From positions 496,001 to 560,000 of the forward strand of contig NZ_JACYFC010000002.1 of the NCBI RefSeq assembly GCF_014803385.1: 64,000 bases of DNA, given 5' to 3'. The stretch's first letter is position 1, and every line of letters starts with the position of its first letter. Under the pieces are notes generated by a model, which made no database searches, was not told the origin of the DNA, and saw only the letters and a list, made by a program, of their open reading frames with translations. The stretch comes from Marinomonas colpomeniae. Its GTDB lineage: Bacteria; Pseudomonadota; Gammaproteobacteria; Pseudomonadales; Marinomonadaceae. Shown piece by piece: positions 1 through 64,000 of the stretch. The translations under genes and the position numbers were made by a program.

Positions 1-749
1 TTTGCCGCGCTCACGATGTGTTGTTTTACACAGACGCGACGGCATCAATCGGCGGAAATCCATTTGAGACAGACGCGTGGAAAATCGATGCGGTGTCGGT
101 TGGTTTGCAGAAATGTCTTGGTGGTCCATCAGGCAGTGCGCCAATGACCTTGAGTGATCGCTTTGTCGATTGCGTCCGCAAACGTGCTCATGTTGAAGCG
201 GGTATTCGTGATGCCCATCACAAAAGCGCGACGGGTCAGCGTATTCGTTCAAACTATTTTGATTTACCCATGATCATGGATTATTGGGGCGATGAACGCC
301 TGAATCATCACACGGAAGCCGCCACCATGTTGTTTGGTGCGCGTGAATGCGCAGTGGGTTTATTGACCGAAGGCCAAGACGAAGTACTAAAGCGTCATCA
401 GTTTGCAGGCAATGCCATGTTGTCAGGTGTTCAAGCCATGGGGCTTCAACCGTTTGGCGATTTGAAACACAAAATGAGCAATGTGGTTGGTGTACATATT
501 CCAGATAATGTAGACGGCGAAGCGATTCGTCATACTTTGTTGAATACCTTTAATATTGAAATTGGCACCAGCTTTGGCCCACTAAAAGGCAAAGTATGGC
601 GTATCGGAACCATGGGTTATAACGCCCGCCAAGATGCGGTATTGCAAACCTTACAATCTCTTGAAACTGTATTGCGACGTGCTGGATTCAGCTTGTCAGC
701 AGGTGAAGCGGTTGATGCTGCGATGGCTGTTTACAGTGGAGAATCATAA
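1..749 (+). CDS. pucG: (S)-ureidoglycine--glyoxylate aminotransferase, 5' end cut off
   Basis: A class V PLP-dependent aminotransferase. In purine breakdown this family moves the amino group of ureidoglycine to glyoxylate, giving oxalurate and glycine. The reading frame is open to the left edge (codons from base 3), so the N-terminus is missing. Visible are the cofactor-aspartate segment YTDATASIGG and the probable PLP lysine in VGLQKCLGG (codon 111-113). It overlaps the next gene by one base (TAATG), so the two are co-translated. That partner is an allantoate amidohydrolase, which favours PucG over the closely related alanine- or serine-glyoxylate aminotransferases. Substrate is inferred from context. 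Confidence 0.8.
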   Translation, partial: CRAHDVLFYTDATASIGGNPFETDAWKIDAVSVGLQKCLGGPSGSAPMTLSDRFVDCVRKRAHVEAGIRDAHHKSATGQRIRSNYFDLPMIMDYWGDERLNHHTEAATMLFGARECAVGLLTEGQDEVLKRHQFAGNAMLSGVQAMGLQPFGDLKHKMSNVVGVHIPDNVDGEAIRHTLLNTFNIEIGTSFGPLKGKVWRIGTMGYNARQDAVLQTLQSLETVLRRAGFSLSAGEAVDAAMAVYSGES

Positions 750-1975
750 TGCCTGATTACGGCAAAATCGCACAACAAGTCATGATGCGTTGTGATGAGC
801 TTGGCAAAATCAGTCAATCAGATGAAAATTTGGATCGACGCTATCTCACACCAGAGCACCAGCAGGCGAACCAATTAGTGGGCGAATGGATGTCCCAAGC
901 GGGTATGAAAACTTGGCAAGATGAAGCTGGAAATCTGTGGGGACGTTTGGAAAGTAAAACACCAAATGCACCACGATTTTTAGTGGGCAGTCATTTGGAT
1001 ACGGTTCCGAATGGCGGTAAATATGATGGTATGTTGGGGGTATTGGCGCCGATCTCCTTAATAAATGAATTTAATGAACAATCTATCGAATTGCCATTTC
1101 ATTTTGATCTCGTTGGGTTTGGCGACGAAGAAGGTACGCGTTTTCGTTCTACTTTATTGGGCAGTCGTGCACTCACAGGCGAATGGCCAGCTGAATGGGC
1201 AGAAGTGGAAGACGCTGACGGTATTAGTTTAAAAAATGCTTTAAAAACCTTCGGCTCCGACTTCGATAAAATCCCCAATGCGGCCATTTCTACAGATGAT
1301 TTAATAGGGTATTTGGAACTTCACATTGAACAAGGTCCTGTGTTAGAAGACGAAAATTTACCGGTTGGCGTGGTTAGTGCGATTGCTGGCGCGAAGCGTT
1401 TTGATCTGTCTGTCAAAGGCATGGCGGGACACGCAGGCACAGTGCCAATGCCACTACGTCAAGACGCATTATGCGCGGTCAGTGAAATGATTTTGGTCGT
1501 GGAAAAAGTCGCTCAAGAACATGGCATTGTTGCCACCGTCGGACAGATAAATAACCGTCCCAATGGCGTAAATGTCATCTCAGGTAACACTCAATTTTCA
1601 TTAGACATTCGCAGTGAATTTGATGGGAAACGCGATGCAGGACTGGCGCAAATCATGGCAGAAATACAGGTCATCGCCGACCGTCGAAACGTGATTTTAG
1701 AATCGAAGCAAACCCATTCTGCGCCTTCGGTTCATTGTGACTCAGCATTGCAGGGAGTCCTTCGTAACGCCATAGAACACGCAGGGCACAAAGTACTGAC
1801 ATTGCCTTCTGGTGCAGGGCACGATGCTATGGCGATTGCGGACATTTGCCCTGTAGCTATGTTGTTTATGCGTTGTGACAAAGGTATCAGCCATAATCCA
1901 GCGGAAGCGATTACTACACCAGATGTCGCGGTGGCGTTAGAGGTTTTGGATCACGCTATTAAAAACTTGGGTTAG
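749..1975 (+). CDS. allC: Allantoate amidohydrolase (M20 family, Zn/Mn dependent)
   Basis: A 408-residue M20/hydantoinase-carbamoylase family enzyme. Metal-site motifs are in order: GSHLDTVP near residue 82, GDEEGTRF near 125, HIEQGP near 193 and GAGHDA near 357. Family members hydrolyse N-carbamoyl bonds. Next to pucG the likely reaction is allantoate to ureidoglycine, CO2 and ammonia, which supplies the pucG substrate. Ureidoglycolate amidohydrolase or N-carbamoyl-amino-acid hydrolase are alternatives that sequence alone cannot exclude. The start overlaps the pucG stop. No terminator was recognised in the 135 bases after it. Confidence 0.75.
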   Translation: MPDYGKIAQQVMMRCDELGKISQSDENLDRRYLTPEHQQANQLVGEWMSQAGMKTWQDEAGNLWGRLESKTPNAPRFLVGSHLDTVPNGGKYDGMLGVLAPISLINEFNEQSIELPFHFDLVGFGDEEGTRFRSTLLGSRALTGEWPAEWAEVEDADGISLKNALKTFGSDFDKIPNAAISTDDLIGYLELHIEQGPVLEDENLPVGVVSAIAGAKRFDLSVKGMAGHAGTVPMPLRQDALCAVSEMILVVEKVAQEHGIVATVGQINNRPNGVNVISGNTQFSLDIRSEFDGKRDAGLAQIMAEIQVIADRRNVILESKQTHSAPSVHCDSALQGVLRNAIEHAGHKVLTLPSGAGHDAMAIADICPVAMLFMRCDKGISHNPAEAITTPDVAVALEVLDHAIKNLG

Positions 1976-2110
1976 GGTTAGATAGTTTGTTTTGCTGAAG
2001 AGCTCACAGAACACCGCAGCTTCCCGAGAAGACTCGAAGAATCGCTCTGGTGTTATGTTGGATTTTTCTCATACGCTATCAAAAGACATTCAGAATTTGT
2101 GAGGTAAAAA

Positions 2111-2476
2111 ATGAAGTTCACAAGAATTTACAACGATAAAGAAGGCAAAAGCCACTTTGGTGAATTGGAACTCGAGCTGAAAGACGGCGGGCCGATTGGT
2201 TTTTTGTCAGAACGATTCCCAGCGGGCGACATTATCTTTCGTGAAACCCCAAGCGACTACGATTTTAAATGGCATCCAGCACCACAGCGTCAGCTTCTTT
2301 TCATTATTAAAGGACGATGTGAGTTCAAAGTATCCTCTGGCGAAACACGCCAATTCGGTGGTGGTGATTTAATCCTTCTAGAAGACACCGCAGGCGAAGG
2401 CCATTGCAGCAAAGCGCTCTTCAATGAAATCCGCCACTCCATCTTCGTCACCGTACCGGAAGACGTCACCTTTTAG
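2111..2476 (+). CDS. Small cupin-domain protein
   Basis: A 121-residue single-cupin protein. The barrel strands are readable as FKWHPAPQRQLLFIIKGRCEFKV followed by FGGGDLILLEDTAGEGH, which match the two cupin motifs. A histidine in the first motif and one in GEGH could bind a metal. The strong GAGGT ribosome site 7 bases before ATG supports this start. It stands 135 bases after the allantoate gene on the same strand, so it may belong to the same unit. The substrate is unknown. It does not look long enough for ureidoglycolate lyase. Confidence 0.7.
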   Translation: MKFTRIYNDKEGKSHFGELELELKDGGPIGFLSERFPAGDIIFRETPSDYDFKWHPAPQRQLLFIIKGRCEFKVSSGETRQFGGGDLILLEDTAGEGHCSKALFNEIRHSIFVTVPEDVTF

Positions 2477-2634
2477 ACCTGAACATCACTAGTTCCTTCC
2501 TTTTTGCTTTCCTTCAGCTAAAAAGTAAGTGGAAGGGGTGGGGTTGCTCTTGGTTTCAATTTCAATAGTTTTGCAGAGCAAAGTAACATCTAATTTGTCT
2601 GTGGCTATTATAAGCTGAAAAACCGTATTGATGT

Positions 2635-3711
2635 TTAAATGTGTGAGAATAAGAACGCTTGTAGTTCGTCTAGTTCTTTGTCTATTGCTAAAATATGTAC
2701 GGTTGCTTTAGTGTCCAATGCCGTTAGTGTTTCTTTATCTGATGTTTCCGATATCTGTTTTGTTAGTATTTCGACTTGTTCAAGTTCTCGCCCCATATTA
2801 GTAAAAATTGCATGGGAGCGGAAATCAAATTCATTGTCTGTTCCCTTGTAATACCAGTCCCCAAATCGGGTTTCTTTTATGTCTAGATGTGATGCTTGAG
2901 TGTTGCCTTGTAGGGCATCAATGAGGAACTGTATTTTCCAGCTTTGCAGTTCAAGCAAACAAGATGCAGTATGAGCAAAGGCCATAGATTTATAGCCAGC
3001 CTCCATTAATTCTTCCGAATTTTTGGCAGTTTTATCAAATGAACTGCTCAGGCTTTTACAAGATTCGCTCACATCGACGGTTAGGCTGTGTAGATTTCCA
3101 ATTTGAAGGCTGACTTTATTGGTTCGCTCGTCGATGTTATTTACGAGTGTTGAAATTTGTTCGCTGGAGTCTCTAGATTTTGTTGCTAGTGCTCTTACTT
3201 CATCGGCTACAACCGCGAAACCGCGACCATGTTCGCCTGCTCGTGCTGCTTCAATGGCGGCATTAAGTGCGAGTAAATTCGTTTGATCGGAAATACTTTG
3301 AATTGTATCGGTAAACCCTTTTATTTCACTGGCCGTGCTTTTTAATCCATTTACTTCTTCTGCACTACTTTTGGTTAACGATGTGATGCTTGCTAATGAT
3401 TCTACTAATTGCATGATTTCTTTTTTATTACGTGCAACGTCTTCGTTATCCCCTTCAGATGCGCTCATTGGTTCGAATAACAAGTCAGATATTTTGTTTA
3501 CGGATTTTAACGAACATGTAATTACATCTTGTTGTGGCAAGATGAGTTGATCTCCTGCATGGGGTGTATTTTTTAAAGTTAGACTGTCTTCTGTCAGAAC
3601 CTGAACTTCCGCTTTTAGCGCTTCAATTTCTCGCTCTAATGTATTTTTTTCTATTTCTACTGTGTTTAATTCACTTTCTAATGTTTGAATTCGCTTCTTA
3701 CCAAATAGCAT
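2635..3711 (-). CDS. Soluble methyl-accepting chemotaxis protein with degenerate CZB domain
   Basis: A 358-residue cytoplasmic chemoreceptor. It has an N-terminal coiled coil (about 1-50) and the highly conserved MCP signalling hairpin with [27 protein letters not shown] split across the tip, then a C-terminal CZB-like domain (about 245-358). There are no membrane segments. The start is placed at 3711, where TAGGAGT lies 5 bases upstream; a longer in-frame start at 3753 lacks such a site. In CZB domains zinc is held by three His and one Cys. Here the first His, the Cys (FGDWYY preceded by T) and the last His appear replaced, so zinc or hypochlorous-acid sensing may be lost. Confidence 0.85.
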
Positions 3712-3738
3712 ATGGACTCCTAATAACGAATAAGTGAA

Positions 3739-3773
3739 CGAAAATACCAGCACCGTATGATGCTGGTATTTCT
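3739..3773 (-). terminator. Hairpin between permease and chemoreceptor genes
   Basis: Perfect 11-base arms AAATACCAGCA and TGCTGGTATTT with an 8-base loop lie just after the APC permease stop and before the chemoreceptor start. Read on the minus strand the hairpin runs into TTTTCG. It probably ends the amine-oxidation operon, so the chemoreceptor is likely a separate unit. Confidence 0.6.
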
Positions 3774-3793
3774 GATATCGGATGACTTAGGTA

Positions 3794-5185
3794 TTAATCC
3801 ATATCTGGTTCAAACAAGCCGCGTTTCATATAAAACTTGACCCACAGAGCCGCGATAACACTAATCACTAACAACATGCCGCCAGCGATGCTGAATATCA
3901 TCTGTGTCATTTCTGGTGCAGGTGAGTTATTGATGATGACGTACACCATCGCCACGATACCTGCAATTTGAGGAAGTGGATAAAAAGGTGTTTTATACGG
4001 ACGAGCATGGTTTGGCATGTGTTTACGAAGCACGATCACATCAATATGAGAGATGATGTAAGCCAGTAAATAACTTGTTGTCGCGGCAATAACTAAGACG
4101 ATTAAGGAGTCAATATCAAGTGATAAGAATGGAATCATAGTGAAAGCCGCCATCATCACAATGCCTACCCATGGAGTATTGTAACGATTTAATGCTTTCA
4201 ATTGGGGGAAGGCTTGTTTTTGCTCGGCCATGCCATGAAGCATTCTAGGTAATGCCGCAAAAATCGTATTAATCGTACTGCATGTCGCCGCTAATGCCAT
4301 TAATGTAGCAATGAATAACCCTGCGTCACCAAAGACTGCATTAGCGTAATCAAGATAGGGGATTGGAGAGCCGAGCAATGTTTCTGTGCTTAAAAACAAA
4401 CTTGCGCCAAATATGAACGCAAGAAATATTCCGAAGATTGCGAATAATGAAAAATGCATCGCACGTGGAATGTTTTTGACAGGGTCTTTCACCTCATTAA
4501 TCATAGGGCATATGTATTCTGCCCCAACGAATAACCACATAGCGAGGGCAATTAGGCTGATGAAACTGCCATCAGCTACGCCAGCAAAACCCCAATCCAC
4601 AGGTGTACCTGTTGCTTCTGCAGGAGAGGTTCCAATAATTGCTATGAGAGCAAGTAGAACAAGCGCACTAACAAGGATAAATGCCACAACGTTCTGTACT
4701 TTGGCGAACACATTTGTCCCAACAAGGTTGGTAATCATCAAAATAATGACGATAAGAATAGGGACAACTTTTTCTGGAAACATACCAGGTAGTAATTCAG
4801 ATAACATAGCATCGACCAAAAATAACTCTACTGGTATTGCTAGGCTTGCGACAATGACATAACCGGCGAAAACAGAAACAATTGCTGGGAAATGTCCTAT
4901 AGCTTTTTGTGTGTAAGTTGCCAATGTGCCTTCTTGTGGAAACATGAGTGACAACTCGGCAAAACTCATTGCATTAAATTGTGAAATAATCAGAGCGGCG
5001 ATCATGGCGAAAACAAACGTTGTTCCTCCCATGCCTACACCCTGCATCGCTGATATCATCGCGCCTTGAACGATAACTAAGCCAATACAAATTGCCATCA
5101 TGGTAGGCAACCCCATTTTTGCTTTATTTTTTATCGCTGATTGATCAGCTGTTTTTATGGTTCCTGAATTTGCGATATCGCTCAT
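3794..5185 (-). CDS. APC-family amino acid/amine permease
   Basis: A 463-residue integral membrane protein with about 12 hydrophobic helices and the amino acid-polyamine-organocation superfamily look: an early segment with MISAMQGVGMGG, and FVGAEYICPMINEVKDP in the middle. It imports an amino acid or amine across the inner membrane. It is the last gene of the four-gene minus-strand cluster with the FAD oxidase, RidA-like and cyclodeaminase-like genes. Its substrate is therefore probably the amine or amino acid that the oxidase attacks. An AGGAA site precedes the start. Confidence 0.85.
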   Translation of the reverse strand: MSDIANSGTIKTADQSAIKNKAKMGLPTMMAICIGLVIVQGAMISAMQGVGMGGTTFVFAMIAALIISQFNAMSFAELSLMFPQEGTLATYTQKAIGHFPAIVSVFAGYVIVASLAIPVELFLVDAMLSELLPGMFPEKVVPILIVIILMITNLVGTNVFAKVQNVVAFILVSALVLLALIAIIGTSPAEATGTPVDWGFAGVADGSFISLIALAMWLFVGAEYICPMINEVKDPVKNIPRAMHFSLFAIFGIFLAFIFGASLFLSTETLLGSPIPYLDYANAVFGDAGLFIATLMALAATCSTINTIFAALPRMLHGMAEQKQAFPQLKALNRYNTPWVGIVMMAAFTMIPFLSLDIDSLIVLVIAATTSYLLAYIISHIDVIVLRKHMPNHARPYKTPFYPLPQIAGIVAMVYVIINNSPAPEMTQMIFSIAGGMLLVISVIAALWVKFYMKRGLFEPDMD

Positions 5186-5238
5186 GTTCCTATTCCTCTT
5201 GTGAGTAAAACGTTCTTACGATGCCCGTTCTTACGATG

Positions 5239-6531
5239 TTAGAGCCGATCAAACCGATAAGGGCTTGGGTCGATAAGGGGGATTGCATTAGAGACAAGGT
5301 CTGCCGCTAATTGTCCTGCTGCTGGGCCAGTACCAAATCCGTGGCCTGAAAATCCTGTTGCTATAGTCAGACCTGGGATTTCTTTGATGTGATCTATAAC
5401 AGGATTAGAATCTGGAGTGACGTCGATGACGCCAGCCCAGGCTTCTTCTATTTCTGCTTGGTCGAAAATTGGCCAAGCATTACGAAGGTTGGTTAATGCT
5501 TCTTGATTTAAATCTGGATTGAATGAAGGGTCCAAAGTGCGAATTTTTTCAAATGGCGATGGGCTATTGGCGTTCCAACGGCGTGCAACAGTGAGATCCT
5601 TGATAAATTCACGCCCTAAGGACGGGCGCAGAAAGCTTCTTTGTGCACGAAGTTGGCTCAGATAACGCCAACCAATTAATAGATGGTCTAGTGTAATCGG
5701 TGCATCAAGCGCACCTCGTTGAGTGATGATAAAGCCACCATCCTGATGTTTTCGAAACGAAAAATCTGGGCCGCCTACGGAAATGTTTGTTGGACCGTCC
5801 ATTGGTTTGGTTCGTAACACAGAGCAAATTACAGGGAGTGTCGGTAAAGAAACGCCATGGTTTCCTAAGAAACGTCTCGACCATGCACCGCCACAAAGCA
5901 GGACTTTCTCGCAGCGTATTTCTCCTTTTTCAGTGACTACGCCGCTGATTTTTCCACCAGATGTAGACAGCATTCGTACAGCGCAGTTTTGAACCATAAT
6001 AGCGCCTTTCTCTATGGCTGATTTGGCAATAGAGCTTGCTGCAATAGATGGCTCAGCACGACCATCCGAAGGCGTATAAATCCCGCCTAACCATTTACCT
6101 TTGCCACCGGGAACAGCTTCATCTATTTCTTTTGAACTCATCATTTTCGAATCTAAAGACAGTGAATTAACCGATTTCAACCAAGCTTCGTGTATGGCAA
6201 CTTGTTCTTCAGTTTTGGCTAAGAACATGATTCCAGATTTTTTATAGCCAACTTCTTTGCCAATACGTTCTGGCATATTTGTCCAGATTTTATCGGCCGC
6301 CATTGCCAAAGGGACATCTTCAAAATGACGGCTGGTTTTGCGTATCCAGCCTAAATTTCGTGAAGATTGTTCGCCAGCAATATGGCCTTTCTCTAATAAC
6401 ACAACAGGAATATTCCGTTCAGCTAGCGTTAATGCAGCGGTCACACCAATGATGCCTCCACCGATAATGACGACCGTCGTTGAATCTGGTAGTTGATCGG
6501 TTGTGTGAACTGTCTCAAGTGTCTTGGTCAT
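5239..6531 (-). CDS. FAD-dependent amino acid/amine oxidoreductase (DadA/glycine-oxidase type)
   Basis: A 430-residue flavoprotein. The dinucleotide-binding motif TVVIIGGGIIGVTAALTLAE begins near residue 20, and a C-terminal FAD segment TIATGFSGHGFGTGPAAGQLAA is near residue 390, as in D-amino acid dehydrogenase and glycine oxidase. It should oxidise a C-N bond to an imine. The adjacent RidA-like protein would then hydrolyse the reactive imine or enamine. AGGAA lies 8 bases before ATG. The substrate is not visible from sequence. It is cytoplasmic or peripherally membrane bound. Confidence 0.82.
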   Translation of the reverse strand: MTKTLETVHTTDQLPDSTTVVIIGGGIIGVTAALTLAERNIPVVLLEKGHIAGEQSSRNLGWIRKTSRHFEDVPLAMAADKIWTNMPERIGKEVGYKKSGIMFLAKTEEQVAIHEAWLKSVNSLSLDSKMMSSKEIDEAVPGGKGKWLGGIYTPSDGRAEPSIAASSIAKSAIEKGAIMVQNCAVRMLSTSGGKISGVVTEKGEIRCEKVLLCGGAWSRRFLGNHGVSLPTLPVICSVLRTKPMDGPTNISVGGPDFSFRKHQDGGFIITQRGALDAPITLDHLLIGWRYLSQLRAQRSFLRPSLGREFIKDLTVARRWNANSPSPFEKIRTLDPSFNPDLNQEALTNLRNAWPIFDQAEIEEAWAGVIDVTPDSNPVIDHIKEIPGLTIATGFSGHGFGTGPAAGQLAADLVSNAIPLIDPSPYRFDRL

Positions 6532-6558
6532 CAGGTCAATTCCTATGAGTATGCTTGA

Positions 6559-6978
6559 TCAAGCGAGGTTGATTTTCGTAACGGCGGCTGAAGATGCACC
6601 TCGGTACGCGGTAACTTCGAGCTCCACCTTATAAACCGTGGAACCTAATGGTGGGCAAGTGACCGTTGTTGCTGGATCAATGCCGTGAAATCGTGATCCT
6701 ATGTATTCCATAACCATATTTGTGTCTGCTGGGTCCTGAATAAACACGCGTGACATAACAACGTCTTCTAGAGATGCATCCACTGCGGTTAAAGCGGATT
6801 CAATATTCCGAAAGACTTGCTCAGTTTGTTCAATCACATCGTTTGGAATTTCTTTGGTTTCTGGATTACGTCCTGCGGTGTTTGAGACATAAATCCAGTT
6901 ATCAATAGAAACAAGGCGAGAATAGCTGCCCATGATTTCAAACTTTGAACCTGTTTTTACCTTGGTGATTGTTGTCAT
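6559..6978 (-). CDS. RidA/YjgF/YER057c-family protein (imine/enamine deaminase)
   Basis: A 139-residue protein of the RidA superfamily. Visible are GSYSRLVSIDNWIYVSNTAGRNP, the central EQTEQVFRNIESAL helix and the C-terminal VELEVTAYRG strand. RidA proteins hydrolyse enamine or imine intermediates made by PLP and flavin enzymes. Typical RidA carries an arginine in a CRVF-like stretch; here the equivalent reads MSRVFIQDPAD, retaining it. The start at 6978 has GGAAGA four bases upstream. A TTG start 12 bases earlier is possible but less likely. Confidence 0.85.
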   Translation of the reverse strand: MTTITKVKTGSKFEIMGSYSRLVSIDNWIYVSNTAGRNPETKEIPNDVIEQTEQVFRNIESALTAVDASLEDVVMSRVFIQDPADTNMVMEYIGSRFHGIDPATTVTCPPLGSTVYKVELEVTAYRGASSAAVTKINLA

Positions 6979-7085
6979 CTGGTCTTCCAATAAGAATCTA
7001 GTAATGAAAATAAGTGCAATATAACTGACGCGAATTGAATCTAATATTCACGCCAGCCTCTTAAACGTTGAAGGGGGTAAATTGC

Positions 7086-8240
7086 TTACCTTAGCTCTGG
7101 GGTTTCCCAAAGATTTAGTTTCACACCGATATTTTTCTTAAGCGCGTTTTGATAGATCTTGGTTGCCCAAGCAACGTCTTCTGTCGGTAAACCACCTACA
7201 GATAACACGATGATTTCATCATCATTTTGACGGCCTGGTTTGTCCCCCGTTACGATGGAACCCAAATCTTCCAATTGGCCTTTTGTCATCAAACCTTCGT
7301 CGATCATGTCCATAAAGCGACAGCCAATAATCGGGATATACATGTGGGCAGGTTTCGGTGCTTCTTCATGCCACGCTTCATACAAACCAATGTTGTCCAT
7401 GACTTTTCGAACGTCGTGTTTTTCTAAATCTTCATCAAATCGGCAATAGGCTGGCATCGAAATGTAGGCGCCTGCTTTTACCCATTCACGTTTTACAATT
7501 GGATAAGATGAAACATCACCGGTTTCGCCTGAGTTGCAGTAAGTCACGATATCGGTATCGCGCACCACGTCTTCAAGCGTGTCGACAACTTGTACATTGG
7601 TGATTTGAGGGAAGGTTTCTTTAACCCATTCAAGGAAGCTATCTAGGCTTTTCTGACCACGACCTTTTACTTTTAGGGTATCAATGTTTGGGCAGACGGC
7701 CATAAAGGCGGCAACAGAAGTTTTTCCCATAACCCCCGGCCCGAGTAGACCGATTACTTTGGAATCCTTACGAGCCAAATGGCGTGCACCAACACCGGGA
7801 ACGGCACCAGTACGATAAGCAGAAAGAAGGTTGGCAGACATGTGAGCAAGTGGTGCGCCGGTATCAATGTCATTTAGGGTAAACATTAAAATAGAGCGTG
7901 GTAGACCGATTTCGCGGTTGGCGATATTGGAGCCATACCATTTCACACCACAGGTTTGATAATCACCACCAAGATAAGCTGGCATCGCCATCAAACGGCG
8001 GTCTGGTGTATGACGTGGCATGGTAGAAATTTCTGGATCTTCAGGGAAGGTCACCATAGCGCCATGGGAATCATTGTTCGCGCCAGCCATTCGATAGTCA
8101 CCTTTATGCATTAGTGCGAACATATCTTCCATAGCGTCGACACATTTAGGCATGTCTGTCACGCCTGCTTTGATCATGTCTGGTTCAGATAGATATATAA
8201 AATCGATTTTTGTACTGTTTGGACTCGTGCTCTCTGACAT
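7086..8240 (-). CDS. Ornithine cyclodeaminase/mu-crystallin family protein
   Basis: A 384-residue NAD(P)-dependent enzyme of the ornithine cyclodeaminase/mu-crystallin family, somewhat longer than the usual 320-350. It contains the substrate arm (GVKWYGSNIANREIGLPRS), SANLLSAYRTGAVPGVGARHLA and the Rossmann loop VIGLLGPGVMGKTS near residue 163. In some genomes close homologues are named tyramine oxidase subunit B because they sit beside an amine oxidase; I use that only as a hint. First gene of the cluster, with GAGG 7 bases before ATG and a divergent AraC gene upstream. Confidence 0.8.
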   Translation of the reverse strand: MSESTSPNSTKIDFIYLSEPDMIKAGVTDMPKCVDAMEDMFALMHKGDYRMAGANNDSHGAMVTFPEDPEISTMPRHTPDRRLMAMPAYLGGDYQTCGVKWYGSNIANREIGLPRSILMFTLNDIDTGAPLAHMSANLLSAYRTGAVPGVGARHLARKDSKVIGLLGPGVMGKTSVAAFMAVCPNIDTLKVKGRGQKSLDSFLEWVKETFPQITNVQVVDTLEDVVRDTDIVTYCNSGETGDVSSYPIVKREWVKAGAYISMPAYCRFDEDLEKHDVRKVMDNIGLYEAWHEEAPKPAHMYIPIIGCRFMDMIDEGLMTKGQLEDLGSIVTGDKPGRQNDDEIIVLSVGGLPTEDVAWATKIYQNALKKNIGVKLNLWETPELR

Positions 8241-8500
8241 AACATCACCTCAAAAGTATGGAATAGGTTTTTTATCTGTCGCTGTTTAGTTCGCTTTTAT
8301 GGAATAACAGGCGATTTTTTCAGCCTGGTAGACCTTGCTCAAACAGCAGATGATTTCGATCCTAGACTTCTAAAAAAACCTCGTATTGAACTTTTGCGAC
8401 ATGGTGTTATTAATTTTTTAATTGATTGATTTTTGTTTGTTTGGCATTTGGTTTGCAGGAGATGGCGTATCTTAGGCATATTTATGAGTAAATTACCGTC
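8241..8500. promoter_or_regulatory. Divergent control region for the amine-oxidation cluster and AraC regulator
   Basis: A 260-base AT-rich gap between divergent genes. It must carry promoters for both sides. I could not pick a convincing -35/-10 pair or a repeat that would be the AraC site. The AraC start itself has no clear Shine-Dalgarno sequence. Confidence 0.4.
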
Positions 8501-9334
8501 ATGTCACATTCTCCTCTTATTGATCATCTTGCAGGTATTCGTTCCAAACAGCCTTGGTTAGTGATGAGTGCGGCGGAGAAGTTTTCGCTCTCAGGTTCTG
8601 ATGATAAGGCTATTTCTCACTTCTATAGCTTTGAAGCTAAAAATACTGAAGAGCAGACTTTTGCTATTCCAGATGGCTGTGTCGATATACTGTTTGATTG
8701 CGATGAAAGTCGACCCAGTGCTGAAGTTTTTGGTACGCCGATGGAAGCGATTACTATCGAGTTAAATAAGAATCATCGATACTTTGGGGTGCGATTTGCT
8801 TCTGGTGTTATGCCTGATTTTTTGAATGCTTCTGCAGAAGAATTAGTTGGTCATCATTACAATCTTTTGGACATTGTTCCTCATGCAAATCAAATGTTTG
8901 AAGATATTGTGAGTAGTGTAGATTTGTCTGAACAGGCCGCTTTATTTGGGCGGTTTTTTAATAATAAAGAAATACGAAAGTCTTCAGATTTAACGTCTCA
9001 GGCTTTGCAGAGTATTTGTGAAACAAATGGCACTATTCGTATTAACGACTTAGAAGATCTAACAGGTTATACCTCTCGTACTTTGCAAAGACAGTTTCGT
9101 GCTGATATGGGAATGTCACCGAAAGCGTTCTGTCGAATTATACGTTGCCAATCTGCAGTTTATGATATCAATCACAGTGAAGGTGTAACCTTTTCTGATT
9201 TGGCTTGTGATCTAGGATTTAGTGATCAATCGCATTTTTTGAGAGAGTTTAAAAAGCTTGTTAACGCGACGCCATTGGACTATTTAAACCGTGTTAAACA
9301 TCAAACCTACCTAGAAAAGATTCAATATTTGTGA
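8501..9334 (+). CDS. AraC-family transcriptional regulator
   Basis: A 277-residue regulator. An N-terminal sensing domain contains IPDGCVDILFD (about 64-74), typical of the DUF6597-type effector region. A C-terminal AraC double helix-turn-helix spans about 170-265 (RINDLEDLTGYTSRTLQRQF and FSDLACDLGFSDQSHFLREFKK). It is divergent from the cyclodeaminase-RidA-oxidase-permease cluster, which it most likely activates in response to the amine substrate. Effector and operator are unknown. Confidence 0.87.
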   Translation: MSHSPLIDHLAGIRSKQPWLVMSAAEKFSLSGSDDKAISHFYSFEAKNTEEQTFAIPDGCVDILFDCDESRPSAEVFGTPMEAITIELNKNHRYFGVRFASGVMPDFLNASAEELVGHHYNLLDIVPHANQMFEDIVSSVDLSEQAALFGRFFNNKEIRKSSDLTSQALQSICETNGTIRINDLEDLTGYTSRTLQRQFRADMGMSPKAFCRIIRCQSAVYDINHSEGVTFSDLACDLGFSDQSHFLREFKKLVNATPLDYLNRVKHQTYLEKIQYL

Positions 9335-9395
9335 GCTTAAAAAGCGCCTTATTTACTTCTGTGCTCTAATTTTGCGCAAAAAAACAGTTGCTTTT

Positions 9396-10337
9396 TTAGG
9401 CTGGTGGATGATTTTCTATCCAATGATCGGCAATATCGCCTCGGCGAGCAATCCAAACATCGTCATGGGACTGAACGTAATCTAAGAAACGCTTTAGCGC
9501 CATGAAACGGCTTGGTTTTCCTAAGGTTCGACAGTGCATGCCAATAGACATCATCTTTGGTGAAGTGGCTCCTTCTTCATATAAACAATCAAAGTTATCT
9601 TTCAAATATTGAAAAAATTCTTCGCTGTGGTTGAAGCCATAAGGTGAAGAAAATTTCATGTCGTTACAGTCGAGAGTGTAAGGCACAATCAGATGTGGTT
9701 TGGTCTTTCCTTCACTTTTATGAGCCGTGTCATGATGCGGTACTTCAACCCAATAAGGTAAATCGTCACCATAGTTGTCTGAGTCGTATTTGAGCTGAGT
9801 TTGTTCAGCAACTAGGGTTCGAGTATTGGGTGAATCGCGCCCTGTGTACCAACCTGAAGGCTTAACTCCAGTTACTTTCTCAATCAGCGCGAGTGCTTGG
9901 CTCATGTGCGCGCGCTCTTCTTCGATACTCATGTCTTGATAGTGAATCCATTTTAAACCGTGACAAACAATTTCATGGTTACCATCTACAAAGGCTTTTG
10001 CCACATCAGGATTCCGTTCTAAGGCGGTGGCAATGGCGAAAATAGACAAAGGTAAACCACGACGTTCAAATTCGTTCAGAATACGCCATACACCAGAACG
10101 GGAACCGTATTCGTACAGAGATTCCATGCTCATGTGACGATCTTTAAACGGCTGAGCTCCGAAAATTTCAGACAAAAATGTTTCTGAATGCTCATCGCCA
10201 TGAAGAATGCAATTCTCTCCTCCTTCCTCAAAGTTCAATACAAACTGTAGTGCAATGCGAGCATCATTTGGCCAAGCTACTTTGGGCTGTTGGTCGCGGC
10301 TGTAACCTGCGTAATCTCGTTCTAGGTAATGTTTCAT
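9396..10337 (-). CDS. puuE: Allantoinase, polysaccharide-deacetylase-like (PuuE type)
   Basis: A 313-residue protein of the metal-independent PuuE allantoinase family, related to polysaccharide deacetylases. It converts allantoin to allantoate. Family hallmarks include RDYAGYSRDQQPKVAWPN at the start, ALQFVLNFEEGGE, a long central GVWRILNEFERRGLPLSIFA and GWYTGRDSPNTR near residue 160. It supplies substrate to the allantoate amidohydrolase and pucG at the left end of the window, but is separated from them by 7.4 kb and on the opposite strand. Convergent with the AraC gene. Confidence 0.9.
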   Translation of the reverse strand: MKHYLERDYAGYSRDQQPKVAWPNDARIALQFVLNFEEGGENCILHGDEHSETFLSEIFGAQPFKDRHMSMESLYEYGSRSGVWRILNEFERRGLPLSIFAIATALERNPDVAKAFVDGNHEIVCHGLKWIHYQDMSIEEERAHMSQALALIEKVTGVKPSGWYTGRDSPNTRTLVAEQTQLKYDSDNYGDDLPYWVEVPHHDTAHKSEGKTKPHLIVPYTLDCNDMKFSSPYGFNHSEEFFQYLKDNFDCLYEEGATSPKMMSIGMHCRTLGKPSRFMALKRFLDYVQSHDDVWIARRGDIADHWIENHPPA

Positions 10338-10427
10338 AATAGGAGCTCGGTCGTCTGACGTTAACGTTTTAAGTTGAAAGTAATTAACTACAGTAAGTGG
10401 CTGAAAATATGCTTTTAGTATAAAACG

Positions 10428-10462
10428 AAAAAGCCCCGTACTGAATCAGTACGGGGCTTTTT
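10428..10462. terminator. Rho-independent terminator after the amt operon
   Basis: A long perfect inverted repeat with arms AAAAAGCCCCGTACT and AGTACGGGGCTTTTT. With A-runs on one side and T-runs on the other it can work in both directions. It lies downstream of the amt and small-protein genes (minus strand) and upstream of puuE, separating the two units. Confidence 0.9.
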
Positions 10463-10532
10463 AAGTCATATAGCAGTGATAAATAATTGCTTTTGTTCAC
10501 ATCATTTAAGATGAACCAAACATTAGCCTAGA

Positions 10533-10697
10533 TTATTTATGGTTTTTAAAGGCTTCTTTTTCGTGCTTCATGATAGAACCAACTAAGCCTACAACAATGG
10601 CTGCTACACCAATGCTGAATAACACTAACATTGTTGGGCTGTCAGCAAAGGTAAAATACGCTGAAACGTTTTCCCAAGTCGTAATAGATGTACCCAT
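10533..10697 (-). CDS. 54-residue single-pass membrane protein linked to amt
   Basis: A small gene read directly from the sequence. It begins ATG GGT ACA at 10697, preceded by AGAGGAG 7 bases upstream, and ends TAA at 10533. The protein has a short polar N-terminus (MGTSITTWENVSAYFTFADS), one strongly hydrophobic helix (about residues 22-43, LVLFSIGVAAIVVGLVG), and a basic/acidic tail KHEKEAFKNHK. It starts 17 bases after the amt stop and ends just before the strong terminator, so it is cotranscribed with amt. Function unknown; it could be an accessory subunit or regulator of the ammonium channel. I do not recognise a family. Confidence 0.75.
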   Translation of the reverse strand: MGTSITTWENVSAYFTFADSPTMLVLFSIGVAAIVVGLVGSIMKHEKEAFKNHK

Positions 10698-10714
10698 TGT
10701 AATACTCCTCTAGC

Positions 10715-12040
10715 TTATGATTTAGCAATAGATGCTGGAACCGTTTCTGGGTAAGGATGAGCAAGAATTTCTACTTCATCAAGACCTAAGTCTTCTACAC
10801 TTGCTGGTACACGTAGCATGCCTAGTTTCTTAAGAAGAAGAGACACTAGGTAACCAGGTACAAAGCCTAATACTGCGATAACGATCGCACAAAGAGTTTG
10901 TCCATATAACGTGATATCAGGGTTACCACCAACGTTTGGTGTGCCGCCAGCGAATACACCAACAAGAATAACCGCTAAGAAGCCAGTTATACCGTGTACG
11001 CCAACCGCGCCAACGGCATCATCAACACCCATTTTCTCAAGGAATTTCGCTGTACCAACGGCAACGAAGCTCATGCAAATTGCGATGATGAATGCCAAAC
11101 CTGGATCGTATAGATCTAAGCCTGCAGCAACAGAAATGATACCAACAAGACCGCCAGACATCGTCCAGAAAGGATCACGAGTAGCAATGTAACAACCGAT
11201 AACACCACCTGCGAAGCCCATCAAGGTATTGAAAGCGAAAGCAGATAAGTTAGTTGGAGTGCCGTAGATAGTTGTCCATCCAGTTGTATCAACGTTAAAG
11301 ATGATACAACCGCCTAGGAAGCCGAAGAAACCAAAGATGATCATCATCAAACCGATAAGTGTCATCGGAAGGTTATGTGCTTTGATTTGCTGAGCCACGC
11401 CGTTGATGTATTTACCAACACGAGGTCCTAAGTTGATCAACACACCTAGCGTGAAGAAACCAGCAATAGCGTGAACGACACCAGAGGCACCAACATCATG
11501 GTAACCGTACTTAGTCAGCATCCAGCCGTCTGGGTGCCAGCCCCAAGCGCCTGCAAGAATCCAAACAACACTACCCAGTAGTACCGCAAGAATTAAGAAT
11601 GCACTAACGCGAATACGTTCGATAACAGCACCAGATAAGATAGAACCTGTTGTTGCACCAAATAGAGCAAAGGCTGCCCAGAAAATACCGGAGCCCATGT
11701 CTGTTACGTCCGGTCCCATGCTTGTAGACCATGGCAATGCACCGGCTACACTTGTTGGGATAAGACCCGCTGGGAAAGATAAGTAAATCCACCAACCGAA
11801 CAGGTAGAAAGTTGGAATGATAACGGCAAGTGCAAGAATATTTTTTACACCGGCTGCTAATGCGTTTTTACTGCGAGATGCACCCATTTCGTAAGCCAAG
11901 AAGCCCGCGTGAATCATCAACATGATGGCAGTACACCACCAATAGAAGACTTCTACGTTCATCGCTGCGTGCATGTCGAATACCGCCTGCTGCGAATCGA
12001 GCGCAGTTTGGAGGGATTCTAAAGTTGTTTCTGTCGCCAT
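10715..12040 (-). CDS. amt: Ammonium transporter, Amt family
   Basis: A 441-residue channel with about 11 membrane helices. Visible are the N-terminal VFYWWCTAIMLMIHAGFLAYEMG, the conserved Asp/His segment GASGVVHAIAGFFTLG carrying the first pore histidine, and VGVHGITGFLAV carrying the second. It brings ammonium or ammonia into the cell. Unusually no glnK/PII gene adjoins it; instead a 54-residue membrane protein follows. Upstream on the same strand is eutBC, which releases ammonia from ethanolamine, so the neighbourhood is nitrogen-acquisition themed. No sigma-54 promoter was seen in the 265 bases upstream. Confidence 0.92.
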   Translation of the reverse strand: MATETTLESLQTALDSQQAVFDMHAAMNVEVFYWWCTAIMLMIHAGFLAYEMGASRSKNALAAGVKNILALAVIIPTFYLFGWWIYLSFPAGLIPTSVAGALPWSTSMGPDVTDMGSGIFWAAFALFGATTGSILSGAVIERIRVSAFLILAVLLGSVVWILAGAWGWHPDGWMLTKYGYHDVGASGVVHAIAGFFTLGVLINLGPRVGKYINGVAQQIKAHNLPMTLIGLMMIIFGFFGFLGGCIIFNVDTTGWTTIYGTPTNLSAFAFNTLMGFAGGVIGCYIATRDPFWTMSGGLVGIISVAAGLDLYDPGLAFIIAICMSFVAVGTAKFLEKMGVDDAVGAVGVHGITGFLAVILVGVFAGGTPNVGGNPDITLYGQTLCAIVIAVLGFVPGYLVSLLLKKLGMLRVPASVEDLGLDEVEILAHPYPETVPASIAKS

Positions 12041-12305
12041 AATATTGTTCCTATTGTGGGTAAGTTAAACAAAGAGATTTTATATCTACGAATTACTATT
12101 ACCGCTTACGCTTACTATAGAAATGTAAGTGGCTTGTTTTCAGTACGGCATCTTCGTGCTGTTTTCTGATTCTTTCTACTCCCAATGCAGAGAGCTAGGT
12201 ATTGGAAATATTACTACACTGAAATATTTAATCCTGTCAGTGAATACTGTTAGCAAATAATGTGCCTATCCTTTTCGATTTACTTACATTAATGTCAAAA
12301 TTTAA
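12041..12305 (-). promoter_or_regulatory. Region between eutC and amt
   Basis: A 265-base gap that should hold the end of the eut transcript and the amt promoter. A weak hairpin (CAGTACG ... CGTGCTG, about 12147-12168) is present, without a T-run in the minus direction. I looked for a GG-N10-GC sigma-54 element on the minus strand and did not find one. Confidence 0.35.
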
Positions 12306-13193
12306 CTAGTTAGTTAAAAAATTATGAGATTCAGTGCTTTTATCTAGCACTAAATCATCGTCTGATCTGTCTTTTAATTTGACGCCGGATAACTTGAGTG
12401 TTCTAGCTTCGTTCAATAGATAAAAGGCTTTGCGCGCGGCTTCTTGATATACAAGCCCTGCGGGGCGTATGTTTGAGATGCAATTACGAGACGCGTCTGT
12501 TAATCCTGTTTTGCCTTCCCAAGTAAGATATAAACCTAAGCTGTCTGGGGAACTTAAACCGGGTCGTTCGCCAATCAGTACTAAAACGCATTTGGCATTC
12601 AGGCGTTGGCAAATATCATCACCAATCGCTACCCGTCCCTGTTTAACGATACAAATTGGTGCGATGCTCCAATTCGACTCCGTATCATTCTCGGCTGACT
12701 CTGGTTTTTTTAAGTGGGTAAATAAGGCATTTAAAAATGATACGGTATTTTGTTCGATGGCAAGAGACGATAAACCGTCGACGACGGCAATGACTAAGTC
12801 ATAGGGTTGTTGATTCATTGCTGTGTGTTCGTCGAGTATGTTTGCTGATTGATAGTCAAGTCGACGACCATAATCTGGACGTTGTAAATAAGTTGCGCGG
12901 TCCGTCGCGCGACTGTGCAAAATTAGGGGTGCGCAGTCTGGAGCCCAATCCTGCTCCGTAAGGGTTGTTGCAAGTTGCTTAGTGTCTAGTTGAGTGTGAA
13001 CGGCATCAATAGCTTGAGCATGAGCCAATTGAAATGCGAGTAAATGCTTAGTAGGAACGCTAACTCCCGCTCGACCTAAACCAACTCTAGCATCGGTAAA
13101 CGCGTTGAGTTTTTGCCATGGGTTTTCGGTTACTGCTTCTTCTGACTTTAGTGATTGTTGCGTTTGGGGTGAGGTGGTTTCTTTTTGGCTCAT
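12306..13193 (-). CDS. eutC: Ethanolamine ammonia-lyase small (light) subunit
   Basis: A 295-residue EutC. With EutB it forms the adenosylcobalamin-dependent lyase that splits ethanolamine into acetaldehyde and ammonia. The conserved core begins NPWQKLNAFTDARVGLGRAGVSVPT near residue 23. Further on are DYGRRLDYQSANILDE, VIAVVDGLSSLAIEQN and LIGERPGLSSPDSLGLYLTWEGKTG. It overlaps eutB by four bases (ATGA), so translation is coupled. The N-terminal 22 residues are a variable, polar leader. No eutA reactivase or shell-protein genes adjoin it. Confidence 0.93.
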   Translation of the reverse strand: MSQKETTSPQTQQSLKSEEAVTENPWQKLNAFTDARVGLGRAGVSVPTKHLLAFQLAHAQAIDAVHTQLDTKQLATTLTEQDWAPDCAPLILHSRATDRATYLQRPDYGRRLDYQSANILDEHTAMNQQPYDLVIAVVDGLSSLAIEQNTVSFLNALFTHLKKPESAENDTESNWSIAPICIVKQGRVAIGDDICQRLNAKCVLVLIGERPGLSSPDSLGLYLTWEGKTGLTDASRNCISNIRPAGLVYQEAARKAFYLLNEARTLKLSGVKLKDRSDDDLVLDKSTESHNFLTN

Positions 13194-14611
13194 GAGCGGC
13201 CCCCAATCATACGATTAAGTGATTGTTTGAAGGCGTCTGGTAATTGATTATTCAGTGTGAATTTTTCGTTATTTTTGAATATTTCCATTCTTGCTAACCA
13301 AGCGTCGAATTCTGGTGCGGGTTTTAAGCCCAATACACGACGAGCGTAAAGCGCGTCATGAAAAGACGTAGTTTGATAATTCAACATAATGTCATCTGAG
13401 CCAGGGATACCCATAATAAAGGTGCAGCCTGCCACGCCTAATAACGTGAGTAAGTTGTCCATATCGTTTTGGTCGGCTTCAGCATGATTGGTATAACAAA
13501 CATCGCATCCCATAGGTAAGCCAAGTAGCTTTGCACAAAAATGGTCTTCTAATCCGGCGCGAGCAATTTCTTTACCATCGTATAAGTATTCAGGGCCAAT
13601 AAAACCAACAACTGTGTTAACCAGTAATGGATTAAATTTACGGGCAACTGCGTAAGCACGAGTTTCACAAGTTTGCTGATCTAAACCATGATGTGCATTA
13701 GCAGATAGAGAGCTACCTTGTCCTGTTTCAAAATACATGACGTTATTACCAACGGTGCCACGATTTAGTGATAGCGCCGCGTCCTGAGCTTCCGCAAGGT
13801 TAGCAAGGTTAAAGCCAAAGCTATCATTGGTAGCCTGAGTCCCTCCGATCGATTGAAAGACTAAATCGACTGGCGCTCCTTGTTCTATGCACTCAATGGT
13901 GTTGGTCACATGAGTTAACACACACGACTGGGTTGGAATTTCATAATGCTGGATAACTTCATCCATCATTTTAATTAAGCGAGTTGCCTGTTGCACATTA
14001 TCTGTCGCAGGGTTAATGCCAATTACAGCGTCGCCATTGGCGTATAAAAGCCCATCGAGCATAGATGCTGCAATGCCGGTTAAGTCATCCGTTGGGTGAT
14101 TTGGCTGTAAGCGGGTAGATAAATGACCCGGTAATCCTATGGTGTTACGAAAAGCTGTTTTTACATGACACTTTTTGGCAACCAAGATGAGATCTTGATT
14201 ACGCATGATTTTACTGACAGCGGCCGCCATCTCTGGTGTCACACCTGCACGTATACTAATAAGTGCGTCTGGCGTCGCAATATCGCTTAGTAACCAATCT
14301 CGGAAACCACCAACTGTTAAATGAGAGATGGGTGTGAATGCGAGCTTGTCATGGTCATCTATTATGAGACGAGTGATTTCATCGTCTTCATAAGGAATAA
14401 GTGTTTGTTCAAGGAAAATGGTTAGGGGTAAGTCAGCGAGTGTCATTTGTGCGATAGCGCGTTCTTCTGCACTCTCTGCTGCAACGCCTGCTAAGCGATC
14501 ACCTGAGCGTGCAGGGGTTGCTTTTGCCATGAGGTCGGCTAGATCTACAAAACTGAAGGTACGCTCACCTACGACATTGTTAAATTGAAAAGCAGAATGT
14601 GGATTACTCAT
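13190..14611 (-). CDS. eutB: Ethanolamine ammonia-lyase large (heavy) subunit
   Basis: A roughly 473-residue EutB, the catalytic TIM-barrel subunit that binds adenosylcobalamin and ethanolamine. Typical segments are GERTFSFVDLADLMAKATPARSGD at the start, GDAVIGINPATDN, FQSIGGTQATNDSFG and MYFETGQGSSLSANAHHG. I place the start at 14611 (MSNPHS), with GAGAA six bases upstream; an ATG two codons earlier sits right against that site. First gene of the eutB-eutC pair, divergent from an AraC-type regulator. Confidence 0.93.
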   Translation of the reverse strand: MSNPHSAFQFNNVVGERTFSFVDLADLMAKATPARSGDRLAGVAAESAEERAIAQMTLADLPLTIFLEQTLIPYEDDEITRLIIDDHDKLAFTPISHLTVGGFRDWLLSDIATPDALISIRAGVTPEMAAAVSKIMRNQDLILVAKKCHVKTAFRNTIGLPGHLSTRLQPNHPTDDLTGIAASMLDGLLYANGDAVIGINPATDNVQQATRLIKMMDEVIQHYEIPTQSCVLTHVTNTIECIEQGAPVDLVFQSIGGTQATNDSFGFNLANLAEAQDAALSLNRGTVGNNVMYFETGQGSSLSANAHHGLDQQTCETRAYAVARKFNPLLVNTVVGFIGPEYLYDGKEIARAGLEDHFCAKLLGLPMGCDVCYTNHAEADQNDMDNLLTLLGVAGCTFIMGIPGSDDIMLNYQTTSFHDALYARRVLGLKPAPEFDAWLARMEIFKNNEKFTLNNQLPDAFKQSLNRMIGGRS

Positions 14612-14819
14612 AACCATTTCTCGCGTTTTACTAATATCTTGTTGGCCCGAATAAGATAGGATGAAAAGGGCATAATTTTTGCTCTCCTTTACGTTACTTA
14701 ACTTTATAAATAGACGTTATCGAATAATGGCAAAATTACTAAAATTTATATATTTCAGTAAGTTAATTGCTATTTCTTCTTGTTTATTATGGAAAATCAC
14801 AACCTAAATAGGTATCTCA

Positions 14820-15779
14820 ATGCTCAATACAATAACTGATGCTCCAAAAAAGGGCGAAAGAATCAGTGTGTCTGAGGCGTATGATGCTGATTTGCATGCA
14901 AGCAACCTGACTAATTGGCAGCAAGAGTACGATCAAATAAGCCGAGGTGCTTTTTATGGTCGCATTACAGAGTTGTCGTTTGATGGTTTACAGGTCTTTT
15001 GTGAACACACTAGCCAAGCATTGCAGCAAAAGTGTGTTGTCTGGCCTAATTCTGTTTGGCTTGGAATTCCTCTTGTTGGGCAAGAAGATAGTAGAATTAA
15101 TGGGTTAACCATTGGTTCCAATACTATTATGTGTCGACCAGGGGATTGTGAATTCCAATTATCGACCCCGAAAAATTACGATTTATATGGTTTAGTGGTT
15201 GATCAGCCTATGTTGATGAAACTTGCCAATATTCATGGGGTTGAGCTTAATTGGAGAGAGCTAGCTGAACATGGCCGTTTGAGCATACCTGATAAAACCT
15301 TGGAAGAAGTGCGGTTTTTATTGGGGCGTTTGTTAGGTGTCCAACATAAAGAAACACCATTAAGACTACAGCAAGACATTGTGATGATGGCGCTGTTAGA
15401 AGTTTTAAAAGAAGAAACGCCTAAGCCTGCTGCAACACAGAGTTATCACCACCGAAAAACAGTTGTAGATTGTGCTCGTCAATTTTTGGCTGAGCATTTA
15501 GATGATGCTGTGACGGTGACACAATTATGTGAAATTACTAATGTGAGTCGTAGAACACTGCAATATAGTTTTGAAAGTATATTAGGTGTCAGTCCAATTC
15601 AGTATCTTCGAATTAGTCGTTTGAATGGTGTACGGCGCTCACTTGTGCAGGCGACTGAAGATCAAGGAGTCAGTAACATTGCTGCACAATGGGGCTTTTG
15701 GCATTTGAGTCAATTCTCCAAAGACTATAAGCAGTTGTTTGGTGAGCAACCATCACAAACGCTAGAATGGCAAAGCTAG
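14820..15779 (+). CDS. AraC-family regulator, probable activator of eutBC
   Basis: A 319-residue regulator: a long N-terminal sensing region and a C-terminal AraC DNA-binding domain from about 215 (DAVTVTQLCEITNVSRRTLQYSFESILGVSPIQYLR split by the usual turn, then SNIAAQWGFWHLSQFSKDYKQLFGE). It resembles EutR, which activates ethanolamine genes when B12 and ethanolamine are present, and it is divergent from eutB with a 200-base gap. The EutR role is inferred from that position. Confidence 0.8.
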   Translation: MLNTITDAPKKGERISVSEAYDADLHASNLTNWQQEYDQISRGAFYGRITELSFDGLQVFCEHTSQALQQKCVVWPNSVWLGIPLVGQEDSRINGLTIGSNTIMCRPGDCEFQLSTPKNYDLYGLVVDQPMLMKLANIHGVELNWRELAEHGRLSIPDKTLEEVRFLLGRLLGVQHKETPLRLQQDIVMMALLEVLKEETPKPAATQSYHHRKTVVDCARQFLAEHLDDAVTVTQLCEITNVSRRTLQYSFESILGVSPIQYLRISRLNGVRRSLVQATEDQGVSNIAAQWGFWHLSQFSKDYKQLFGEQPSQTLEWQS

Positions 15780-15802
15780 ATTGATAAAGGGGTGTTAAGC
15801 CA

Positions 15803-16306
15803 GTGGGCACATTTCAAATTCGTGCAGGCGTTATCGACGATTTAACGGCTTTAACCGATATCTACAATTATTACATTGAAAATACGGCAATCACTTTTGA
15901 TGTTGAGCTTTATACACCAGAAACGAGAAGTGTTTGGTTTGAGCAGTTCGCAGAAGTAGGACGTCATAGATTACTGGTGGTAGAACAAGAAGACGAGGTA
16001 CTTGGTTATGCTTGCAGTGCTTCTTTTAAGCAGAAACAAGCCTACGAAACGTCTGTGGAAGTGAGTATTTACCTTAAGCCTAGTGCAAAAGGGAAAGGAG
16101 TAGGCAAAGTTCTGTATCAAGCATTATTTGAAGAGCTTATTAAGGAAGATGTTCATCGTGCTTATGCGGGTATTACATTACCAAATGACGCCTCACGGAT
16201 TATCCACCAAAAATTTGGCTTTACATCGGCGGGCTTATATCGAGAAGTCGGTCGAAAATTTGATCAATACTGGGACGTCGAGCAGTTTGAAAAAGCCATA
16301 AACTGA
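15803..16306 (+). CDS. GNAT N-acetyltransferase, phosphinothricin/methionine-sulfoximine type
   Basis: A 167-residue acetyl-CoA-dependent acetyltransferase. The family-typical opening IRAGVIDDLTALTDIYNYYIENTAITFD and the acetyl-CoA loop PSAKGKGVGKVLYQAL (about 90-106) are present, as is HQKFGFTSAGLYREVGRKFDQYWDV at the end. Relatives acetylate phosphinothricin, methionine sulfoximine or amino acids. The start is GTG with AAAGGGG about ten bases upstream. It sits 23 bases after the AraC gene and may be cotranscribed. Confidence 0.8.
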   Translation: MGTFQIRAGVIDDLTALTDIYNYYIENTAITFDVELYTPETRSVWFEQFAEVGRHRLLVVEQEDEVLGYACSASFKQKQAYETSVEVSIYLKPSAKGKGVGKVLYQALFEELIKEDVHRAYAGITLPNDASRIIHQKFGFTSAGLYREVGRKFDQYWDVEQFEKAIN

Positions 16307-16341
16307 TCAGGCGCTTTGATACACCACGCTCTTCATCTTAG

Positions 16342-17280
16342 CTAAGATAAAGGGCGTGAACTACGCACAAATAACTTCCCACCAGTTTCTGCCACCACCA
16401 TTCCGGTTAAAATACAGGCCGCGCCAATCAGACCTGCGATACCTAGCTTTTCATCTAAAAATAACCAAGCGGTTAACCAAGCAAACACGGGCTCGAGCGT
16501 TAAAATCAGCGCTATTTTGTAATCAGGCAATATCGTTTGGCAAGTGGTTTGGGCCCAATATGCAAAAGAAGTTCCTAGAATCCCTGCGATTAAAATAGTA
16601 ATCACAACAATGGGAGTAAAAATACTTTCTTGCCAAGTAAGTTGAGTATGGCCCTCAATATAAAATGCAGGTTCTGGAGATGAGAAAGCGCTTAAACCAC
16701 TGTAAATCGCGACGGCAAAGAGCTGTACTATAGTGAGTGGAATAACAGGTAAAGATTTAACAAAACGGCCAGTCAGTAAGACATGAATTGCGAAAGCCAA
16801 TGCACAAATTAATACAAGTGAATCGCCTTGGTTAAATACTAATTTATCGCCAACCGTTAGAAAATACAGTCCACATGTAGCGAATAATGTGCCAATCCAG
16901 ACAAATCGACTGACTCGTTTTTTAAATAGTATGAAACCCAATACAGGGATCATAGGGGAAGCCAAACCTGTTATAAATCCGGCGTTTGATACGCTAGTGT
17001 GCCTGAGTCCTTCTGTCTGAGTATAGAAAGCGATAAAGAGTAAAAAGCCTAGAGTCGAGCCTTTAATCAATAAAGGGATAAGGTGTTGTTTGGATATAGT
17101 CTCCTTTGACCACAATAATAGAGGGATCAGAAACAATCCTGCCAGTGCAAACCGTATGGCGTTAAACGTATTGACGGGCATAACATCAATGGCCAAATCA
17201 ATTAGGGTAAATTCAGCTCCCCATATAAAACACACTACAGCTAAGCAAAGTATTGCGGTGCGTTGGGATTGGATTGTCAT
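16342..17280 (-). CDS. EamA/DMT-family transporter
   Basis: A 312-residue membrane protein with about ten helices and the two-EamA-repeat layout of the drug/metabolite transporter superfamily (for example WGAEFTLIDLAIDVMPVNTFNAIRF at the start and PVFAWLTAWLFLDEKLG in the second repeat). Such proteins usually export amino acids or metabolites. Convergent with the GNAT gene. Substrate unknown. Confidence 0.8.
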   Translation of the reverse strand: MTIQSQRTAILCLAVVCFIWGAEFTLIDLAIDVMPVNTFNAIRFALAGLFLIPLLLWSKETISKQHLIPLLIKGSTLGFLLFIAFYTQTEGLRHTSVSNAGFITGLASPMIPVLGFILFKKRVSRFVWIGTLFATCGLYFLTVGDKLVFNQGDSLVLICALAFAIHVLLTGRFVKSLPVIPLTIVQLFAVAIYSGLSAFSSPEPAFYIEGHTQLTWQESIFTPIVVITILIAGILGTSFAYWAQTTCQTILPDYKIALILTLEPVFAWLTAWLFLDEKLGIAGLIGAACILTGMVVAETGGKLFVRSSRPLS

Positions 17281-17578
17281 AACTCTCTCATATTATAATC
17301 TGTTTTTGATACCTTCCCTTCGTCTCACTCAATGGCGTGTCGGATAGTTAAGATCAGTGTAATGAATAATTATATAGCAGAGTGAACTCAGCCTATATAC
17401 CTACAATGGACTAGGATAATAAAGAAATGACTGTGATTGTCGGACAGATGGTTTGTATTAATTGAGTGGTTTGGCTTTTTGTTGAAAAAATATTTTACCT
17501 ATCACTTAACCTCGGTTAATTTCTTCTCCTTTTAGCTTCTATATTCTGTACCTATTGATTACTTCAAAGGGGCATAGC

Positions 17579-18442
17579 ATGACATTACCAATAAGTTTAC
17601 AAAATTATATTTCAGATCTTGGTTTAACCATTCCTACTTCATTAAACATCGGCTTTGTTAAGGCACTGCAGGCTTCACATATTGCTCGTTATAGTTTTAA
17701 TAGTTTGGCAGTGGTAATGGGTGAAGAAATTTCTTTGGATCTAGAGGACATCAGTAAAAAAATTGTTGAATGTGGTCTGGGTGGTTATTGCTTTGAACAT
17801 AATAAACTAACGTTTGAGTTGCTCAATTCGTTGGGATACGACGTTAAGTTAGTGATGGCTCGCGTACTAAATAATAAAGAAGATGATGTTCCAAGAACGC
17901 ATCGTTTAACTCTATTAAATCATCAAGGAAATAACTACGTCATCGATACTGGCTTTGGTGGGAATTGCCCTATTACACCTTTGCTTCTGCAACCAGATTT
18001 ACTGCAAAAAGCGGGTCATGACATATATCGTATTGTGGCTAAAAAAAATGGAGAGTATGACTTACAAATATTAAAACAAGGCGATTATTATACTATGTAT
18101 CGCTTTGATCTGGCTGTTTATACGGATGCAGATTGTTTGGTAGGTAATTTCTATTCTTATCGATATCCAACCGCCGGCTTTGTAAATAATTTAATGGTTG
18201 GCCTCAAAAACGCGGATCATACGATCTTTTTGATGAACCATGAATTAATAGAAAGACGGCAAGGTGAATCGCAAAAACGTGTTTTATATTCTCCAGAAGC
18301 TTTGCACCAAATATTAACCAATACATTTAAATTTGATATCGAACTGGTGATTGCTGAACACCTTTTTGATCGTTTTTTAGCGAGTAAATTGCTGGAGCTT
18401 AAAAGTGAGAATGAACCACAGTTAGTGAGTGTTTCATCATGA
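17579..18442 (+). CDS. nat: Arylamine N-acetyltransferase
   Basis: A 287-residue NAT. It moves an acetyl group from acetyl-CoA to arylamines or hydrazines. The catalytic triad is visible: Cys71 in GGYCFEHN, His in RTHRLTLL near residue 108 and Asp in YVIDTGFGG near 123. The start is set at 17579, where AAAGGGG lies 7 bases upstream; the longer TTG frame at 17555 has no such site. It overlaps the following transporter by four bases, forming a nat-transporter-regulator set. Confidence 0.88.
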   Translation: MTLPISLQNYISDLGLTIPTSLNIGFVKALQASHIARYSFNSLAVVMGEEISLDLEDISKKIVECGLGGYCFEHNKLTFELLNSLGYDVKLVMARVLNNKEDDVPRTHRLTLLNHQGNNYVIDTGFGGNCPITPLLLQPDLLQKAGHDIYRIVAKKNGEYDLQILKQGDYYTMYRFDLAVYTDADCLVGNFYSYRYPTAGFVNNLMVGLKNADHTIFLMNHELIERRQGESQKRVLYSPEALHQILTNTFKFDIELVIAEHLFDRFLASKLLELKSENEPQLVSVSS

Positions 18443-19389
18443 GGCAGTTTTTTACCTTACTAGTCTGGACTTGGTTGATGGCTTCTTCTTTTATAGTGTC
18501 TGGTTTTATGATCGATTACGCGAGTCCCATTGCCACGTCTGCCTTTCGTTTTATAGTCGCGCTTTTGGTTATGTCATTAGTGTTAATATTGAGCTGGAGG
18601 AAGTCAAAGCTAGCTATAAGAGATCAGTTCAAACAGCTGTTTTTGTCTAAGGAAAGGCTTTTTCATTATGTGCTGATTAGCGGTGCTTTAGTTTGGTTTT
18701 TTATTGGTTTGTTTGTCGCCTTACAATCTACAACGCCTTTGAATACCTCTGTTCTTTATACTCTGGTTCCACTTATTGGTGTTTTTATTGCTCGATTTTG
18801 GTTAAAAGAGGCCGCACCATGGCTTCGTATAAGTGGCTTTGTAATAGGTTCGGCTGGTGCCATGATCGTTTTATTCTCCACTCAAGGTGTAAGTGGCTTT
18901 GAATGGCATTCTGGAGATTACATCTTTTTAGGTGCGTGTTTTTTACTGGCCCTGCATGTTGTGTCTGTTCAGAAGTGGGGGCGATCGTTAGGCGCTTTAT
19001 CGGGCGCTTTTATGATCATGCTATTTGGCACTCTCTGGTTGTTGCCCATTGCTTTATTATGGGGAAATTTGTCCGACGTTAAATGGCAAAGTAGTGGGTT
19101 CTGGTTATATGGCTTGTACTTGACGATTTTCACGACCTTATTTACTTTTGTATTGCAGCAACGCTTAGTGATGACGGCAGGTGCAAGCAGATTGCTGGCT
19201 TTTTCCTATACGATACCTATTTGGGTCGCTTTGTTTATCGCCACGGTAAATGGTCGTTTATCGAACTTATTTGATTGGGGCTTTCTGTTGGGGCTATTGT
19301 GTGTGTTCGTTGCACTGCTTTTAATTGATGGGACGTTAATTCTAGCTAAGGTAAAACGCATTTATGGATCAAGCTCAATTAAAAAGTAG
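18439..19389 (+). CDS. EamA/DMT-family transporter
   Basis: A 316-residue, ten-helix membrane protein with two EamA repeats (ASPIATSAFRFIVALLVMS-like first repeat and TAGASRLLAFSYTIPIWVALF in the second). The four-base ATGA overlap with nat, and a 26-base overlap with the following Crp-like gene, indicate a tight operon. It may export the acetylated product or the arylamine itself. Substrate unknown. Confidence 0.8.
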   Translation: MRQFFTLLVWTWLMASSFIVSGFMIDYASPIATSAFRFIVALLVMSLVLILSWRKSKLAIRDQFKQLFLSKERLFHYVLISGALVWFFIGLFVALQSTTPLNTSVLYTLVPLIGVFIARFWLKEAAPWLRISGFVIGSAGAMIVLFSTQGVSGFEWHSGDYIFLGACFLLALHVVSVQKWGRSLGALSGAFMIMLFGTLWLLPIALLWGNLSDVKWQSSGFWLYGLYLTIFTTLFTFVLQQRLVMTAGASRLLAFSYTIPIWVALFIATVNGRLSNLFDWGFLLGLLCVFVALLLIDGTLILAKVKRIYGSSSIKK

Positions 19390-19966
19390 ATTTCAGAAAT
19401 ACTTCTTAGATTTAAACACTAGAGAGCTAGGTAATGGCATCGATTGGTCATTATTAAATTTGCCTATAGAGGCTCATTCTGTAGAGAAAGGTGGCTATCT
19501 TTTTCAACAAGGTGATGTTGTTAACCGACTTTATTTTTTATCCGTAGGTTTAGTGCGTTATGTCAGCGTATCTGACACTGGAAAAGAGTTTACTCAAACG
19601 TTAGTGAAAGGTCCCAGAATCATTGGCTCTACTCGGGCCATGGTGACAGAAGCATCCGCATTATTTGGTATTCAGGCATTAGAAAATTCCGTGGTGTTGT
19701 CTTATCCATGGAAAGTCTTTTATAGCAAAATGCGAGAAGATAGGGCGTTCTTAGAATGCTATTCCCACTTTTTAGAGCGGATATTTATCGCAAAAGAAGA
19801 AAGAGAAAGCGCTTTTGTGAAGCATTCTGCTGAGCGGCGTTATTTGGATTTTTGTGCCGATTTCCCTGAACTTAAAAGCGCAATACCTCAGCAATACATT
19901 GCATCTTATCTTGGTATTACGCCTGTTGCTTTAAGCCGAATTAGAAAGAGATTGCAAACGAGTTAG
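19364..19966 (+). CDS. Crp/Fnr-family transcriptional regulator
   Basis: A 200-residue regulator. A cyclic-nucleotide-binding-like barrel covers about 35-120 (KGGYLFQQGDVVNRLYFLSVGLVRYVSV) and a short C-terminal helix-turn-helix reads QQYIASYLGITPVALSRIRKRL. It lacks the cysteine cluster of Fnr. Its start lies inside the end of the preceding transporter gene (26-base overlap), so it is probably a local regulator of the nat operon. Convergent with the DsbA-like gene, the two stops being directly adjacent. Confidence 0.82.
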   Translation: MDQAQLKSRFQKYFLDLNTRELGNGIDWSLLNLPIEAHSVEKGGYLFQQGDVVNRLYFLSVGLVRYVSVSDTGKEFTQTLVKGPRIIGSTRAMVTEASALFGIQALENSVVLSYPWKVFYSKMREDRAFLECYSHFLERIFIAKEERESAFVKHSAERRYLDFCADFPELKSAIPQQYIASYLGITPVALSRIRKRLQTS

Positions 19967-20626
19967 TTATGCACCTTCTCTCTCTTTCGCTACGATGTCT
20001 TCAATGGCCTGTTTGAAGCTTTCGGCAGGTTGTCCACCTGTAATTGCGTATTTGTTATTGATGATAACGGTCGGTACGGAACTGATGCCGTTTTGTTGCC
20101 AAAATTGTTCTTGTTTGCGTACTTCTTCTGCATAGCGGTCGTTTTCTAAAATGCCCTTTGCTGCGGCTGGGTCTAGATCAACGCTGGCTGCAAGGTTTGC
20201 TAGTACTGTGTAATCGCTTACATCTTGGTTGTGAGTGAAATGAGCTTTGAATAGCGCCATTTTTAATTCGGTTTGTTTGCCTTCTAACTCTGCCCAATGC
20301 AATAAACGGTGCGCATCAAAAGAGTTACGCATACGGCTTTCTTCAGTGAAGTTGAAATCGAAATCCAGTTCTTTACCTCGTTCTTGCATAACGGCACGAT
20401 TTTTTTCTGACTCTTCTTTCGAAATGCCATATTTTTCAATAATGTGTTCACTGAAGTTTTGGCCTTCTGCTGGCATTGAAGGGTTCAGTTCAAAAGGCTG
20501 AAACGAAGTGTTAGCAGTAACTGTTTCCTCTAGTTCTGCCAATGCTTTGTTTAAATTTCCTAGTCCAACGACGCACCAAGGGCACATCACATCGGATACA
20601 AATTGAATGTCTATTGAGTCTTTCAT
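19967..20626 (-). CDS. DsbA-family oxidoreductase, FrnE type
   Basis: A 219-residue thioredoxin-fold protein of the FrnE/2-hydroxychromene isomerase branch of the DsbA family. The redox motif CPWC is at residues 15-18 and the cis-proline segment SSVPTVIINNKYAITGGQ at about 184-201. There is no signal peptide, so it acts in the cytoplasm. Relatives protect against oxidative stress or act as disulfide isomerases. Single gene, convergent with the Crp-like regulator. Confidence 0.87.
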   Translation of the reverse strand: MKDSIDIQFVSDVMCPWCVVGLGNLNKALAELEETVTANTSFQPFELNPSMPAEGQNFSEHIIEKYGISKEESEKNRAVMQERGKELDFDFNFTEESRMRNSFDAHRLLHWAELEGKQTELKMALFKAHFTHNQDVSDYTVLANLAASVDLDPAAAKGILENDRYAEEVRKQEQFWQQNGISSVPTVIINNKYAITGGQPAESFKQAIEDIVAKEREGA

Positions 20627-20869
20627 GAATTATGACCTTGGTATTGGATAGATATGTATTGTTATGGGCGAAGGCTGAGAATAAAAGTATTTTAAGGAAT
20701 AAAGTCTGCAATTGACGAAAATTTGCATAATCTATGCAGTGTTTGGTGAGAACAAATTTTTATTTTAGATCGTCTAATTAGCACTTATTTTAACCTTCCA
20801 AGACGGTTTATGATTTAATGTGCGGCAATAAATTATTCCATTCGTAATATTTTTCAGTTGAGCGTTTTT

Positions 20870-21619
20870 ATGCATGATATTTCTATATGGCTTCTCCTTT
20901 TATTTGTCGTTGGAAGCTACGTCCAGAGTTTAACGGGCTTTGCCTTTGGTTTGATAGTAATGAGCATTGCAGGGCTCTTTTCTTTAGTGTCGCTAGAGGT
21001 CGCGGCCTTTTCCGTCAGTGTGTTGAGTCTGACCAATGCCGCCACTGGATTATATGGTGGTGTTTGGAAGCAAGTTAATGCAAAAAATTTAATCGTGTAC
21101 TTTATCGCGTCTACACCGATGATTGCGTTCGGTGTTTATCTACTGAATTATTTTGGTAAAAATGCATTGAATGGATTGCAACTCTTTTTGGGTATTACCA
21201 TTGTTTTAGCCTGTTTGATGAGTTTGATAAAACCTAAGCAAAGTGCAGAGTCTTCCCGTCCTTGGGTGTATTTTGTATTTGGCGGCATTTCTGGAATATT
21301 TGGTGGTTTGTTTGCGACATCAGGGCCGCCTATTTCTTATTTAATGTATCGTCAACCTCTTGCGATGGGTGTGATTCGTGCCACCTTGTTAAGTGTTTTC
21401 TTTATTTCTTGTTTAATGCGAATTGCAATCATGGGGGTGGGCGGACAAATTACGGCACCAATGATTTGGGTTAGTTTAGTTGGTTTACCCTGTGTGCTTA
21501 TTACTTCTGTGTTAGCGAAGCGCTATCCGCCAAACATATCGCCGCAGGTGATCAAACGTATCGCTCTTATTTTATTGCTTTTATCTGGCGTGAGCTTATC
21601 ACTAAAGGCATTGCTTTAA
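20870..21619 (+). CDS. TSUP-family (TauE/SafE-like) anion exporter
   Basis: A 249-residue membrane protein with about eight helices and the TauE/SafE pattern: GSYVQSLTGFAFGLIVM near the N-terminus and GGISGIFGGLFATSGPPISYLM in the second half. The family moves sulfite, sulfoacetate or related organic anions. ATG at 20870 is chosen; an in-frame TTG lies four codons earlier and neither has a clear ribosome site. Upstream is the short palindrome TGCATAatcTATGCA (20724-20738). Substrate unknown. Confidence 0.78.
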   Translation: MHDISIWLLLLFVVGSYVQSLTGFAFGLIVMSIAGLFSLVSLEVAAFSVSVLSLTNAATGLYGGVWKQVNAKNLIVYFIASTPMIAFGVYLLNYFGKNALNGLQLFLGITIVLACLMSLIKPKQSAESSRPWVYFVFGGISGIFGGLFATSGPPISYLMYRQPLAMGVIRATLLSVFFISCLMRIAIMGVGGQITAPMIWVSLVGLPCVLITSVLAKRYPPNISPQVIKRIALILLLLSGVSLSLKALL

Positions 21620-21664
21620 TCAGAAAAATTAAGCATTCAAAGCTTAGAGGGATGGCAGGCTACA

Positions 21665-21707
21665 ATAAAAAAGACACGTTAGATTTTATTTAACGTGTCT
21701 TTTTTTT
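21665..21707. terminator. Bidirectional Rho-independent terminator
   Basis: Arms AAAAGACACGTTA and TAACGTGTCTTTT with flanking A- and T-runs lie between the convergent TSUP and oxygenase genes. They can stop transcription from both sides. Confidence 0.9.
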
Positions 21708-21739
21708 AGATAGTGAGTTTTTAGTCGAGATAGGTTTTG

Positions 21740-22579
21740 CTAGATAACTCCAAGCTCTACTAAGCGCTCGTGTAGGTAGCTTCCAGCAGTGTGACGTTCT
21801 GATAACTTAACTTCAGGATGTGGGTGCAGGAAAAGCGGTAATGAAATACGTGATTTAGTTTTGTCTGCGCCTTCTGGATTAACCACCCGATGAGACGTGG
21901 ATGGGAAGTAGCCTGCAGAGGCTTCTTGCAGCATGTCACCAATATTAATGACCAAGGTACCAAAGTCACAAGGTACATCCATCCAACTGCCGTCTTTGGC
22001 TTTTACTTGCAAGCCAGGCTCATTCGCTGATGGCAAAATGGTTAATAGGTTAATATCTTCATGTGCCCCTGCACGAATCGCACCCAATTCTTCGTCGCCT
22101 TTCAGTGGCGGATAATGCAGTACACGCAAAAGTGTTTGTCCGCTGCCATCAACCATGCTGGAAAGTGACTGTGAATAATTCGCTGCGATATCAGATGGTG
22201 TGTGCTTTTCTACCCAAGCAAGCAGTTCTGATGCCAGTGTATTTGCTTCTGCATAATACTGCTTCAGTTGTGCTTTTTTATCTTCTGGGCATTGCCCCCA
22301 TGGGTAATAGTGAAAATATTCTTTGATGTCTTTTTTAGTGTGACCTTTCGCCGTCTCCGATACATCGGGTGGGAAGAATCCATCTTGCGTGCCTTTGTTG
22401 TATAGATAATCGTATTTTTCTTCGCTATCAAAAAAAGACTGCCATTCACTGTAAATAGCGCTAACAAGAGCCTGTTGAATTGGGTGGTTTTTTAAAACGC
22501 CGAAGCCAGTTTCATGAAGAGATTTTACGAAATCTTCTTGAGCCGTCGGGCTTGTGTAGTCGATTGCTTGTAGTTGCAT
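21740..22579 (-). CDS. Isopenicillin-N-synthase-like 2-oxoglutarate/Fe(II) oxygenase
   Basis: A 279-residue non-haem iron oxygenase. The iron ligands His-x-Asp are seen in RAGAHEDINLLTIL and the distal His in PSTSHRVVNP, with the 2-oxoglutarate arginine in KSRISLPLF. The start is put at 22579, where AAGGA sits 6-7 bases upstream; the open frame continues to 22693 without a better site. The substrate is not evident. Free-standing between a terminator and a possible 51-codon gene on the same strand. Confidence 0.83.
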   Translation of the reverse strand: MQLQAIDYTSPTAQEDFVKSLHETGFGVLKNHPIQQALVSAIYSEWQSFFDSEEKYDYLYNKGTQDGFFPPDVSETAKGHTKKDIKEYFHYYPWGQCPEDKKAQLKQYYAEANTLASELLAWVEKHTPSDIAANYSQSLSSMVDGSGQTLLRVLHYPPLKGDEELGAIRAGAHEDINLLTILPSANEPGLQVKAKDGSWMDVPCDFGTLVINIGDMLQEASAGYFPSTSHRVVNPEGADKTKSRISLPLFLHPHPEVKLSERHTAGSYLHERLVELGVI

Positions 22580-22699
22580 GGTCATTTCCTTTTTGCCAAA
22601 TAGCGGGCATTTTTTTTGTATTCTTATCAAAGTTGAGTGTTGCCACATTGATGTGATGGCATACATTCGTCGCATACAGGTGACGTGATACAAAAAAGG

Positions 22700-22855
22700 T
22701 TATGACGACCATCCACTATGAAAAAAATAGCGTAAATCAACGGTTTCAGCTTGGTAATGTTGTACCCATTGCGCCAGACTCATCATATTAAGACGATCAA
22801 GTAGCGCGATTAGCATCGAGTTACCTAGTACGTTTATTGATAAAACTAAGGGCAT
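22700..22855 (-). CDS. Possible 51-residue small protein
   Basis: An open frame from ATG at 22855 to TAA at 22700. AGGAAA lies 6 bases before the start. The product begins MPLVLSINVLGNSMLIALL and ends HYQAETVDLRYFFHSGWSS, with a moderately hydrophobic N-terminal half and an aromatic C-terminal half. It lies about 120 bases before the oxygenase start on the same strand. I do not recognise a family. It could be a chance frame; supporting points are the good ribosome site and natural-looking composition. Confidence 0.4.
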   Translation of the reverse strand: MPLVLSINVLGNSMLIALLDRLNMMSLAQWVQHYQAETVDLRYFFHSGWSS

Positions 22856-23169
22856 TTTAGGTTTCCTAAGCGTGAATAAGTAAGCTCATTTCAAATAAGC
22901 TAATCTTGTATAGCAAGACGGTAGTTTACTGTTTGAAATGTGTATTTTGAAGTCACTTAGTAAAAAAATGTATCTTTAGGGGGTTATTAATTGGTAGCTT
23001 GTCCTATACTGCTTGAGTCGACATTATTGTTAAACCGTCTTATTTGACTCTTCTCTTCGTGTGTTCTGCCTCTCTAACGAGGTGTTTTCTTTAGATCTAA
23101 GCACTTTTTTAAATTTCAGTACTTAGCGCGGTTTTTGCGCTTTTATCCATTTAAAGAGGGTTCATGACT
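22856..23169 (+). promoter_or_regulatory. Leader region before yqgE
   Basis: About 314 bases without a gene, expected to hold the promoter of the yqgE-ruvX-pyrR unit. It has a TATACT hexamer near 23007 and imperfect inverted repeats CTAAGCAC/GTACTTAG and GCGC/GCGC close to the yqgE start. I found no strong -35 partner and no known riboswitch pattern. Confidence 0.35.
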
Positions 23170-23736
23170 ATGACTGCATTTTTTGATTCTTTTAAAAATC
23201 ACTTTTTAATTTCAATGCCACATTTAGACGACCCACACTTCGAACATACTGTTATTTATCTCTGCCAACATACCCAAGATGGCGCGATGGGTATTATTAT
23301 AAATCGACCTTCTAATGTTGATTTTACTGAATTAGCCGATCATCTTGGAATTAAAATTAGCAGCTCTCATCTCGCAGCAGAACCTATTTATACTGGTGGT
23401 CCAGTGGAAGCTGAACGTGGATTTATTCTGCATACAGCAGAAAAGAAATGGAGCAATACCTTAACCGTAACGGATGAAATATCATTGTCTGCCTCACTGG
23501 AAGCGCTTGAAGATATAGCTCAAGGCGATGGCCCTAATGCGTTTCTTATTACATTAGGTTGTGCTGGTTGGGATGATGGGCAATTGGAAGCTGAGATTTG
23601 GAATAACGATTGGCTAGTATGTGAGGCTGATTTAGACGTATTATTCCATACACCAAGTGATATGCAATTTACCGCCGCGACTCAGGTATTGGGAATTGAT
23701 ATGGCAAGACTTTCACCGGATATAGGACATGGTTAA
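23170..23736 (+). CDS. yqgE: YqgE/AlgH family protein
   Basis: A 188-residue protein of the conserved UPF0301 family. Hallmarks are HFLISMPHLDDPHFEHTVIYLCQH near the start, GAMGIIINRP and the GGPVEAERGFILH motif. Its biochemical role is unknown; in Pseudomonas the homologue is called AlgH. ATG at 23170 gives a 9-base spacing from GAGGG; the ATG at 23164 is only 3 bases away from it. It abuts ruvX with no gap, and the order yqgE-ruvX-pyrR-pyrB-pyrC' is that known in pseudomonads. Confidence 0.92.
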   Translation: MTAFFDSFKNHFLISMPHLDDPHFEHTVIYLCQHTQDGAMGIIINRPSNVDFTELADHLGIKISSSHLAAEPIYTGGPVEAERGFILHTAEKKWSNTLTVTDEISLSASLEALEDIAQGDGPNAFLITLGCAGWDDGQLEAEIWNNDWLVCEADLDVLFHTPSDMQFTAATQVLGIDMARLSPDIGHG

Positions 23737-24207
23737 ATGACAGTGTCAGCGTCTACAGATAATTCTATAAATGATAGCCAGAAGCCCAATACTGCTCGCT
23801 CAGTGTTGGGCTTTGATTTTGGCACGACTCGTATGGGCGTAGCCATAGGGCAAAGCATTACAGGAACGGCCAGACCTCTTAACCCTCTCAAAGCAAAAGA
23901 TGGCATTCCTAATTGGGATGAAATTACCAAGATTGTAGAAGAATGGCAGCCAGACGCCTTTGTTGTTGGTTTGCCATTGGATATGGACGGCTCAGAAAAT
24001 GAGATGTGTCAACGCGCACGTAAATTTGCCAAGCGATTGCATGGACGTTTTAGTCTTCCTTACCATATGATGGATGAAAGGCTGTCTTCTTATGAAGCCA
24101 AAGGTCAGGTAATTGCTCGAGGTGGAAACCGCAACTTTAAAGATAACTCAGTTGATGGTTTGGCCGCACAGATGATTTTAGAAACTTGGTTTGCAGAATC
24201 TGTCTAG
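23737..24207 (+). CDS. ruvX: RuvX/YqgF, Holliday-junction-resolvase-like nuclease for pre-16S rRNA maturation
   Basis: A 156-residue RNase-H-fold protein. Conserved segments are VLGFDFGTTRMGVAIGQ with the first metal aspartate, VGLPLDMDGSE, MMDERLSSYEA with the catalytic Glu, and SVDGLAAQMILE with the last Asp. YqgF processes the 5' end of 16S rRNA in E. coli. An N-terminal extension of about 18 residues precedes the core. It starts directly after the yqgE stop codon. Confidence 0.92.
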   Translation: MTVSASTDNSINDSQKPNTARSVLGFDFGTTRMGVAIGQSITGTARPLNPLKAKDGIPNWDEITKIVEEWQPDAFVVGLPLDMDGSENEMCQRARKFAKRLHGRFSLPYHMMDERLSSYEAKGQVIARGGNRNFKDNSVDGLAAQMILETWFAESV

Positions 24208-24218
24208 ATATTTTAAAT

Positions 24219-24246
24219 ATTGCTGTCTGTATAATGCGACAGCAAT
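24219..24246 (+). promoter_or_regulatory. Hairpin with embedded TATAAT before pyrR
   Basis: Perfect 9-base arms ATTGCTGTC and GACAGCAAT enclose a loop that contains TATAAT, 35 bases before the pyrR start. It could be a processing or attenuation hairpin or part of a pyrR promoter. No good -35 box is visible 17 bases upstream, and no T-run follows. Confidence 0.4.
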
Positions 24247-24280
24247 TTATTGTTAATTTAAGAACAGGGTATGAAGCGTA

Positions 24281-24778
24281 ATGAAGTTAGATTTAGAACA
24301 TTCTTTAGCGTCAATGAAAATTCAGTTAGCTGAGTATTGCCAGAAAAAAAGCATTGAAGACGCTATTGTTGTTGGGATTCATACTGGCGGCGTTTGGGTT
24401 GCAGAACAACTAATGTCTACTGTACCTACCAATGAGCCTTTAGCCACATTAGATATTACGTTTTATCGTGATGACTTCACCAAGGCAGGCTTAAACCCTA
24501 AAGTGAACCAGACATTATTACCTGCTATTGAAGATCGTCATGTTATTTTGGTGGATGATGTTTTGATGTCGGGTCGTACGATTCGAGCAGCAATGAATGA
24601 AATTTTTGACTTCGGTCGTCCAGCAAGTATTACGCTAGCGATCCTTTATGACCTTGGTCAGCATGAGCTACCTATTTCGGCTGATATTGTTGGCGAGCAT
24701 TTGTCACTTAATCCTGATCAAAGGGTTAAGTTAACTGGGCCTCAACCACTTAGCGTTTCCTTGATAGATATTCATTAA
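24281..24778 (+). CDS. pyrR: PyrR, pyrimidine operon regulator / uracil phosphoribosyltransferase
   Basis: A 165-residue type I phosphoribosyltransferase fold protein. The PRPP loop HVILVDDVLMSGRTIRAAM (about 87-105) is intact, and FYRDDFTKAGLNP matches PyrR. In Bacillus PyrR binds a hairpin in pyr mRNA when UMP is high and promotes termination. In pseudomonads a role in pyr regulation is reported. Here a hairpin with PyrR-loop-like sequence and a terminator follow directly before pyrB, consistent with an attenuation role. Confidence 0.92.
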   Translation: MKLDLEHSLASMKIQLAEYCQKKSIEDAIVVGIHTGGVWVAEQLMSTVPTNEPLATLDITFYRDDFTKAGLNPKVNQTLLPAIEDRHVILVDDVLMSGRTIRAAMNEIFDFGRPASITLAILYDLGQHELPISADIVGEHLSLNPDQRVKLTGPQPLSVSLIDIH

Positions 24779-24860
24779 TAAACATAACAAAGCTTTATTT
24801 TTTACCTAACAAGTACGACAATTAACGAATGGATATTATTGACGGCAAAGTGGCTATAGT

Positions 24861-24945
24861 AAGAAATGTCGACCCAGTAAGAGGGCTCGACCGCCATTTA
24901 TGTTTTTAATGCCCGGTTTCAGTTTTCTGTACCGGGCATTTTTAT
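24861..24945 (+). promoter_or_regulatory. Putative PyrR-binding hairpin and terminator (pyrB attenuator)
   Basis: Two RNA structures sit between pyrR and pyrB. First, a stem GUCGA-CCC / GGG-c-UCGAC (24868-24891) with loop AGUAAGA; its top reads CCAGUAAGAGGGCU, close to the Bacillus PyrR-loop consensus ARUCCNGNGAGGYU. Second, a terminator with arms AATGCCCGGT and ACCGGGCATT followed by TTTTTA (about 24909-24945). I could not draw a strong antiterminator; only a 4-base GGGC/GCCC overlap was found. Confidence 0.5.
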
Positions 24946-25010
24946 ATCTGAATATCCTATTTTAAATAGAGAAAGACGATACCGTCTTTGCAGTTTAAGG
25001 AAAGCAAGCC

Positions 25011-26015
25011 ATGATGCGATCCGACCCTCGGGCATTACAGTTAAATGAACACGGTCAGCTAAAACACTTTTTGACATTAGATGGGCTAGATAAAACCATT
25101 TTGACGGAGATTCTTGATCGAGCAGAATCTTTTCTTTCGATGGGTGAGCAGTCTGTTAAAAAAGTTCCTCTTCTTCGAGGGAAAACGGTCGTTAATTTAT
25201 TCTTCGAAAACTCCACCCGAACTCGTACGACGTTTGAACTAGCTGGGAAGCGATTATCAGCGGATGTTATCAATCTTAATATTGAGACATCAGCAACCTC
25301 GAAAGGTGAGTCTTTGCTGGACACACTAAAAAACCTAGAAGCAATGCAAAGTGATATGTTCATTGTGAGACATTCAGACAGTGGTGCTGCGCATTTTATT
25401 GCTGAGCATTGCACGCCTAATGTGGCCATTATTAATGCAGGGGATGGCCGACATGCTCATCCAACGCAAGCCATGCTAGATATGCTGACCATTCGTCGTC
25501 ATAAGGGAAGCTTTGAAGGGTTAAAAGTCGCGATTGTTGGTGACATTTTACACTCTCGGGTTGCTCGCTCTCAGTTGCAATCATTGACGACATTAGGCGT
25601 TGACGAAATTCGTTTGGTTGGCCCTAAAACATTGGTTCCGAGTTTCTTCTCTGAAATGGGCGCGACTATTTGCCATGACCTAGAAGCTGGGCTAAAAGAT
25701 GTGGACGTCATTGTCATGCTGCGTTTGCAAAAAGAACGTATGAAAGGTGCTTTGCTACCGAGTGAAAGTGAATTCTACCGCTTGTATGGTTTGACTGAAG
25801 AATCACTGTCTTGGGCTAAGCCAGATGCCATTGTGATGCACCCTGGCCCAATTAACCGAGGCGTGGAAATTTCTTCGGAAGTTGCAGATGGCAAGCATTC
25901 AGTGATTTTGGATCAAGTAACGAATGGTATTGCAGTACGTATGGCTGTGATGTCCATGGCGATGAGTGGTCAGTTACAAAGCGATGATGCGTCAACAGCG
26001 AAAGGTGATAATTAG
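25011..26015 (+). CDS. pyrB: Aspartate carbamoyltransferase catalytic subunit
   Basis: A 334-residue PyrB, joining carbamoyl phosphate and aspartate in pyrimidine synthesis. The carbamoyl-phosphate loop [13 protein letters not shown] is near residue 67 and the HPTQ motif near 152 ([14 protein letters not shown]). It carries an N-terminal extension relative to the E. coli chain, as in pseudomonad PyrB that forms a dodecamer with PyrC'. AAGGAA lies 8 bases before the first of two tandem ATGs. One base separates its stop from the pyrC' start. Confidence 0.95.
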
Positions 26016-26016
26016 T

Positions 26017-27294
26017 ATGAAATTACGTATTCAAAATGGTCGATTGATCGACCCAAGTCAAAACCTTGATGCTGTTGTTGATCTGTTTGTAGAAAATCAA
26101 AAAATTGTTGCAATTGGTGACGCACCAGCAGGGTTTGATGATGCGGAAGTTATTGATGCTTTAGGACACTGGGTTTTGCCTGGGTTGGTTGACCTTGCTG
26201 TTTCCTTGCGTGAACCTGGTTATACGCAAAAAGGCAGTGTTGCTACAGAAGGTCGGGCTGCCGTTTCTGGAGGCGTAACCACCTTGATCTGTCCTCCTAA
26301 TACTAGCCCTATTGTTGATACTCCTGCAGTTGCGGCCTTAATTCAAGACAAAGCAGACGAAGCTGGAATGGCGAATGTGTTTCCTATTGGTGCATTAACA
26401 CAAGGTCTAGATGGCGCGCATTTGAGTAATATGGTGTCGCTTACTGACGCTGGCTGTGTGGCTTTATCTAATGACCGTCATGAAATGGTCAATACAAAGG
26501 TATTGTCGCGAGCACTAGAATACGCAGCTACTCATGATTTATTGGTTGTCTTCCACCCTGACGAAAAAAGTTTATCGGAAGGCGGTTGTGCTCATGAAGG
26601 ATTAACGGCAACAATGCATGGTCTTGCCGGCATTCCTGATACAGCAGAAACGATTGCGTTGATGCGGGACTTGCTGCTTATTGAAAAATCGGGTGTACGA
26701 GCCCATTTTGCGCGTTTGTCATGTGCTAAATCTGTTGAGATGATCGCAGACGCAAAAGTTGCTGGTTTAGATGTAACGGCAGATGTTGCTGTGCATAATT
26801 TATTACTAAGTGATGATGTACTGAGTCAGTTTGATGGTCGTTATCATGTGTTACCGCCACTTCGAGGTGAGAATGATCGTCTTACTCTAATTGAGGGGAT
26901 TAAGCGTGGGGCAATTTCTGCAATTTGCTCTGATCATCAGCCGCATGAAAAAATGGCAAAAATCGCCCCGTTTGCAGCCACTGAACCAGGAATGGCAAAT
27001 GTAGAAATTTTATTGCCATTGGCTATGCAATTAATGGATGAAGGCGATTTAGATTTATCAACATTATTGACTTGTTTAACGTCTGGTCCTGCTGCTTGTT
27101 TCGGATTAGAAGCAGGTTCGTTATCAGTAGGTAGTTTTGCAGATTTTATCTTATTTGATAGTACTGCTTGCTGGACTTGGAAGTATGAATCTCGCAAAAC
27201 CAAAGGGCATAATTCCCCTTACTTTGATCAGAATTTTGTAGGTCGGGTAATGAGTACTTATATTTCTGGTCAGCGAGTTTATCAAGCTGTTTAG
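26017..27294 (+). CDS. pyrC': Inactive dihydroorotase homologue (PyrC'), partner of PyrB
   Basis: A 425-residue amidohydrolase-fold protein. Active dihydroorotases bind zinc through HxH in a DxHVHLREPG-type motif; here it reads LAVSLREPG, so both histidines are replaced (Ala61, Ser63). It should therefore be catalytically dead, as known for Pseudomonas PyrC', which is needed to assemble active PyrB. The start at 26017 follows the pyrB stop by one base; the open frame extends back into pyrB to 25966. A separate active pyrC must exist elsewhere. Confidence 0.92.
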   Translation: MKLRIQNGRLIDPSQNLDAVVDLFVENQKIVAIGDAPAGFDDAEVIDALGHWVLPGLVDLAVSLREPGYTQKGSVATEGRAAVSGGVTTLICPPNTSPIVDTPAVAALIQDKADEAGMANVFPIGALTQGLDGAHLSNMVSLTDAGCVALSNDRHEMVNTKVLSRALEYAATHDLLVVFHPDEKSLSEGGCAHEGLTATMHGLAGIPDTAETIALMRDLLLIEKSGVRAHFARLSCAKSVEMIADAKVAGLDVTADVAVHNLLLSDDVLSQFDGRYHVLPPLRGENDRLTLIEGIKRGAISAICSDHQPHEKMAKIAPFAATEPGMANVEILLPLAMQLMDEGDLDLSTLLTCLTSGPAACFGLEAGSLSVGSFADFILFDSTACWTWKYESRKTKGHNSPYFDQNFVGRVMSTYISGQRVYQAV

Positions 27295-27411
27295 TCGCCT
27301 TATGACATTAAAGTCATTTATTTAAGCTGATTTGTCTTACTATTTCTTTACTTTCTGATCTAGGTAGTTAATCTAGTTTAAATTATAAACTTTAAATGGT
27401 TTTCATTCTTT

Positions 27412-28515
27412 ATGACTATCGATGTTTCAAATACATTGTTTGATAAGCAGCAGGAGATGCAATCTCGAATTGCATACCTTGAAAAAGAAAGAGATTTTAT
27501 AAAAGTCTTATATGGAGATATGCCTGAAACGCTTCAAGTTATAGCAAAAGGCGCACCACTGAGTGCGTTATTGAACCGTTTCAAAAATAAGTTACAGACA
27601 CAATTACCTAATGCTTATTGCCTGTTTATTGAATGTGACAAAGATTGTTTACAATGGCGTCTGCAATATTCAGATTTGATCAATGAAAACCTGCTTGATA
27701 CAAACGGTCAATTGGTTACGCTACCTCAAGACTTAATCGTTTTTGCCGCCACTTCTTCTAGTCGTAAACGACATTGCACTGATATTCAAAATGCATCTGG
27801 CTGGGAGCATTGGAAATCTTTTTTAGAGACCAATTCTTTAACCGAAGTTTCTATGATCAGTGTTCCTAATGGCCGCGGTTCAATTCATTTAATGTTGGCC
27901 TTTCAGAAAGGTAATTCATTGCTGGACGGCGATTTAATGGAATTGGCCCTAGAAGGGTATTCATCATGGGTGAATGCGGCATTTGAACGAGAAAAAGCAG
28001 ATTTTCTATTGTTAGAAGATAACCATAGAAATTCTGAAACTGGACTACTACGACGCTTCAGCTTTGAAAACAGCTTTGAAATTGTACTTAAAGACTCACG
28101 TCGTCATTTTCAACGTACTGCGTTATTGTCTCTACGTTTACTTTCTAGAGCAGAAATTGATAAGGCTGAGCTAAAAATCTTGGCAGATGTGATGCGTGAT
28201 GTCGTTCGCGACAATGACCTGATTGCACATTACGATGAGCGTGAATTGGTAATGGGTATTCGTATTCAGCATTTAGAAGACGCAGAAGTTGTGGCAAAAA
28301 AATTGTTAGAAACTTTGGGTGCTTCTAAGTATTCAACGAACCAATTGATTAGAGCCGGTTTGTCTATCGGTATCGCTTTCTACCCAGAGCATTCTTCTAT
28401 AGAGTCACTTCATCAAGCGGCATCATTAGCGTCCCACTCATTAAAGAACACATCAGGATTTCGCCTTGAATTCCATGATGCGCTTTATGACACTAGTGCT
28501 GCTTTTTATAGCTGA
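27412..28515 (+). CDS. Degenerate GGDEF-domain protein with N-terminal sensor region
   Basis: A 367-residue cytoplasmic protein. A short coiled coil (about 8-28) is followed by a GAF-like region (about 35-185) and a C-terminal domain with the GGDEF fold (about 205-360; SIGIAFYPEHSSIESLHQAASLA is typical). The signature loop is replaced: where GGDEF should stand the sequence reads HYDERELVMGI. It is probably not a diguanylate cyclase, and may act as a ligand- or GTP-sensing or protein-binding module. It starts 117 bases after pyrC' on the same strand. Confidence 0.75.
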   Translation: MTIDVSNTLFDKQQEMQSRIAYLEKERDFIKVLYGDMPETLQVIAKGAPLSALLNRFKNKLQTQLPNAYCLFIECDKDCLQWRLQYSDLINENLLDTNGQLVTLPQDLIVFAATSSSRKRHCTDIQNASGWEHWKSFLETNSLTEVSMISVPNGRGSIHLMLAFQKGNSLLDGDLMELALEGYSSWVNAAFEREKADFLLLEDNHRNSETGLLRRFSFENSFEIVLKDSRRHFQRTALLSLRLLSRAEIDKAELKILADVMRDVVRDNDLIAHYDERELVMGIRIQHLEDAEVVAKKLLETLGASKYSTNQLIRAGLSIGIAFYPEHSSIESLHQAASLASHSLKNTSGFRLEFHDALYDTSAAFYS

Positions 28516-28638
28516 TAAGCACTTTCTGGAAATTTTTTAGAAATGCTATAGTGCAGGTTTTATCGCTTTATTTTGATATTAAAAAAATAGGCATAAAGCA
28601 TTAATCTGTTACTGCTTGATTGAGAGGCAAATAACACT

Positions 28639-29379
28639 ATGGCGATTGAAAACATGAATACGTCAGTAGATGATGGTATTGAAAATATTAAGGTTAACCT
28701 TGCTCTAGTACTTCAACAAATAGAGCAATCAGTTCAACTGGCACAGCGTGACGAAAATAGCGTTCGACTATTGGCGGTAAGTAAAACGAAGCCTGTAGCA
28801 GCATTAGAAGCAGCTTATTTTTTAGGGCAGAGAGCATTTGGTGAAAATTATGTTCAGGAAGCGGTAGATAAATACCACGCATTGTCCCATTTGACCGATA
28901 TTGAATGGCATTTTATTGGCCCTATTCAATCTAATAAATCTCGTCTAATTGCAGAAACTATGCACTGGGTGCACTCAATTGATCGTAAAAAAATTGCTCA
29001 GCGTTTGAACGAGCAGCGTCCTAGTGATTTACCCGCTCTTAATGTTTGTATTCAGGTGAACATAAGTGGTGAAGCAAGCAAGTCTGGAATTATCTTGTCG
29101 GAACTAGATGATATGGTTTCTTTAGTAAAGAGCTTGCCCAATTTACGTTTGAGAGGTTTGATGGCCATTCCTGCACCACAACATAGCCATTCGGACCAAT
29201 GTCGTGTCTACGAGCCTATATCGCAGGCTTTCCTTGAATTATCTAAATCCGATAGCATGATAGATACCTTATCTATTGGTATGTCTGGAGATCTGGCCGC
29301 AGCAATTGAATCTGGCAGTACTATGGTTCGTATTGGGACAGCAATTTTTGGTGAGCGAGATTATTCAGCTAAGTTATAA
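28639..29379 (+). CDS. yggS: PLP homeostasis protein (YggS/PLPBP family)
   Basis: A 246-residue single-domain TIM-barrel protein that binds pyridoxal phosphate without a catalytic C-terminal domain. The PLP lysine is in VRLLAVSKTKP (about residues 43-53); also typical are FGENYVQEA, WHFIGPIQSNK and SIGMSGDLAAAIESGSTMVRIGTAIFG. It helps keep free PLP and amino-acid pools balanced. Next to proC and yggT as in many gammaproteobacteria. Confidence 0.93.
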   Translation: MAIENMNTSVDDGIENIKVNLALVLQQIEQSVQLAQRDENSVRLLAVSKTKPVAALEAAYFLGQRAFGENYVQEAVDKYHALSHLTDIEWHFIGPIQSNKSRLIAETMHWVHSIDRKKIAQRLNEQRPSDLPALNVCIQVNISGEASKSGIILSELDDMVSLVKSLPNLRLRGLMAIPAPQHSHSDQCRVYEPISQAFLELSKSDSMIDTLSIGMSGDLAAAIESGSTMVRIGTAIFGERDYSAKL

Positions 29380-29446
29380 TAACGTTATTAGACAGTATTG
29401 ATTTTTAATTGAGCTTACTAGCAAAGATAAATAATAGGATATGAAC

Positions 29447-30277
29447 ATGACACCAAGTATTGCCTTCATCGGCGTAGGAAACATGGCGAGAGCTATTTTT
29501 AGCGGCATGCTTGCGAGTGGTTATCCTGCGGATAAAATTATTGGTACATCAAGAACCCCAGAAAAAAGAGATTATTATCATGAGCGATATGGCATTACCA
29601 TGTTCGCAGATAATCATTTGGCGGTAGAAACGGCTGAGATTGTCGTTTTATGTGTAAAACCTGCTCAAATGAAAGCCGTTGTTGAAGAGTTTTCTGAGGA
29701 AGTTCGTAGTGATCAACTATTTATCTCCGTTGCGGCTGGAGTTGAATTGGATTCATTGTCCCATTGGCTTGGTAAACCTGTTGCTGTTGTACGTAGCATG
29801 CCAAATACACCGTCACAAATTGGCGCAGGTATGACAGGATTAATTGCTAATAAGCAAACAACACAAGAACAAAAAGATTGGGTTGGTGAGCTGTTTGCGA
29901 GCGTTGGTCATTCAGTTTGGGTGGAAGATGAAGCGCACATGCATACGGTAACTAGCTTATCTGGCAGTGCCCCCGCGTATTTTTTCCGCTTTCTTGAATC
30001 CATGATTAAAAATGCAAAAGATCAGGGCTTAGACGAAAAAACCAGTCGTGAATTAGCAAGCTATGCGATGTTAGGTGCAGCTAGAATGGTCATTGAGTTA
30101 GAAGAACCTATTGAACAATTGCGAAAAAATATTACGTCACCTAATGGTACAACAGAGCAAGCGTTGCTCTCTTTTGACGCAGCTAATATTGATAAAATAG
30201 TGGCCGATGCCATGATGGCATGTGCCAATCGATCAAAAGAAATATCTAATGATTTTTCTGTTAAGAAAAATAAATAA
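29447..30277 (+). CDS. proC: Pyrroline-5-carboxylate reductase
   Basis: A 276-residue ProC, which reduces pyrroline-5-carboxylate to proline with NAD(P)H. The Rossmann motif IAFIGVGNMARAIFSGM opens the protein. The family signature lies at LSGSAPAYFFRFLESM and the C-terminal segment SPNGTTEQALLSF is conserved. ATG at 29447 has AGGA at 7 bases; ATG at 29441 is only one base from it. Forms an operon with yggS and yggT. Confidence 0.95.
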   Translation: MTPSIAFIGVGNMARAIFSGMLASGYPADKIIGTSRTPEKRDYYHERYGITMFADNHLAVETAEIVVLCVKPAQMKAVVEEFSEEVRSDQLFISVAAGVELDSLSHWLGKPVAVVRSMPNTPSQIGAGMTGLIANKQTTQEQKDWVGELFASVGHSVWVEDEAHMHTVTSLSGSAPAYFFRFLESMIKNAKDQGLDEKTSRELASYAMLGAARMVIELEEPIEQLRKNITSPNGTTEQALLSFDAANIDKIVADAMMACANRSKEISNDFSVKKNK

Positions 30278-30289
30278 GGAAAGAACAGA

Positions 30290-30832
30290 ATGAATTCAAG
30301 TCCATTTATTATGCTAGTAACGGTGATCTGCAACCTTTATTTGTTTATTGTGTTATTGCGTTTAGTACTTCAGTTAACGAAAGCGGATTTTTATAATCCG
30401 ATTAGCCAAGGCGTTGTTAAAGCAACTAGCCTTTTTGTATTGCCATTGCGCAAGGTGATCCCTGCGATTGGCCGAGTAGACACAGCATCATTGGTGTTGG
30501 CTTTCGCCGTTCAATTATTGACCGTTGCCTTGGTTGTGTTTATTAAAGGTGCTTACCTTTCTCCGACTGGCTATGCGCTTTACACCGTGGCTGGAACCTT
30601 GTATCACTTACTTGATTTGTATTTCTGGGCGATGTTGATATCTGTGATACTGAGTTGGGTGGCACCTGGCGCAAATCATCCTGGCGCTATGTTGGTTGGA
30701 CAAATTACAGAGCCGCTATATCGTGCTTGCCAGCGAGTAATCCCGCCACTAGGTGGTTTAGACCTATCTCCTATTTTTATCTTCTTGAGTATTTCTTTTC
30801 TCAAGCAAATATTGTCAGCCTACAATATTTAA
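30290..30832 (+). CDS. yggT: YggT family membrane protein
   Basis: A 180-residue membrane protein with two YGGT repeats, each a pair of helices (LVLQLTKADFYNPISQGVVKATSLFVLPLRKVIP and ISVILSWVAPGANHPGAMLVGQITEPLYRACQRVIP, each read through short gaps). Homologues are linked to osmotic tolerance and cell division, and the exact role is unclear. It starts 12 bases after the proC stop. Confidence 0.9.
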   Translation: MNSSPFIMLVTVICNLYLFIVLLRLVLQLTKADFYNPISQGVVKATSLFVLPLRKVIPAIGRVDTASLVLAFAVQLLTVALVVFIKGAYLSPTGYALYTVAGTLYHLLDLYFWAMLISVILSWVAPGANHPGAMLVGQITEPLYRACQRVIPPLGGLDLSPIFIFLSISFLKQILSAYNI

Positions 30833-30986
30833 GAAGGAATATTGTTCTCATAGAATTGAGTATCAACACTCGATATTATTAGGTGAATTGAGAATAAGGG
30901 CGTATTCCTATATGATGCGCCCTAAACAGGAGCTAGAGTGAACAACGTGAAGTTGTTAACCATCTCAACTTATTATCCCTTACTAA

Positions 30987-31487
<501 letters not shown>

Positions 31488-31528
31488 TTTTTGCGTGTTG
31501 GTCTTACTAGAGCATACCGTGTTTTTAG

Positions 31529-31789
<261 letters not shown>

Positions 31790-31807
31790 CTTTAAGGTTG
31801 CGAAAAA

Positions 31808-33544
31808 ATCGACACTAATAGCTTTATCTTTTTAGCTGGAATATTACTTCTTGTTAGTATTCTAGCCAGTTCATTAACTGTGCGTGCTGGCTTACCTTTG
31901 CTGCTGGTTTTTCTCGGAATAGGGATGCTGGCAGGTGAAGAAGGCATTGGCCGACTAGACTTCGACAACTCAAATTTAGCCTTTCTCGTTGGTAATCTTG
32001 CATTGGCCGTGATTCTTCTTGATGGCGGTATGCGCACAAAAACCAGTACTTTCCGTGTCGCCTTATGGCCTTCTTTGTCTCTCGCAACATTAGGTGTGGT
32101 ATTAACTACTGCCAGTGTTGGTGTGTTTGCTGCTTGGCTGCTAGAAGTACAATTAATTTACGGTTTATTATTAGGTGCTATTGTTGGCTCCACGGATGCC
32201 GCAGCGGTATTTAGTTTATTACGTAATAGTGGCGTTCGATTAAATGAACGAGTGGGCGGGACTCTGGAAATAGAGTCTGGCGCAAATGACCCAATGGCTA
32301 TTCTGCTGGTGGTTATGCTAACAGGCATGCTACAAAGCTCCGACCATATTAGTGTGCTGTCATTCTTAGGGCAGATGCTACAGCAATTTGCGGTTGGCGG
32401 TGTTGTAGGGTTATTAGGTGGTAAGTTACTACTGGTTGTTTTAAGGCGTGTAACCTTGGTTGAAGGCTTATACGCGCTGCTTATCATTTCATTTGGGCTT
32501 GCTATCTTTGCCGGAGTGAATATTGCTGGTGGTAGTGGCTTTTTAGCTGTGTATTTAGTTGGTCTTGCGGTTGGGAATGGACGAATCAAACAGCTTGAGT
32601 CTGTGTCTCAGGTAATGGATGGTTTAGCTTGGTTGGCGCAGGCTGGGATGTTCTTGTTACTAGGGCTTTTGGTAACACCGTCTAGCTTATTGAGTCACGG
32701 ATTACAGGCAATAGCCATTGCTGCATTTCTTATCTTTATTGCTCGTCCTCTCGCTGTGATGATTTGTTTATTACCTTTTGATTTCCGTTGGCCTGAACGG
32801 GTGTATATAAGTTGGGTGGGTTTACGTGGTGCCGTACCTATTGTACTGGCTCTTTACCCTGTTATTGCCGGTCTCTCAAATTCTGAATTGTTATTTGAAA
32901 TCACCTTTACAGTGGTGTTAATTTCTTTATTACTGCAAGGGTCGACTGTACCGCAAGTGGCTCGCTGGTTAAAAATAATAGTGCCAGAACCTGCAGCTCC
33001 GATAACTCGTTTTTCATTAATCGACGATATAGACTCTGATCATTCGCTAGAGTTGTATGAGTTTTTGGTTCAAGCCGAAGACGTTAGAATACCTTCTGCA
33101 ATCGTACAAAACGTGCCAAGTGAAACGGTATCAACGCCACAACTGGTCGCTTTAGTTCGTGACCATCAACCTATTGTAGTGAATGAATCAACTGTGTTGA
33201 CGTTTGGAGATCGAATTTGGATGTTGTTACACCCAGAAGATGTTGATGATGTTGCAGTTATATTTTCTCAACAGGCTTCGAGTTCTTTTATCCTACAGAA
33301 TTTCTTTGGTGAATTTGCTATCCGTGGTGATGCTTCTTTATTGGATCTTGCTAAAGCATATGGGGTCTCTATCGATGGTATTAATGAAGCAGATACAGCG
33401 GCAGAATTGTTACAAAACCAGCTTGGAAAATTATTAGTAGTTGGAGATAGGGTTCGATTTGGTAATCTGCGCTTAACTATCAGACAAATGAAAGGCAATG
33501 AAATTGAGATGATCGGACTTAAATTGCAAAATAAGCGAACGTAA
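31808..33544 (+). CDS. cvrA: K+/H+ antiporter (NhaP2/CvrA type), apparent non-AUG start
   Basis: A CPA1-family cation/proton antiporter with a C-terminal TrkA-C-like cytoplasmic domain, about 578 residues. Segments LAIGMLAGEEG-like, NLALAVILLDGGMRT and GAIVGSTDAAAVFSLL match NhaP2. The only common start codon is GTG at 31880, but that would remove the first membrane helix. The frame upstream is open to a stop at 31793 and encodes IDTNSFIFLAGILLLVSILA, matching the start of NhaP2. The best candidate start is ATC at 31808, with TTTAAGG about 10 bases before it. The true start is uncertain. Confidence 0.8.
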   Translation: MDTNSFIFLAGILLLVSILASSLTVRAGLPLLLVFLGIGMLAGEEGIGRLDFDNSNLAFLVGNLALAVILLDGGMRTKTSTFRVALWPSLSLATLGVVLTTASVGVFAAWLLEVQLIYGLLLGAIVGSTDAAAVFSLLRNSGVRLNERVGGTLEIESGANDPMAILLVVMLTGMLQSSDHISVLSFLGQMLQQFAVGGVVGLLGGKLLLVVLRRVTLVEGLYALLIISFGLAIFAGVNIAGGSGFLAVYLVGLAVGNGRIKQLESVSQVMDGLAWLAQAGMFLLLGLLVTPSSLLSHGLQAIAIAAFLIFIARPLAVMICLLPFDFRWPERVYISWVGLRGAVPIVLALYPVIAGLSNSELLFEITFTVVLISLLLQGSTVPQVARWLKIIVPEPAAPITRFSLIDDIDSDHSLELYEFLVQAEDVRIPSAIVQNVPSETVSTPQLVALVRDHQPIVVNESTVLTFGDRIWMLLHPEDVDDVAVIFSQQASSSFILQNFFGEFAIRGDASLLDLAKAYGVSIDGINEADTAAELLQNQLGKLLVVGDRVRFGNLRLTIRQMKGNEIEMIGLKLQNKRT

Positions 33545-33566
33545 GCCCAATCTTTTTTGAACCTCC

Positions 33567-33594
33567 AACACCTGTTTGAATTTAAACAGGTGTT
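33567..33594. terminator. Terminator between antiporter and K+ channel genes
   Basis: Perfect arms AACACCTGTTT and AAACAGGTGTT with a 6-base loop lie between the convergent genes. The T-run after it is broken (CTTATTTATT), so termination may be moderate. Confidence 0.7.
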
Positions 33595-33599
33595 CTTAT

Positions 33600-34706
33600 T
33601 TATTGGCTAAACAGCTTAAGAATTTCATTAGTTGATGGCATGACTTGGTTGTCATTTACTAAGATAATTAACCCTTCAGTATCGATTGAAGAATGTGCTT
33701 GAGGGTGAGTCACAATATCCCCATTTTTCTGAACATAACCTAACGCCGTACCGATATCATTTTGAATTAACGTAGAAACCACGGTTGCCCAAGACACATC
33801 ACTTAGATGGATATTAAGGCGAATAGTATGATCACCTTGATGATGAAACAAATCTTCTAAAACCTGCTCCGTTCCTGGTGCAACCAAGGATCGTACGAGC
33901 ATTTCGGGATACGCTCTTACTGGCCTAATAACAGCACTGGCGCCAGCGGCTTTAAACCTAGGGCGATTCGAATCATTAATGGCCTCCGCTATAATAAAAG
34001 CGGGAGAATTTAAGGCTTGAAGGCGGTGTAATGTGTCAAATGTTAAACTGTCACTATGAGGGTTCTGAGTTTCTGGGCAAAGCACAATAATATATTTCGC
34101 CTTGTCTGACCCTGCAAATTCCAGCATATCATCCTCTAATGCATCACCTGTGTGATGAACGACTCCTTTGGCTCTTAAACTAAGTGGAAGGCCTTCTGGA
34201 AACGCGGGAGAGAGAATTTGAATGGGTGTATCAGCTAATTCTGGCGTCTGACTCATTTGGTTAATCAATAACTCTAAATAGCGTTCAGCTTCGTACTTTG
34301 GTGTGTTTATTATAAGTATGTGATCTTCCATTTCGCTCCACCTTATGCGGCCTTTGATTCGCATTTCTTTTTTAATCAGCCTGATCTCAACGTAGTCACT
34401 GGCGATTTGTGCGAGTAGGGTAATCCCCATGCCGTAAATTAATATAATAGTCGAAAGCTGCCCCCAAAAAGTGATGGCAGAGATATCGCCATAACCTGTG
34501 GTACTAGCCGATGTCATCGTTAACCAAAAGGCTTGCCACCAATTTAGATCTTCGAAGAAAACCATAGTTAAGCTATGTAAAGCGATGACACCTGCAAATA
34601 AGACAAAGCGCTTTCTGATATCACTGGCTTCATGCAGGTGTACTTTCTTGCGGAATTTACTCCGACTGCTTTTTTTTCGCCCTAGGATAAGTCCAAAAAA
34701 GATCAT
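33600..34706 (-). CDS. Ion channel with RCK/TrkA-N-like cytoplasmic domain (potassium channel)
   Basis: A 368-residue two-helix channel. The first helix is at about 34-50, then the pore loop with selectivity filter TTGYGD at residues 69-74, then the second helix at about 82-102, followed by a large RCK-type regulatory domain (SEMEDHILIINTP onwards, two repeats). It should conduct K+ across the inner membrane. Convergent with the K+/H+ antiporter, so the two probably share a role in potassium balance. Confidence 0.87.
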   Translation of the reverse strand: MIFFGLILGRKKSSRSKFRKKVHLHEASDIRKRFVLFAGVIALHSLTMVFFEDLNWWQAFWLTMTSASTTGYGDISAITFWGQLSTIILIYGMGITLLAQIASDYVEIRLIKKEMRIKGRIRWSEMEDHILIINTPKYEAERYLELLINQMSQTPELADTPIQILSPAFPEGLPLSLRAKGVVHHTGDALEDDMLEFAGSDKAKYIIVLCPETQNPHSDSLTFDTLHRLQALNSPAFIIAEAINDSNRPRFKAAGASAVIRPVRAYPEMLVRSLVAPGTEQVLEDLFHHQGDHTIRLNIHLSDVSWATVVSTLIQNDIGTALGYVQKNGDIVTHPQAHSSIDTEGLIILVNDNQVMPSTNEILKLFSQ

Positions 34707-34727
34707 TCAGCCTCTGTTTATTACTCG

Positions 34728-35195
34728 TTAGTTAGTGGGTATAGCGTAACCAAGTTGACGCCAAGACTCATATACCATCACAGCGACCGTATTAGATAGG
34801 TTCAAACTGCGTGAGTTCGCTTGCATGGGTAAACGCAACCTTTGAGCAGTTGGTAACGCATCGATGAACTCGGCAGGCAGGCCTCGTGTCTCAGGGCCAA
34901 ATACCAAAACGTCATTTTCCTCAAAACTGGCTTCACTATGAACGCGACTGCCTTTTGTGGTTAATGCGTAAATGGTTCCAATATTGTTTTGATCAACAAA
35001 ACTCTGAAAATCTGGGTAACGTTTTAAACGCGTAAACTCATGATAATCGAGTCCCGCTCTTCTTAACTTCTTATCTTCAAGATCAAAGCCCAATGGCTCT
35101 ATCAGGTGTAAGTGGTAGCCAGTGTTCGCACATAAACGTATTACATTGCCTGTATTAGGCGGAATTTCAGGTTGGTAAAGTACAATATGAAGCAT
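34728..35195 (-). CDS. trmL: tRNA (cytidine/uridine-2'-O-)-methyltransferase TrmL
   Basis: A 155-residue SPOUT methyltransferase that modifies the wobble base of tRNA-Leu. Visible are [23 protein letters not shown], the SAM-knot motif [13 protein letters not shown] near residue 99 and [18 protein letters not shown]. Ends 21 bases before the channel gene start on the same strand. Confidence 0.94.
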
Positions 35196-35276
35196 AGGGT
35201 TTATCTCCTTGATATAAGAAGATAATACCAGAGGAAGCCCAGAAACTAAGTTTTTAATTTATTTTCAAAAAAACTA

Positions 35277-35304
35277 TTGACCACAAAAACGGTTTCTCTA
35301 TAAT
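35277..35304 (+). promoter_or_regulatory. Sigma-70 promoter of tRNA-Phe
   Basis: TTGACC (35277-35282) and a perfect TATAAT (35299-35304) with a 16-base spacer, followed by a GC-rich discriminator ACGCCCC. The position fits initiation a few bases before the tRNA. Confidence 0.88.
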
Positions 35305-35315
35305 ACGCCCCACTT

Positions 35316-35391
35316 GCCCGGATAGCTCAGTCGGTAGAGCAGAGGATTGAAAATCCTCGTGTCGGCGGTTCGATTCCGTCTCCGGGCACCA
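35316..35391 (+). tRNA. tRNA-Phe (GAA anticodon)
   Basis: A 76-base tRNA with encoded CCA end. The acceptor arms are GCCCGGA and TCCGGGC, the anticodon arm is GAGGA-TTGAAAA-TCCTC with GAA at 35349-35351, and the T arm carries GGTTCGATTCC. All stems pair fully. Confidence 0.98.
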
Positions 35392-35401
35392 TGATTTGAA
35401 G

Positions 35402-35434
35402 AAAGGCCATTTATTAACTTAAATGGCCTTTTTT
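35402..35434 (+). terminator. Terminator of tRNA-Phe
   Basis: Arms AAAGGCCATTTA and TAAATGGCCTTT followed by a run of T, ten bases after the tRNA. The tRNA is therefore a single-gene transcript. Confidence 0.93.
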
Positions 35435-35656
35435 TTCGCCTGCATTTTGCCCCTTTCGTATACTCCATCATTCGCTTCCTCAAGTTACTGTCGAAATCAG
35501 AAATAAATCTTTTCAAAATTTATGTTTAACCTGTCAAGCCAGCTTATAGGTTTTATCTTGGGTGAATAGGGTGGTTCAGTTGTTAAACTTACATTTAATC
35601 AGGCATTATTGAATTCACTAGAAAGCTTAAAATCCTTACTCGTAGGAGAGTCTCAA

Positions 35657-36082
35657 ATGACAGAAAAACACATTGAGAAAACACCTGAAGGGCGCCCGAC
35701 ATTTCACGGGAGAGTATTGTTAGCGGAAGACAATCTTACCAATCAAATCGTAGCTCGTGGGTTGCTGAATTTATACTGTGTAGAAGTCGTGATTGCAGAA
35801 AATGGTCAAAAGGCAGTTGAGCAAGCTGAATCGACTCAGTTTGATTTAATCTTTATGGACTGTCAGATGCCCGTGATGGACGGGTATGAAGCCACCAGAC
35901 ATATTCGTCAGCTCAAACAAGGTAAAACCTCGCCAGATGTTCCTATTATTGCGCTTAGTGCCAATGCGTTGAAAGGAGACGAAGACGAATGTTTTATTGC
36001 AGGTATGAATGATCACGTTGCCAAACCTGTTTCACAAGACAAAATTGTAGCGATTCTAACAAAGTGGCTTCCTATAAGGTGA
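35657..36082 (+). CDS. Stand-alone receiver (CheY-like) protein
   Basis: A 141-residue response regulator with only a receiver domain (about 18-138). The acidic pair is in LLAEDNLTNQ, the phospho-acceptor is Asp68 in FMDCQMPVMDG and the lysine is in HVAKPVS. The sequence is most like the C-terminal receivers of hybrid histidine kinases. The start at 35657 has AGGAGAG 7 bases upstream; an in-frame extension to 35609 is less likely. It is followed by a short HPt-like frame, so the pair may be what remains of, or a compact version of, a phosphorelay. Confidence 0.82.
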   Translation: MTEKHIEKTPEGRPTFHGRVLLAEDNLTNQIVARGLLNLYCVEVVIAENGQKAVEQAESTQFDLIFMDCQMPVMDGYEATRHIRQLKQGKTSPDVPIIALSANALKGDEDECFIAGMNDHVAKPVSQDKIVAILTKWLPIR

Positions 36083-36109
36083 TGATTATAATGGTAAAGG
36101 AAACTTATT

Positions 36110-36286
36110 ATGTTTGAACCAAAAGTATTTGATGGCGCTGACTATGAAAGTCTGCTTGCTTGCAGTTACGAATTGATGACTTTGGTTGCTGCTGAGTTTA
36201 TTTCTGAAGCGACTGCTTTATTTGAACAATTTCAAGTGAATATAGACGCTAAAAATTGGTGCCTACACTTAAGCAGGAAATCTTAG
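36110..36286 (+). pseudogene. 58-codon frame resembling a truncated HPt domain
   Basis: Starts MFEPKVFDGADYESLL at 36110, with AAAGGA 8 bases upstream, and ends at TAG 36284-36286. The segment EATALFEQFQVNIDAKNWCLHLSRKS looks like the first helices of a histidine phosphotransfer domain, where one expects W..L...AHTLKG. The phospho-histidine motif is not completed, and the protein ends there. A shift by one base brings TLKQEILA into frame, so this could be a frameshifted HPt gene. It may also be a genuine small protein. Confidence 0.4.
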
Positions 36287-36379
36287 CCTAGTGCGACTAG
36301 GTGCTAACAAATAACGTATTTATATCCCTCACCTCGTTTTACCTTCCTGATTGCTTTATCCCGATTTTTACAGATAAAA

Positions 36380-36437
36380 GGTTTCATTTGAATGGTATTG
36401 TATTTCAAATGAAACCTTACTATCATAAAAATGAAAC
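36380..36437 (+). promoter_or_regulatory. Promoter and palindromic operator of the ugp operon
   Basis: A perfect inverted repeat: GGTTTCATTTGAA (36380-36392), an 11-base spacer, TTCAAATGAAACC (36404-36416). A further half-site AAATGAAAC lies at 36429-36437. A plausible sigma-70 promoter overlaps it: TTGTAT (36398-36403), 17 bases, TATCAT (36421-36426), so the right arm fills the spacer. The likely binder is the DeoR-type regulator encoded later in the operon; that link is inference. Confidence 0.65.
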
Positions 36438-36497
36438 ATTTGATCATTATAGTCGTTCTTTCTTTTCTAATAAAAACTCATTGTGAGGAACACAGAA

Positions 36498-37799
36498 ATG
36501 TATAAATTTAAGTTAGCGTCAGTTGTTATTGGTATGTCTCTTGCGGGTTCAGCGTTGGCAGCAACAGAAGTCGAGTGGTGGCATGCAATGGGTGGTGCCA
36601 ATGGCGAAAAAGTAAATGAAATTGCCAAAGCGTTTAACGACTCTCAGGATGCATACTCAGTAAAGCCAGTTTATAAAGGTAATTATACTGAAACCATGAC
36701 TTCTGCTATTGCTGCGTTTCGTGCGAAACAGCAACCAGCAATTGTTCAGGTATTCGAAGTGGGTACCGCGAGCATGATGGCGGCGAAAGGCGCGATCTAT
36801 CCAGTGCATCAGTTGATGCGTGAATCAGGTCAACCTTTTGACGAAAGCACTTATCTAAGTGCAGTCACGGGTTACTACACAAGCAGTGAAGGCAAAATGC
36901 TTTCTATGCCATTCAACAGTTCAACTCCAGTCTTGTACTACAACAAAGATTTGTTCAAAAAAGCAGGCATTACTCAAGCCCCTAAAACGTGGCAAGAAGT
37001 AGAAACGACTGCGAAAAAATTACAACAATCAGGCGTATCTTGTGGCTTCACAACGGCTTGGCAATCTTGGGTTCACCTAGAAAACCTTAGCTCTCGTCAT
37101 AACGTACCATTCGCGTCTTTGGATAACGGCTTTGGCGGTTTAAAAACAGAATTAACTTTCAATGGTCCACTGCAAGTGGCTCATGTTAAGAAAATGGGTG
37201 AGTGGCAGAAAAGCGGTGTGTTCAGTTATTCTGGACGTACCAATGATGGAGCAGCGAAATTCTACAGCCAAGAATGTGCCATGTTCACTGAATCGTCTGC
37301 GGGTTACGCAGGTATCAAACGTAATGCTAAATTTGAATTTGGTGTAACGGAACTTCCTTACTGGGAAGGTAAAGTAAAACAGCCTTCTAACACCATCATC
37401 GGTGGTGCGTCTTTGTGGGTTCTTCAAGGTCATTCAAAAGAAGAATACAAGGGTGTGGCTTCTTTCCTAAGTTACTTGTCTCGTGCTTCTGTTCAAGCTG
37501 ATTGGCACCAATTTTCAGGTTACTTACCAATTACTAAAGCGGCTTATAGTTTGACAAAAGGTCAAGGTTTCTATGCTGCGAATCCAGGTACAGAAACAGG
37601 TGTTACTCAGATGACAACAGGCACGCCAACAGCGAATACGAAAGGATTACGTTTAGGTAACTTTGTTCAAATCCGTGGAGTGATTGATGAAGAGCTTGAG
37701 TCTGTATGGAGTGGTGATGTTGATGCTCAAACGGCACTTAACACAGCGGTAAAACGTGGTAATGCACTTCTTCGTAAGTTTGAAAGAGCGAACGATTAA
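36498..37799 (+). CDS. ugpB: sn-Glycerol-3-phosphate ABC transporter, periplasmic binding protein
   Basis: A 433-residue secreted binding protein. A signal peptide (MYKFKLASVVIGMSLAGSALA) is followed by mature ATEVEWWHAMGG. The segment YKGNYTETMTSAIAAFRAKQQPAIVQVFEVGTA is very close to UgpB. It captures glycerol-3-phosphate or glycerophosphodiesters in the periplasm. ATG at 36498 has GAGGA 8 bases upstream; a GTG five codons earlier is unlikely. A terminator-like hairpin after it probably raises its level over the permease genes. Confidence 0.9.
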   Translation: MYKFKLASVVIGMSLAGSALAATEVEWWHAMGGANGEKVNEIAKAFNDSQDAYSVKPVYKGNYTETMTSAIAAFRAKQQPAIVQVFEVGTASMMAAKGAIYPVHQLMRESGQPFDESTYLSAVTGYYTSSEGKMLSMPFNSSTPVLYYNKDLFKKAGITQAPKTWQEVETTAKKLQQSGVSCGFTTAWQSWVHLENLSSRHNVPFASLDNGFGGLKTELTFNGPLQVAHVKKMGEWQKSGVFSYSGRTNDGAAKFYSQECAMFTESSAGYAGIKRNAKFEFGVTELPYWEGKVKQPSNTIIGGASLWVLQGHSKEEYKGVASFLSYLSRASVQADWHQFSGYLPITKAAYSLTKGQGFYAANPGTETGVTQMTTGTPTANTKGLRLGNFVQIRGVIDEELESVWSGDVDAQTALNTAVKRGNALLRKFERAND

Positions 37800-37808
37800 A
37801 AAAACAGT

Positions 37809-37843
37809 TGCCCTTATGTGTTTTCATAAGGGCGATTTTTTTT
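37809..37843 (+). terminator. Intra-operon terminator between ugpB and ugpA
   Basis: Arms TGCCCTTATG and CATAAGGGCGA-side (perfect core GCCCTTATG/CATAAGGGC, loop TGTTTT) followed by a long T-run. Partial termination would leave the binding protein in excess of the membrane parts. Confidence 0.88.
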
Positions 37844-37877
37844 AGGTGTTCTTTCGGTTTTTTGTTTGGATATTTCT

Positions 37878-38756
37878 ATGACGGTTACCTTCCCCCAAAA
37901 AGGCCTTCCTTGGTTATTGCTTTTGCCTCAGTTATTAGTGACAGCGATTTTTTTTCTATGGCCTGCAGAGCAAGCATTAGAGCAAGCTTTTTATCAAGAA
38001 GACGCGTTTGGTTTGAGCCGAGAGTTTGTTGGCTTTGAAAACTTTATCGATTTGTTTACGGACCCTCTGTATTACCAATCGATGCTAACCACGTTGTTTT
38101 TCAGTTTTTCTGTTGCCATTTTAGGCATTTCTGTTGCGCTCTTGTTAGCGGTGATGGCAGATCGTGTTATTCGCGGTAAGTTGGCGTATCAAACTTTATT
38201 AATCTGGCCCTATGCGGTTGCGCCTGCATTAGCTGGTGTGCTCTGGTGGATTTTATTTGATCCAAGTATGGGGCCGATTGCCCTGTGGTTGAATTCAGCT
38301 GGGGTGGATTGGAATCACTATCTTAATGGCAACCAAGCCATGATATTGGTGGTGATTGCTTCTACGTGGAAGCAGATTAGTTATAACTTTTTATTCTTTC
38401 TGGCGGGTTTACAAGCGGTCCCTCGTTCATTAATTGAAGCGGCGTCGATTGATGGCGCTAGTCCATTTAAACGTTTCTGGACGATTGTCTTTCCTCTTTT
38501 ATCGCCAACGACTTTCTTTTTGCTTGTCGTGAATTTGGTTTATGCCTTCTTTGAAACTTTCGGTGTGATTGATGCGACAACGAAAGGTGGTCCAGGACAA
38601 AGTACCAACACTTTAGTTTATAAAGTATTTGAAGATGGTTTTGTTGGTTTGGATCTTGGTGGCTCTGCGGCTCAGTCTGTTGTACTGATGGGCATCGTCG
38701 GTCTTATGACGGTTATTCAGTTTCGCTTTATTGAGCGCAAGGTGCAGTACTCATGA
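37878..38756 (+). CDS. ugpA: Glycerol-3-phosphate ABC transporter permease UgpA
   Basis: A 292-residue permease with six membrane helices and the inner-membrane EAA loop [23 protein letters not shown] near residue 187. MVTVTFPQK-like polar start, then the MalF/UgpA-type fold. ATG at 37878 is used; upstream TTG at 37866 is possible. It overlaps ugpE by four bases. Confidence 0.9.
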
Positions 38757-39601
38757 TAGAAAATAGACCTTGGTTAACCTTTGTTAGCCACGCAACGTTA
38801 TTATTGGGCATCGCTTTAGTGGCGTTACCAGTGTGGATGGCGCTTGTTGCCTCAACTCATCCTGCGTCTGCTTTTGGTGTCGGTCACATTCCTTTGTGGT
38901 TTGGCGATTCTGGCGTGGATACTTGGAAAACCGTTTTGCTTGAAAAAGCCGGTAATGGCATTGATACGCCCGTGTTTTTTATGATGCTGAATTCTTTGAT
39001 TATGGCGTTAGGGATTACCTTTGGGAAAATTGCCATTTCATTGTTGTCCGCTTATGCGATTGTTTTCTTCCGCTTTCCTTTTCGTGATTTGTGTTTTTGG
39101 ATTATTTTCATGACGCTGATGCTGCCTGTTGAGGTTCGCATTGTGCCGACTTATGAAGTAGTCGCAAACCTTGATTTACTGAACAGTTACACAGGATTAA
39201 CTCTGCCTTTGATTGCCAGTGCGACAGCGACCTTTTTGTTTCGTCAGTGCTTTTTGAGCATTCCAGGTGAGTTGGTAGAAGCCGCGCGAATTGATGGTGC
39301 TGGGCCGTTTCGTTTTTTCTTTGATATTTTGTTGCCGCTATCGCGCACGAATATCGCGGCGTTGTTTGTGATCTTGTTTATTTATGGTTGGAATCAATAT
39401 TTATGGCCTTTGTTGATTACCACGGATGATGCTTATTACACTTTAGTGATGAGTATTAAGCGTATGTTGTCTGTTACGGATGGTGATATTGCGTGGAACC
39501 AAATTATGGCGACCACCTTGCTTGCTATGTTGCCGCCTGTTGCCGTTGTTATTGGTATGCAGAAGTTATTTGTCAAAGGTTTAGTGGATTCGGAGAAATA
39601 G
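38753..39601 (+). CDS. ugpE: Glycerol-3-phosphate ABC transporter permease UgpE
   Basis: A 282-residue permease, six helices, with the EAA motif [23 protein letters not shown] near residue 178. Partner of UgpA in the inner membrane. Starts in the ATGATAG overlap with ugpA and ends two bases before the ATPase gene. Confidence 0.9.
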
Positions 39602-39603
39602 TG

Positions 39604-40671
39604 ATGACGGATGTTATTTTAGAAAAAATTGGTAAAACATACCCCAATGGTTATCACGCAATTCCAAGTGTGGATCTCTCTATTGAAGAAGGTGAGTTTA
39701 TTGTTTTAGTTGGCCCATCAGGATGTGGTAAATCAACACTATTGCGTATGGTGGCTGGACTGGAAAGTATTTCGGATGGTGAACTGCGCATTCGTGGTGA
39801 ACGCATGAATGAAAAAGAGCCTGCTGAGCGCGATATCGCGATGGTATTTCAAAACTACGCCTTGTACCCGCACATGACGGTTTACAACAACATGGCGTAT
39901 GGCTTGAAAAACCGCAAAGTATCGAAAGAAGTTATCGAGAAAAAAGTTACCGATGTGGCAGAGATGTTAGGATTAACAGACTTGCTGCAACGTAAACCTG
40001 GCCAATTGTCTGGTGGTCAGCGTCAGCGTGTGGCGATGGGGCGTGCCATGGTACGTGATCCAAAAGTCTTCTTATTTGATGAGCCTTTGTCTAACCTTGA
40101 TGCCAAACTACGTGTTCAGATGCGTGTGGAAATACGACAGCTGCAACGTAAATTAGGCACGACGACTTTGTATGTTACTCATGATCAGGTCGAAGCCATG
40201 ACATTGGCGGATCGTCTGGTTGTGTTGAATAAAGGTAATGCAGAACAAATCGGCACACCAATGGATTTGTACAATAAGCCAGCAACCCCTTTTGTTGCGT
40301 CTTTTATTGGCTCTCCTTCGATGAACCTACTTCCTGCGAACCTTGTAGAGCAAGGTATTAAAATTTCGAATTCGTTAACTTTACCTTTGCCTCATGATTA
40401 TCGTGGCGGCGTGGTATGGGGGATTCGTCCAGAGCATTTAGAAGTTTCAGATGAGCAAAATGCTGATTTCGCTTTGCGTATTCAAGCGGTAGAATCGCTT
40501 GGTGCTGAAACCCTAATACATGGTTTGTTAGAGGAAGAGTCTAAAAAGGGCATTCCTATGGTTGTACGTTTATCTGGACCGCATTTACCTGAGCTAAATA
40601 GTCTTATGTGGTTAACGGCACCAGTTAAACATTGGCACTTATTTGACGAAATAACTCAACAGAGGCTATGA
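39604..40671 (+). CDS. ugpC: Glycerol-3-phosphate ABC transporter ATPase UgpC
   Basis: A 355-residue ATPase of the MalK/UgpC group. Walker A GPSGCGKST is near residue 37, the Q-loop is VFQNYALYPHMTV, the signature LSGGQRQRVAMGRA is near 133 and Walker B is VFLFDEPLSNLDAKLR. A C-terminal TOBE-like regulatory domain starts about 240. The open frame extends upstream into ugpE but ATG at 39604 is the natural start. Confidence 0.93.
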   Translation: MTDVILEKIGKTYPNGYHAIPSVDLSIEEGEFIVLVGPSGCGKSTLLRMVAGLESISDGELRIRGERMNEKEPAERDIAMVFQNYALYPHMTVYNNMAYGLKNRKVSKEVIEKKVTDVAEMLGLTDLLQRKPGQLSGGQRQRVAMGRAMVRDPKVFLFDEPLSNLDAKLRVQMRVEIRQLQRKLGTTTLYVTHDQVEAMTLADRLVVLNKGNAEQIGTPMDLYNKPATPFVASFIGSPSMNLLPANLVEQGIKISNSLTLPLPHDYRGGVVWGIRPEHLEVSDEQNADFALRIQAVESLGAETLIHGLLEEESKKGIPMVVRLSGPHLPELNSLMWLTAPVKHWHLFDEITQQRL

Positions 40672-40678
40672 GAGCAAG

Positions 40679-41455
40679 ATGCAAAAAGACCATATTTTAG
40701 GTGGGAATGTTTCAGGTGAAAAGGTGTTGAATACAAAAGTAATGGGACACCGAGGTGCAGCATTATTGGCGCCTGAGAATACCTTGTCATCGATTCGTGC
40801 CGCTGCCGCTGCGGGCGCGACTTGGGTAGAAATTGATGTGTATTTGATTGCCGAAGGCGGTCTCGTTATTTTTCATGATGACACACTGGAACGCTGCACA
40901 AACGGTGAAGGTGTAACTCGTGAAGCACAGCTTAGTTATGTGACTGAATTGGATGCTGGCGTTAAATTTTCAGCTGACTTTGTCGGCGAAAAAGTACCAA
41001 CACTCCTAGAAGCGTTACACTGCATTCAGTCTCTGGGGCTTGGTTTAAATCTTGAAATTAAACACGACAGTGCTGATGTTGAAACCATTGTTCCGGCAGT
41101 GATGGATATGTTGAAAGCTCATTGGGCTGATAACGATAAACTGATGATTTCGAGCTTTAATCATGCCGCTTTGCAGATGAGCTATGAGATCGATAGTGAT
41201 CGTCATTTGGCGCAGTTGTATGAAGACATTCCAGCTCATTGGCAGGAAGAGCTTGAAAACATTAAGGCTTATAGTTTGAACTGTGATTACTCCAGATTAA
41301 CGCAGGTTCAAGCGCTGGCAGTGAAAGCAGCTGGCTATAAACTACTTTGTTACACCGCAAATAATCCACAAGCTGTGGAGTCTCATTGGGCGTGGGGAAT
41401 GGATGCTGTTATTACGGATGATCCAACAAAATTTGCGTTTTTATTAGTACCTTAA
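40679..41455 (+). CDS. ugpQ: Glycerophosphodiester phosphodiesterase
   Basis: A 258-residue GDPD-fold enzyme, cytoplasmic (no signal peptide). Catalytic motifs are GHRGAALLAPENT near residue 23, VEIDVYL and FHDDTLERCTNG. It splits imported glycerophosphodiesters into glycerol-3-phosphate and an alcohol such as ethanolamine. Seven bases after ugpC, as in the E. coli ugp operon. Ethanolamine released here could feed the eutBC lyase of this window; that link is inference. Confidence 0.92.
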   Translation: MQKDHILGGNVSGEKVLNTKVMGHRGAALLAPENTLSSIRAAAAAGATWVEIDVYLIAEGGLVIFHDDTLERCTNGEGVTREAQLSYVTELDAGVKFSADFVGEKVPTLLEALHCIQSLGLGLNLEIKHDSADVETIVPAVMDMLKAHWADNDKLMISSFNHAALQMSYEIDSDRHLAQLYEDIPAHWQEELENIKAYSLNCDYSRLTQVQALAVKAAGYKLLCYTANNPQAVESHWAWGMDAVITDDPTKFAFLLVP

Positions 41456-41477
41456 TGAATAGAGATAAGGCACCTTT

Positions 41478-42257
41478 GTGGGCTTAAATGAACGACAAAA
41501 CCAGATATTAAACTGGGTGCAACAAGAAGATGCTTTATTGGTAGAGGAGATGGTGGCACGTTTTAATGTGTCATCACAAACTATCCGTAAAGACATTAAT
41601 CAATTGGCTGAGCGTCATCTTGTACGACGAACCCATGGTGGAATTTCGCCTGTATCAAGTACGGAAAACTTACCGTTTGATAACCGTCAATTTTTAAACA
41701 GTGATGCAAAGGGAGTAATTGCGACCCAAGTCGCTGAATTGATTCCTGATGGCGCCTCTGTTTTCTTGGGTATTGGAACGACCGTCGAATATGTAGCTAA
41801 GGCGTTGGTGTCTCATCAACGTTTGCAAGTATTCACTAACAACCTAACGGTGGCTGGTATCTTAGGAAACTATCCTGATATTCGAGTACGTGTTTTGGCG
41901 GGTAAATTACGACATCGGCATCATGATTTAGTCGGTGAAGAAACCTTATCTGGTTTGAGGCAGTATTATTTCGACTACGGTGTATTGGGTTGTGGTGGCA
42001 TGGACGAAGTGCAAGGAATATTGGATTTTGACCCAGAAGAAGCCGCAGTAAGTCGCGTTATTGTTGAGCAAAGTCGTCACAGTCTTTTGGTTGTGGATCA
42101 ACATAAATGGGGCCGCAAGGCTATGGCGCGTGTCCATCCTTTTTCTGCTGTAGATTGGATTTTCAGTGATGTCCTAACTCAAGCACAAACTCATTTACTC
42201 ACCGCTCAAGGTGTTAAAATTCAACTTTGTTCACAGGGTGAATATGTCAATTCATGA
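41478..42257 (+). CDS. DeoR-family transcriptional regulator (GlpR-like)
   Basis: A 259-residue repressor. The N-terminal helix-turn-helix reads NQILNWVQQEDALLVEEMVARFNVSSQTIRKDINQLAE (in two parts) with RRTHGG after it, and the C-terminal phosphosugar-binding DeoR domain has VFLGIGTTVEYVAKAL. The start is GTG. It lies inside the ugp operon and probably controls it in response to glycerol-3-phosphate. It overlaps the next gene by 14 bases. Confidence 0.88.
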   Translation: MGLNERQNQILNWVQQEDALLVEEMVARFNVSSQTIRKDINQLAERHLVRRTHGGISPVSSTENLPFDNRQFLNSDAKGVIATQVAELIPDGASVFLGIGTTVEYVAKALVSHQRLQVFTNNLTVAGILGNYPDIRVRVLAGKLRHRHHDLVGEETLSGLRQYYFDYGVLGCGGMDEVQGILDFDPEEAAVSRVIVEQSRHSLLVVDQHKWGRKAMARVHPFSAVDWIFSDVLTQAQTHLLTAQGVKIQLCSQGEYVNS

Positions 42258-43047
42258 TCTTTCTGAGCTAGCTAGTGATGACTGTAAAGGCTTGCGTTTT
42301 ATTTTAACGGATTTTGACGATACCTTAACGTGGGAAGGGCAATTACCTGTAGAAACATTGCGGGCCCTGACTGTATTAAAAGAAAATGGTGTCAAAGTCA
42401 TTCCTGTTACGGGTGGTTGTGCAGGATGGTCTGACATGATTGCTAGAGCGCTCCCTGTTGATGGTGTGATTACAGAAGGTGGCGCCTGTTTTATTGGCAA
42501 AACCTTGGATCAGCATCTTACCTATGAGTTTTGGCGTGAAGAGTCGGTTATGCGAGCAGAACAAGCTCGTCTATTGAATGAAGTGAATAAAGTACTAGTA
42601 CAATTTCCTCGATTGAAGTTAGCCAGAGATCAGTCTTATCGTTTAACCGATGTGGCTATCGACTATGCGCAAGATGTAAAGCCCGCTGCGATTGAAGAAA
42701 AGAATGCCTGTTTGGAGGCCTTAACTGCGCTGGGTTTAAATGTGAAGGCAAGCTCCATACATATTAATGTTTGTTCGGAAGGGTACGATAAATTTTCCAT
42801 GGCGCAGCGTGTTTTAAGCCAAGCTTATGGTTTAAGCGAAGTCGAACAACAAGAGCAAGTATTGTATGTTGGTGATGCACCTAACGATGAAAGCATGTTT
42901 GCGCGTTTTCCACTGAGTGTTGGTGTTGCGAACATTGTGGAACACTTGTCGATTATGACGTACCGTCCGCGCTATCAAACCTCTCAGCCAGGCGGTTTAG
43001 GCTTTGCGGAACTGGCTGACTTTATTTTGGTTGCACGTTCTTTCTAA
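42244..43047 (+). CDS. HAD-IIB family phosphatase in the ugp operon
   Basis: A 267-residue haloacid-dehalogenase hydrolase of the Cof/sugar-phosphatase type. Motif I is FILTDFDDTLTWEG near residue 20, motif II VIPVTGGCAGW, and motif IV YVGDAPNDESMFARFPLSVGVAN near 215. It may dephosphorylate a glycerol- or sugar-phosphate. GGGTGA lies before ATG at 42244, inside the end of the deoR gene, so it is translated with it. Substrate unknown. Confidence 0.82.
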   Translation: MSIHDLSELASDDCKGLRFILTDFDDTLTWEGQLPVETLRALTVLKENGVKVIPVTGGCAGWSDMIARALPVDGVITEGGACFIGKTLDQHLTYEFWREESVMRAEQARLLNEVNKVLVQFPRLKLARDQSYRLTDVAIDYAQDVKPAAIEEKNACLEALTALGLNVKASSIHINVCSEGYDKFSMAQRVLSQAYGLSEVEQQEQVLYVGDAPNDESMFARFPLSVGVANIVEHLSIMTYRPRYQTSQPGGLGFAELADFILVARSF

Positions 43048-43079
43048 AACTGGATTATAGGTCTTGGTTGTAGACCTGC

Positions 43080-43116
43080 AGACGATTCATTTTTAATGGT
43101 CGTCTTTTTTAGGTAT
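43080..43116 (+). terminator. Terminator of the ugp operon
   Basis: Arms AGACGATTCATT and AATGGTCGTCT with one bulged base, loop TTT, then TTTTT. It overlaps the 3' end of yedI, which is convergent. Confidence 0.8.
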
Positions 43117-44004
43117 AAAAGACGCTATGCACACTGCAACACCACCTAACAACAAACCAACTAATAAACTGATTCCCGTATTAATCACGCTGGTTAGAAT
43201 TGGGTAGTTAGCAATCTCACCTGAAACCGCAAGTTCTGCAGCATGATGCAAAGCAGGCAAGCCGTGAACAAATATCCCGCCGCCCACCAGAAACATCGCA
43301 ATCGTACCAACGATGGATAAAAGACGTATGAGCATAGGGGCACTTTTTAAAATGCCGTAACCTATATGTTGTATGAATGCCTTCTTAGATTGATGTAGGT
43401 GCAGGCCAATATCATCAAGGCGGACAATTAAGCCGACCAATAGATAAACGCCAACGGTAACAACAAACGCGATTAAACTAACAACGATGGTTTGCGTGAG
43501 TAAATTTAGACCTGCCACGGTTCCTAGAGCGATCACAATGATTTCGGCAGACAGTATAAAGTCTGTTCGAACTGCCCCACGTATCTTGTCTTTTTCCAGT
43601 GTTAGCATTTCTGCATCGGATTTTGCTATTTTTACTTTTTCTGTAAGGGTGTGTTTATCACCTTTGTTTTTTTGGAAAGTGTGCAGAACTTTTTCGACGC
43701 CTTCGAAGCATAAATACAATCCACCTGCCATCAATAAGGGTTGAATCAGCCAAGGGATAAAGGCACTAATAGCAAGCGCTAAAGGCACAAGGATAATCTT
43801 ATTGAGAAAAGATCCTTTGGCGACAGCCCAAACAACAGGGAGTTCTCTGTCTGCTTTAACCCCCGAAACCTGTTCGGCATTGAGTGCGAGATCATCACCC
43901 AATACCCCCGCTGTTTTCTTTGCTGCTACTTTCGAGAAAACGGCAATGTCGTCCAATAACACAGTAATGTCATCTAATAATGCTAATAAGCCAGTCATGG
44001 CCAT
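43093..44004 (-). CDS. yedI: DUF808 membrane protein YedI
   Basis: A 303-residue membrane protein. The N-terminal LLALLDDITVLLDDIAVFSKVAAKKTAGVLGDDLALN (in two parts) and ELPVVWAVAKGSFLNKIILVPLAL closely match E. coli YedI. Five to six hydrophobic helices follow. Function unknown; it belongs to DUF808. Single gene, convergent with the ugp operon. Confidence 0.92.
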   Translation of the reverse strand: MAMTGLLALLDDITVLLDDIAVFSKVAAKKTAGVLGDDLALNAEQVSGVKADRELPVVWAVAKGSFLNKIILVPLALAISAFIPWLIQPLLMAGGLYLCFEGVEKVLHTFQKNKGDKHTLTEKVKIAKSDAEMLTLEKDKIRGAVRTDFILSAEIIVIALGTVAGLNLLTQTIVVSLIAFVVTVGVYLLVGLIVRLDDIGLHLHQSKKAFIQHIGYGILKSAPMLIRLLSIVGTIAMFLVGGGIFVHGLPALHHAAELAVSGEIANYPILTSVINTGISLLVGLLLGGVAVCIASFIPKKDDH

Positions 44005-44210
44005 AATGTTTCTCTTTAAGGAATTGAAGGATAAGCCGAAATTAAGTGCGTTATTTTTTTGGTAGTCTGATTTTCATTTTAGCATTGTGTATCATTGGAA
44101 GATAACATCAAGTTGAATCATTTTAGTGAGTATAAGCACCAAAATGATTGGTTTTTTGCTTAATATACTTCTATTTTATTTATCTTTTATTTTTAATAAT
44201 GAGGTTCATT

Positions 44211-45395
44211 ATGGCGAGCTCTTTGCGTATTTTTCGTCGCATGATTATGCCAGATCTTATTCGTGTCCATCGTTATCAGAGCTTGCCAGAGCAAGGTCCG
44301 AAAGTGTTATTTTTTAGTGGCGGCTCGGCATTAAATAAAATTAGTAGGGTGTTTAAAGAATACACTCACCACTCTATTCATTTGGTAACACCTTTTGATT
44401 CAGGTGGCAGTTCGGCGCGCTTGCGTGCTGAGTTCGATATTCCTGCAGTAGGGGATTTACGTAGCCGTTTAATGGCATTGGCCGATGAAACGGTAATGGG
44501 GCAGCCAGAAGTGTATGCCTTGTTTACTCATCGTTTAAGTCAGTATGAAACCCCTGCTGAATTGAAGGCACAATTACAACAGCTTGTATTGGGTGAACAC
44601 CCTCTGATAGAAACTATTCCTAACCCAATGAAAGCGTTGATTCAGTCGCATCTCGCGGTGACTCAGCAACGAATTAATGATGATTTTGATTTGCGTGGCG
44701 CAAGTATTGGAAACCTAATTATTGCAGGTGGATATTTAAACAACCAACAGCAGTTGGATCCCATCGTGTTTTTATTTTCTCGATTGGTCAAGACGCTGGG
44801 CGATGTGAAAACGACGCTAGATGCTAGTTTGCATCTGGGCGTTGAATTAGACAATGGCGATACTGTTTTAGGGCAGCACAATATTACAGGCAAAGAAACT
44901 GACATATTGTCCAGTCCGATAAAACGTATGTGGCTTAATAAAGGATTACGTACAACTCAGCCTACGAATCAATATATTGCCGATGACCGAAAGGATGCGA
45001 TAGAGGGCGCAGACTTAATCTGTTATCCACCAGGCAGTTATTACAGTAGCCTACTGGCCAATTTAATGCCGGAAGGTGTTGGTCGTGCGATCTGTAATAA
45101 CTCAAACCCGAAAGTATATTTACCTAACTTAGGAATTGACCCAGAACAGCAAGGTTTGTCTTTAATGGAGAGAGTGCGAAGGCTAGTGGTGTCTGTTGAA
45201 GCGGACAAGGAAGGTGAAGAGGCTTATTCTGCGTTGGATTATTTACTGCTTGATGAAAATTACGATTATGGCGAAGTCGATATTGAGCAATTAAGAAATT
45301 TGAACATAGAAGTAATTAAAACGCCTTTGATTTCGATTAAGCCTGAAAAATATGATGAAAGGCTAGTGGTAAAAGCCTTGTTGTCTTTTGTCTGA
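44211..45395 (+). CDS. CofD-like protein (GAK-type)
   Basis: A 394-residue protein related to CofD/YvcK. The N-terminal KVLFFSGGSALNKISRVF is the glycine-rich start of the fold, with SIHLVTPFDSGGSSARLR, then GASIGNLIIAGGYL near residue 163 and DLICYPPGSYYSSLLANLM near 268. CofD makes F420 by joining 2-phospholactate to a deazaflavin, but gammaproteobacteria like this do not normally make F420. This branch is named from TIGRFAMs as CofD-related, GAK system; partner genes are not adjacent. Function unknown. Start at 44211 has GAGG 6 bases upstream; the longer frame back to 44148 is probably not translated. Confidence 0.75.
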   Translation: MASSLRIFRRMIMPDLIRVHRYQSLPEQGPKVLFFSGGSALNKISRVFKEYTHHSIHLVTPFDSGGSSARLRAEFDIPAVGDLRSRLMALADETVMGQPEVYALFTHRLSQYETPAELKAQLQQLVLGEHPLIETIPNPMKALIQSHLAVTQQRINDDFDLRGASIGNLIIAGGYLNNQQQLDPIVFLFSRLVKTLGDVKTTLDASLHLGVELDNGDTVLGQHNITGKETDILSSPIKRMWLNKGLRTTQPTNQYIADDRKDAIEGADLICYPPGSYYSSLLANLMPEGVGRAICNNSNPKVYLPNLGIDPEQQGLSLMERVRRLVVSVEADKEGEEAYSALDYLLLDENYDYGEVDIEQLRNLNIEVIKTPLISIKPEKYDERLVVKALLSFV

Positions 45396-45555
45396 TTGAA
45401 GTGAAAATAAAGCAAAAATCTGGATGTGTACTATGTTTTAAGAAGCTCTCCTGTAATAAAACTTTACGTGAAATAACATTTTTGTGTTGTTAAAGAGACC
45501 CTTTAAAGTGCCATCATATGAAATATTGATGACACTAGATTAAAAGAGAATAGTA

Positions 45556-46569
45556 ATGAGTACACGTGTACTAATATGTGACGATTCAAAGCTTGCCAGA
45601 AATCAAATGGCTAGAGTGTTACCGACAGACTGGGATGTTGAAGTCGAATACGCTGAGAACGGCCAAGAAGCCTTAGAATTATTATCGGCTTCAGCTTTTG
45701 ATATTCTATTTTTAGATTTAAATATGCCAGTGAAAGATGGCTATGAAACGCTTGAGGCTTTGCAGTCTTTTTCTCAGTCTCCTGCTGTCATTGTTGTCTC
45801 TGGCGATGTTCAGCCAAAAGCGATTGAACGTGTTAAAGACATGGGCGCAGTAGCTTTTCATAAAAAACCGGCTTCAGGCGAAGAACTTCGTACCTTACTT
45901 ATCTCTCTAGATCTTTTTTCTGCTGATATAAATAATGCTCAGCCTGCTGTTGAGATCGTCACTGCTGCTGAACAATTTACTCTTAATGAATGTCTACAAG
46001 AAATATCAAACATCGCAATGGGACGTGCCGCTAGCGTGCTTGCAGAGATGTTAAATGTGTTTATTAAGCTGCCAGTGCCTACTGTGAATATTTTAGAGGT
46101 CGGCGAGCTGCAAATGGCACTTGATTATAGTGTGAAGGCAGAGAGTTGCTCAGCTGTATCACAAGGCTTTGTTGGATCAGGTATTGCGTTTGAAGCCTTG
46201 TTAATCTTCAGCGACTCTAGTTTTCCAGATATGGCGAAACTTCTTGGTGTTACTGAAAATATTACCAGAGAGTTAGAAACAGAACTTCTAATGGATGTTT
46301 CCTCTATTTTGGTTGGTCCTTTTATGACGGCCATCGGTAAACAACTAAATATCGATTTTAGCCACAGTCACCCAGTTCTTTTAGGTCAACATGTTACAAT
46401 TGCTGACTTAATTAATGTGAAAAAAGCGACATGGCAACGAACGCTTGCTGTTGAAATTGTTTATGAAGTAGAAAACTATCAAATCAGTTGTGACTTGATG
46501 CTGCTGTTTACAGAAGATTCTGTACCAACACTTGAGAACTTACTGTCGTTTTTAGTGGAGGATGAGTGA
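45556..46569 (+). CDS. Response regulator with CheC-like phosphatase domain
   Basis: A 337-residue fusion: receiver domain (about 1-120, phospho-acceptor Asp54 in LFLDLNMPVKDG, lysine in FHKKPAS) and a CheC/CheX-like C-terminal domain (about 140-337). The first phosphatase helix reads ECLQEISNIAMGRAASVLAE, keeping the key Glu and Asn; the second, ELLMDVSSILVGPFMTAI, has lost the Asn. It may dephosphorylate CheY-like proteins under control of its own phosphorylation. It overlaps the PAS gene by four bases. Confidence 0.85.
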   Translation: MSTRVLICDDSKLARNQMARVLPTDWDVEVEYAENGQEALELLSASAFDILFLDLNMPVKDGYETLEALQSFSQSPAVIVVSGDVQPKAIERVKDMGAVAFHKKPASGEELRTLLISLDLFSADINNAQPAVEIVTAAEQFTLNECLQEISNIAMGRAASVLAEMLNVFIKLPVPTVNILEVGELQMALDYSVKAESCSAVSQGFVGSGIAFEALLIFSDSSFPDMAKLLGVTENITRELETELLMDVSSILVGPFMTAIGKQLNIDFSHSHPVLLGQHVTIADLINVKKATWQRTLAVEIVYEVENYQISCDLMLLFTEDSVPTLENLLSFLVEDE

Positions 46570-47054
46570 TGAGTAATGAAGCCGAAGGATTAGCAGATCT
46601 TCATTGGATGTTTGATATGCTCCATCATATTGACGTTGGGCTAGTTGTATTGAATGAAAAATATGAAGTGCAGCTTTGGAATAGCTTTATGGAGAACCAT
46701 AGCGGTGTTAGCTCATCAATAGCAAAACAACAGTCTTTATTGAGCATTTTTCCAAATTTAGATACTGGATGGCTGCGTCAAAAAATGGACAATGTTTTTG
46801 GATTGAAAACGCCAATTTACATTTCTTGGGAACAGCGACCTAACTTGTTCCCTTTTAAGAGTTATCGTCCTATTACTGGTATTGCTAATAAAATGTACCA
46901 AAACGTTGCGATTCGTCCTATATCGAGTCCTAATGGTGCTATTAAACACCTTTGTTTAGTTGTTTATGATGTAACAGACATTGCTACTAATAAAATCGCC
47001 TTGTCAGCAGCAAATGATAAATTAAAACGACTGACAAGTGCTTTATCTAAGTAG
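46566..47054 (+). CDS. PAS-domain protein without output domain
   Basis: A 162-residue protein with one PAS domain (about 12-140; HIDVGLVVLNEKYEVQLWN at the start, LCLVVYDVTDIA at the end) and a short coiled coil NDKLKRLTSALSK. In many homologues that coil leads into a GGDEF domain; here the gene stops, so it is a sensor module only. The four-base overlap with the receiver-CheC gene indicates that both work together. Confidence 0.75.
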   Translation: MMSNEAEGLADLHWMFDMLHHIDVGLVVLNEKYEVQLWNSFMENHSGVSSSIAKQQSLLSIFPNLDTGWLRQKMDNVFGLKTPIYISWEQRPNLFPFKSYRPITGIANKMYQNVAIRPISSPNGAIKHLCLVVYDVTDIATNKIALSAANDKLKRLTSALSK

Positions 47055-47113
47055 CCTGACACCAATTTTTCTAAGAAAAAACCAAGGTAGATAATTGCTA
47101 TTAATGATCAAGT

Positions 47114-47593
47114 TTAAGGCGCTAAATATAGGCTCTTTAATTTGTCCAGTTGTAACTCGCCAAGCAAACACTGTCCTTCTGGGTCAATAAGAATTCGACC
47201 ATTCATAGCCTCACGACCAAGCAGCATTCTATAACCCATGCTGTCTCGGTTCGTTAGAGTGACTTCAATCTCCCATCGCTTTCCACCTAAAGAGAGCTCA
47301 ATGCAAATAACTGGGCGTTTTTCTTTGTCCCCGCTGGAACTTTTAATGACGCGTTGATCAATAAGAGGCGCTTCGCAATGCACTGTGATTTTTTTATTCT
47401 TTTGTAATGGGTGTACTTCGAATCTTACCCATTGTTCATCATTCTGAGAGAACTTCTGAATATTGACTGCGTGCATTGAAGAGGTTTTTGCGCCAGAATC
47501 AACTCGAGCTTTAATCGCAGGGATTTTAAGGGAAGGAAAAGCGCACCATTCGTCGCTACCAATAATAGTTTTTGCTTCATTTAGTTGGTTCAT
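47114..47593 (-). CDS. Retropepsin-like protein of the 'ATP-dependent zinc protease' family (PF05618)
   Basis: A 159-residue protein. The catalytic-like motif ARVDSGAKTSSMHA near residue 30 and the C-terminal LGREAMNGRILIDPEG fit the PF05618 family, predicted to have an aspartic (retropepsin-like) fold despite its name. It may cleave peptides or polyglutamate tails, as relatives lie near RimK-type ligases; no such ligase is adjacent here. Convergent with the PAS gene. Confidence 0.8.
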   Translation of the reverse strand: MNQLNEAKTIIGSDEWCAFPSLKIPAIKARVDSGAKTSSMHAVNIQKFSQNDEQWVRFEVHPLQKNKKITVHCEAPLIDQRVIKSSSGDKEKRPVICIELSLGGKRWEIEVTLTNRDSMGYRMLLGREAMNGRILIDPEGQCLLGELQLDKLKSLYLAP

Positions 47594-47816
47594 AGAAAGT
47601 ACAGTGCCCTTAAAAAAGAAAGTAGTCGTTTTTGCTGGAATAAAAAAGTGCTGTGATTCCCCATGCTTTATAGCTTAAAACAGAGATTAGAGTAAGTTAT
47701 TATTGATGTGTAGTAGACTTATTTGCTCTGCTGAATTGTCAGTATAGACACAAGCTCTTGTAATCGTAATATCTGAAGTTAATATGTGCACACAATAATT
47801 TTTTTTGGAGTTGTTA

Positions 47817-48737
47817 ATGAATGGCCAACTGATAAACGAGTTGGAAGAGCTGGGAGGCGAGATACGCCCAGCAAGCTTGAAAAAGTGCGATGAAATTGTC
47901 ATTGATCAACCGGGCTTTAGCGCTATCATTGCGTTATGGGGCGGGCACTTGAAAAGCTTTATTCCTGCTGGTCAAGAGGACCTTCTGTTTCAATCTGCGA
48001 ATCATGGTGGCGATGGGCGTTTTGATCGTCGACATATGGGCGTCCCTGTATGCTGGCCTTGGTTTGGTGCGAATGAAGACCATGACGACTATCCTGCACA
48101 CGGTCTTGCTCGTTACTTCCGTTGGGAGCTTATTGAAGCGGGCCGCTTTAAAAACGGTGATGTGAAAATTGTTATTCGTTTAGCATCCGAAAACCATCCT
48201 TTGATTGAAGAAATGTGGCCATTAGCCTTCGAATTGAGACAGGTGTTTAGATTGTCGAGCAAAGGTTTCAGTATTAATTTCTCTGCCGCTAACTTATCTG
48301 ATAAATCGATGCCAATCAGTGAGGCGCTTCACACGTATTTTAATGTAGCTGATAACCAAGTTGCAGAAGTTCACGGGTTGGAGCAGGTTACCTACGTAGA
48401 CAAACTAGATAACAATAGTCGTCAGAAGAGCGATAGTCTTGTAACGCCGTGTGAGAGCATGGATAGGGTGTATGTATCCTCGCCAGAAGAATATGAAATA
48501 CGCGATCCAGTATTTAATAGAAGATTAGTTATGCAGGTAGAAGGCAGTCAAAGTACTGTGTTATGGAATCCTGGTCCAGAGCTAACTAAATTGCGCACCG
48601 ATATGGAAGATGATGAGTATCGTCGTTTTGTTTGTGTTGAAGCCGCAAATGTCCTTACTGATGCTTATGAAATTGCACCAGGTGCAATACACCAATTGAA
48701 GCTAAAAGTAAGACACAAGCAACTTACTGAGTCATAG
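47817..48737 (+). CDS. D-hexose-6-phosphate mutarotase (YeaD-like)
   Basis: A 306-residue aldose-1-epimerase-fold protein. HMGVPVCWPWFGANEDHDDYPAHGLARYFRW near residue 70 and SEALHTYFNVADN near 165 carry the active-site histidines. It interconverts anomers of hexose-6-phosphates. ATG at 47817 has GGAG 6 bases upstream. A strong terminator follows. Confidence 0.88.
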   Translation: MNGQLINELEELGGEIRPASLKKCDEIVIDQPGFSAIIALWGGHLKSFIPAGQEDLLFQSANHGGDGRFDRRHMGVPVCWPWFGANEDHDDYPAHGLARYFRWELIEAGRFKNGDVKIVIRLASENHPLIEEMWPLAFELRQVFRLSSKGFSINFSAANLSDKSMPISEALHTYFNVADNQVAEVHGLEQVTYVDKLDNNSRQKSDSLVTPCESMDRVYVSSPEEYEIRDPVFNRRLVMQVEGSQSTVLWNPGPELTKLRTDMEDDEYRRFVCVEAANVLTDAYEIAPGAIHQLKLKVRHKQLTES

Positions 48738-48783
48738 AGTAATCATGTTGTAAGGTTATTTTCTTGTCTTAAAATATGTCGTA

Positions 48784-48821
48784 AAAAAGCCCGCCTGTTT
48801 TAATTCAGGCGGGCTTTTTTG
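48784..48821. terminator. Terminator between mutarotase and crc
   Basis: Arms AAAAAAGCCCGCCTG and CAGGCGGGCTTTTTT with an 8-base loop between convergent genes. A- and T-runs on both sides make it bidirectional. Confidence 0.93.
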
Positions 48822-48847
48822 TTATCTCAGTTTTGCTTTATACAAAC

Positions 48848-49624
48848 TTAATCGAGGTCATATTCCATAATTAATGGCGCGTGATCTGAAAAACGCTGGC
48901 CTTTATAGATGGAGCCACTTTGGATTTGGTTTTTAATACCAGGTGTCGTAATTTGATAATCTAAACGACCGCCTTCATCCAGTTTCCATGCACGTTCATA
49001 ATCTGGCCACCAAGTATATTGCTTGTCTTGTTTGTTTACTTGGCGAAAAGCATCAATGTATTCCATTTCATTGAATATTTCGTTTATCCATTTACGCTCT
49101 TCTGGTAAAAAGCCGGAATTTCTTTGATTAACGAACCAGCTGCTTACATCAATAGGTGAGCGAGCGACGTTTGCTGTGCCGCAAAAAATAAATTCTCGAC
49201 GTTTACGGCGCGTTTTAACTAGATGATTTTTAAAACCTTCCATAAAACGATATTTATGCTCTTGCAGTGTCTCTTCGTGGTTTGAGCCATGCGGCGTCAA
49301 AAATGCGCCAATGCTGACTTTATCGAAATCGGCTTGAATAAAGCGTCCTTCAAAGTCACATTCAGGAAACCCCATGCCTGTCATAATCGCTTTAGGCATG
49401 GTTTTACTATAGATGGCAACGCCCGCTTGATCAGGGTTTTCTAAAGACTCAAAGAAGTATGTGTTGTATCCAGGTGGAAAGAAAACGCTGTCTTTAAGCG
49501 TACGTTCATCTGCCTGTATATCTTGTAGACACACAACATCTGGGTCCTGACGAACCATCCATTCAAAAAAGCCACGATCGGCTGCTTGTTTTATTCCGTT
49601 TACATTAAGGCTGATGACCTTCAT
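48848..49624 (-). CDS. crc: Catabolite repression control protein Crc (inactive ExoIII-like)
   Basis: A 258-residue exonuclease-III-fold protein. Catalytic residues of true ExoIII are altered: the metal Glu is Asp35 (CLQDIQ), and the GDxN motif reads GTANV. This, together with KTRRKRREFIFCG and its place beside pyrE, marks it as Crc, as in pseudomonads. Crc works with Hfq to block translation of catabolic mRNAs while preferred carbon is present. The many catabolic operons in this window are plausible targets. Divergent from pyrE. Confidence 0.88.
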   Translation of the reverse strand: MKVISLNVNGIKQAADRGFFEWMVRQDPDVVCLQDIQADERTLKDSVFFPPGYNTYFFESLENPDQAGVAIYSKTMPKAIMTGMGFPECDFEGRFIQADFDKVSIGAFLTPHGSNHEETLQEHKYRFMEGFKNHLVKTRRKRREFIFCGTANVARSPIDVSSWFVNQRNSGFLPEERKWINEIFNEMEYIDAFRQVNKQDKQYTWWPDYERAWKLDEGGRLDYQITTPGIKNQIQSGSIYKGQRFSDHAPLIMEYDLD

Positions 49625-49740
49625 TTATGGTCCCTACAATTCCTAGCCGTGTGTTATATTAGCGCCTATACAATGTTGGCATGGCTTCGCTCGTTCTTGG
49701 CGGCGCTTTGTTGTGTACTTTTTATCTTTCTGGAGTTGGC

Positions 49741-50388
49741 ATGAAACCTTACCAAAGAGACTTTATTGAATTCGCAATTGAACAGAATGTACTGCGCTTT
49801 GGCGAATTTACTCTTAAATCGGGCCGTGTAAGTCCTTACTTTTTTAATGCAGGCCTGTTTAGTTCTGGGCAAGCACTGGCTAAGTTAGGACGCTTTTACG
49901 CGGCTTCGTTAATGGAAGCAAATGTTCCATTTGATGTTCTATTCGGCCCTGCCTATAAAGGCATTCCATTAGCAACAACAACCGCTGTTGCTCTTTATGA
50001 CCACCATGATGTAGATACACCATACGTATTCAACCGCAAAGAAGCAAAAGCTCATGGTGAAGGCGGTTCACTTGTTGGTGCACCATTAGCAGGTAACGTC
50101 ATGATTATCGATGATGTTATTACTGCTGGAACAGCCATTCGAGAAGTTATGGCGATTATCCAAGAGGCTAATGCCGCTCCCGCTGGTGTTCTTATCGCCT
50201 TAGATCGTCAAGAACGAGGCCAAGGTGAGTTATCTGCAATTCAAGAAGTCGAACGTGACTTTGGTATGCCTGTTATCAGCATAGTGTCTCTAAATGACAT
50301 TATGACGTATTTATCAGAACAGAACACCACTGAATTTGCAGAACATCTTGGTGCAGTTAAAGCGTATCGTCTTCAATACGGTATCTAA
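49741..50388 (+). CDS. pyrE: Orotate phosphoribosyltransferase
   Basis: A 215-residue PyrE, turning orotate and PRPP into OMP. The PRPP loop [17 protein letters not shown] is near residue 118, the catalytic loop [13 protein letters not shown] near 98. ATG at 49741 has GGAG 6 bases upstream; the longer frame from 49681 is upstream leader. Divergent from crc, with about 115 bases between. Confidence 0.95.
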
Positions 50389-50427
50389 TTTAGTGCTGAA
50401 AAAGGGTTTGAGACATTGTTTCGAACC

Positions 50428-51021
50428 CTAGCGATTTAGCATCAAATTTTGTGCCAATACATCCCATTGCTCTTGCCAAATGTCCATTGGCTTAACTTTA
50501 AATTCGCTGCGTACATAATGGCGAATTTTACCTTCAATAATTGCGATAAGAAAATTCGCACAAGGTGCTACTCCCATTGTTGGTCGTAAACCTTGTTTCA
50601 AGTCTGCTTCACGAATAATTTGTTTTAGCTGAGTTTCAATTCGATCAAACACCTGAGTGATGCGGACTCGTAAACGCTCTGTTTCACCAGCTAATGCATC
50701 TGCGGTTAATAAGCGGCACATGCCGGGGTTTTGCTCAGCAAAACCGAGTACGAGTGTCATGATCATCTCTATACGAGCAATAGCATTGCTTTCTTCTTGT
50801 ATTATTCGGGTAATTCGAGTGAATAAACTTTCTTCAATGAATTCGATTAGGCCTTCAAACATCTTTGCCTTGCTAGGAAAATGACGATAGAGTGCCGCTT
50901 CAGATACACCCACTTGCTTCGCTAAAGCAGCAGTAGTGATACGTGCACCTGGACTGCTCTCTAACATTTGAGCAAGTGCTTGTAATATCTGTGTGCGACG
51001 ATCCGTTTTTTTGTTGCTCAT
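50428..51021 (-). CDS. slmA: Nucleoid occlusion factor SlmA
   Basis: A 197-residue TetR-family protein that blocks FtsZ ring assembly over the chromosome. The helix-turn-helix is RITTAALAKQVGVSEAALYRHF near residue 21, then FPSKAKMFEGLIEFIEE, which matches SlmA. Convergent with pyrE; upstream argB is on the same strand as in related genomes. Confidence 0.92.
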   Translation of the reverse strand: MSNKKTDRRTQILQALAQMLESSPGARITTAALAKQVGVSEAALYRHFPSKAKMFEGLIEFIEESLFTRITRIIQEESNAIARIEMIMTLVLGFAEQNPGMCRLLTADALAGETERLRVRITQVFDRIETQLKQIIREADLKQGLRPTMGVAPCANFLIAIIEGKIRHYVRSEFKVKPMDIWQEQWDVLAQNLMLNR

Positions 51022-51081
51022 TTGTCGTTTCCAGTTTTTTGCCAGTGTTGTTTAATTGCTCATTAATAAAAATGTATGAGT

Positions 51082-52321
<1,240 letters not shown>

Positions 52322-52780
52322 TTATTTTGTGCCTGTGTGGCCAAAGCCGCCTTCACCACGTTCTGTGCTTTCAAACTCAGCCACAATATTAAATTCAGCT
52401 TGAATGACTGGAATTAGAACCAGTTGTGCAACGCGTTCACCTGGCTCTATTGTAAATGTCGTTTTACCACGGTTCCAGCATGACACCATTAGCTCGCCTT
52501 GATAATCTGAGTCGATTAGTCCAACAAGATTTCCTAAAACGATACCGTGTTTATGACCTAGTCCAGAGCGAGGTAAAATGGTGGCGGCCAAGCCTGGATC
52601 TTGAATGTATATAGACAAACCAGTTGGCAATAGTGTTGTTTCGCCAGGAGCAAGCTCAAGTGCTGAATCTAGGCAAGCACGGAGGTCTAAACCAGCAGAA
52701 CCTTCTGTTGCGTAAGTTGGCATCGGTATTTCTTTGCCGATTTTGTCATTAACAATTTTTAGCTGGATAGTTTGTTTCAT
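52322..52780 (-). CDS. dut: Deoxyuridine 5'-triphosphate nucleotidohydrolase
   Basis: A 152-residue trimeric dUTPase, converting dUTP to dUMP. Conserved motifs include [44 protein letters not shown] and the C-terminal [10 protein letters not shown]. Follows coaBC on the same strand, 42 bases apart. Confidence 0.96.
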
Positions 52781-52822
52781 TTTTAATCTCTTCTTAATTC
52801 TCTTTCTAAAGCGCTAGTATCT

Positions 52823-54037
52823 TTATAGAGAGTGTGTGTAAATAAATTCTACTAGTTGGTTTGCTAGTTCGCTTTTTGCTGCTTTATCTGGGGCCCAAGT
52901 TTCATTGTGCGTAATCACAGTGACTTGGTTTTCGTCTTGATTAAAGCCAATATCAGTGCGTGAAACATCGTTGGCGACAATAATGTCTAACCCCTTACGT
53001 TCTAATTTACCTTGTGCGTATTCGATCACATTTTGGGTTTCAGCGGCAAATCCAACCATGATTTTTGCGCGTTTATTTTTGGAAAGAGTTGCAATAATGT
53101 CTGGGTTTTTAACTAGGGTAAGTTGCATTTCATCGCTATCAGGTTGTTTTTTCATTTTTTGATCTGTAGCGGTTTTTATTTTGAAATCAGCAACAGCTGC
53201 GGCGCCAATAAATACATCTGCTTGTGTTGTCATGTTTTGTTCGCAAACAGCGAGCATGTCGTCTGCGCTTTTTACAGAAATTACATTCGCCCCTTTAGGT
53301 GGAGGGCATTGTGTAGGGCCGCTTATTAACGTAACTGCAGCGCCTCGCTTTAATGCAGCAGAGGCCAGTGCATATCCCATTTTTCCTGAGCTGTGATTAC
53401 TGATATAACGAACAGGATCAATTGCTTCCATGGTTGGACCTGCGGTGATAACCCAATGCTGGCCTATAAGGTCTTGCTCAACTTCTGTTGTTTGAAAGAG
53501 TTTTGTTATGAGGTTAAATATATCCGCAGGTTCGCTCATTCGCCCTGGACCAATATCCCCGCAGGCTTGTGCACCATCGGCAGGTCCAATGCTCAACACA
53601 CCGCGCTCAGTTAATAGCTTCGCATTGGCTTGAGTGGCTGGATGGCGCCACATGGCTTGATTCATCGCAGGAGCAATAAGTACGGGAGATTCTGTTGCGA
53701 TACATAATGTTGAAAGTAAGTCATTCGCCATGCCTTGTGTATAGCGCGCCATGAAGTCAGCCGATGCGGGTGCTATAACGATCAGGTCTGCCCATTTTGC
53801 TAATTCAATGTGACCCATTCCTGCTTCAGCGTTAGGGTCTAATAACGTGCTGCGTACAGGGCGCCCAGAAATGGCTTGTAGCGTCATTTCTGTTACAAAT
53901 GCTTTTGCCCCTTCGGTTAAAACGACTTGAACGTCTGCGCCAGCCTTAGTTAATAAACGAATTAGCTCGATACTTTTATAAGCAGCAATGCCACCAGTAA
54001 TGCCTAATAGAATGCGTTTTTGGGCTAGGTTTGACAT
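52823..54037 (-). CDS. coaBC: Bifunctional phosphopantothenoylcysteine decarboxylase / phosphopantothenate-cysteine ligase
   Basis: A 404-residue fusion. The N-terminal flavin decarboxylase CoaC (about 1-185; LLGITGGIAAYKSIELIR, PAMNQAMWRHPATQAN) is followed by CoaB ligase (HWVITAGPTMEAIDPVRYISNHSSGKMGYALA near residue 195). Two steps of coenzyme A synthesis. The start is taken at 54037 with GAGAAG 6 bases upstream; the 36 extra residues of the longer frame look like leader. Confidence 0.94.
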   Translation of the reverse strand: MSNLAQKRILLGITGGIAAYKSIELIRLLTKAGADVQVVLTEGAKAFVTEMTLQAISGRPVRSTLLDPNAEAGMGHIELAKWADLIVIAPASADFMARYTQGMANDLLSTLCIATESPVLIAPAMNQAMWRHPATQANAKLLTERGVLSIGPADGAQACGDIGPGRMSEPADIFNLITKLFQTTEVEQDLIGQHWVITAGPTMEAIDPVRYISNHSSGKMGYALASAALKRGAAVTLISGPTQCPPPKGANVISVKSADDMLAVCEQNMTTQADVFIGAAAVADFKIKTATDQKMKKQPDSDEMQLTLVKNPDIIATLSKNKRAKIMVGFAAETQNVIEYAQGKLERKGLDIIVANDVSRTDIGFNQDENQVTVITHNETWAPDKAAKSELANQLVEFIYTHSL

Positions 54038-54175
54038 AAAAAACTTCTCAATTCGTTCTGTGATAGATAAGGTTAGTAAAGAGGCAGGATGCCTACTGTT
54101 TTTTCGTTCTTTTATTTTTCTGCTGTTTGAGTTTATAAGTCTCAAGCAAGATTACCATGTATCAAGGAGTAGATC

Positions 54176-54850
54176 ATGAGTATAAAACATTGGCCAGAAC
54201 AAGAAAGACCTAGAGAAAAACTCATACATAAAGGTGCAGAAGCCTTAAGTGATGCAGAGTTATTAGCTATTTTTCTTCGTACCGGAACACAAGGAATCAG
54301 TGCTGTTGAACTCGCTCGACAAGTATTGACCCAATTTGGTGGATTACGTTCCCTTATGTCGGCCAGTAGAGAAGAATTTTGCAAAGGTTTTGGTTTGGGG
54401 GATGCAAAATACACCCAACTTCAAGCGGTTCTAGAGATGTCTAAGCGTCATTTGCAAGAGCAGCTAATGCGCGAAACGGTCTTCACCAGTGCAGAACATG
54501 TTCGAACGTATCTTTCTTCTCAGTTGCGTCATTCTCAGCGAGAAATTTTCGCAGTTCTCTTTTTAGACACGCAACATCGGCTCATTCGTTATCAAGAGCT
54601 CTTCATGGGGACGATAGATGCGGCCGCTGTTTACCCTCGTGAAGTAGTGAAAGCGGCACTTCAATATAATGCCGCTGCTGTGATTCTCGCCCACAACCAC
54701 CCAAGCGGCGTGGCTGAACCGAGTCAATCCGATATATCCATCACAGCTAAAATAAAAGACGCGCTGAATTTGATCGATGTCAGGCTGTTAGATCACTTTG
54801 TAGTGGGAGATAGCATGCCTGTATCGCTCGCTGAAAGAGGCTTGGTGTAG
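54176..54850 (+). CDS. radC: RadC family protein (JAB/MPN domain)
   Basis: A 224-residue protein. An N-terminal helix-hairpin-helix-like part is followed by the JAMM metalloprotease-like motif [17 protein letters not shown] near residue 172, and [21 protein letters not shown]. Function is unproved; once linked to DNA repair. Divergent from coaBC, as in most gammaproteobacteria. Confidence 0.93.
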
Positions 54851-54950
54851 CTAAGGTGTACTTTAACTTTGATTGGAAATGAGTAATTCATGTATCATAT
54901 TTAATAGGCTTAACTAAACTTCTATATATTAAACGGATGAATATAAACTT

Positions 54951-55829
54951 ATGCCAAGCACTCAAGTAGTTTTTCTTGCCTTTGGGCCTCGTGTTGATTT
55001 GTATGCTCAGATTTATTTTGCTTTGCGCTCCGCTCAGAGTTGGCGAGAAGGTAATTACAATGTTACTGTCTTGACAGACAGGCCAGAGTTTATGGCTTCT
55101 CTAAAGGAAGAGGTAGATATTATACATTTATCTTCTGAAACTTTAGTTGAATGGCGAGGAAAACACGATTTTCTTTGGCGCATAAAAATGAAAGCAATAG
55201 AACACGTTGCCAAGATACACCCAGAAGATCACATTTTGTATTTTGATTCAGATATAGTCGTTGCTAAATCTCTTGATATGCTTATTTCACGACTTGATAG
55301 TGGCTCATCAATAATGCATATAAAAGAAAAAATCATAGCATCTTCGTCTTCAAGTAAAGACAAAAAACTAAGTAAGGCACTCTCTGGTTTTGAATGTTCT
55401 AAATATAAGTTTGATGATGCTTCTGAAATGTATAATGCTGGTGTCATGGGGGTTCCTGCTGGTAAATCTATTCAAGTTCTATCTGATGCGATTGATTTAT
55501 GTGATGCCCTTTGTGATACGGAAGCTGATAAAACATATTTAGAACAACTTGCTTTTTCAATAGCGTTAAAAGCCACAGGTAATCTATTGACGGCTGAAGA
55601 TGTGATTATCCATTATTGGGGGAATAAAGATAACTGGAATAATCTGATCGAAAATTATCTTCTAGAGAGTAAGTTTAAGCAGCTTAGTAAAGAGGCTGAA
55701 CTTGAAATGATGCGTGATATCAACTTTTCTGAAACGCCTTATTATTATCGAATACAAGCAACGAACAGAAGATTTAAAAAACTAGCTGATAAAATTTTCA
55801 GCGGCGAACGGATGCACTTTTTTAGTTAA
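54951..55829 (+). CDS. GT-A-like glycosyltransferase, family uncertain
   Basis: A 292-residue cytoplasmic protein with the look of a nucleotide-sugar transferase: a beta-alpha start (VVFLAFGPRVDLYAQIYFALRSA), a metal motif DSD in ILYFDSDIVVAKSLDML near residue 101, an acceptor region YNAGVMGVPAG and a late HYWGNK that could supply a metal histidine. The target sugar and acceptor are unknown. It stands alone between radC and an Lrp regulator, where rpmB often follows directly; it looks like an insertion, more AT-rich than neighbours. Confidence 0.6.
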   Translation: MPSTQVVFLAFGPRVDLYAQIYFALRSAQSWREGNYNVTVLTDRPEFMASLKEEVDIIHLSSETLVEWRGKHDFLWRIKMKAIEHVAKIHPEDHILYFDSDIVVAKSLDMLISRLDSGSSIMHIKEKIIASSSSSKDKKLSKALSGFECSKYKFDDASEMYNAGVMGVPAGKSIQVLSDAIDLCDALCDTEADKTYLEQLAFSIALKATGNLLTAEDVIIHYWGNKDNWNNLIENYLLESKFKQLSKEAELEMMRDINFSETPYYYRIQATNRRFKKLADKIFSGERMHFFS

Positions 55830-55947
55830 AAGGGCATTTTTCACTTATATCATACTAATTAGAAAGTGCTTTTTATTTGCTAATGGGTCTCTTCGTTTGA
55901 AGTGCCTGATAAATCTTATACAGTGTTTGTTTGGTTTTAGATATTTC

Positions 55948-56403
55948 TTAGAAGAAAGGAATATCTAAGCCAACTTTAACGTTCCCCATGACAACATTTG
56001 AATGAAATTTGAGAATACTGTCATCATCTAAAAAAAGTTCTTGAGTGATAACGTCATATCTTTTCATACTGATAGCGGCAATGACTAGAATAAAGTCATT
56101 CTCTCCAGCGACGTAGTAACACTGTTGGACTTCTGGATAGTTGGCGGTCTTAGTCTTGAAGTTATTCATAATGGCTGTGCCGCATTGTTTTAGTGTTACT
56201 TCGGCAATGACTAGTATATGACCTCTTAGATTGGCGGTGTTTAAGACGGCCACTTCTTTTTCTATTACGCCTGACTGACGCAAGGCTTTTAACCTTCTCT
56301 GAACAGCGGTCGCTGATAATCCAATTTCTTGGCCGATTTTCTCAGTAGTCAGGCGAGCATTTCGTTGCATTATTTGTAGAATTTGGTGGTCGAAAGAATC
56401 CAT
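55948..56403 (-). CDS. Lrp/AsnC-family regulator
   Basis: A 151-residue regulator. Helix-turn-helix about 20-43 (TTEKIGQEIGLSATAVQRRLKAL) and the C-terminal RAM ligand-binding domain (VQQCYYVAGENDFILVIAA). It is divergent from an EamA transporter with a 106-base gap; this arrangement is typical of amino-acid exporters controlled by an Lrp-type sensor of the same amino acid. Confidence 0.87.
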   Translation of the reverse strand: MDSFDHQILQIMQRNARLTTEKIGQEIGLSATAVQRRLKALRQSGVIEKEVAVLNTANLRGHILVIAEVTLKQCGTAIMNNFKTKTANYPEVQQCYYVAGENDFILVIAAISMKRYDVITQELFLDDDSILKFHSNVVMGNVKVGLDIPFF

Positions 56404-56509
56404 CTGATGAAAATCCTCTTTAAATTGTATTTTATGCAGTTATTCGGCGTAATTGAGTCTATTCCGATGCGTTTCGTTTTTAGTGTGCTCTTAAAATAGA
56501 GAAAATCCA

Positions 56510-57442
56510 ATGTTTAGAAAATTGAAGGGGATCGTGTTGATCAAAAATACTGGAATGCTTTTAGGTATTTGTATGGGGTTGGTTGCTTCATTAATTTGGG
56601 GGAGTTGGCCTGTCATCTCAAAACTCGCACAAACTCAAAATATTACCTCTGTTGAAATTACTATTTTACGTTTTGGTATATCTGGCCTGATTTTGTTGCC
56701 AGTGCTGTTTATTCATTCTATTTCGTTACGATCACTTTGCACCAAGGGTGTGGCTTTGGCGGTTGGTGCAGGTATGCCATATGTCTTATTGGCGATGAAT
56801 GGTATTAGTCTTTCATCGAGCGCACACTTCGGCATTATAGCTCCGAGCAGTATGTTGGTGTTTTCTACTTTGGGCAGTATCTATTTGCTTTCCGAGAAAT
56901 TGACCCGTCAGCGATTGGTTGGTGTTTCTATGATTGTCTTGGGGGTTTTTATTGTTGGTTGGCATAGTTTTGCGCTCATGAATCACCAGGTATTAATGGG
57001 CGACTTAATGTTTGTTGGTTGTGGTGCGTTATGGGCTATGTTTACGTTACTTGGCAAATACTGGAAATTGAATTCTTGGGTTGCCACAGCAATGGTTTCA
57101 GTTGTATCAGGTGTGCTTTGTTTTCCTCTATATGGTCTTAGTAATGAGCCTATTTTCGTTGATATGTCGATAACGACTTTCTTGGCTCATGGGCTTTTTC
57201 AAGGTGTATTGGTGGCTATCTTGGCGCTTTATAGTTATTCGACGAGTGTTTCTATTTTGGGTGCTGCGAAAGGCGCTGTGTTTGCGGCTCTTGTTCCACC
57301 GATCGCTATATGCCTTGGGGTGTTGATTTTAAATGAGATTGTCACTTGGGTTGAGGTGACAGGCATTACTTGTGTGTTTTTAGGGATGATGTTCGCGCTT
57401 GGTTTGATTGTGTTTCCTTCTAAAGTTAAAATTAGTCATTGA
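56510..57442 (+). CDS. EamA/DMT-family transporter
   Basis: A 310-residue ten-helix membrane protein with two EamA repeats (WGSWPVISKLAQTQNITSVEITILRF; GAAKGAVFAALVPPIAICLGVLILNE). Probably an exporter under the divergent Lrp-type regulator. The first 15 residues (MFRKLKGIVLIKNTG) may be leader if translation begins at the inner ATG at 56555. Substrate unknown. Confidence 0.8.
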   Translation: MFRKLKGIVLIKNTGMLLGICMGLVASLIWGSWPVISKLAQTQNITSVEITILRFGISGLILLPVLFIHSISLRSLCTKGVALAVGAGMPYVLLAMNGISLSSSAHFGIIAPSSMLVFSTLGSIYLLSEKLTRQRLVGVSMIVLGVFIVGWHSFALMNHQVLMGDLMFVGCGALWAMFTLLGKYWKLNSWVATAMVSVVSGVLCFPLYGLSNEPIFVDMSITTFLAHGLFQGVLVAILALYSYSTSVSILGAAKGAVFAALVPPIAICLGVLILNEIVTWVEVTGITCVFLGMMFALGLIVFPSKVKISH

Positions 57443-57642
57443 AAAAGTGGCTTCTTAAAATGCAGTATTTAACCTATTGGGTCATTTTTAAACAAAAGGT
57501 TGCTCAATAGGTGGGGGTATGAGAAAATCCGCGCCGCTATATCTTCGGTATGGGATTTTTTTGGTTCATAAGGAATCATGCTCCGCCTGAGGAAGTCCAC
57601 GCACTTCCAATAATTTATGTATAGCGTTAAAGGTATTTAATT
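57443..57642 (+). promoter_or_regulatory. Leader of the rpmB-rpmG operon
   Basis: Contains an inverted repeat CCTATTGGGT/GCTCAATAGG (57471-57512), which may end the transporter transcript, and a 6-base-stem hairpin GGAAGT-ccacgc-ACTTCC (57591-57608) shortly before rpmB. The latter could be part of ribosomal-protein feedback control; this is unproved. No clear promoter hexamers were fixed. Confidence 0.35.
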
Positions 57643-57879
57643 ATGGCTCGCGTATGTCAAGTTACTGGGAAACGTCCTGTATCAGGTAATAATGTTTCTC
57701 ACTCAAAACGTCGTACTAAACGTCGTTTTCTTCCAAACCTTCATTGGCACCGTTTTTGGGTCGAAGGTGAAAACCGCTACATCCGTTTACGTGTATCTTC
57801 TAAAGGTATCCGTATTATCGATAAAAAAGGCATCGAAACAGTTCTTACTGAAATGCGTGCCAACGGCGAAAAAGTATAA
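57643..57879 (+). CDS. rpmB: 50S ribosomal protein L28
   Basis: A 78-residue L28. [33 protein letters not shown] is nearly identical to other gammaproteobacterial L28 at its start (quoted in outline; the motif is [11 protein letters not shown]). Cotranscribed with rpmG, 11 bases downstream. Confidence 0.97.
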
Positions 57880-57890
57880 GGAATTGAATC

Positions 57891-58061
57891 ATGGCTTCTA
57901 AAGGCGCTCGCGATTTAATTCGCATGGTATCTTCTGCTGGTACTGGTCACTTTTACACAACTGACAAGAACAAGCGAAATACTCCGGACAAACTTGAAAT
58001 GAGAAAGTTTGATCCAGTTGTACGTAAACACGTTATGTACAAAGAAGCGAAAATTAAATAA
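57891..58061 (+). CDS. rpmG: 50S ribosomal protein L33
   Basis: A 56-residue L33 read directly from the sequence. It begins [20 protein letters not shown] and contains [21 protein letters not shown] (in part) and ends [10 protein letters not shown]. This is the usual length, and it lacks the zinc cysteines, so it is the C-minus type. Directly follows rpmB with an AAGGA-like site. Confidence 0.97.
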
Positions 58062-58077
58062 TTTTCGTTTTCTTAAG

Positions 58078-58108
58078 AAAAAACCGACTCTTAGAGTCGG
58101 TTTTTTTG
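58078..58108 (+). terminator. Terminator after rpmG
   Basis: Arms AAACCGACTC and GAGTCGGTTT, loop TTA, followed by a T-run, 17 bases after the rpmG stop. Confidence 0.93.
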
Positions 58109-58185
58109 TATCTATTGCATCAGGTAACACTTTATCCATTTATTCTGTATTGTTTAAAGTTACCTAGTTACTGTCGAGTTTATTT

Positions 58186-59004
58186 ATGCCTGAATTACCA
58201 GAAGTAGAAACCACTCTACGTGGTATAGAGCCTCATCTTATTGGACGTAGCTTTTCTAAGATAGATATTCGACAACCAAAACTTAGATGGTTGATCACCC
58301 CGGAGCTTGCTTCTGATTCTGTTGGGCAGGTGATAACAGGTCTTTCTCGGCGCGGTAAATACATAGGCATTCATACGGGAAAAGGTACCTTAATTATTCA
58401 TCTAGGTATGTCTGGTAGTTTGTATTTTGTACCTGCAGAAACACCACCGCTATTCCATGACCATGTAGATTTTCGCTTTTCAGAGAGTGAATCTTGGCTT
58501 AGATACACAGATCCACGTCGGTTTGGTGCAATACTGTGGACAACAGGTGACTGGAATGAACACGAGTTAATAAAGCACCTTGGCCCTGAGCCTTTGTCTG
58601 ACCTTTTCAATGTCGACATTTTATATGCGCGAGCAAAGGGTCGAAAAGTACCTATTAAAACATTCATTATGGACAGTAAAATTGTTGTGGGTGCAGGGAA
58701 TATTTACGCTAATGAGGCTTTATTTAAAGCAGGCATCCGCCCTAATCGTATGGCAGGAAATATAAGTAAAGCCCGTCTTGCTGTTCTGGTAGAATGCATT
58801 AAATTGGTGCTTTCTGCTGCAATTAAACAGGGCGGCACAACGCTAAAAGACTTTGTTGGTGGTGATGGTAAGCCGGGTTACTTTAAGCAAGAGTTATTGG
58901 TTTATGGTCGAGCAGGTAAGCCTTGTACTGTTTGTAGCACGCCGCTTAAAGAAATTCGCCTAGCTCAACGTAGTACGGTTTATTGTACTAATTGCCAAAC
59001 CTGA
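58186..59004 (+). CDS. mutM: Formamidopyrimidine-DNA glycosylase
   Basis: A 272-residue Fpg. The N-terminal catalytic PELPEVETT is present, with the helix-two-turn-helix GAGNIYANEALFKAGIRP near residue 168 and a C-terminal zinc finger CTVCSTPL...YCTNCQT. It removes 8-oxoguanine from DNA. In the conserved rpmB-rpmG-mutM order. Confidence 0.96.
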   Translation: MPELPEVETTLRGIEPHLIGRSFSKIDIRQPKLRWLITPELASDSVGQVITGLSRRGKYIGIHTGKGTLIIHLGMSGSLYFVPAETPPLFHDHVDFRFSESESWLRYTDPRRFGAILWTTGDWNEHELIKHLGPEPLSDLFNVDILYARAKGRKVPIKTFIMDSKIVVGAGNIYANEALFKAGIRPNRMAGNISKARLAVLVECIKLVLSAAIKQGGTTLKDFVGGDGKPGYFKQELLVYGRAGKPCTVCSTPLKEIRLAQRSTVYCTNCQT

Positions 59005-59219
59005 CCTTTTGTTCATGTTTCGGCATAAGAATTGCTATTTACTGATGTTGATGTGTTGATCACAAAAAGAAATTTTCTATTTTTTTATGTTCTATGTGCA
59101 AAAATATTGGTTAAACTGTGCATATTACGTTGCGGTATTTTGTGAATCAGTTTATTTTGACCAATTAGGCAAGATTAACCGATTATCTGAATTTTAATAA
59201 CATATAAAGAGGAATTGGA

Positions 59220-60209
59220 ATGAAAGGTATATTTATTGCGTCTGTAACGGCCTTAGCTATCTCATCTACTATGGCTCAAGCAGCGGATCCTGCTGTTGTG
59301 TATGACCAGGCTGGTAAGTTTGATAAATCTTTTAACGAAGGTGTTTATAACGGCGTTAAAAAATACACAGCTGAAACTGGTATTGAAATTCGTGAATTCG
59401 AACCAAAAAATGAAGCTCAAGTAGAGCAGGGCCTACGTCGTCTTGCTAAACGTGGTTACTCGCCAATCGTAACGGTTGGTTTCAACATGACCTCTGCTGT
59501 TGAAAAAGTAGCGAAAGACTTTCCAGAAGTTAATTTCACCATTATTGATGGCGTAATCGACCTTCCAAATGTTCAGTCTGTTGTCTTTAAAGAGCACGAA
59601 GGTTCTTTTGTTGTTGGTGCTGTTGCTGCCATGGCTTCTAAAACTGACGCTGTTGGTTTTGTTGGCGGTATGGATATTCCTCTTATTCGTCGATTTGGTT
59701 GTGGTTACGAGCAAGGCGCAAAATACATTTCTTCTAGTGCCTCTGTATACCAAAACATGACAGGTTCTACCGGCTCTGCGTTTAATGATCCAACTAAAGG
59801 TTCTGAATTAGCAAAAAGCCAATTCTCTAAAGGTGCAGATGTAGTATTCGCTGCTGCTGGTGGTACTGGTATCGGTGTATACCAAGCTGCGAAAGATGAA
59901 GGCAAATTTGCCATTGGTGTTGATTCAAACCAAAACCATATCCAACCAGGCACAATGCTTACATCTATGGTTAAGCGTGTAGATTTAGCCGCTTACAATA
60001 CCTATAAAAACTCTGCAGCAGGTACTTGGACTCCAGGTCTTGTTGTTTTAGGTTTGGCTGAAGGTGGTGTTGATTGGGCAATTGATGACAACAACGCAAG
60101 CCTGATTAGCGCAGATATGAAAGCGAAAGTTCAAGACATTCGTTCTAAAATCGTGAGCGGCGACATTAAAGTTCATGACTACATGTCAGACAATACATGT
60201 AATTATTAA
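59220..60209 (+). CDS. BMP-family ABC transporter substrate-binding protein (nucleoside type)
   Basis: A 329-residue periplasmic protein. Signal peptide MKGIFIASVTALAISSTMAQA, then mature ADPAVVYDQAGKFDKSFNEG. The BMP family (PnrA-like) binds purine or other nucleosides; GVDSNQNHIQPGTMLTSMVKRVD is typical. AGAGGAA precedes ATG by 6-7 bases. A terminator-like hairpin follows it, before the ATPase gene. Confidence 0.87.
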   Translation: MKGIFIASVTALAISSTMAQAADPAVVYDQAGKFDKSFNEGVYNGVKKYTAETGIEIREFEPKNEAQVEQGLRRLAKRGYSPIVTVGFNMTSAVEKVAKDFPEVNFTIIDGVIDLPNVQSVVFKEHEGSFVVGAVAAMASKTDAVGFVGGMDIPLIRRFGCGYEQGAKYISSSASVYQNMTGSTGSAFNDPTKGSELAKSQFSKGADVVFAAAGGTGIGVYQAAKDEGKFAIGVDSNQNHIQPGTMLTSMVKRVDLAAYNTYKNSAAGTWTPGLVVLGLAEGGVDWAIDDNNASLISADMKAKVQDIRSKIVSGDIKVHDYMSDNTCNY

Positions 60210-60217
60210 TTTGCATA

Positions 60218-60258
60218 TAAAAACAGCTGCCAGTGATTAGCCGGTAGCTGTTTTTTTT
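60218..60258 (+). terminator. Intra-operon terminator after the BMP gene
   Basis: Arms AAACAGCTGCC and GGTAGCTGTTT (one G-T pair), loop AGTGATTAGCC-like, then a T-run. Partial read-through would give more binding protein than transporter. Confidence 0.85.
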
Positions 60259-60427
60259 GCCCTGATGTTTTTACTGAGTAATGCAATCGAGCGACAAGCA
60301 GTTGGTTGTATGTATTGATGACAAAGATGAAGTAATAAAAAAACATAACGTGTTTTTTGCTCATAACATGTCTTAATCTAGATATAGTGTGGGCGTTCCA
60401 TTTAAAGCAGATGAATTATTTTTAGAT

Positions 60428-61984
60428 ATGACTAATAAAACAATGCCATACGCAATTGAATTGCGAGATATCAGCAAGCGATTTGGTGCAGTTCAAGCCA
60501 ATAAAGACATTTGCTTACAAATTCCTGCAGGCACTATTCACGGTATTATTGGTGAAAATGGTGCAGGTAAATCCACTTTGATGAGTATTATTTATGGCTT
60601 TTATGAAGCGGATACTGGTTACATTGAAGTAGACGGTAAGCGCGTTGATATTCGCAGTTCACAAGATGCCATCAACGCTGGTATTGGTATGGTCCATCAG
60701 CATTTTATGTTGGTTGAAAATTTCAGTGTGCTTGAAAATGTGATTTTAGGTGCGGAAGGCGGAACTTTACTTAAAGGCGGCATAAATACAGCGCGTGTAG
60801 AGTTACAGAGATTAGCACAGGAATACAGTTTAGATATTGATGTAGACGCAATTGTGGAAGAGCTCCCTGTTGGTCTACAGCAACGTGTTGAAATTCTAAA
60901 AGCCCTTTATCGTGGTGCTCGTATTTTGATATTGGATGAGCCTACAGGTGTTTTAACACCACAAGAAGCGGATCATCTTTTTCGTATTCTAAAAGCCCTC
61001 AAAGAGCAGGGTGTAACAGTACTATTAATTACACATAAACTTCGTGAAATCATGGCCTCCACTGATAACGTCTCAGTGATGCGTCAAGGTCAAATGGTTG
61101 CGGATCGTGAAACGGTAAAGACAAATAAAGAAGAGCTTGCTGAATTGATGGTAGGTAAAAAAGTTCGTCTTACCGTTGATAAAGATGATGCAGAGCCAAG
61201 CCAAGTACTACTCTCCGCTAGAAACCTTTCTCAGTTTGATGAGCAAGGTGTAAAACGCTTGAAAAATATTAATTTAGAACTGCGTGCTGGTGAAATTGTT
61301 GGTATAGCTGGTGTTTCAGGTAACGGTCAAAGTGAATTGTTGAATGTGCTTTCTGGTATTGAGCCGATGAGCGAAGGCGAGATTCACATCGCAGATCAAG
61401 TGATTACTTCAAAAAATCCAAAGGACGCGGCTCAAATGCGCGACCTTAAAATGGCGCATGTGCCAGAAGATCGTCATAAAATGGGTTTGGTAACAGGTTT
61501 TGAAGCCTATGAAGCTGCGGTACTTGGATATCATAATTCCAAGACGTATAACGGAAAAATTTTAATGCACCGTAAGGTGATGATTGATGAGTGTAATGAG
61601 CGGATGGCTGCTTGGGATGTTCGTCCACCAAATCCGCATTTGAAAACAGCGAACTTTTCTGGTGGTAACCAGCAAAAAATCGTTATCGCCCGTGAAGTAG
61701 AACAAAACCCCGACATATTATTAATTGGGCAGCCAACACGCGGTGTCGACATTGGGGCGATTGAAAATATACACGAACAAATTGTGAAATTACGTGATGC
61801 AGGCAAAGCCATTTTGCTTGTATCTGTTGAATTGGATGAAATTATGGCGCTGAGTGATCGTATTATTGTGATGTTTGATGGTGCGATTGTGGGCGAACTT
61901 GATGCAAAAGACGCTGACGAACGAACTCTTGGTTTGATGATGGCTAATGCTTACAACGAAGAGAAAGAAGGAGAGTCAGCATGA
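60428..61984 (+). CDS. Nucleoside ABC transporter ATPase, two ABC domains
   Basis: A roughly 518-residue ATPase with two fused ABC cassettes, as in sugar/nucleoside RbsA-type transporters. First cassette: Walker A GENGAGKST near residue 48, Walker B ILILDEPTGVL. Second: the degenerate Walker A GVSGNGQSE and signature FSGGNQQKIVIARE. The start is uncertain: ATGs at 60428 and 60443, and a GTG at 60389, all lack a clear ribosome site. The stop overlaps the first permease start by four bases. Confidence 0.88.
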   Translation: MTNKTMPYAIELRDISKRFGAVQANKDICLQIPAGTIHGIIGENGAGKSTLMSIIYGFYEADTGYIEVDGKRVDIRSSQDAINAGIGMVHQHFMLVENFSVLENVILGAEGGTLLKGGINTARVELQRLAQEYSLDIDVDAIVEELPVGLQQRVEILKALYRGARILILDEPTGVLTPQEADHLFRILKALKEQGVTVLLITHKLREIMASTDNVSVMRQGQMVADRETVKTNKEELAELMVGKKVRLTVDKDDAEPSQVLLSARNLSQFDEQGVKRLKNINLELRAGEIVGIAGVSGNGQSELLNVLSGIEPMSEGEIHIADQVITSKNPKDAAQMRDLKMAHVPEDRHKMGLVTGFEAYEAAVLGYHNSKTYNGKILMHRKVMIDECNERMAAWDVRPPNPHLKTANFSGGNQQKIVIAREVEQNPDILLIGQPTRGVDIGAIENIHEQIVKLRDAGKAILLVSVELDEIMALSDRIIVMFDGAIVGELDAKDADERTLGLMMANAYNEEKEGESA

Positions 61985-63078
61985 GTCAGGCAAAAGTTCC
62001 AACGTGGGTGAGTGTTGCACTTATTCCTTTTCTGAATATCATGATGGCTTTCATCGTATCTGGTTTGGTTATTCTAGCCATTGGTGAAAACCCTATCGAA
62101 GCGGCTGGCTATTTAATATACGGTGCGTTTGGCTACGATGAAGGTGTCGGTTATACGCTTTATTATGCGACTAACCTTATCTTCACCGGTTTGGCTGTAT
62201 CGGTCGCGTTTAAAGGCGGTTTGTTCAACATTGGTGGTGAAGGTCAGGCGTACATTGGTGGTTTGGGTGTTGGTTTAGTGTGTTTAGCGCTTGATCATAC
62301 TATGCCGTTATATGTGATTGTACCTTTGGCTATTATTGGTGCTGCAGTCTTTGGTGCCGGATGGGCGTATATACCAGCCTATTTGCAAGCTCGTCGCGGT
62401 AGCCACATTGTAATTACCACTATTATGTTCAACTTTATTGCCTCGTCTTTAATGGTTTACCTGATTGTAAACTGGTTAAAAGAAGATGGTCGTATGGCTC
62501 CAAATAGCCGCACGTTTGAAGAAAACGCTTGGTTGCCTTATTTGCATAAAATTTTATCGCCGCTAGGTATTGAGATTGGTGACTCGCCTCTTAATCTTGC
62601 TTTTGTATTGGCCTTGATTTGTTGTGTATTAGTTTGGGCCTTGTTATGGCATACACGTTGGGGTTATCAACTTCGTACGTTAGGCACAAACCCAACCGCC
62701 GCTCGTTACGCTGGCATTGATACGGCAAAAGTAACAATCTGGGGGATGCTTATTTCTGGTGGATTAGCCGGTTTTGTCGGTGTTAATGAAATCATGGGTG
62801 TTAATCACAGCTTACTGCTGAACTTCACTGCAGGTTATGGTTTTGCTGGTATTGCTGTTTCTTTGATGGGACGAAATCACCCTATCGGAATTATTTTGGC
62901 TGCTATTCTTTTTGGTGCTTTATACCAAGGTGGCTCTGAGCTGGCATTTGAAATTCCGACCATCACGCCTGAGATAGTTATTGTTATTCAAGGTTTGGTC
63001 ATTTTGTTCTCTGGTGCGCTTGAACACATGTTTAAAGATCGTATCGAAGGCTTTTTTATTCGCAGAGCAGTGGCGTAG
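61981..63078 (+). CDS. Nucleoside ABC transporter permease 1
   Basis: A 365-residue membrane protein of the BPD_transp_2 (RbsC-like) family, ten or so helices. GGLFNIGGEGQAYIGGLG near residue 77 and TRWGYQLRTLGTNPTAARYAGIDTAKV near 222 are family marks. Pairs with the following permease. Overlaps the ATPase gene. Confidence 0.9.
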   Translation: MSQAKVPTWVSVALIPFLNIMMAFIVSGLVILAIGENPIEAAGYLIYGAFGYDEGVGYTLYYATNLIFTGLAVSVAFKGGLFNIGGEGQAYIGGLGVGLVCLALDHTMPLYVIVPLAIIGAAVFGAGWAYIPAYLQARRGSHIVITTIMFNFIASSLMVYLIVNWLKEDGRMAPNSRTFEENAWLPYLHKILSPLGIEIGDSPLNLAFVLALICCVLVWALLWHTRWGYQLRTLGTNPTAARYAGIDTAKVTIWGMLISGGLAGFVGVNEIMGVNHSLLLNFTAGYGFAGIAVSLMGRNHPIGIILAAILFGALYQGGSELAFEIPTITPEIVIVIQGLVILFSGALEHMFKDRIEGFFIRRAVA

Positions 63079-63087
63079 GGGAAAAAT

Positions 63088-64000
63088 ATGTTTGAAACAT
63101 TAATACTTATGCTAGATGCAACCATGCGTGTGTCTACGCCTTTAATCTTCGCCGCTTTGGCTGGTCTATTCTCTGAACGTGCCGGTATTGTTGATATTGG
63201 TTTAGAAGGCAAAATTTTAGGCAGTGCATTTGCTGCTGCTGCGGCTGCGGCTATATTTGGGTCGGCTTGGATCGGCTTAGGTTTTGGAATACTTGCTTCT
63301 GTTGCATTAGCGATGATTCATGGCTTTGCTTGTATTACACACCGAGGAGATCACATCGTTTCTGGTGTTGCGATTAATACTATCGTTGCAGGCTTAACGG
63401 TTACCTTGTCTATGTACTGGTTTAGTATGGGCGGACAAACACCAACATTGTCTGGTGATGCTCGCTTTTTATCCATTACTTTGCCTTTCGCAAACGCTTT
63501 GGCAGATGTTCCTGTCATTGGTCTAATTTATTCAGAATTATTAAGTGGACACAATATATTGGTGTACTTGGCGTTTGCCATGGTTCCAGTAACCTCTTGG
63601 ATAATTTATAAAACACGCTTTGGTTTACGTCTTCGTGCGGTTGGCGAAAATCCTCATGCGGTTGATACCGCAGGTATTTCAGTAGCCTTTCTTCGTTATC
63701 GAGCGCTGATTATTTGTGGCATATTATGTGGTATTGCAGGGGCCTATTTATCGACGGCTCATAACGCTGGCTTCTTGAAGGATATGAGTGCAGGTAAAGG
63801 CTATATGGCCTTGGCGGCGCTTATTTTTGGTAAGTGGCGTCCAGTTCCTGTTTTGCTTGCTTGTTTATTGTTTGGTTTTTTAGACGCAGTGGCGATTCGC
63901 ATGCAAGGCGTTGTGATCCCTGGTATTGGCGAAGTGCCAGTACAAGCGATCGAAGTTTTACCGTACGTGTTAACTGTATTGTTGCTTGCTGGATTCATTG
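63088..64000 (+). CDS. Nucleoside ABC transporter permease 2, 3' end cut off
   Basis: Starts ATG at 63088 with GGGGAAAA upstream, and stays open to the right edge (about 304 codons seen). RbsC-like family marks: SERAGIVDIGLEGKILGSAF, THRGDHIVSGVAINTIVAG and TRFGLRLRAVGENPHAVDTAGISV. It completes the BMP - ATPase - permease - permease order; the imported substrate is probably a purine or other nucleoside. Confidence 0.9.
   Translation, partial: MFETLILMLDATMRVSTPLIFAALAGLFSERAGIVDIGLEGKILGSAFAAAAAAAIFGSAWIGLGFGILASVALAMIHGFACITHRGDHIVSGVAINTIVAGLTVTLSMYWFSMGGQTPTLSGDARFLSITLPFANALADVPVIGLIYSELLSGHNILVYLAFAMVPVTSWIIYKTRFGLRLRAVGENPHAVDTAGISVAFLRYRALIICGILCGIAGAYLSTAHNAGFLKDMSAGKGYMALAALIFGKWRPVPVLLACLLFGFLDAVAIRMQGVVIPGIGEVPVQAIEVLPYVLTVLLLAGFI

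Follow-up and report, generated by a model that had tools for sequence, protein, structure and literature searches.

A single-helix microprotein paired with an amine-linked Amt branch suggests a so far overlooked two-component uptake system for small organic amines in Marinomonas and other Pseudomonadota

The small gene behind amt

The 64,000-nucleotide window of Marinomonas colpomeniae (the whole stretch of DNA analysed) contains a unit in which an AraC-type regulator gene is divergent from eutB, eutC, amt and a 54-aa ORF (Table 1). A preliminary description of this DNA had proposed that the ORF encodes a membrane protein, pointing to an ATG with AGAGGAG 7 bases upstream, a 17-base gap behind amt, one helix and a strong terminator. 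Start codon, Shine-Dalgarno sequence and gap were all found in place, with the amt stop codon (TAA at 10715-10717 on the reverse strand) ending 17 nt 5′ of the ATG. The protein has the type I layout of SITTWENVSAYFTFADxP, helix and KHEKEAF tail. Modelled alone with AlphaFold2 (mean pLDDT 79), it consists of short helices at residues 8-14 and 16-19 and a single helix at 21-53, and this 33-residue helix covers the hydrophobic stretch, in agreement with the one helix expected. As for the terminator, a 16-pair hairpin with a T-rich tail is indeed present and is exceptional by its length among the terminator-like sites of the scan, but the number of such sites (3 versus 2.9 by chance) is no excess above chance.

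Table 1. Features of the eutBC-amt-microprotein unit, in window coordinates
Feature	Position	Strand	Basis or remark
54-aa single-helix microprotein, type I	10533..10697	-	ORF, ATG start
Shine-Dalgarno sequence AGAGGAG	10705..10711	-	7 nt before the microprotein ATG
Terminator-like hairpin 3′ of the microprotein ORF	10428..10462	-	16 pairs, 8 GC, T-rich tail
amt, amine-linked branch, 441 aa	10715..12040	-	Pfam PF00909 over cut-off; tree
Codon of Amt Cys245 (E. coli S1-site Ser219 position)	11306..11308	-	alignment
eutC, ethanolamine ammonia-lyase small subunit	12306..13193	-	Pfam PF05985
eutB, ethanolamine ammonia-lyase large subunit	13190..14617	-	clusters with L037, which matches Pfam PF06751
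AraC-type regulator, divergent from eutBC-amt-ORF	14820..15779	+	family cluster; PF12833 on the L108 relative

The 54-aa ORF is a genuine gene, and purifying selection acts on it as a coding sequence. In the eight of 20 pairs of the window gene with a relative for which dN/dS could be computed, the ratio was 0.03-0.14 (at dS of 1.2-4.3, dS being saturated in the remaining 12), and among 21 microprotein genes (210 pairs) pN/pS had a median of 0.22 and a maximum of 0.41. By the criteria of the preliminary description, a dN/dS near 1 or conservation among close relatives only would have spoken against its proposal; the ratio lies far below 1 and the protein is conserved well past such relatives.

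Homologues were sought in phylum, class, order and genus sets (Pseudomonadota) and by a contig scan. A protein search found the microprotein in 11 of 56 genomes including the window's own, with amt adjoining every time, and at an identity of 72-81% in nine of the ten other genomes and of 34% in one. Within the genus, ten of 35 genomes had it by this search, all ten of which carry an Amt of the window's kind (hereafter the branch Amt), while the remaining 25 have neither. The contig scan yielded 17 named loci from Marinomonas, Marinobacterium, Methylophaga, Leucothrix and metagenome-assembled genomes, all 17 directly 3′ of an amt 72-93% identical to that of the window. Profile searches (E ≤0.01) returned 7 genomes in the class set (369), 16 in the order set (293) and 15 in the phylum set (398). 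Matches without an adjoining amt (3/7, 1/16 and 6/15, respectively) were taken as chance, all having E >1e-4, although L014, a true member, also scored merely 3.6e-4. A single profile for all subtypes (A1, A2) recovered just part of the family. A plasmid search gave one record, plasmid 1 of Pseudomonas aeruginosa RW109, where the relative is annotated as a hypothetical protein.

Three subtypes could be told apart by their motifs, namely SPITSWE..xAYFTFAD.P (I), TW.G.EGA.Y.GAG (II) and SW...E.GAIYPF.G.E (III). Profile comparison links subtypes I and II (E 5e-11) and, weakly, subtype III to both (E 8e-4, probability 24%). No Pfam or NCBIfam model scored over its cut-off for the microprotein. DUF3185 (PF11381) was rejected, as the window protein reached 20 of the 25.3 bits of the gathering score over residues 9-39 and one of ten relatives reached 17 bits. 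KdpF, AcrZ and other small-subunit models gave nothing at E ≤1 for the window protein under filters that drop most weak matches, one subtype III protein scored 13.8 of 25.6 bits against CcmD, and Foldseek returned no PDB match for the microprotein.

Pairing with one branch of Amt proteins

The window Amt matches Pfam PF00909 (Ammonium_transp) with 199 bits against a gathering score of 23.2, but stays below the NCBIfam cut-offs for TIGR00836 (197.3 of 343.3 bits), AmtB (NF007947, 59.5 of 657 bits) and the marine subtype TIGR03644 (160 of 514 bits). An Amt with at least 58% identity to it occurs in 11 of 39 Marinomonas genomes, all other matches being 26-35% identical. The small ORF lies behind the branch amt in all 11. 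In the class and phylum sets, Amts at E ≤1e-60 were found in 20 and 14 genomes, and at each of the 31 further loci picked by Amt, amt is followed by a single-helix ORF (54-106 aa), even where the microprotein profile had found nothing (the ORF of L140 falls under the hydrophobicity cut and was recognised by eye). In total, 42 of 42 distinct loci picked by Amt, and hence free of bias from microprotein-based retrieval, have the small ORF. It was seen behind none of 19 other Marinomonas Amts, in 4-kb loci (three of which end before the amt stop) as well as in longer ones that reach past it; these controls, all of one genus, are those among many other-Amt matches that came with locus sequences. 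By the hydrophobicity criterion, chance ORFs that lack the motif do occur behind some of the 19. The motif pattern was drawn up after the sequences had been viewed, and all 59 ORFs were read.

Behind each of the 59 branch genes, the ORF has an ATG start 2-98 nt past the amt stop and a Shine-Dalgarno-like motif ahead of it (within 16 nt, any of five 4-mers). In a tree rooted on the 19 other Marinomonas Amts and E. coli, the branch is coherent (67/67 tips, support 0.96), and its three sub-branches correspond to the three microprotein subtypes. Judged by these loci and the tree, the microprotein partner marks one Amt branch and not Amt generally. The preliminary description had suggested an accessory factor of the channel; because of the constant co-occurrence with one branch (42/42 versus 0/19) an accessory protein of Amt is strongly supported, but not one generic to Amt. 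A partnership of Amt and microprotein is a strong inference.

In 31 of the 39 genus genomes (for example G025, G028 and G007), Amt matches fall in frames of 1008-1063 codons, which would be Amts with a long fused part.

Amine-catabolism neighbours and exchange with the ethanolamine permease

Amine-catabolism genes occur within 5 kb in 51 of 58 branch loci versus three of 19 loci of other Amts. The former count was 52 until L099, taken as methylamine-linked, was dropped because its gene is a plain glutamine synthetase. The neighbouring families were eutBC (20 loci), N-methylglutamate/GmaS-type genes (18, or 17 without L099), Tdm/GcvT-type genes (15), dimethylamine monooxygenase (11), trimethylamine monooxygenase (9) and ethanolamine permease (3), and seven loci had no recognised amine gene in the flanks covered. 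These 58 loci include 37 retrieved via the microprotein (17 by contig scan, 19 by protein or profile search and one plasmid), for which about 3.6-4.7 kb of upstream flank was covered; L146 and L147 are near relatives, and contig ends truncate L147 and L149. Across Pseudomonadota, eut, tdm, dmm, tmm and mgs neighbours vary around a constant amt-ORF pair. The names MgsA/B/C and GmaS are those we presume for the glutamate-synthase-like and type-III glutamine-synthetase-like genes. This naming is backed by the accessible part of one source (PMC3160333); NCBIfam gave wider names only, with one model over cut-off (TIGR03105).

A second, separate association of Amt with methylamine genes was seen in L163, L170 and L174 (Marinomonas), where ordinary Amts about 30% identical to that of the window adjoin gmaS/mgs-type genes and have no small partner.

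Where the branch Amt stands beside eutBC (13 genomes, with amt before eutB in G010, G021, G651 and G506), the ethanolamine permease EatP (TIGR00908) was found in one genome and EutH in none, so that 12 of the 13 are without both known ethanolamine permeases; the EutH count covers these 13 genomes. Among the 28 genus genomes without the branch Amt, 23 have eutB and 21 of these 23 have EatP. In every one of the 21 EatP is located at most about 1.2 kb from eutB, and in 19 it lies downstream with a gap large enough for eutC. Ten eutB-bearing loci without the branch Amt were read, and showed the order eutB-eutC-EatP (seven), EatP-eutB-eutC (two) or no EatP (G002). Fisher's test for EatP versus branch Amt gave 8.7e-7, and within the genus alone EatP is absent from eight of nine genomes with the branch Amt versus two of 23 without it (3.6e-5), relatedness being ignored in both tests. 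This comparison leaves out G034 and G1033, whose branch amt genes are part of dimethylamine/trimethylamine clusters. EatP, an APC-type permease unrelated to Amt, occupies the same slot behind eutC in the majority of Marinomonas eut operons. From this pattern, the branch Amt largely takes the place of the ethanolamine permease in Marinomonas.

Exceptions occur in both directions. G033 has both carriers (eutB-eutC-EatP-amt-ORF), and G002 and G027 have eutBC with neither, the latter as AraC-eutBC (L195); in these two, ethanolamine may enter by diffusion or another carrier. The G002 locus (L183) is colinear with the window except that the regulator, amt and the ORF are missing, the last two together. 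Against window positions 9396-13193 it forms a natural empty site in which eutBC is followed directly by a gene that we assume to be allantoinase-like. On the Amt tree, L097 stands apart from the other 20 eutBC-linked members, which suggests that amt became linked to eutBC on at least two occasions.

The joint absence of amt and ORF in G002, the constant pairing across Pseudomonadota despite changing neighbours and the selection on the microprotein all argue against the ORF being an unrelated small membrane protein or a chance ORF carried along with amt. Its function being read from the DNA alone leaves some room for such a passenger, which we nevertheless regard as extremely improbable.

The main rival to amine import comes from the same operons. 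Ethanolamine ammonia-lyase and methylamine oxidation release ammonia, and the pair might be an ammonium transporter that recaptures leaked NH3/NH4+, with the microprotein stabilising or tuning it. A pore that retains the twin histidines and Phe gate of plain ammonium transporters, together with D160, would suit such a role, and so would the feeding of diatoms by ammonium from methylamine-degrading Rhodobacteraceae (reported in the available text of PMC7574528). Recapture would, however, be needed equally in eut operons that bear EatP, yet EatP is present in 21 of 23 genomes without the branch Amt and absent from 12 of 13 with it. This exchange argues against recapture as the main role, as does a recruitment site altered in every branch member aligned (see below), and we consider recapture rather unlikely.

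An altered recruitment site and a possible two-part importer

In all 68 alignment rows (59 distinct genes plus nine second copies), the branch Amts share with the E. coli AmtB type not only the Pfam family but also the twin-His pair (H168 and H318), D160, F107, W148 and F215 (E. coli numbering). They differ from it in having Cys for Ser219 and Phe for Trp212, again in 68/68 rows, and Leu, Ile or Tyr for Asn216. By comparison, S, W and N are kept at positions 219, 212 and 216 in 19 of 19 other Marinomonas Amts, and S219 is present in E. coli AmtB; the residue aligned to E. coli Q104 differs between two alignments and carries no weight here. The S1 recruitment site consists of Ser219, Trp148 and Phe107, and an S219A change in AmtB enhanced uptake of both methylammonium and ammonium (PMC10433425).

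The branch further differs from the E. coli type in its single-helix partner and in having no PII gene nearby (0/58 loci within 5 kb, as far as the flanks reach, versus 12/19 for other Amts). The usual picture of an Amt is a trimer of one component that PII regulates. The microprotein might be an inhibitor or gate of Amt in place of PII (GlnK), closing the channel as ammonia rises, which would fit the lack of a PII gene in all 58 loci. The C-tail of the branch is nevertheless still of the RV...E..GLD...AYPE kind, like that of other Marinomonas Amts, and presumably has a role in PII binding. The fixed operon pairing with one branch also looks structural rather than switch-like. A precedent exists in sP36 of Methanosarcina mazei, a 61-aa protein that binds AmtB1 and, by bringing it together with GlnK1, is proposed to act as its inhibitor (PMC10714827). 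It resembles the role proposed for the microprotein as a small protein acting on Amt, but it is described there as having no transmembrane helix and as working with GlnK1, whereas the microprotein has a membrane helix and no PII gene near. Altogether, we regard a PII-like gate as improbable.

The reading we prefer is that Amt and a small single-pass subunit import small organic ammonium ions for the adjoining enzymes, which we hold to be rather probable. In its more specific form, the branch would be chiefly a two-component importer of organic amines, with the micro-subunit of about 55 aa completing a periplasmic site that lacks Ser219 and Trp212; this form we regard as possible, at somewhat less than an even chance. 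The gene and the selection on it, its constant Amt pairing, the changed S1 site, the setting among amine-catabolism genes and the EatP exchange are seen in the sequences themselves; that the two proteins bind each other, how the helix is oriented, where it sits on the pore, and what is carried in which direction is what we infer. Lys and Arg are near-absent before the helix and common after it, with the C side exceeding the N side in 56 of 59 microproteins; an N-out/C-in topology is therefore likely. The conserved aromatic N-terminal segment would then face the periplasm, like the altered S1 site of the branch. The segment SW..V.AYFTFA..P would lie at the pore mouth and might complete or cap the recruitment site at which the branch lost Ser219 and Trp212, and the charged KHE..AF tail would face the cytoplasm. 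In eutBC operons the pair would import ethanolammonium; in trimethylamine N-oxide, dimethylamine and monomethylamine clusters it would import methylammonium and perhaps dimethylammonium. A fusion model of the L042 amt and ORF (in frame, with the stop read as Q) had a mean pLDDT of 49, too poor to read.

In architecture and proposed role, one helix on a large transporter, the microprotein resembles KdpF, AcrZ and CcmD, which are small single-helix transporter subunits according to the accessible text of PMC10903887. It differs from them in matching no model over cut-off and in having an Amt as its partner. A gene neighbourhood of the same kind is known from Rhodobacteraceae, in whose methylamine clusters amt is drawn as an ammonia or ammonium transporter, with no small partner mentioned in the available portions of the sources (PMC7574528, PMC4744692, PMC5520151). 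In the open-access literature searched, no transmembrane subunit of an Amt was found, and the microprotein, if the proposed role is right, would be the first known within that literature. The pair would likewise give marine bacteria a way of taking up ethanolamine and monomethylamine that has gone unrecognised, and would supply an uptake gene for marine nitrogen-cycle pathways drawn with just an "ammonium transporter". A constant micro-subunit that fits no family, together with a rebuilt S1 site, would alter the picture of Amt as single-component and PII-regulated, and a natural S1 variant, if indeed an importer, would make the debate on Amt selectivity directly testable. The idea of an accessory subunit has all the support that sequence can offer. 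We find the Amt branch itself the more interesting part, as an amine-linked, two-gene transporter type that suggests a so far overlooked two-component uptake system for ethanolamine, methylamine and similar small organic amines.

On the 555-kb plasmid 1 of P. aeruginosa RW109 (L089), the branch amt and its 59-aa "hypothetical protein" are flanked by a chemotaxis receptor gene and a gene annotated as betaine aldehyde dehydrogenase, and genes of the dimethylamine monooxygenase type are found close by. Three loci (L089, L098 and L107) encode, next to amt-ORF, a chemotaxis-receptor-like protein that is short at about 340 aa, which might hint at taxis towards the transported amine.
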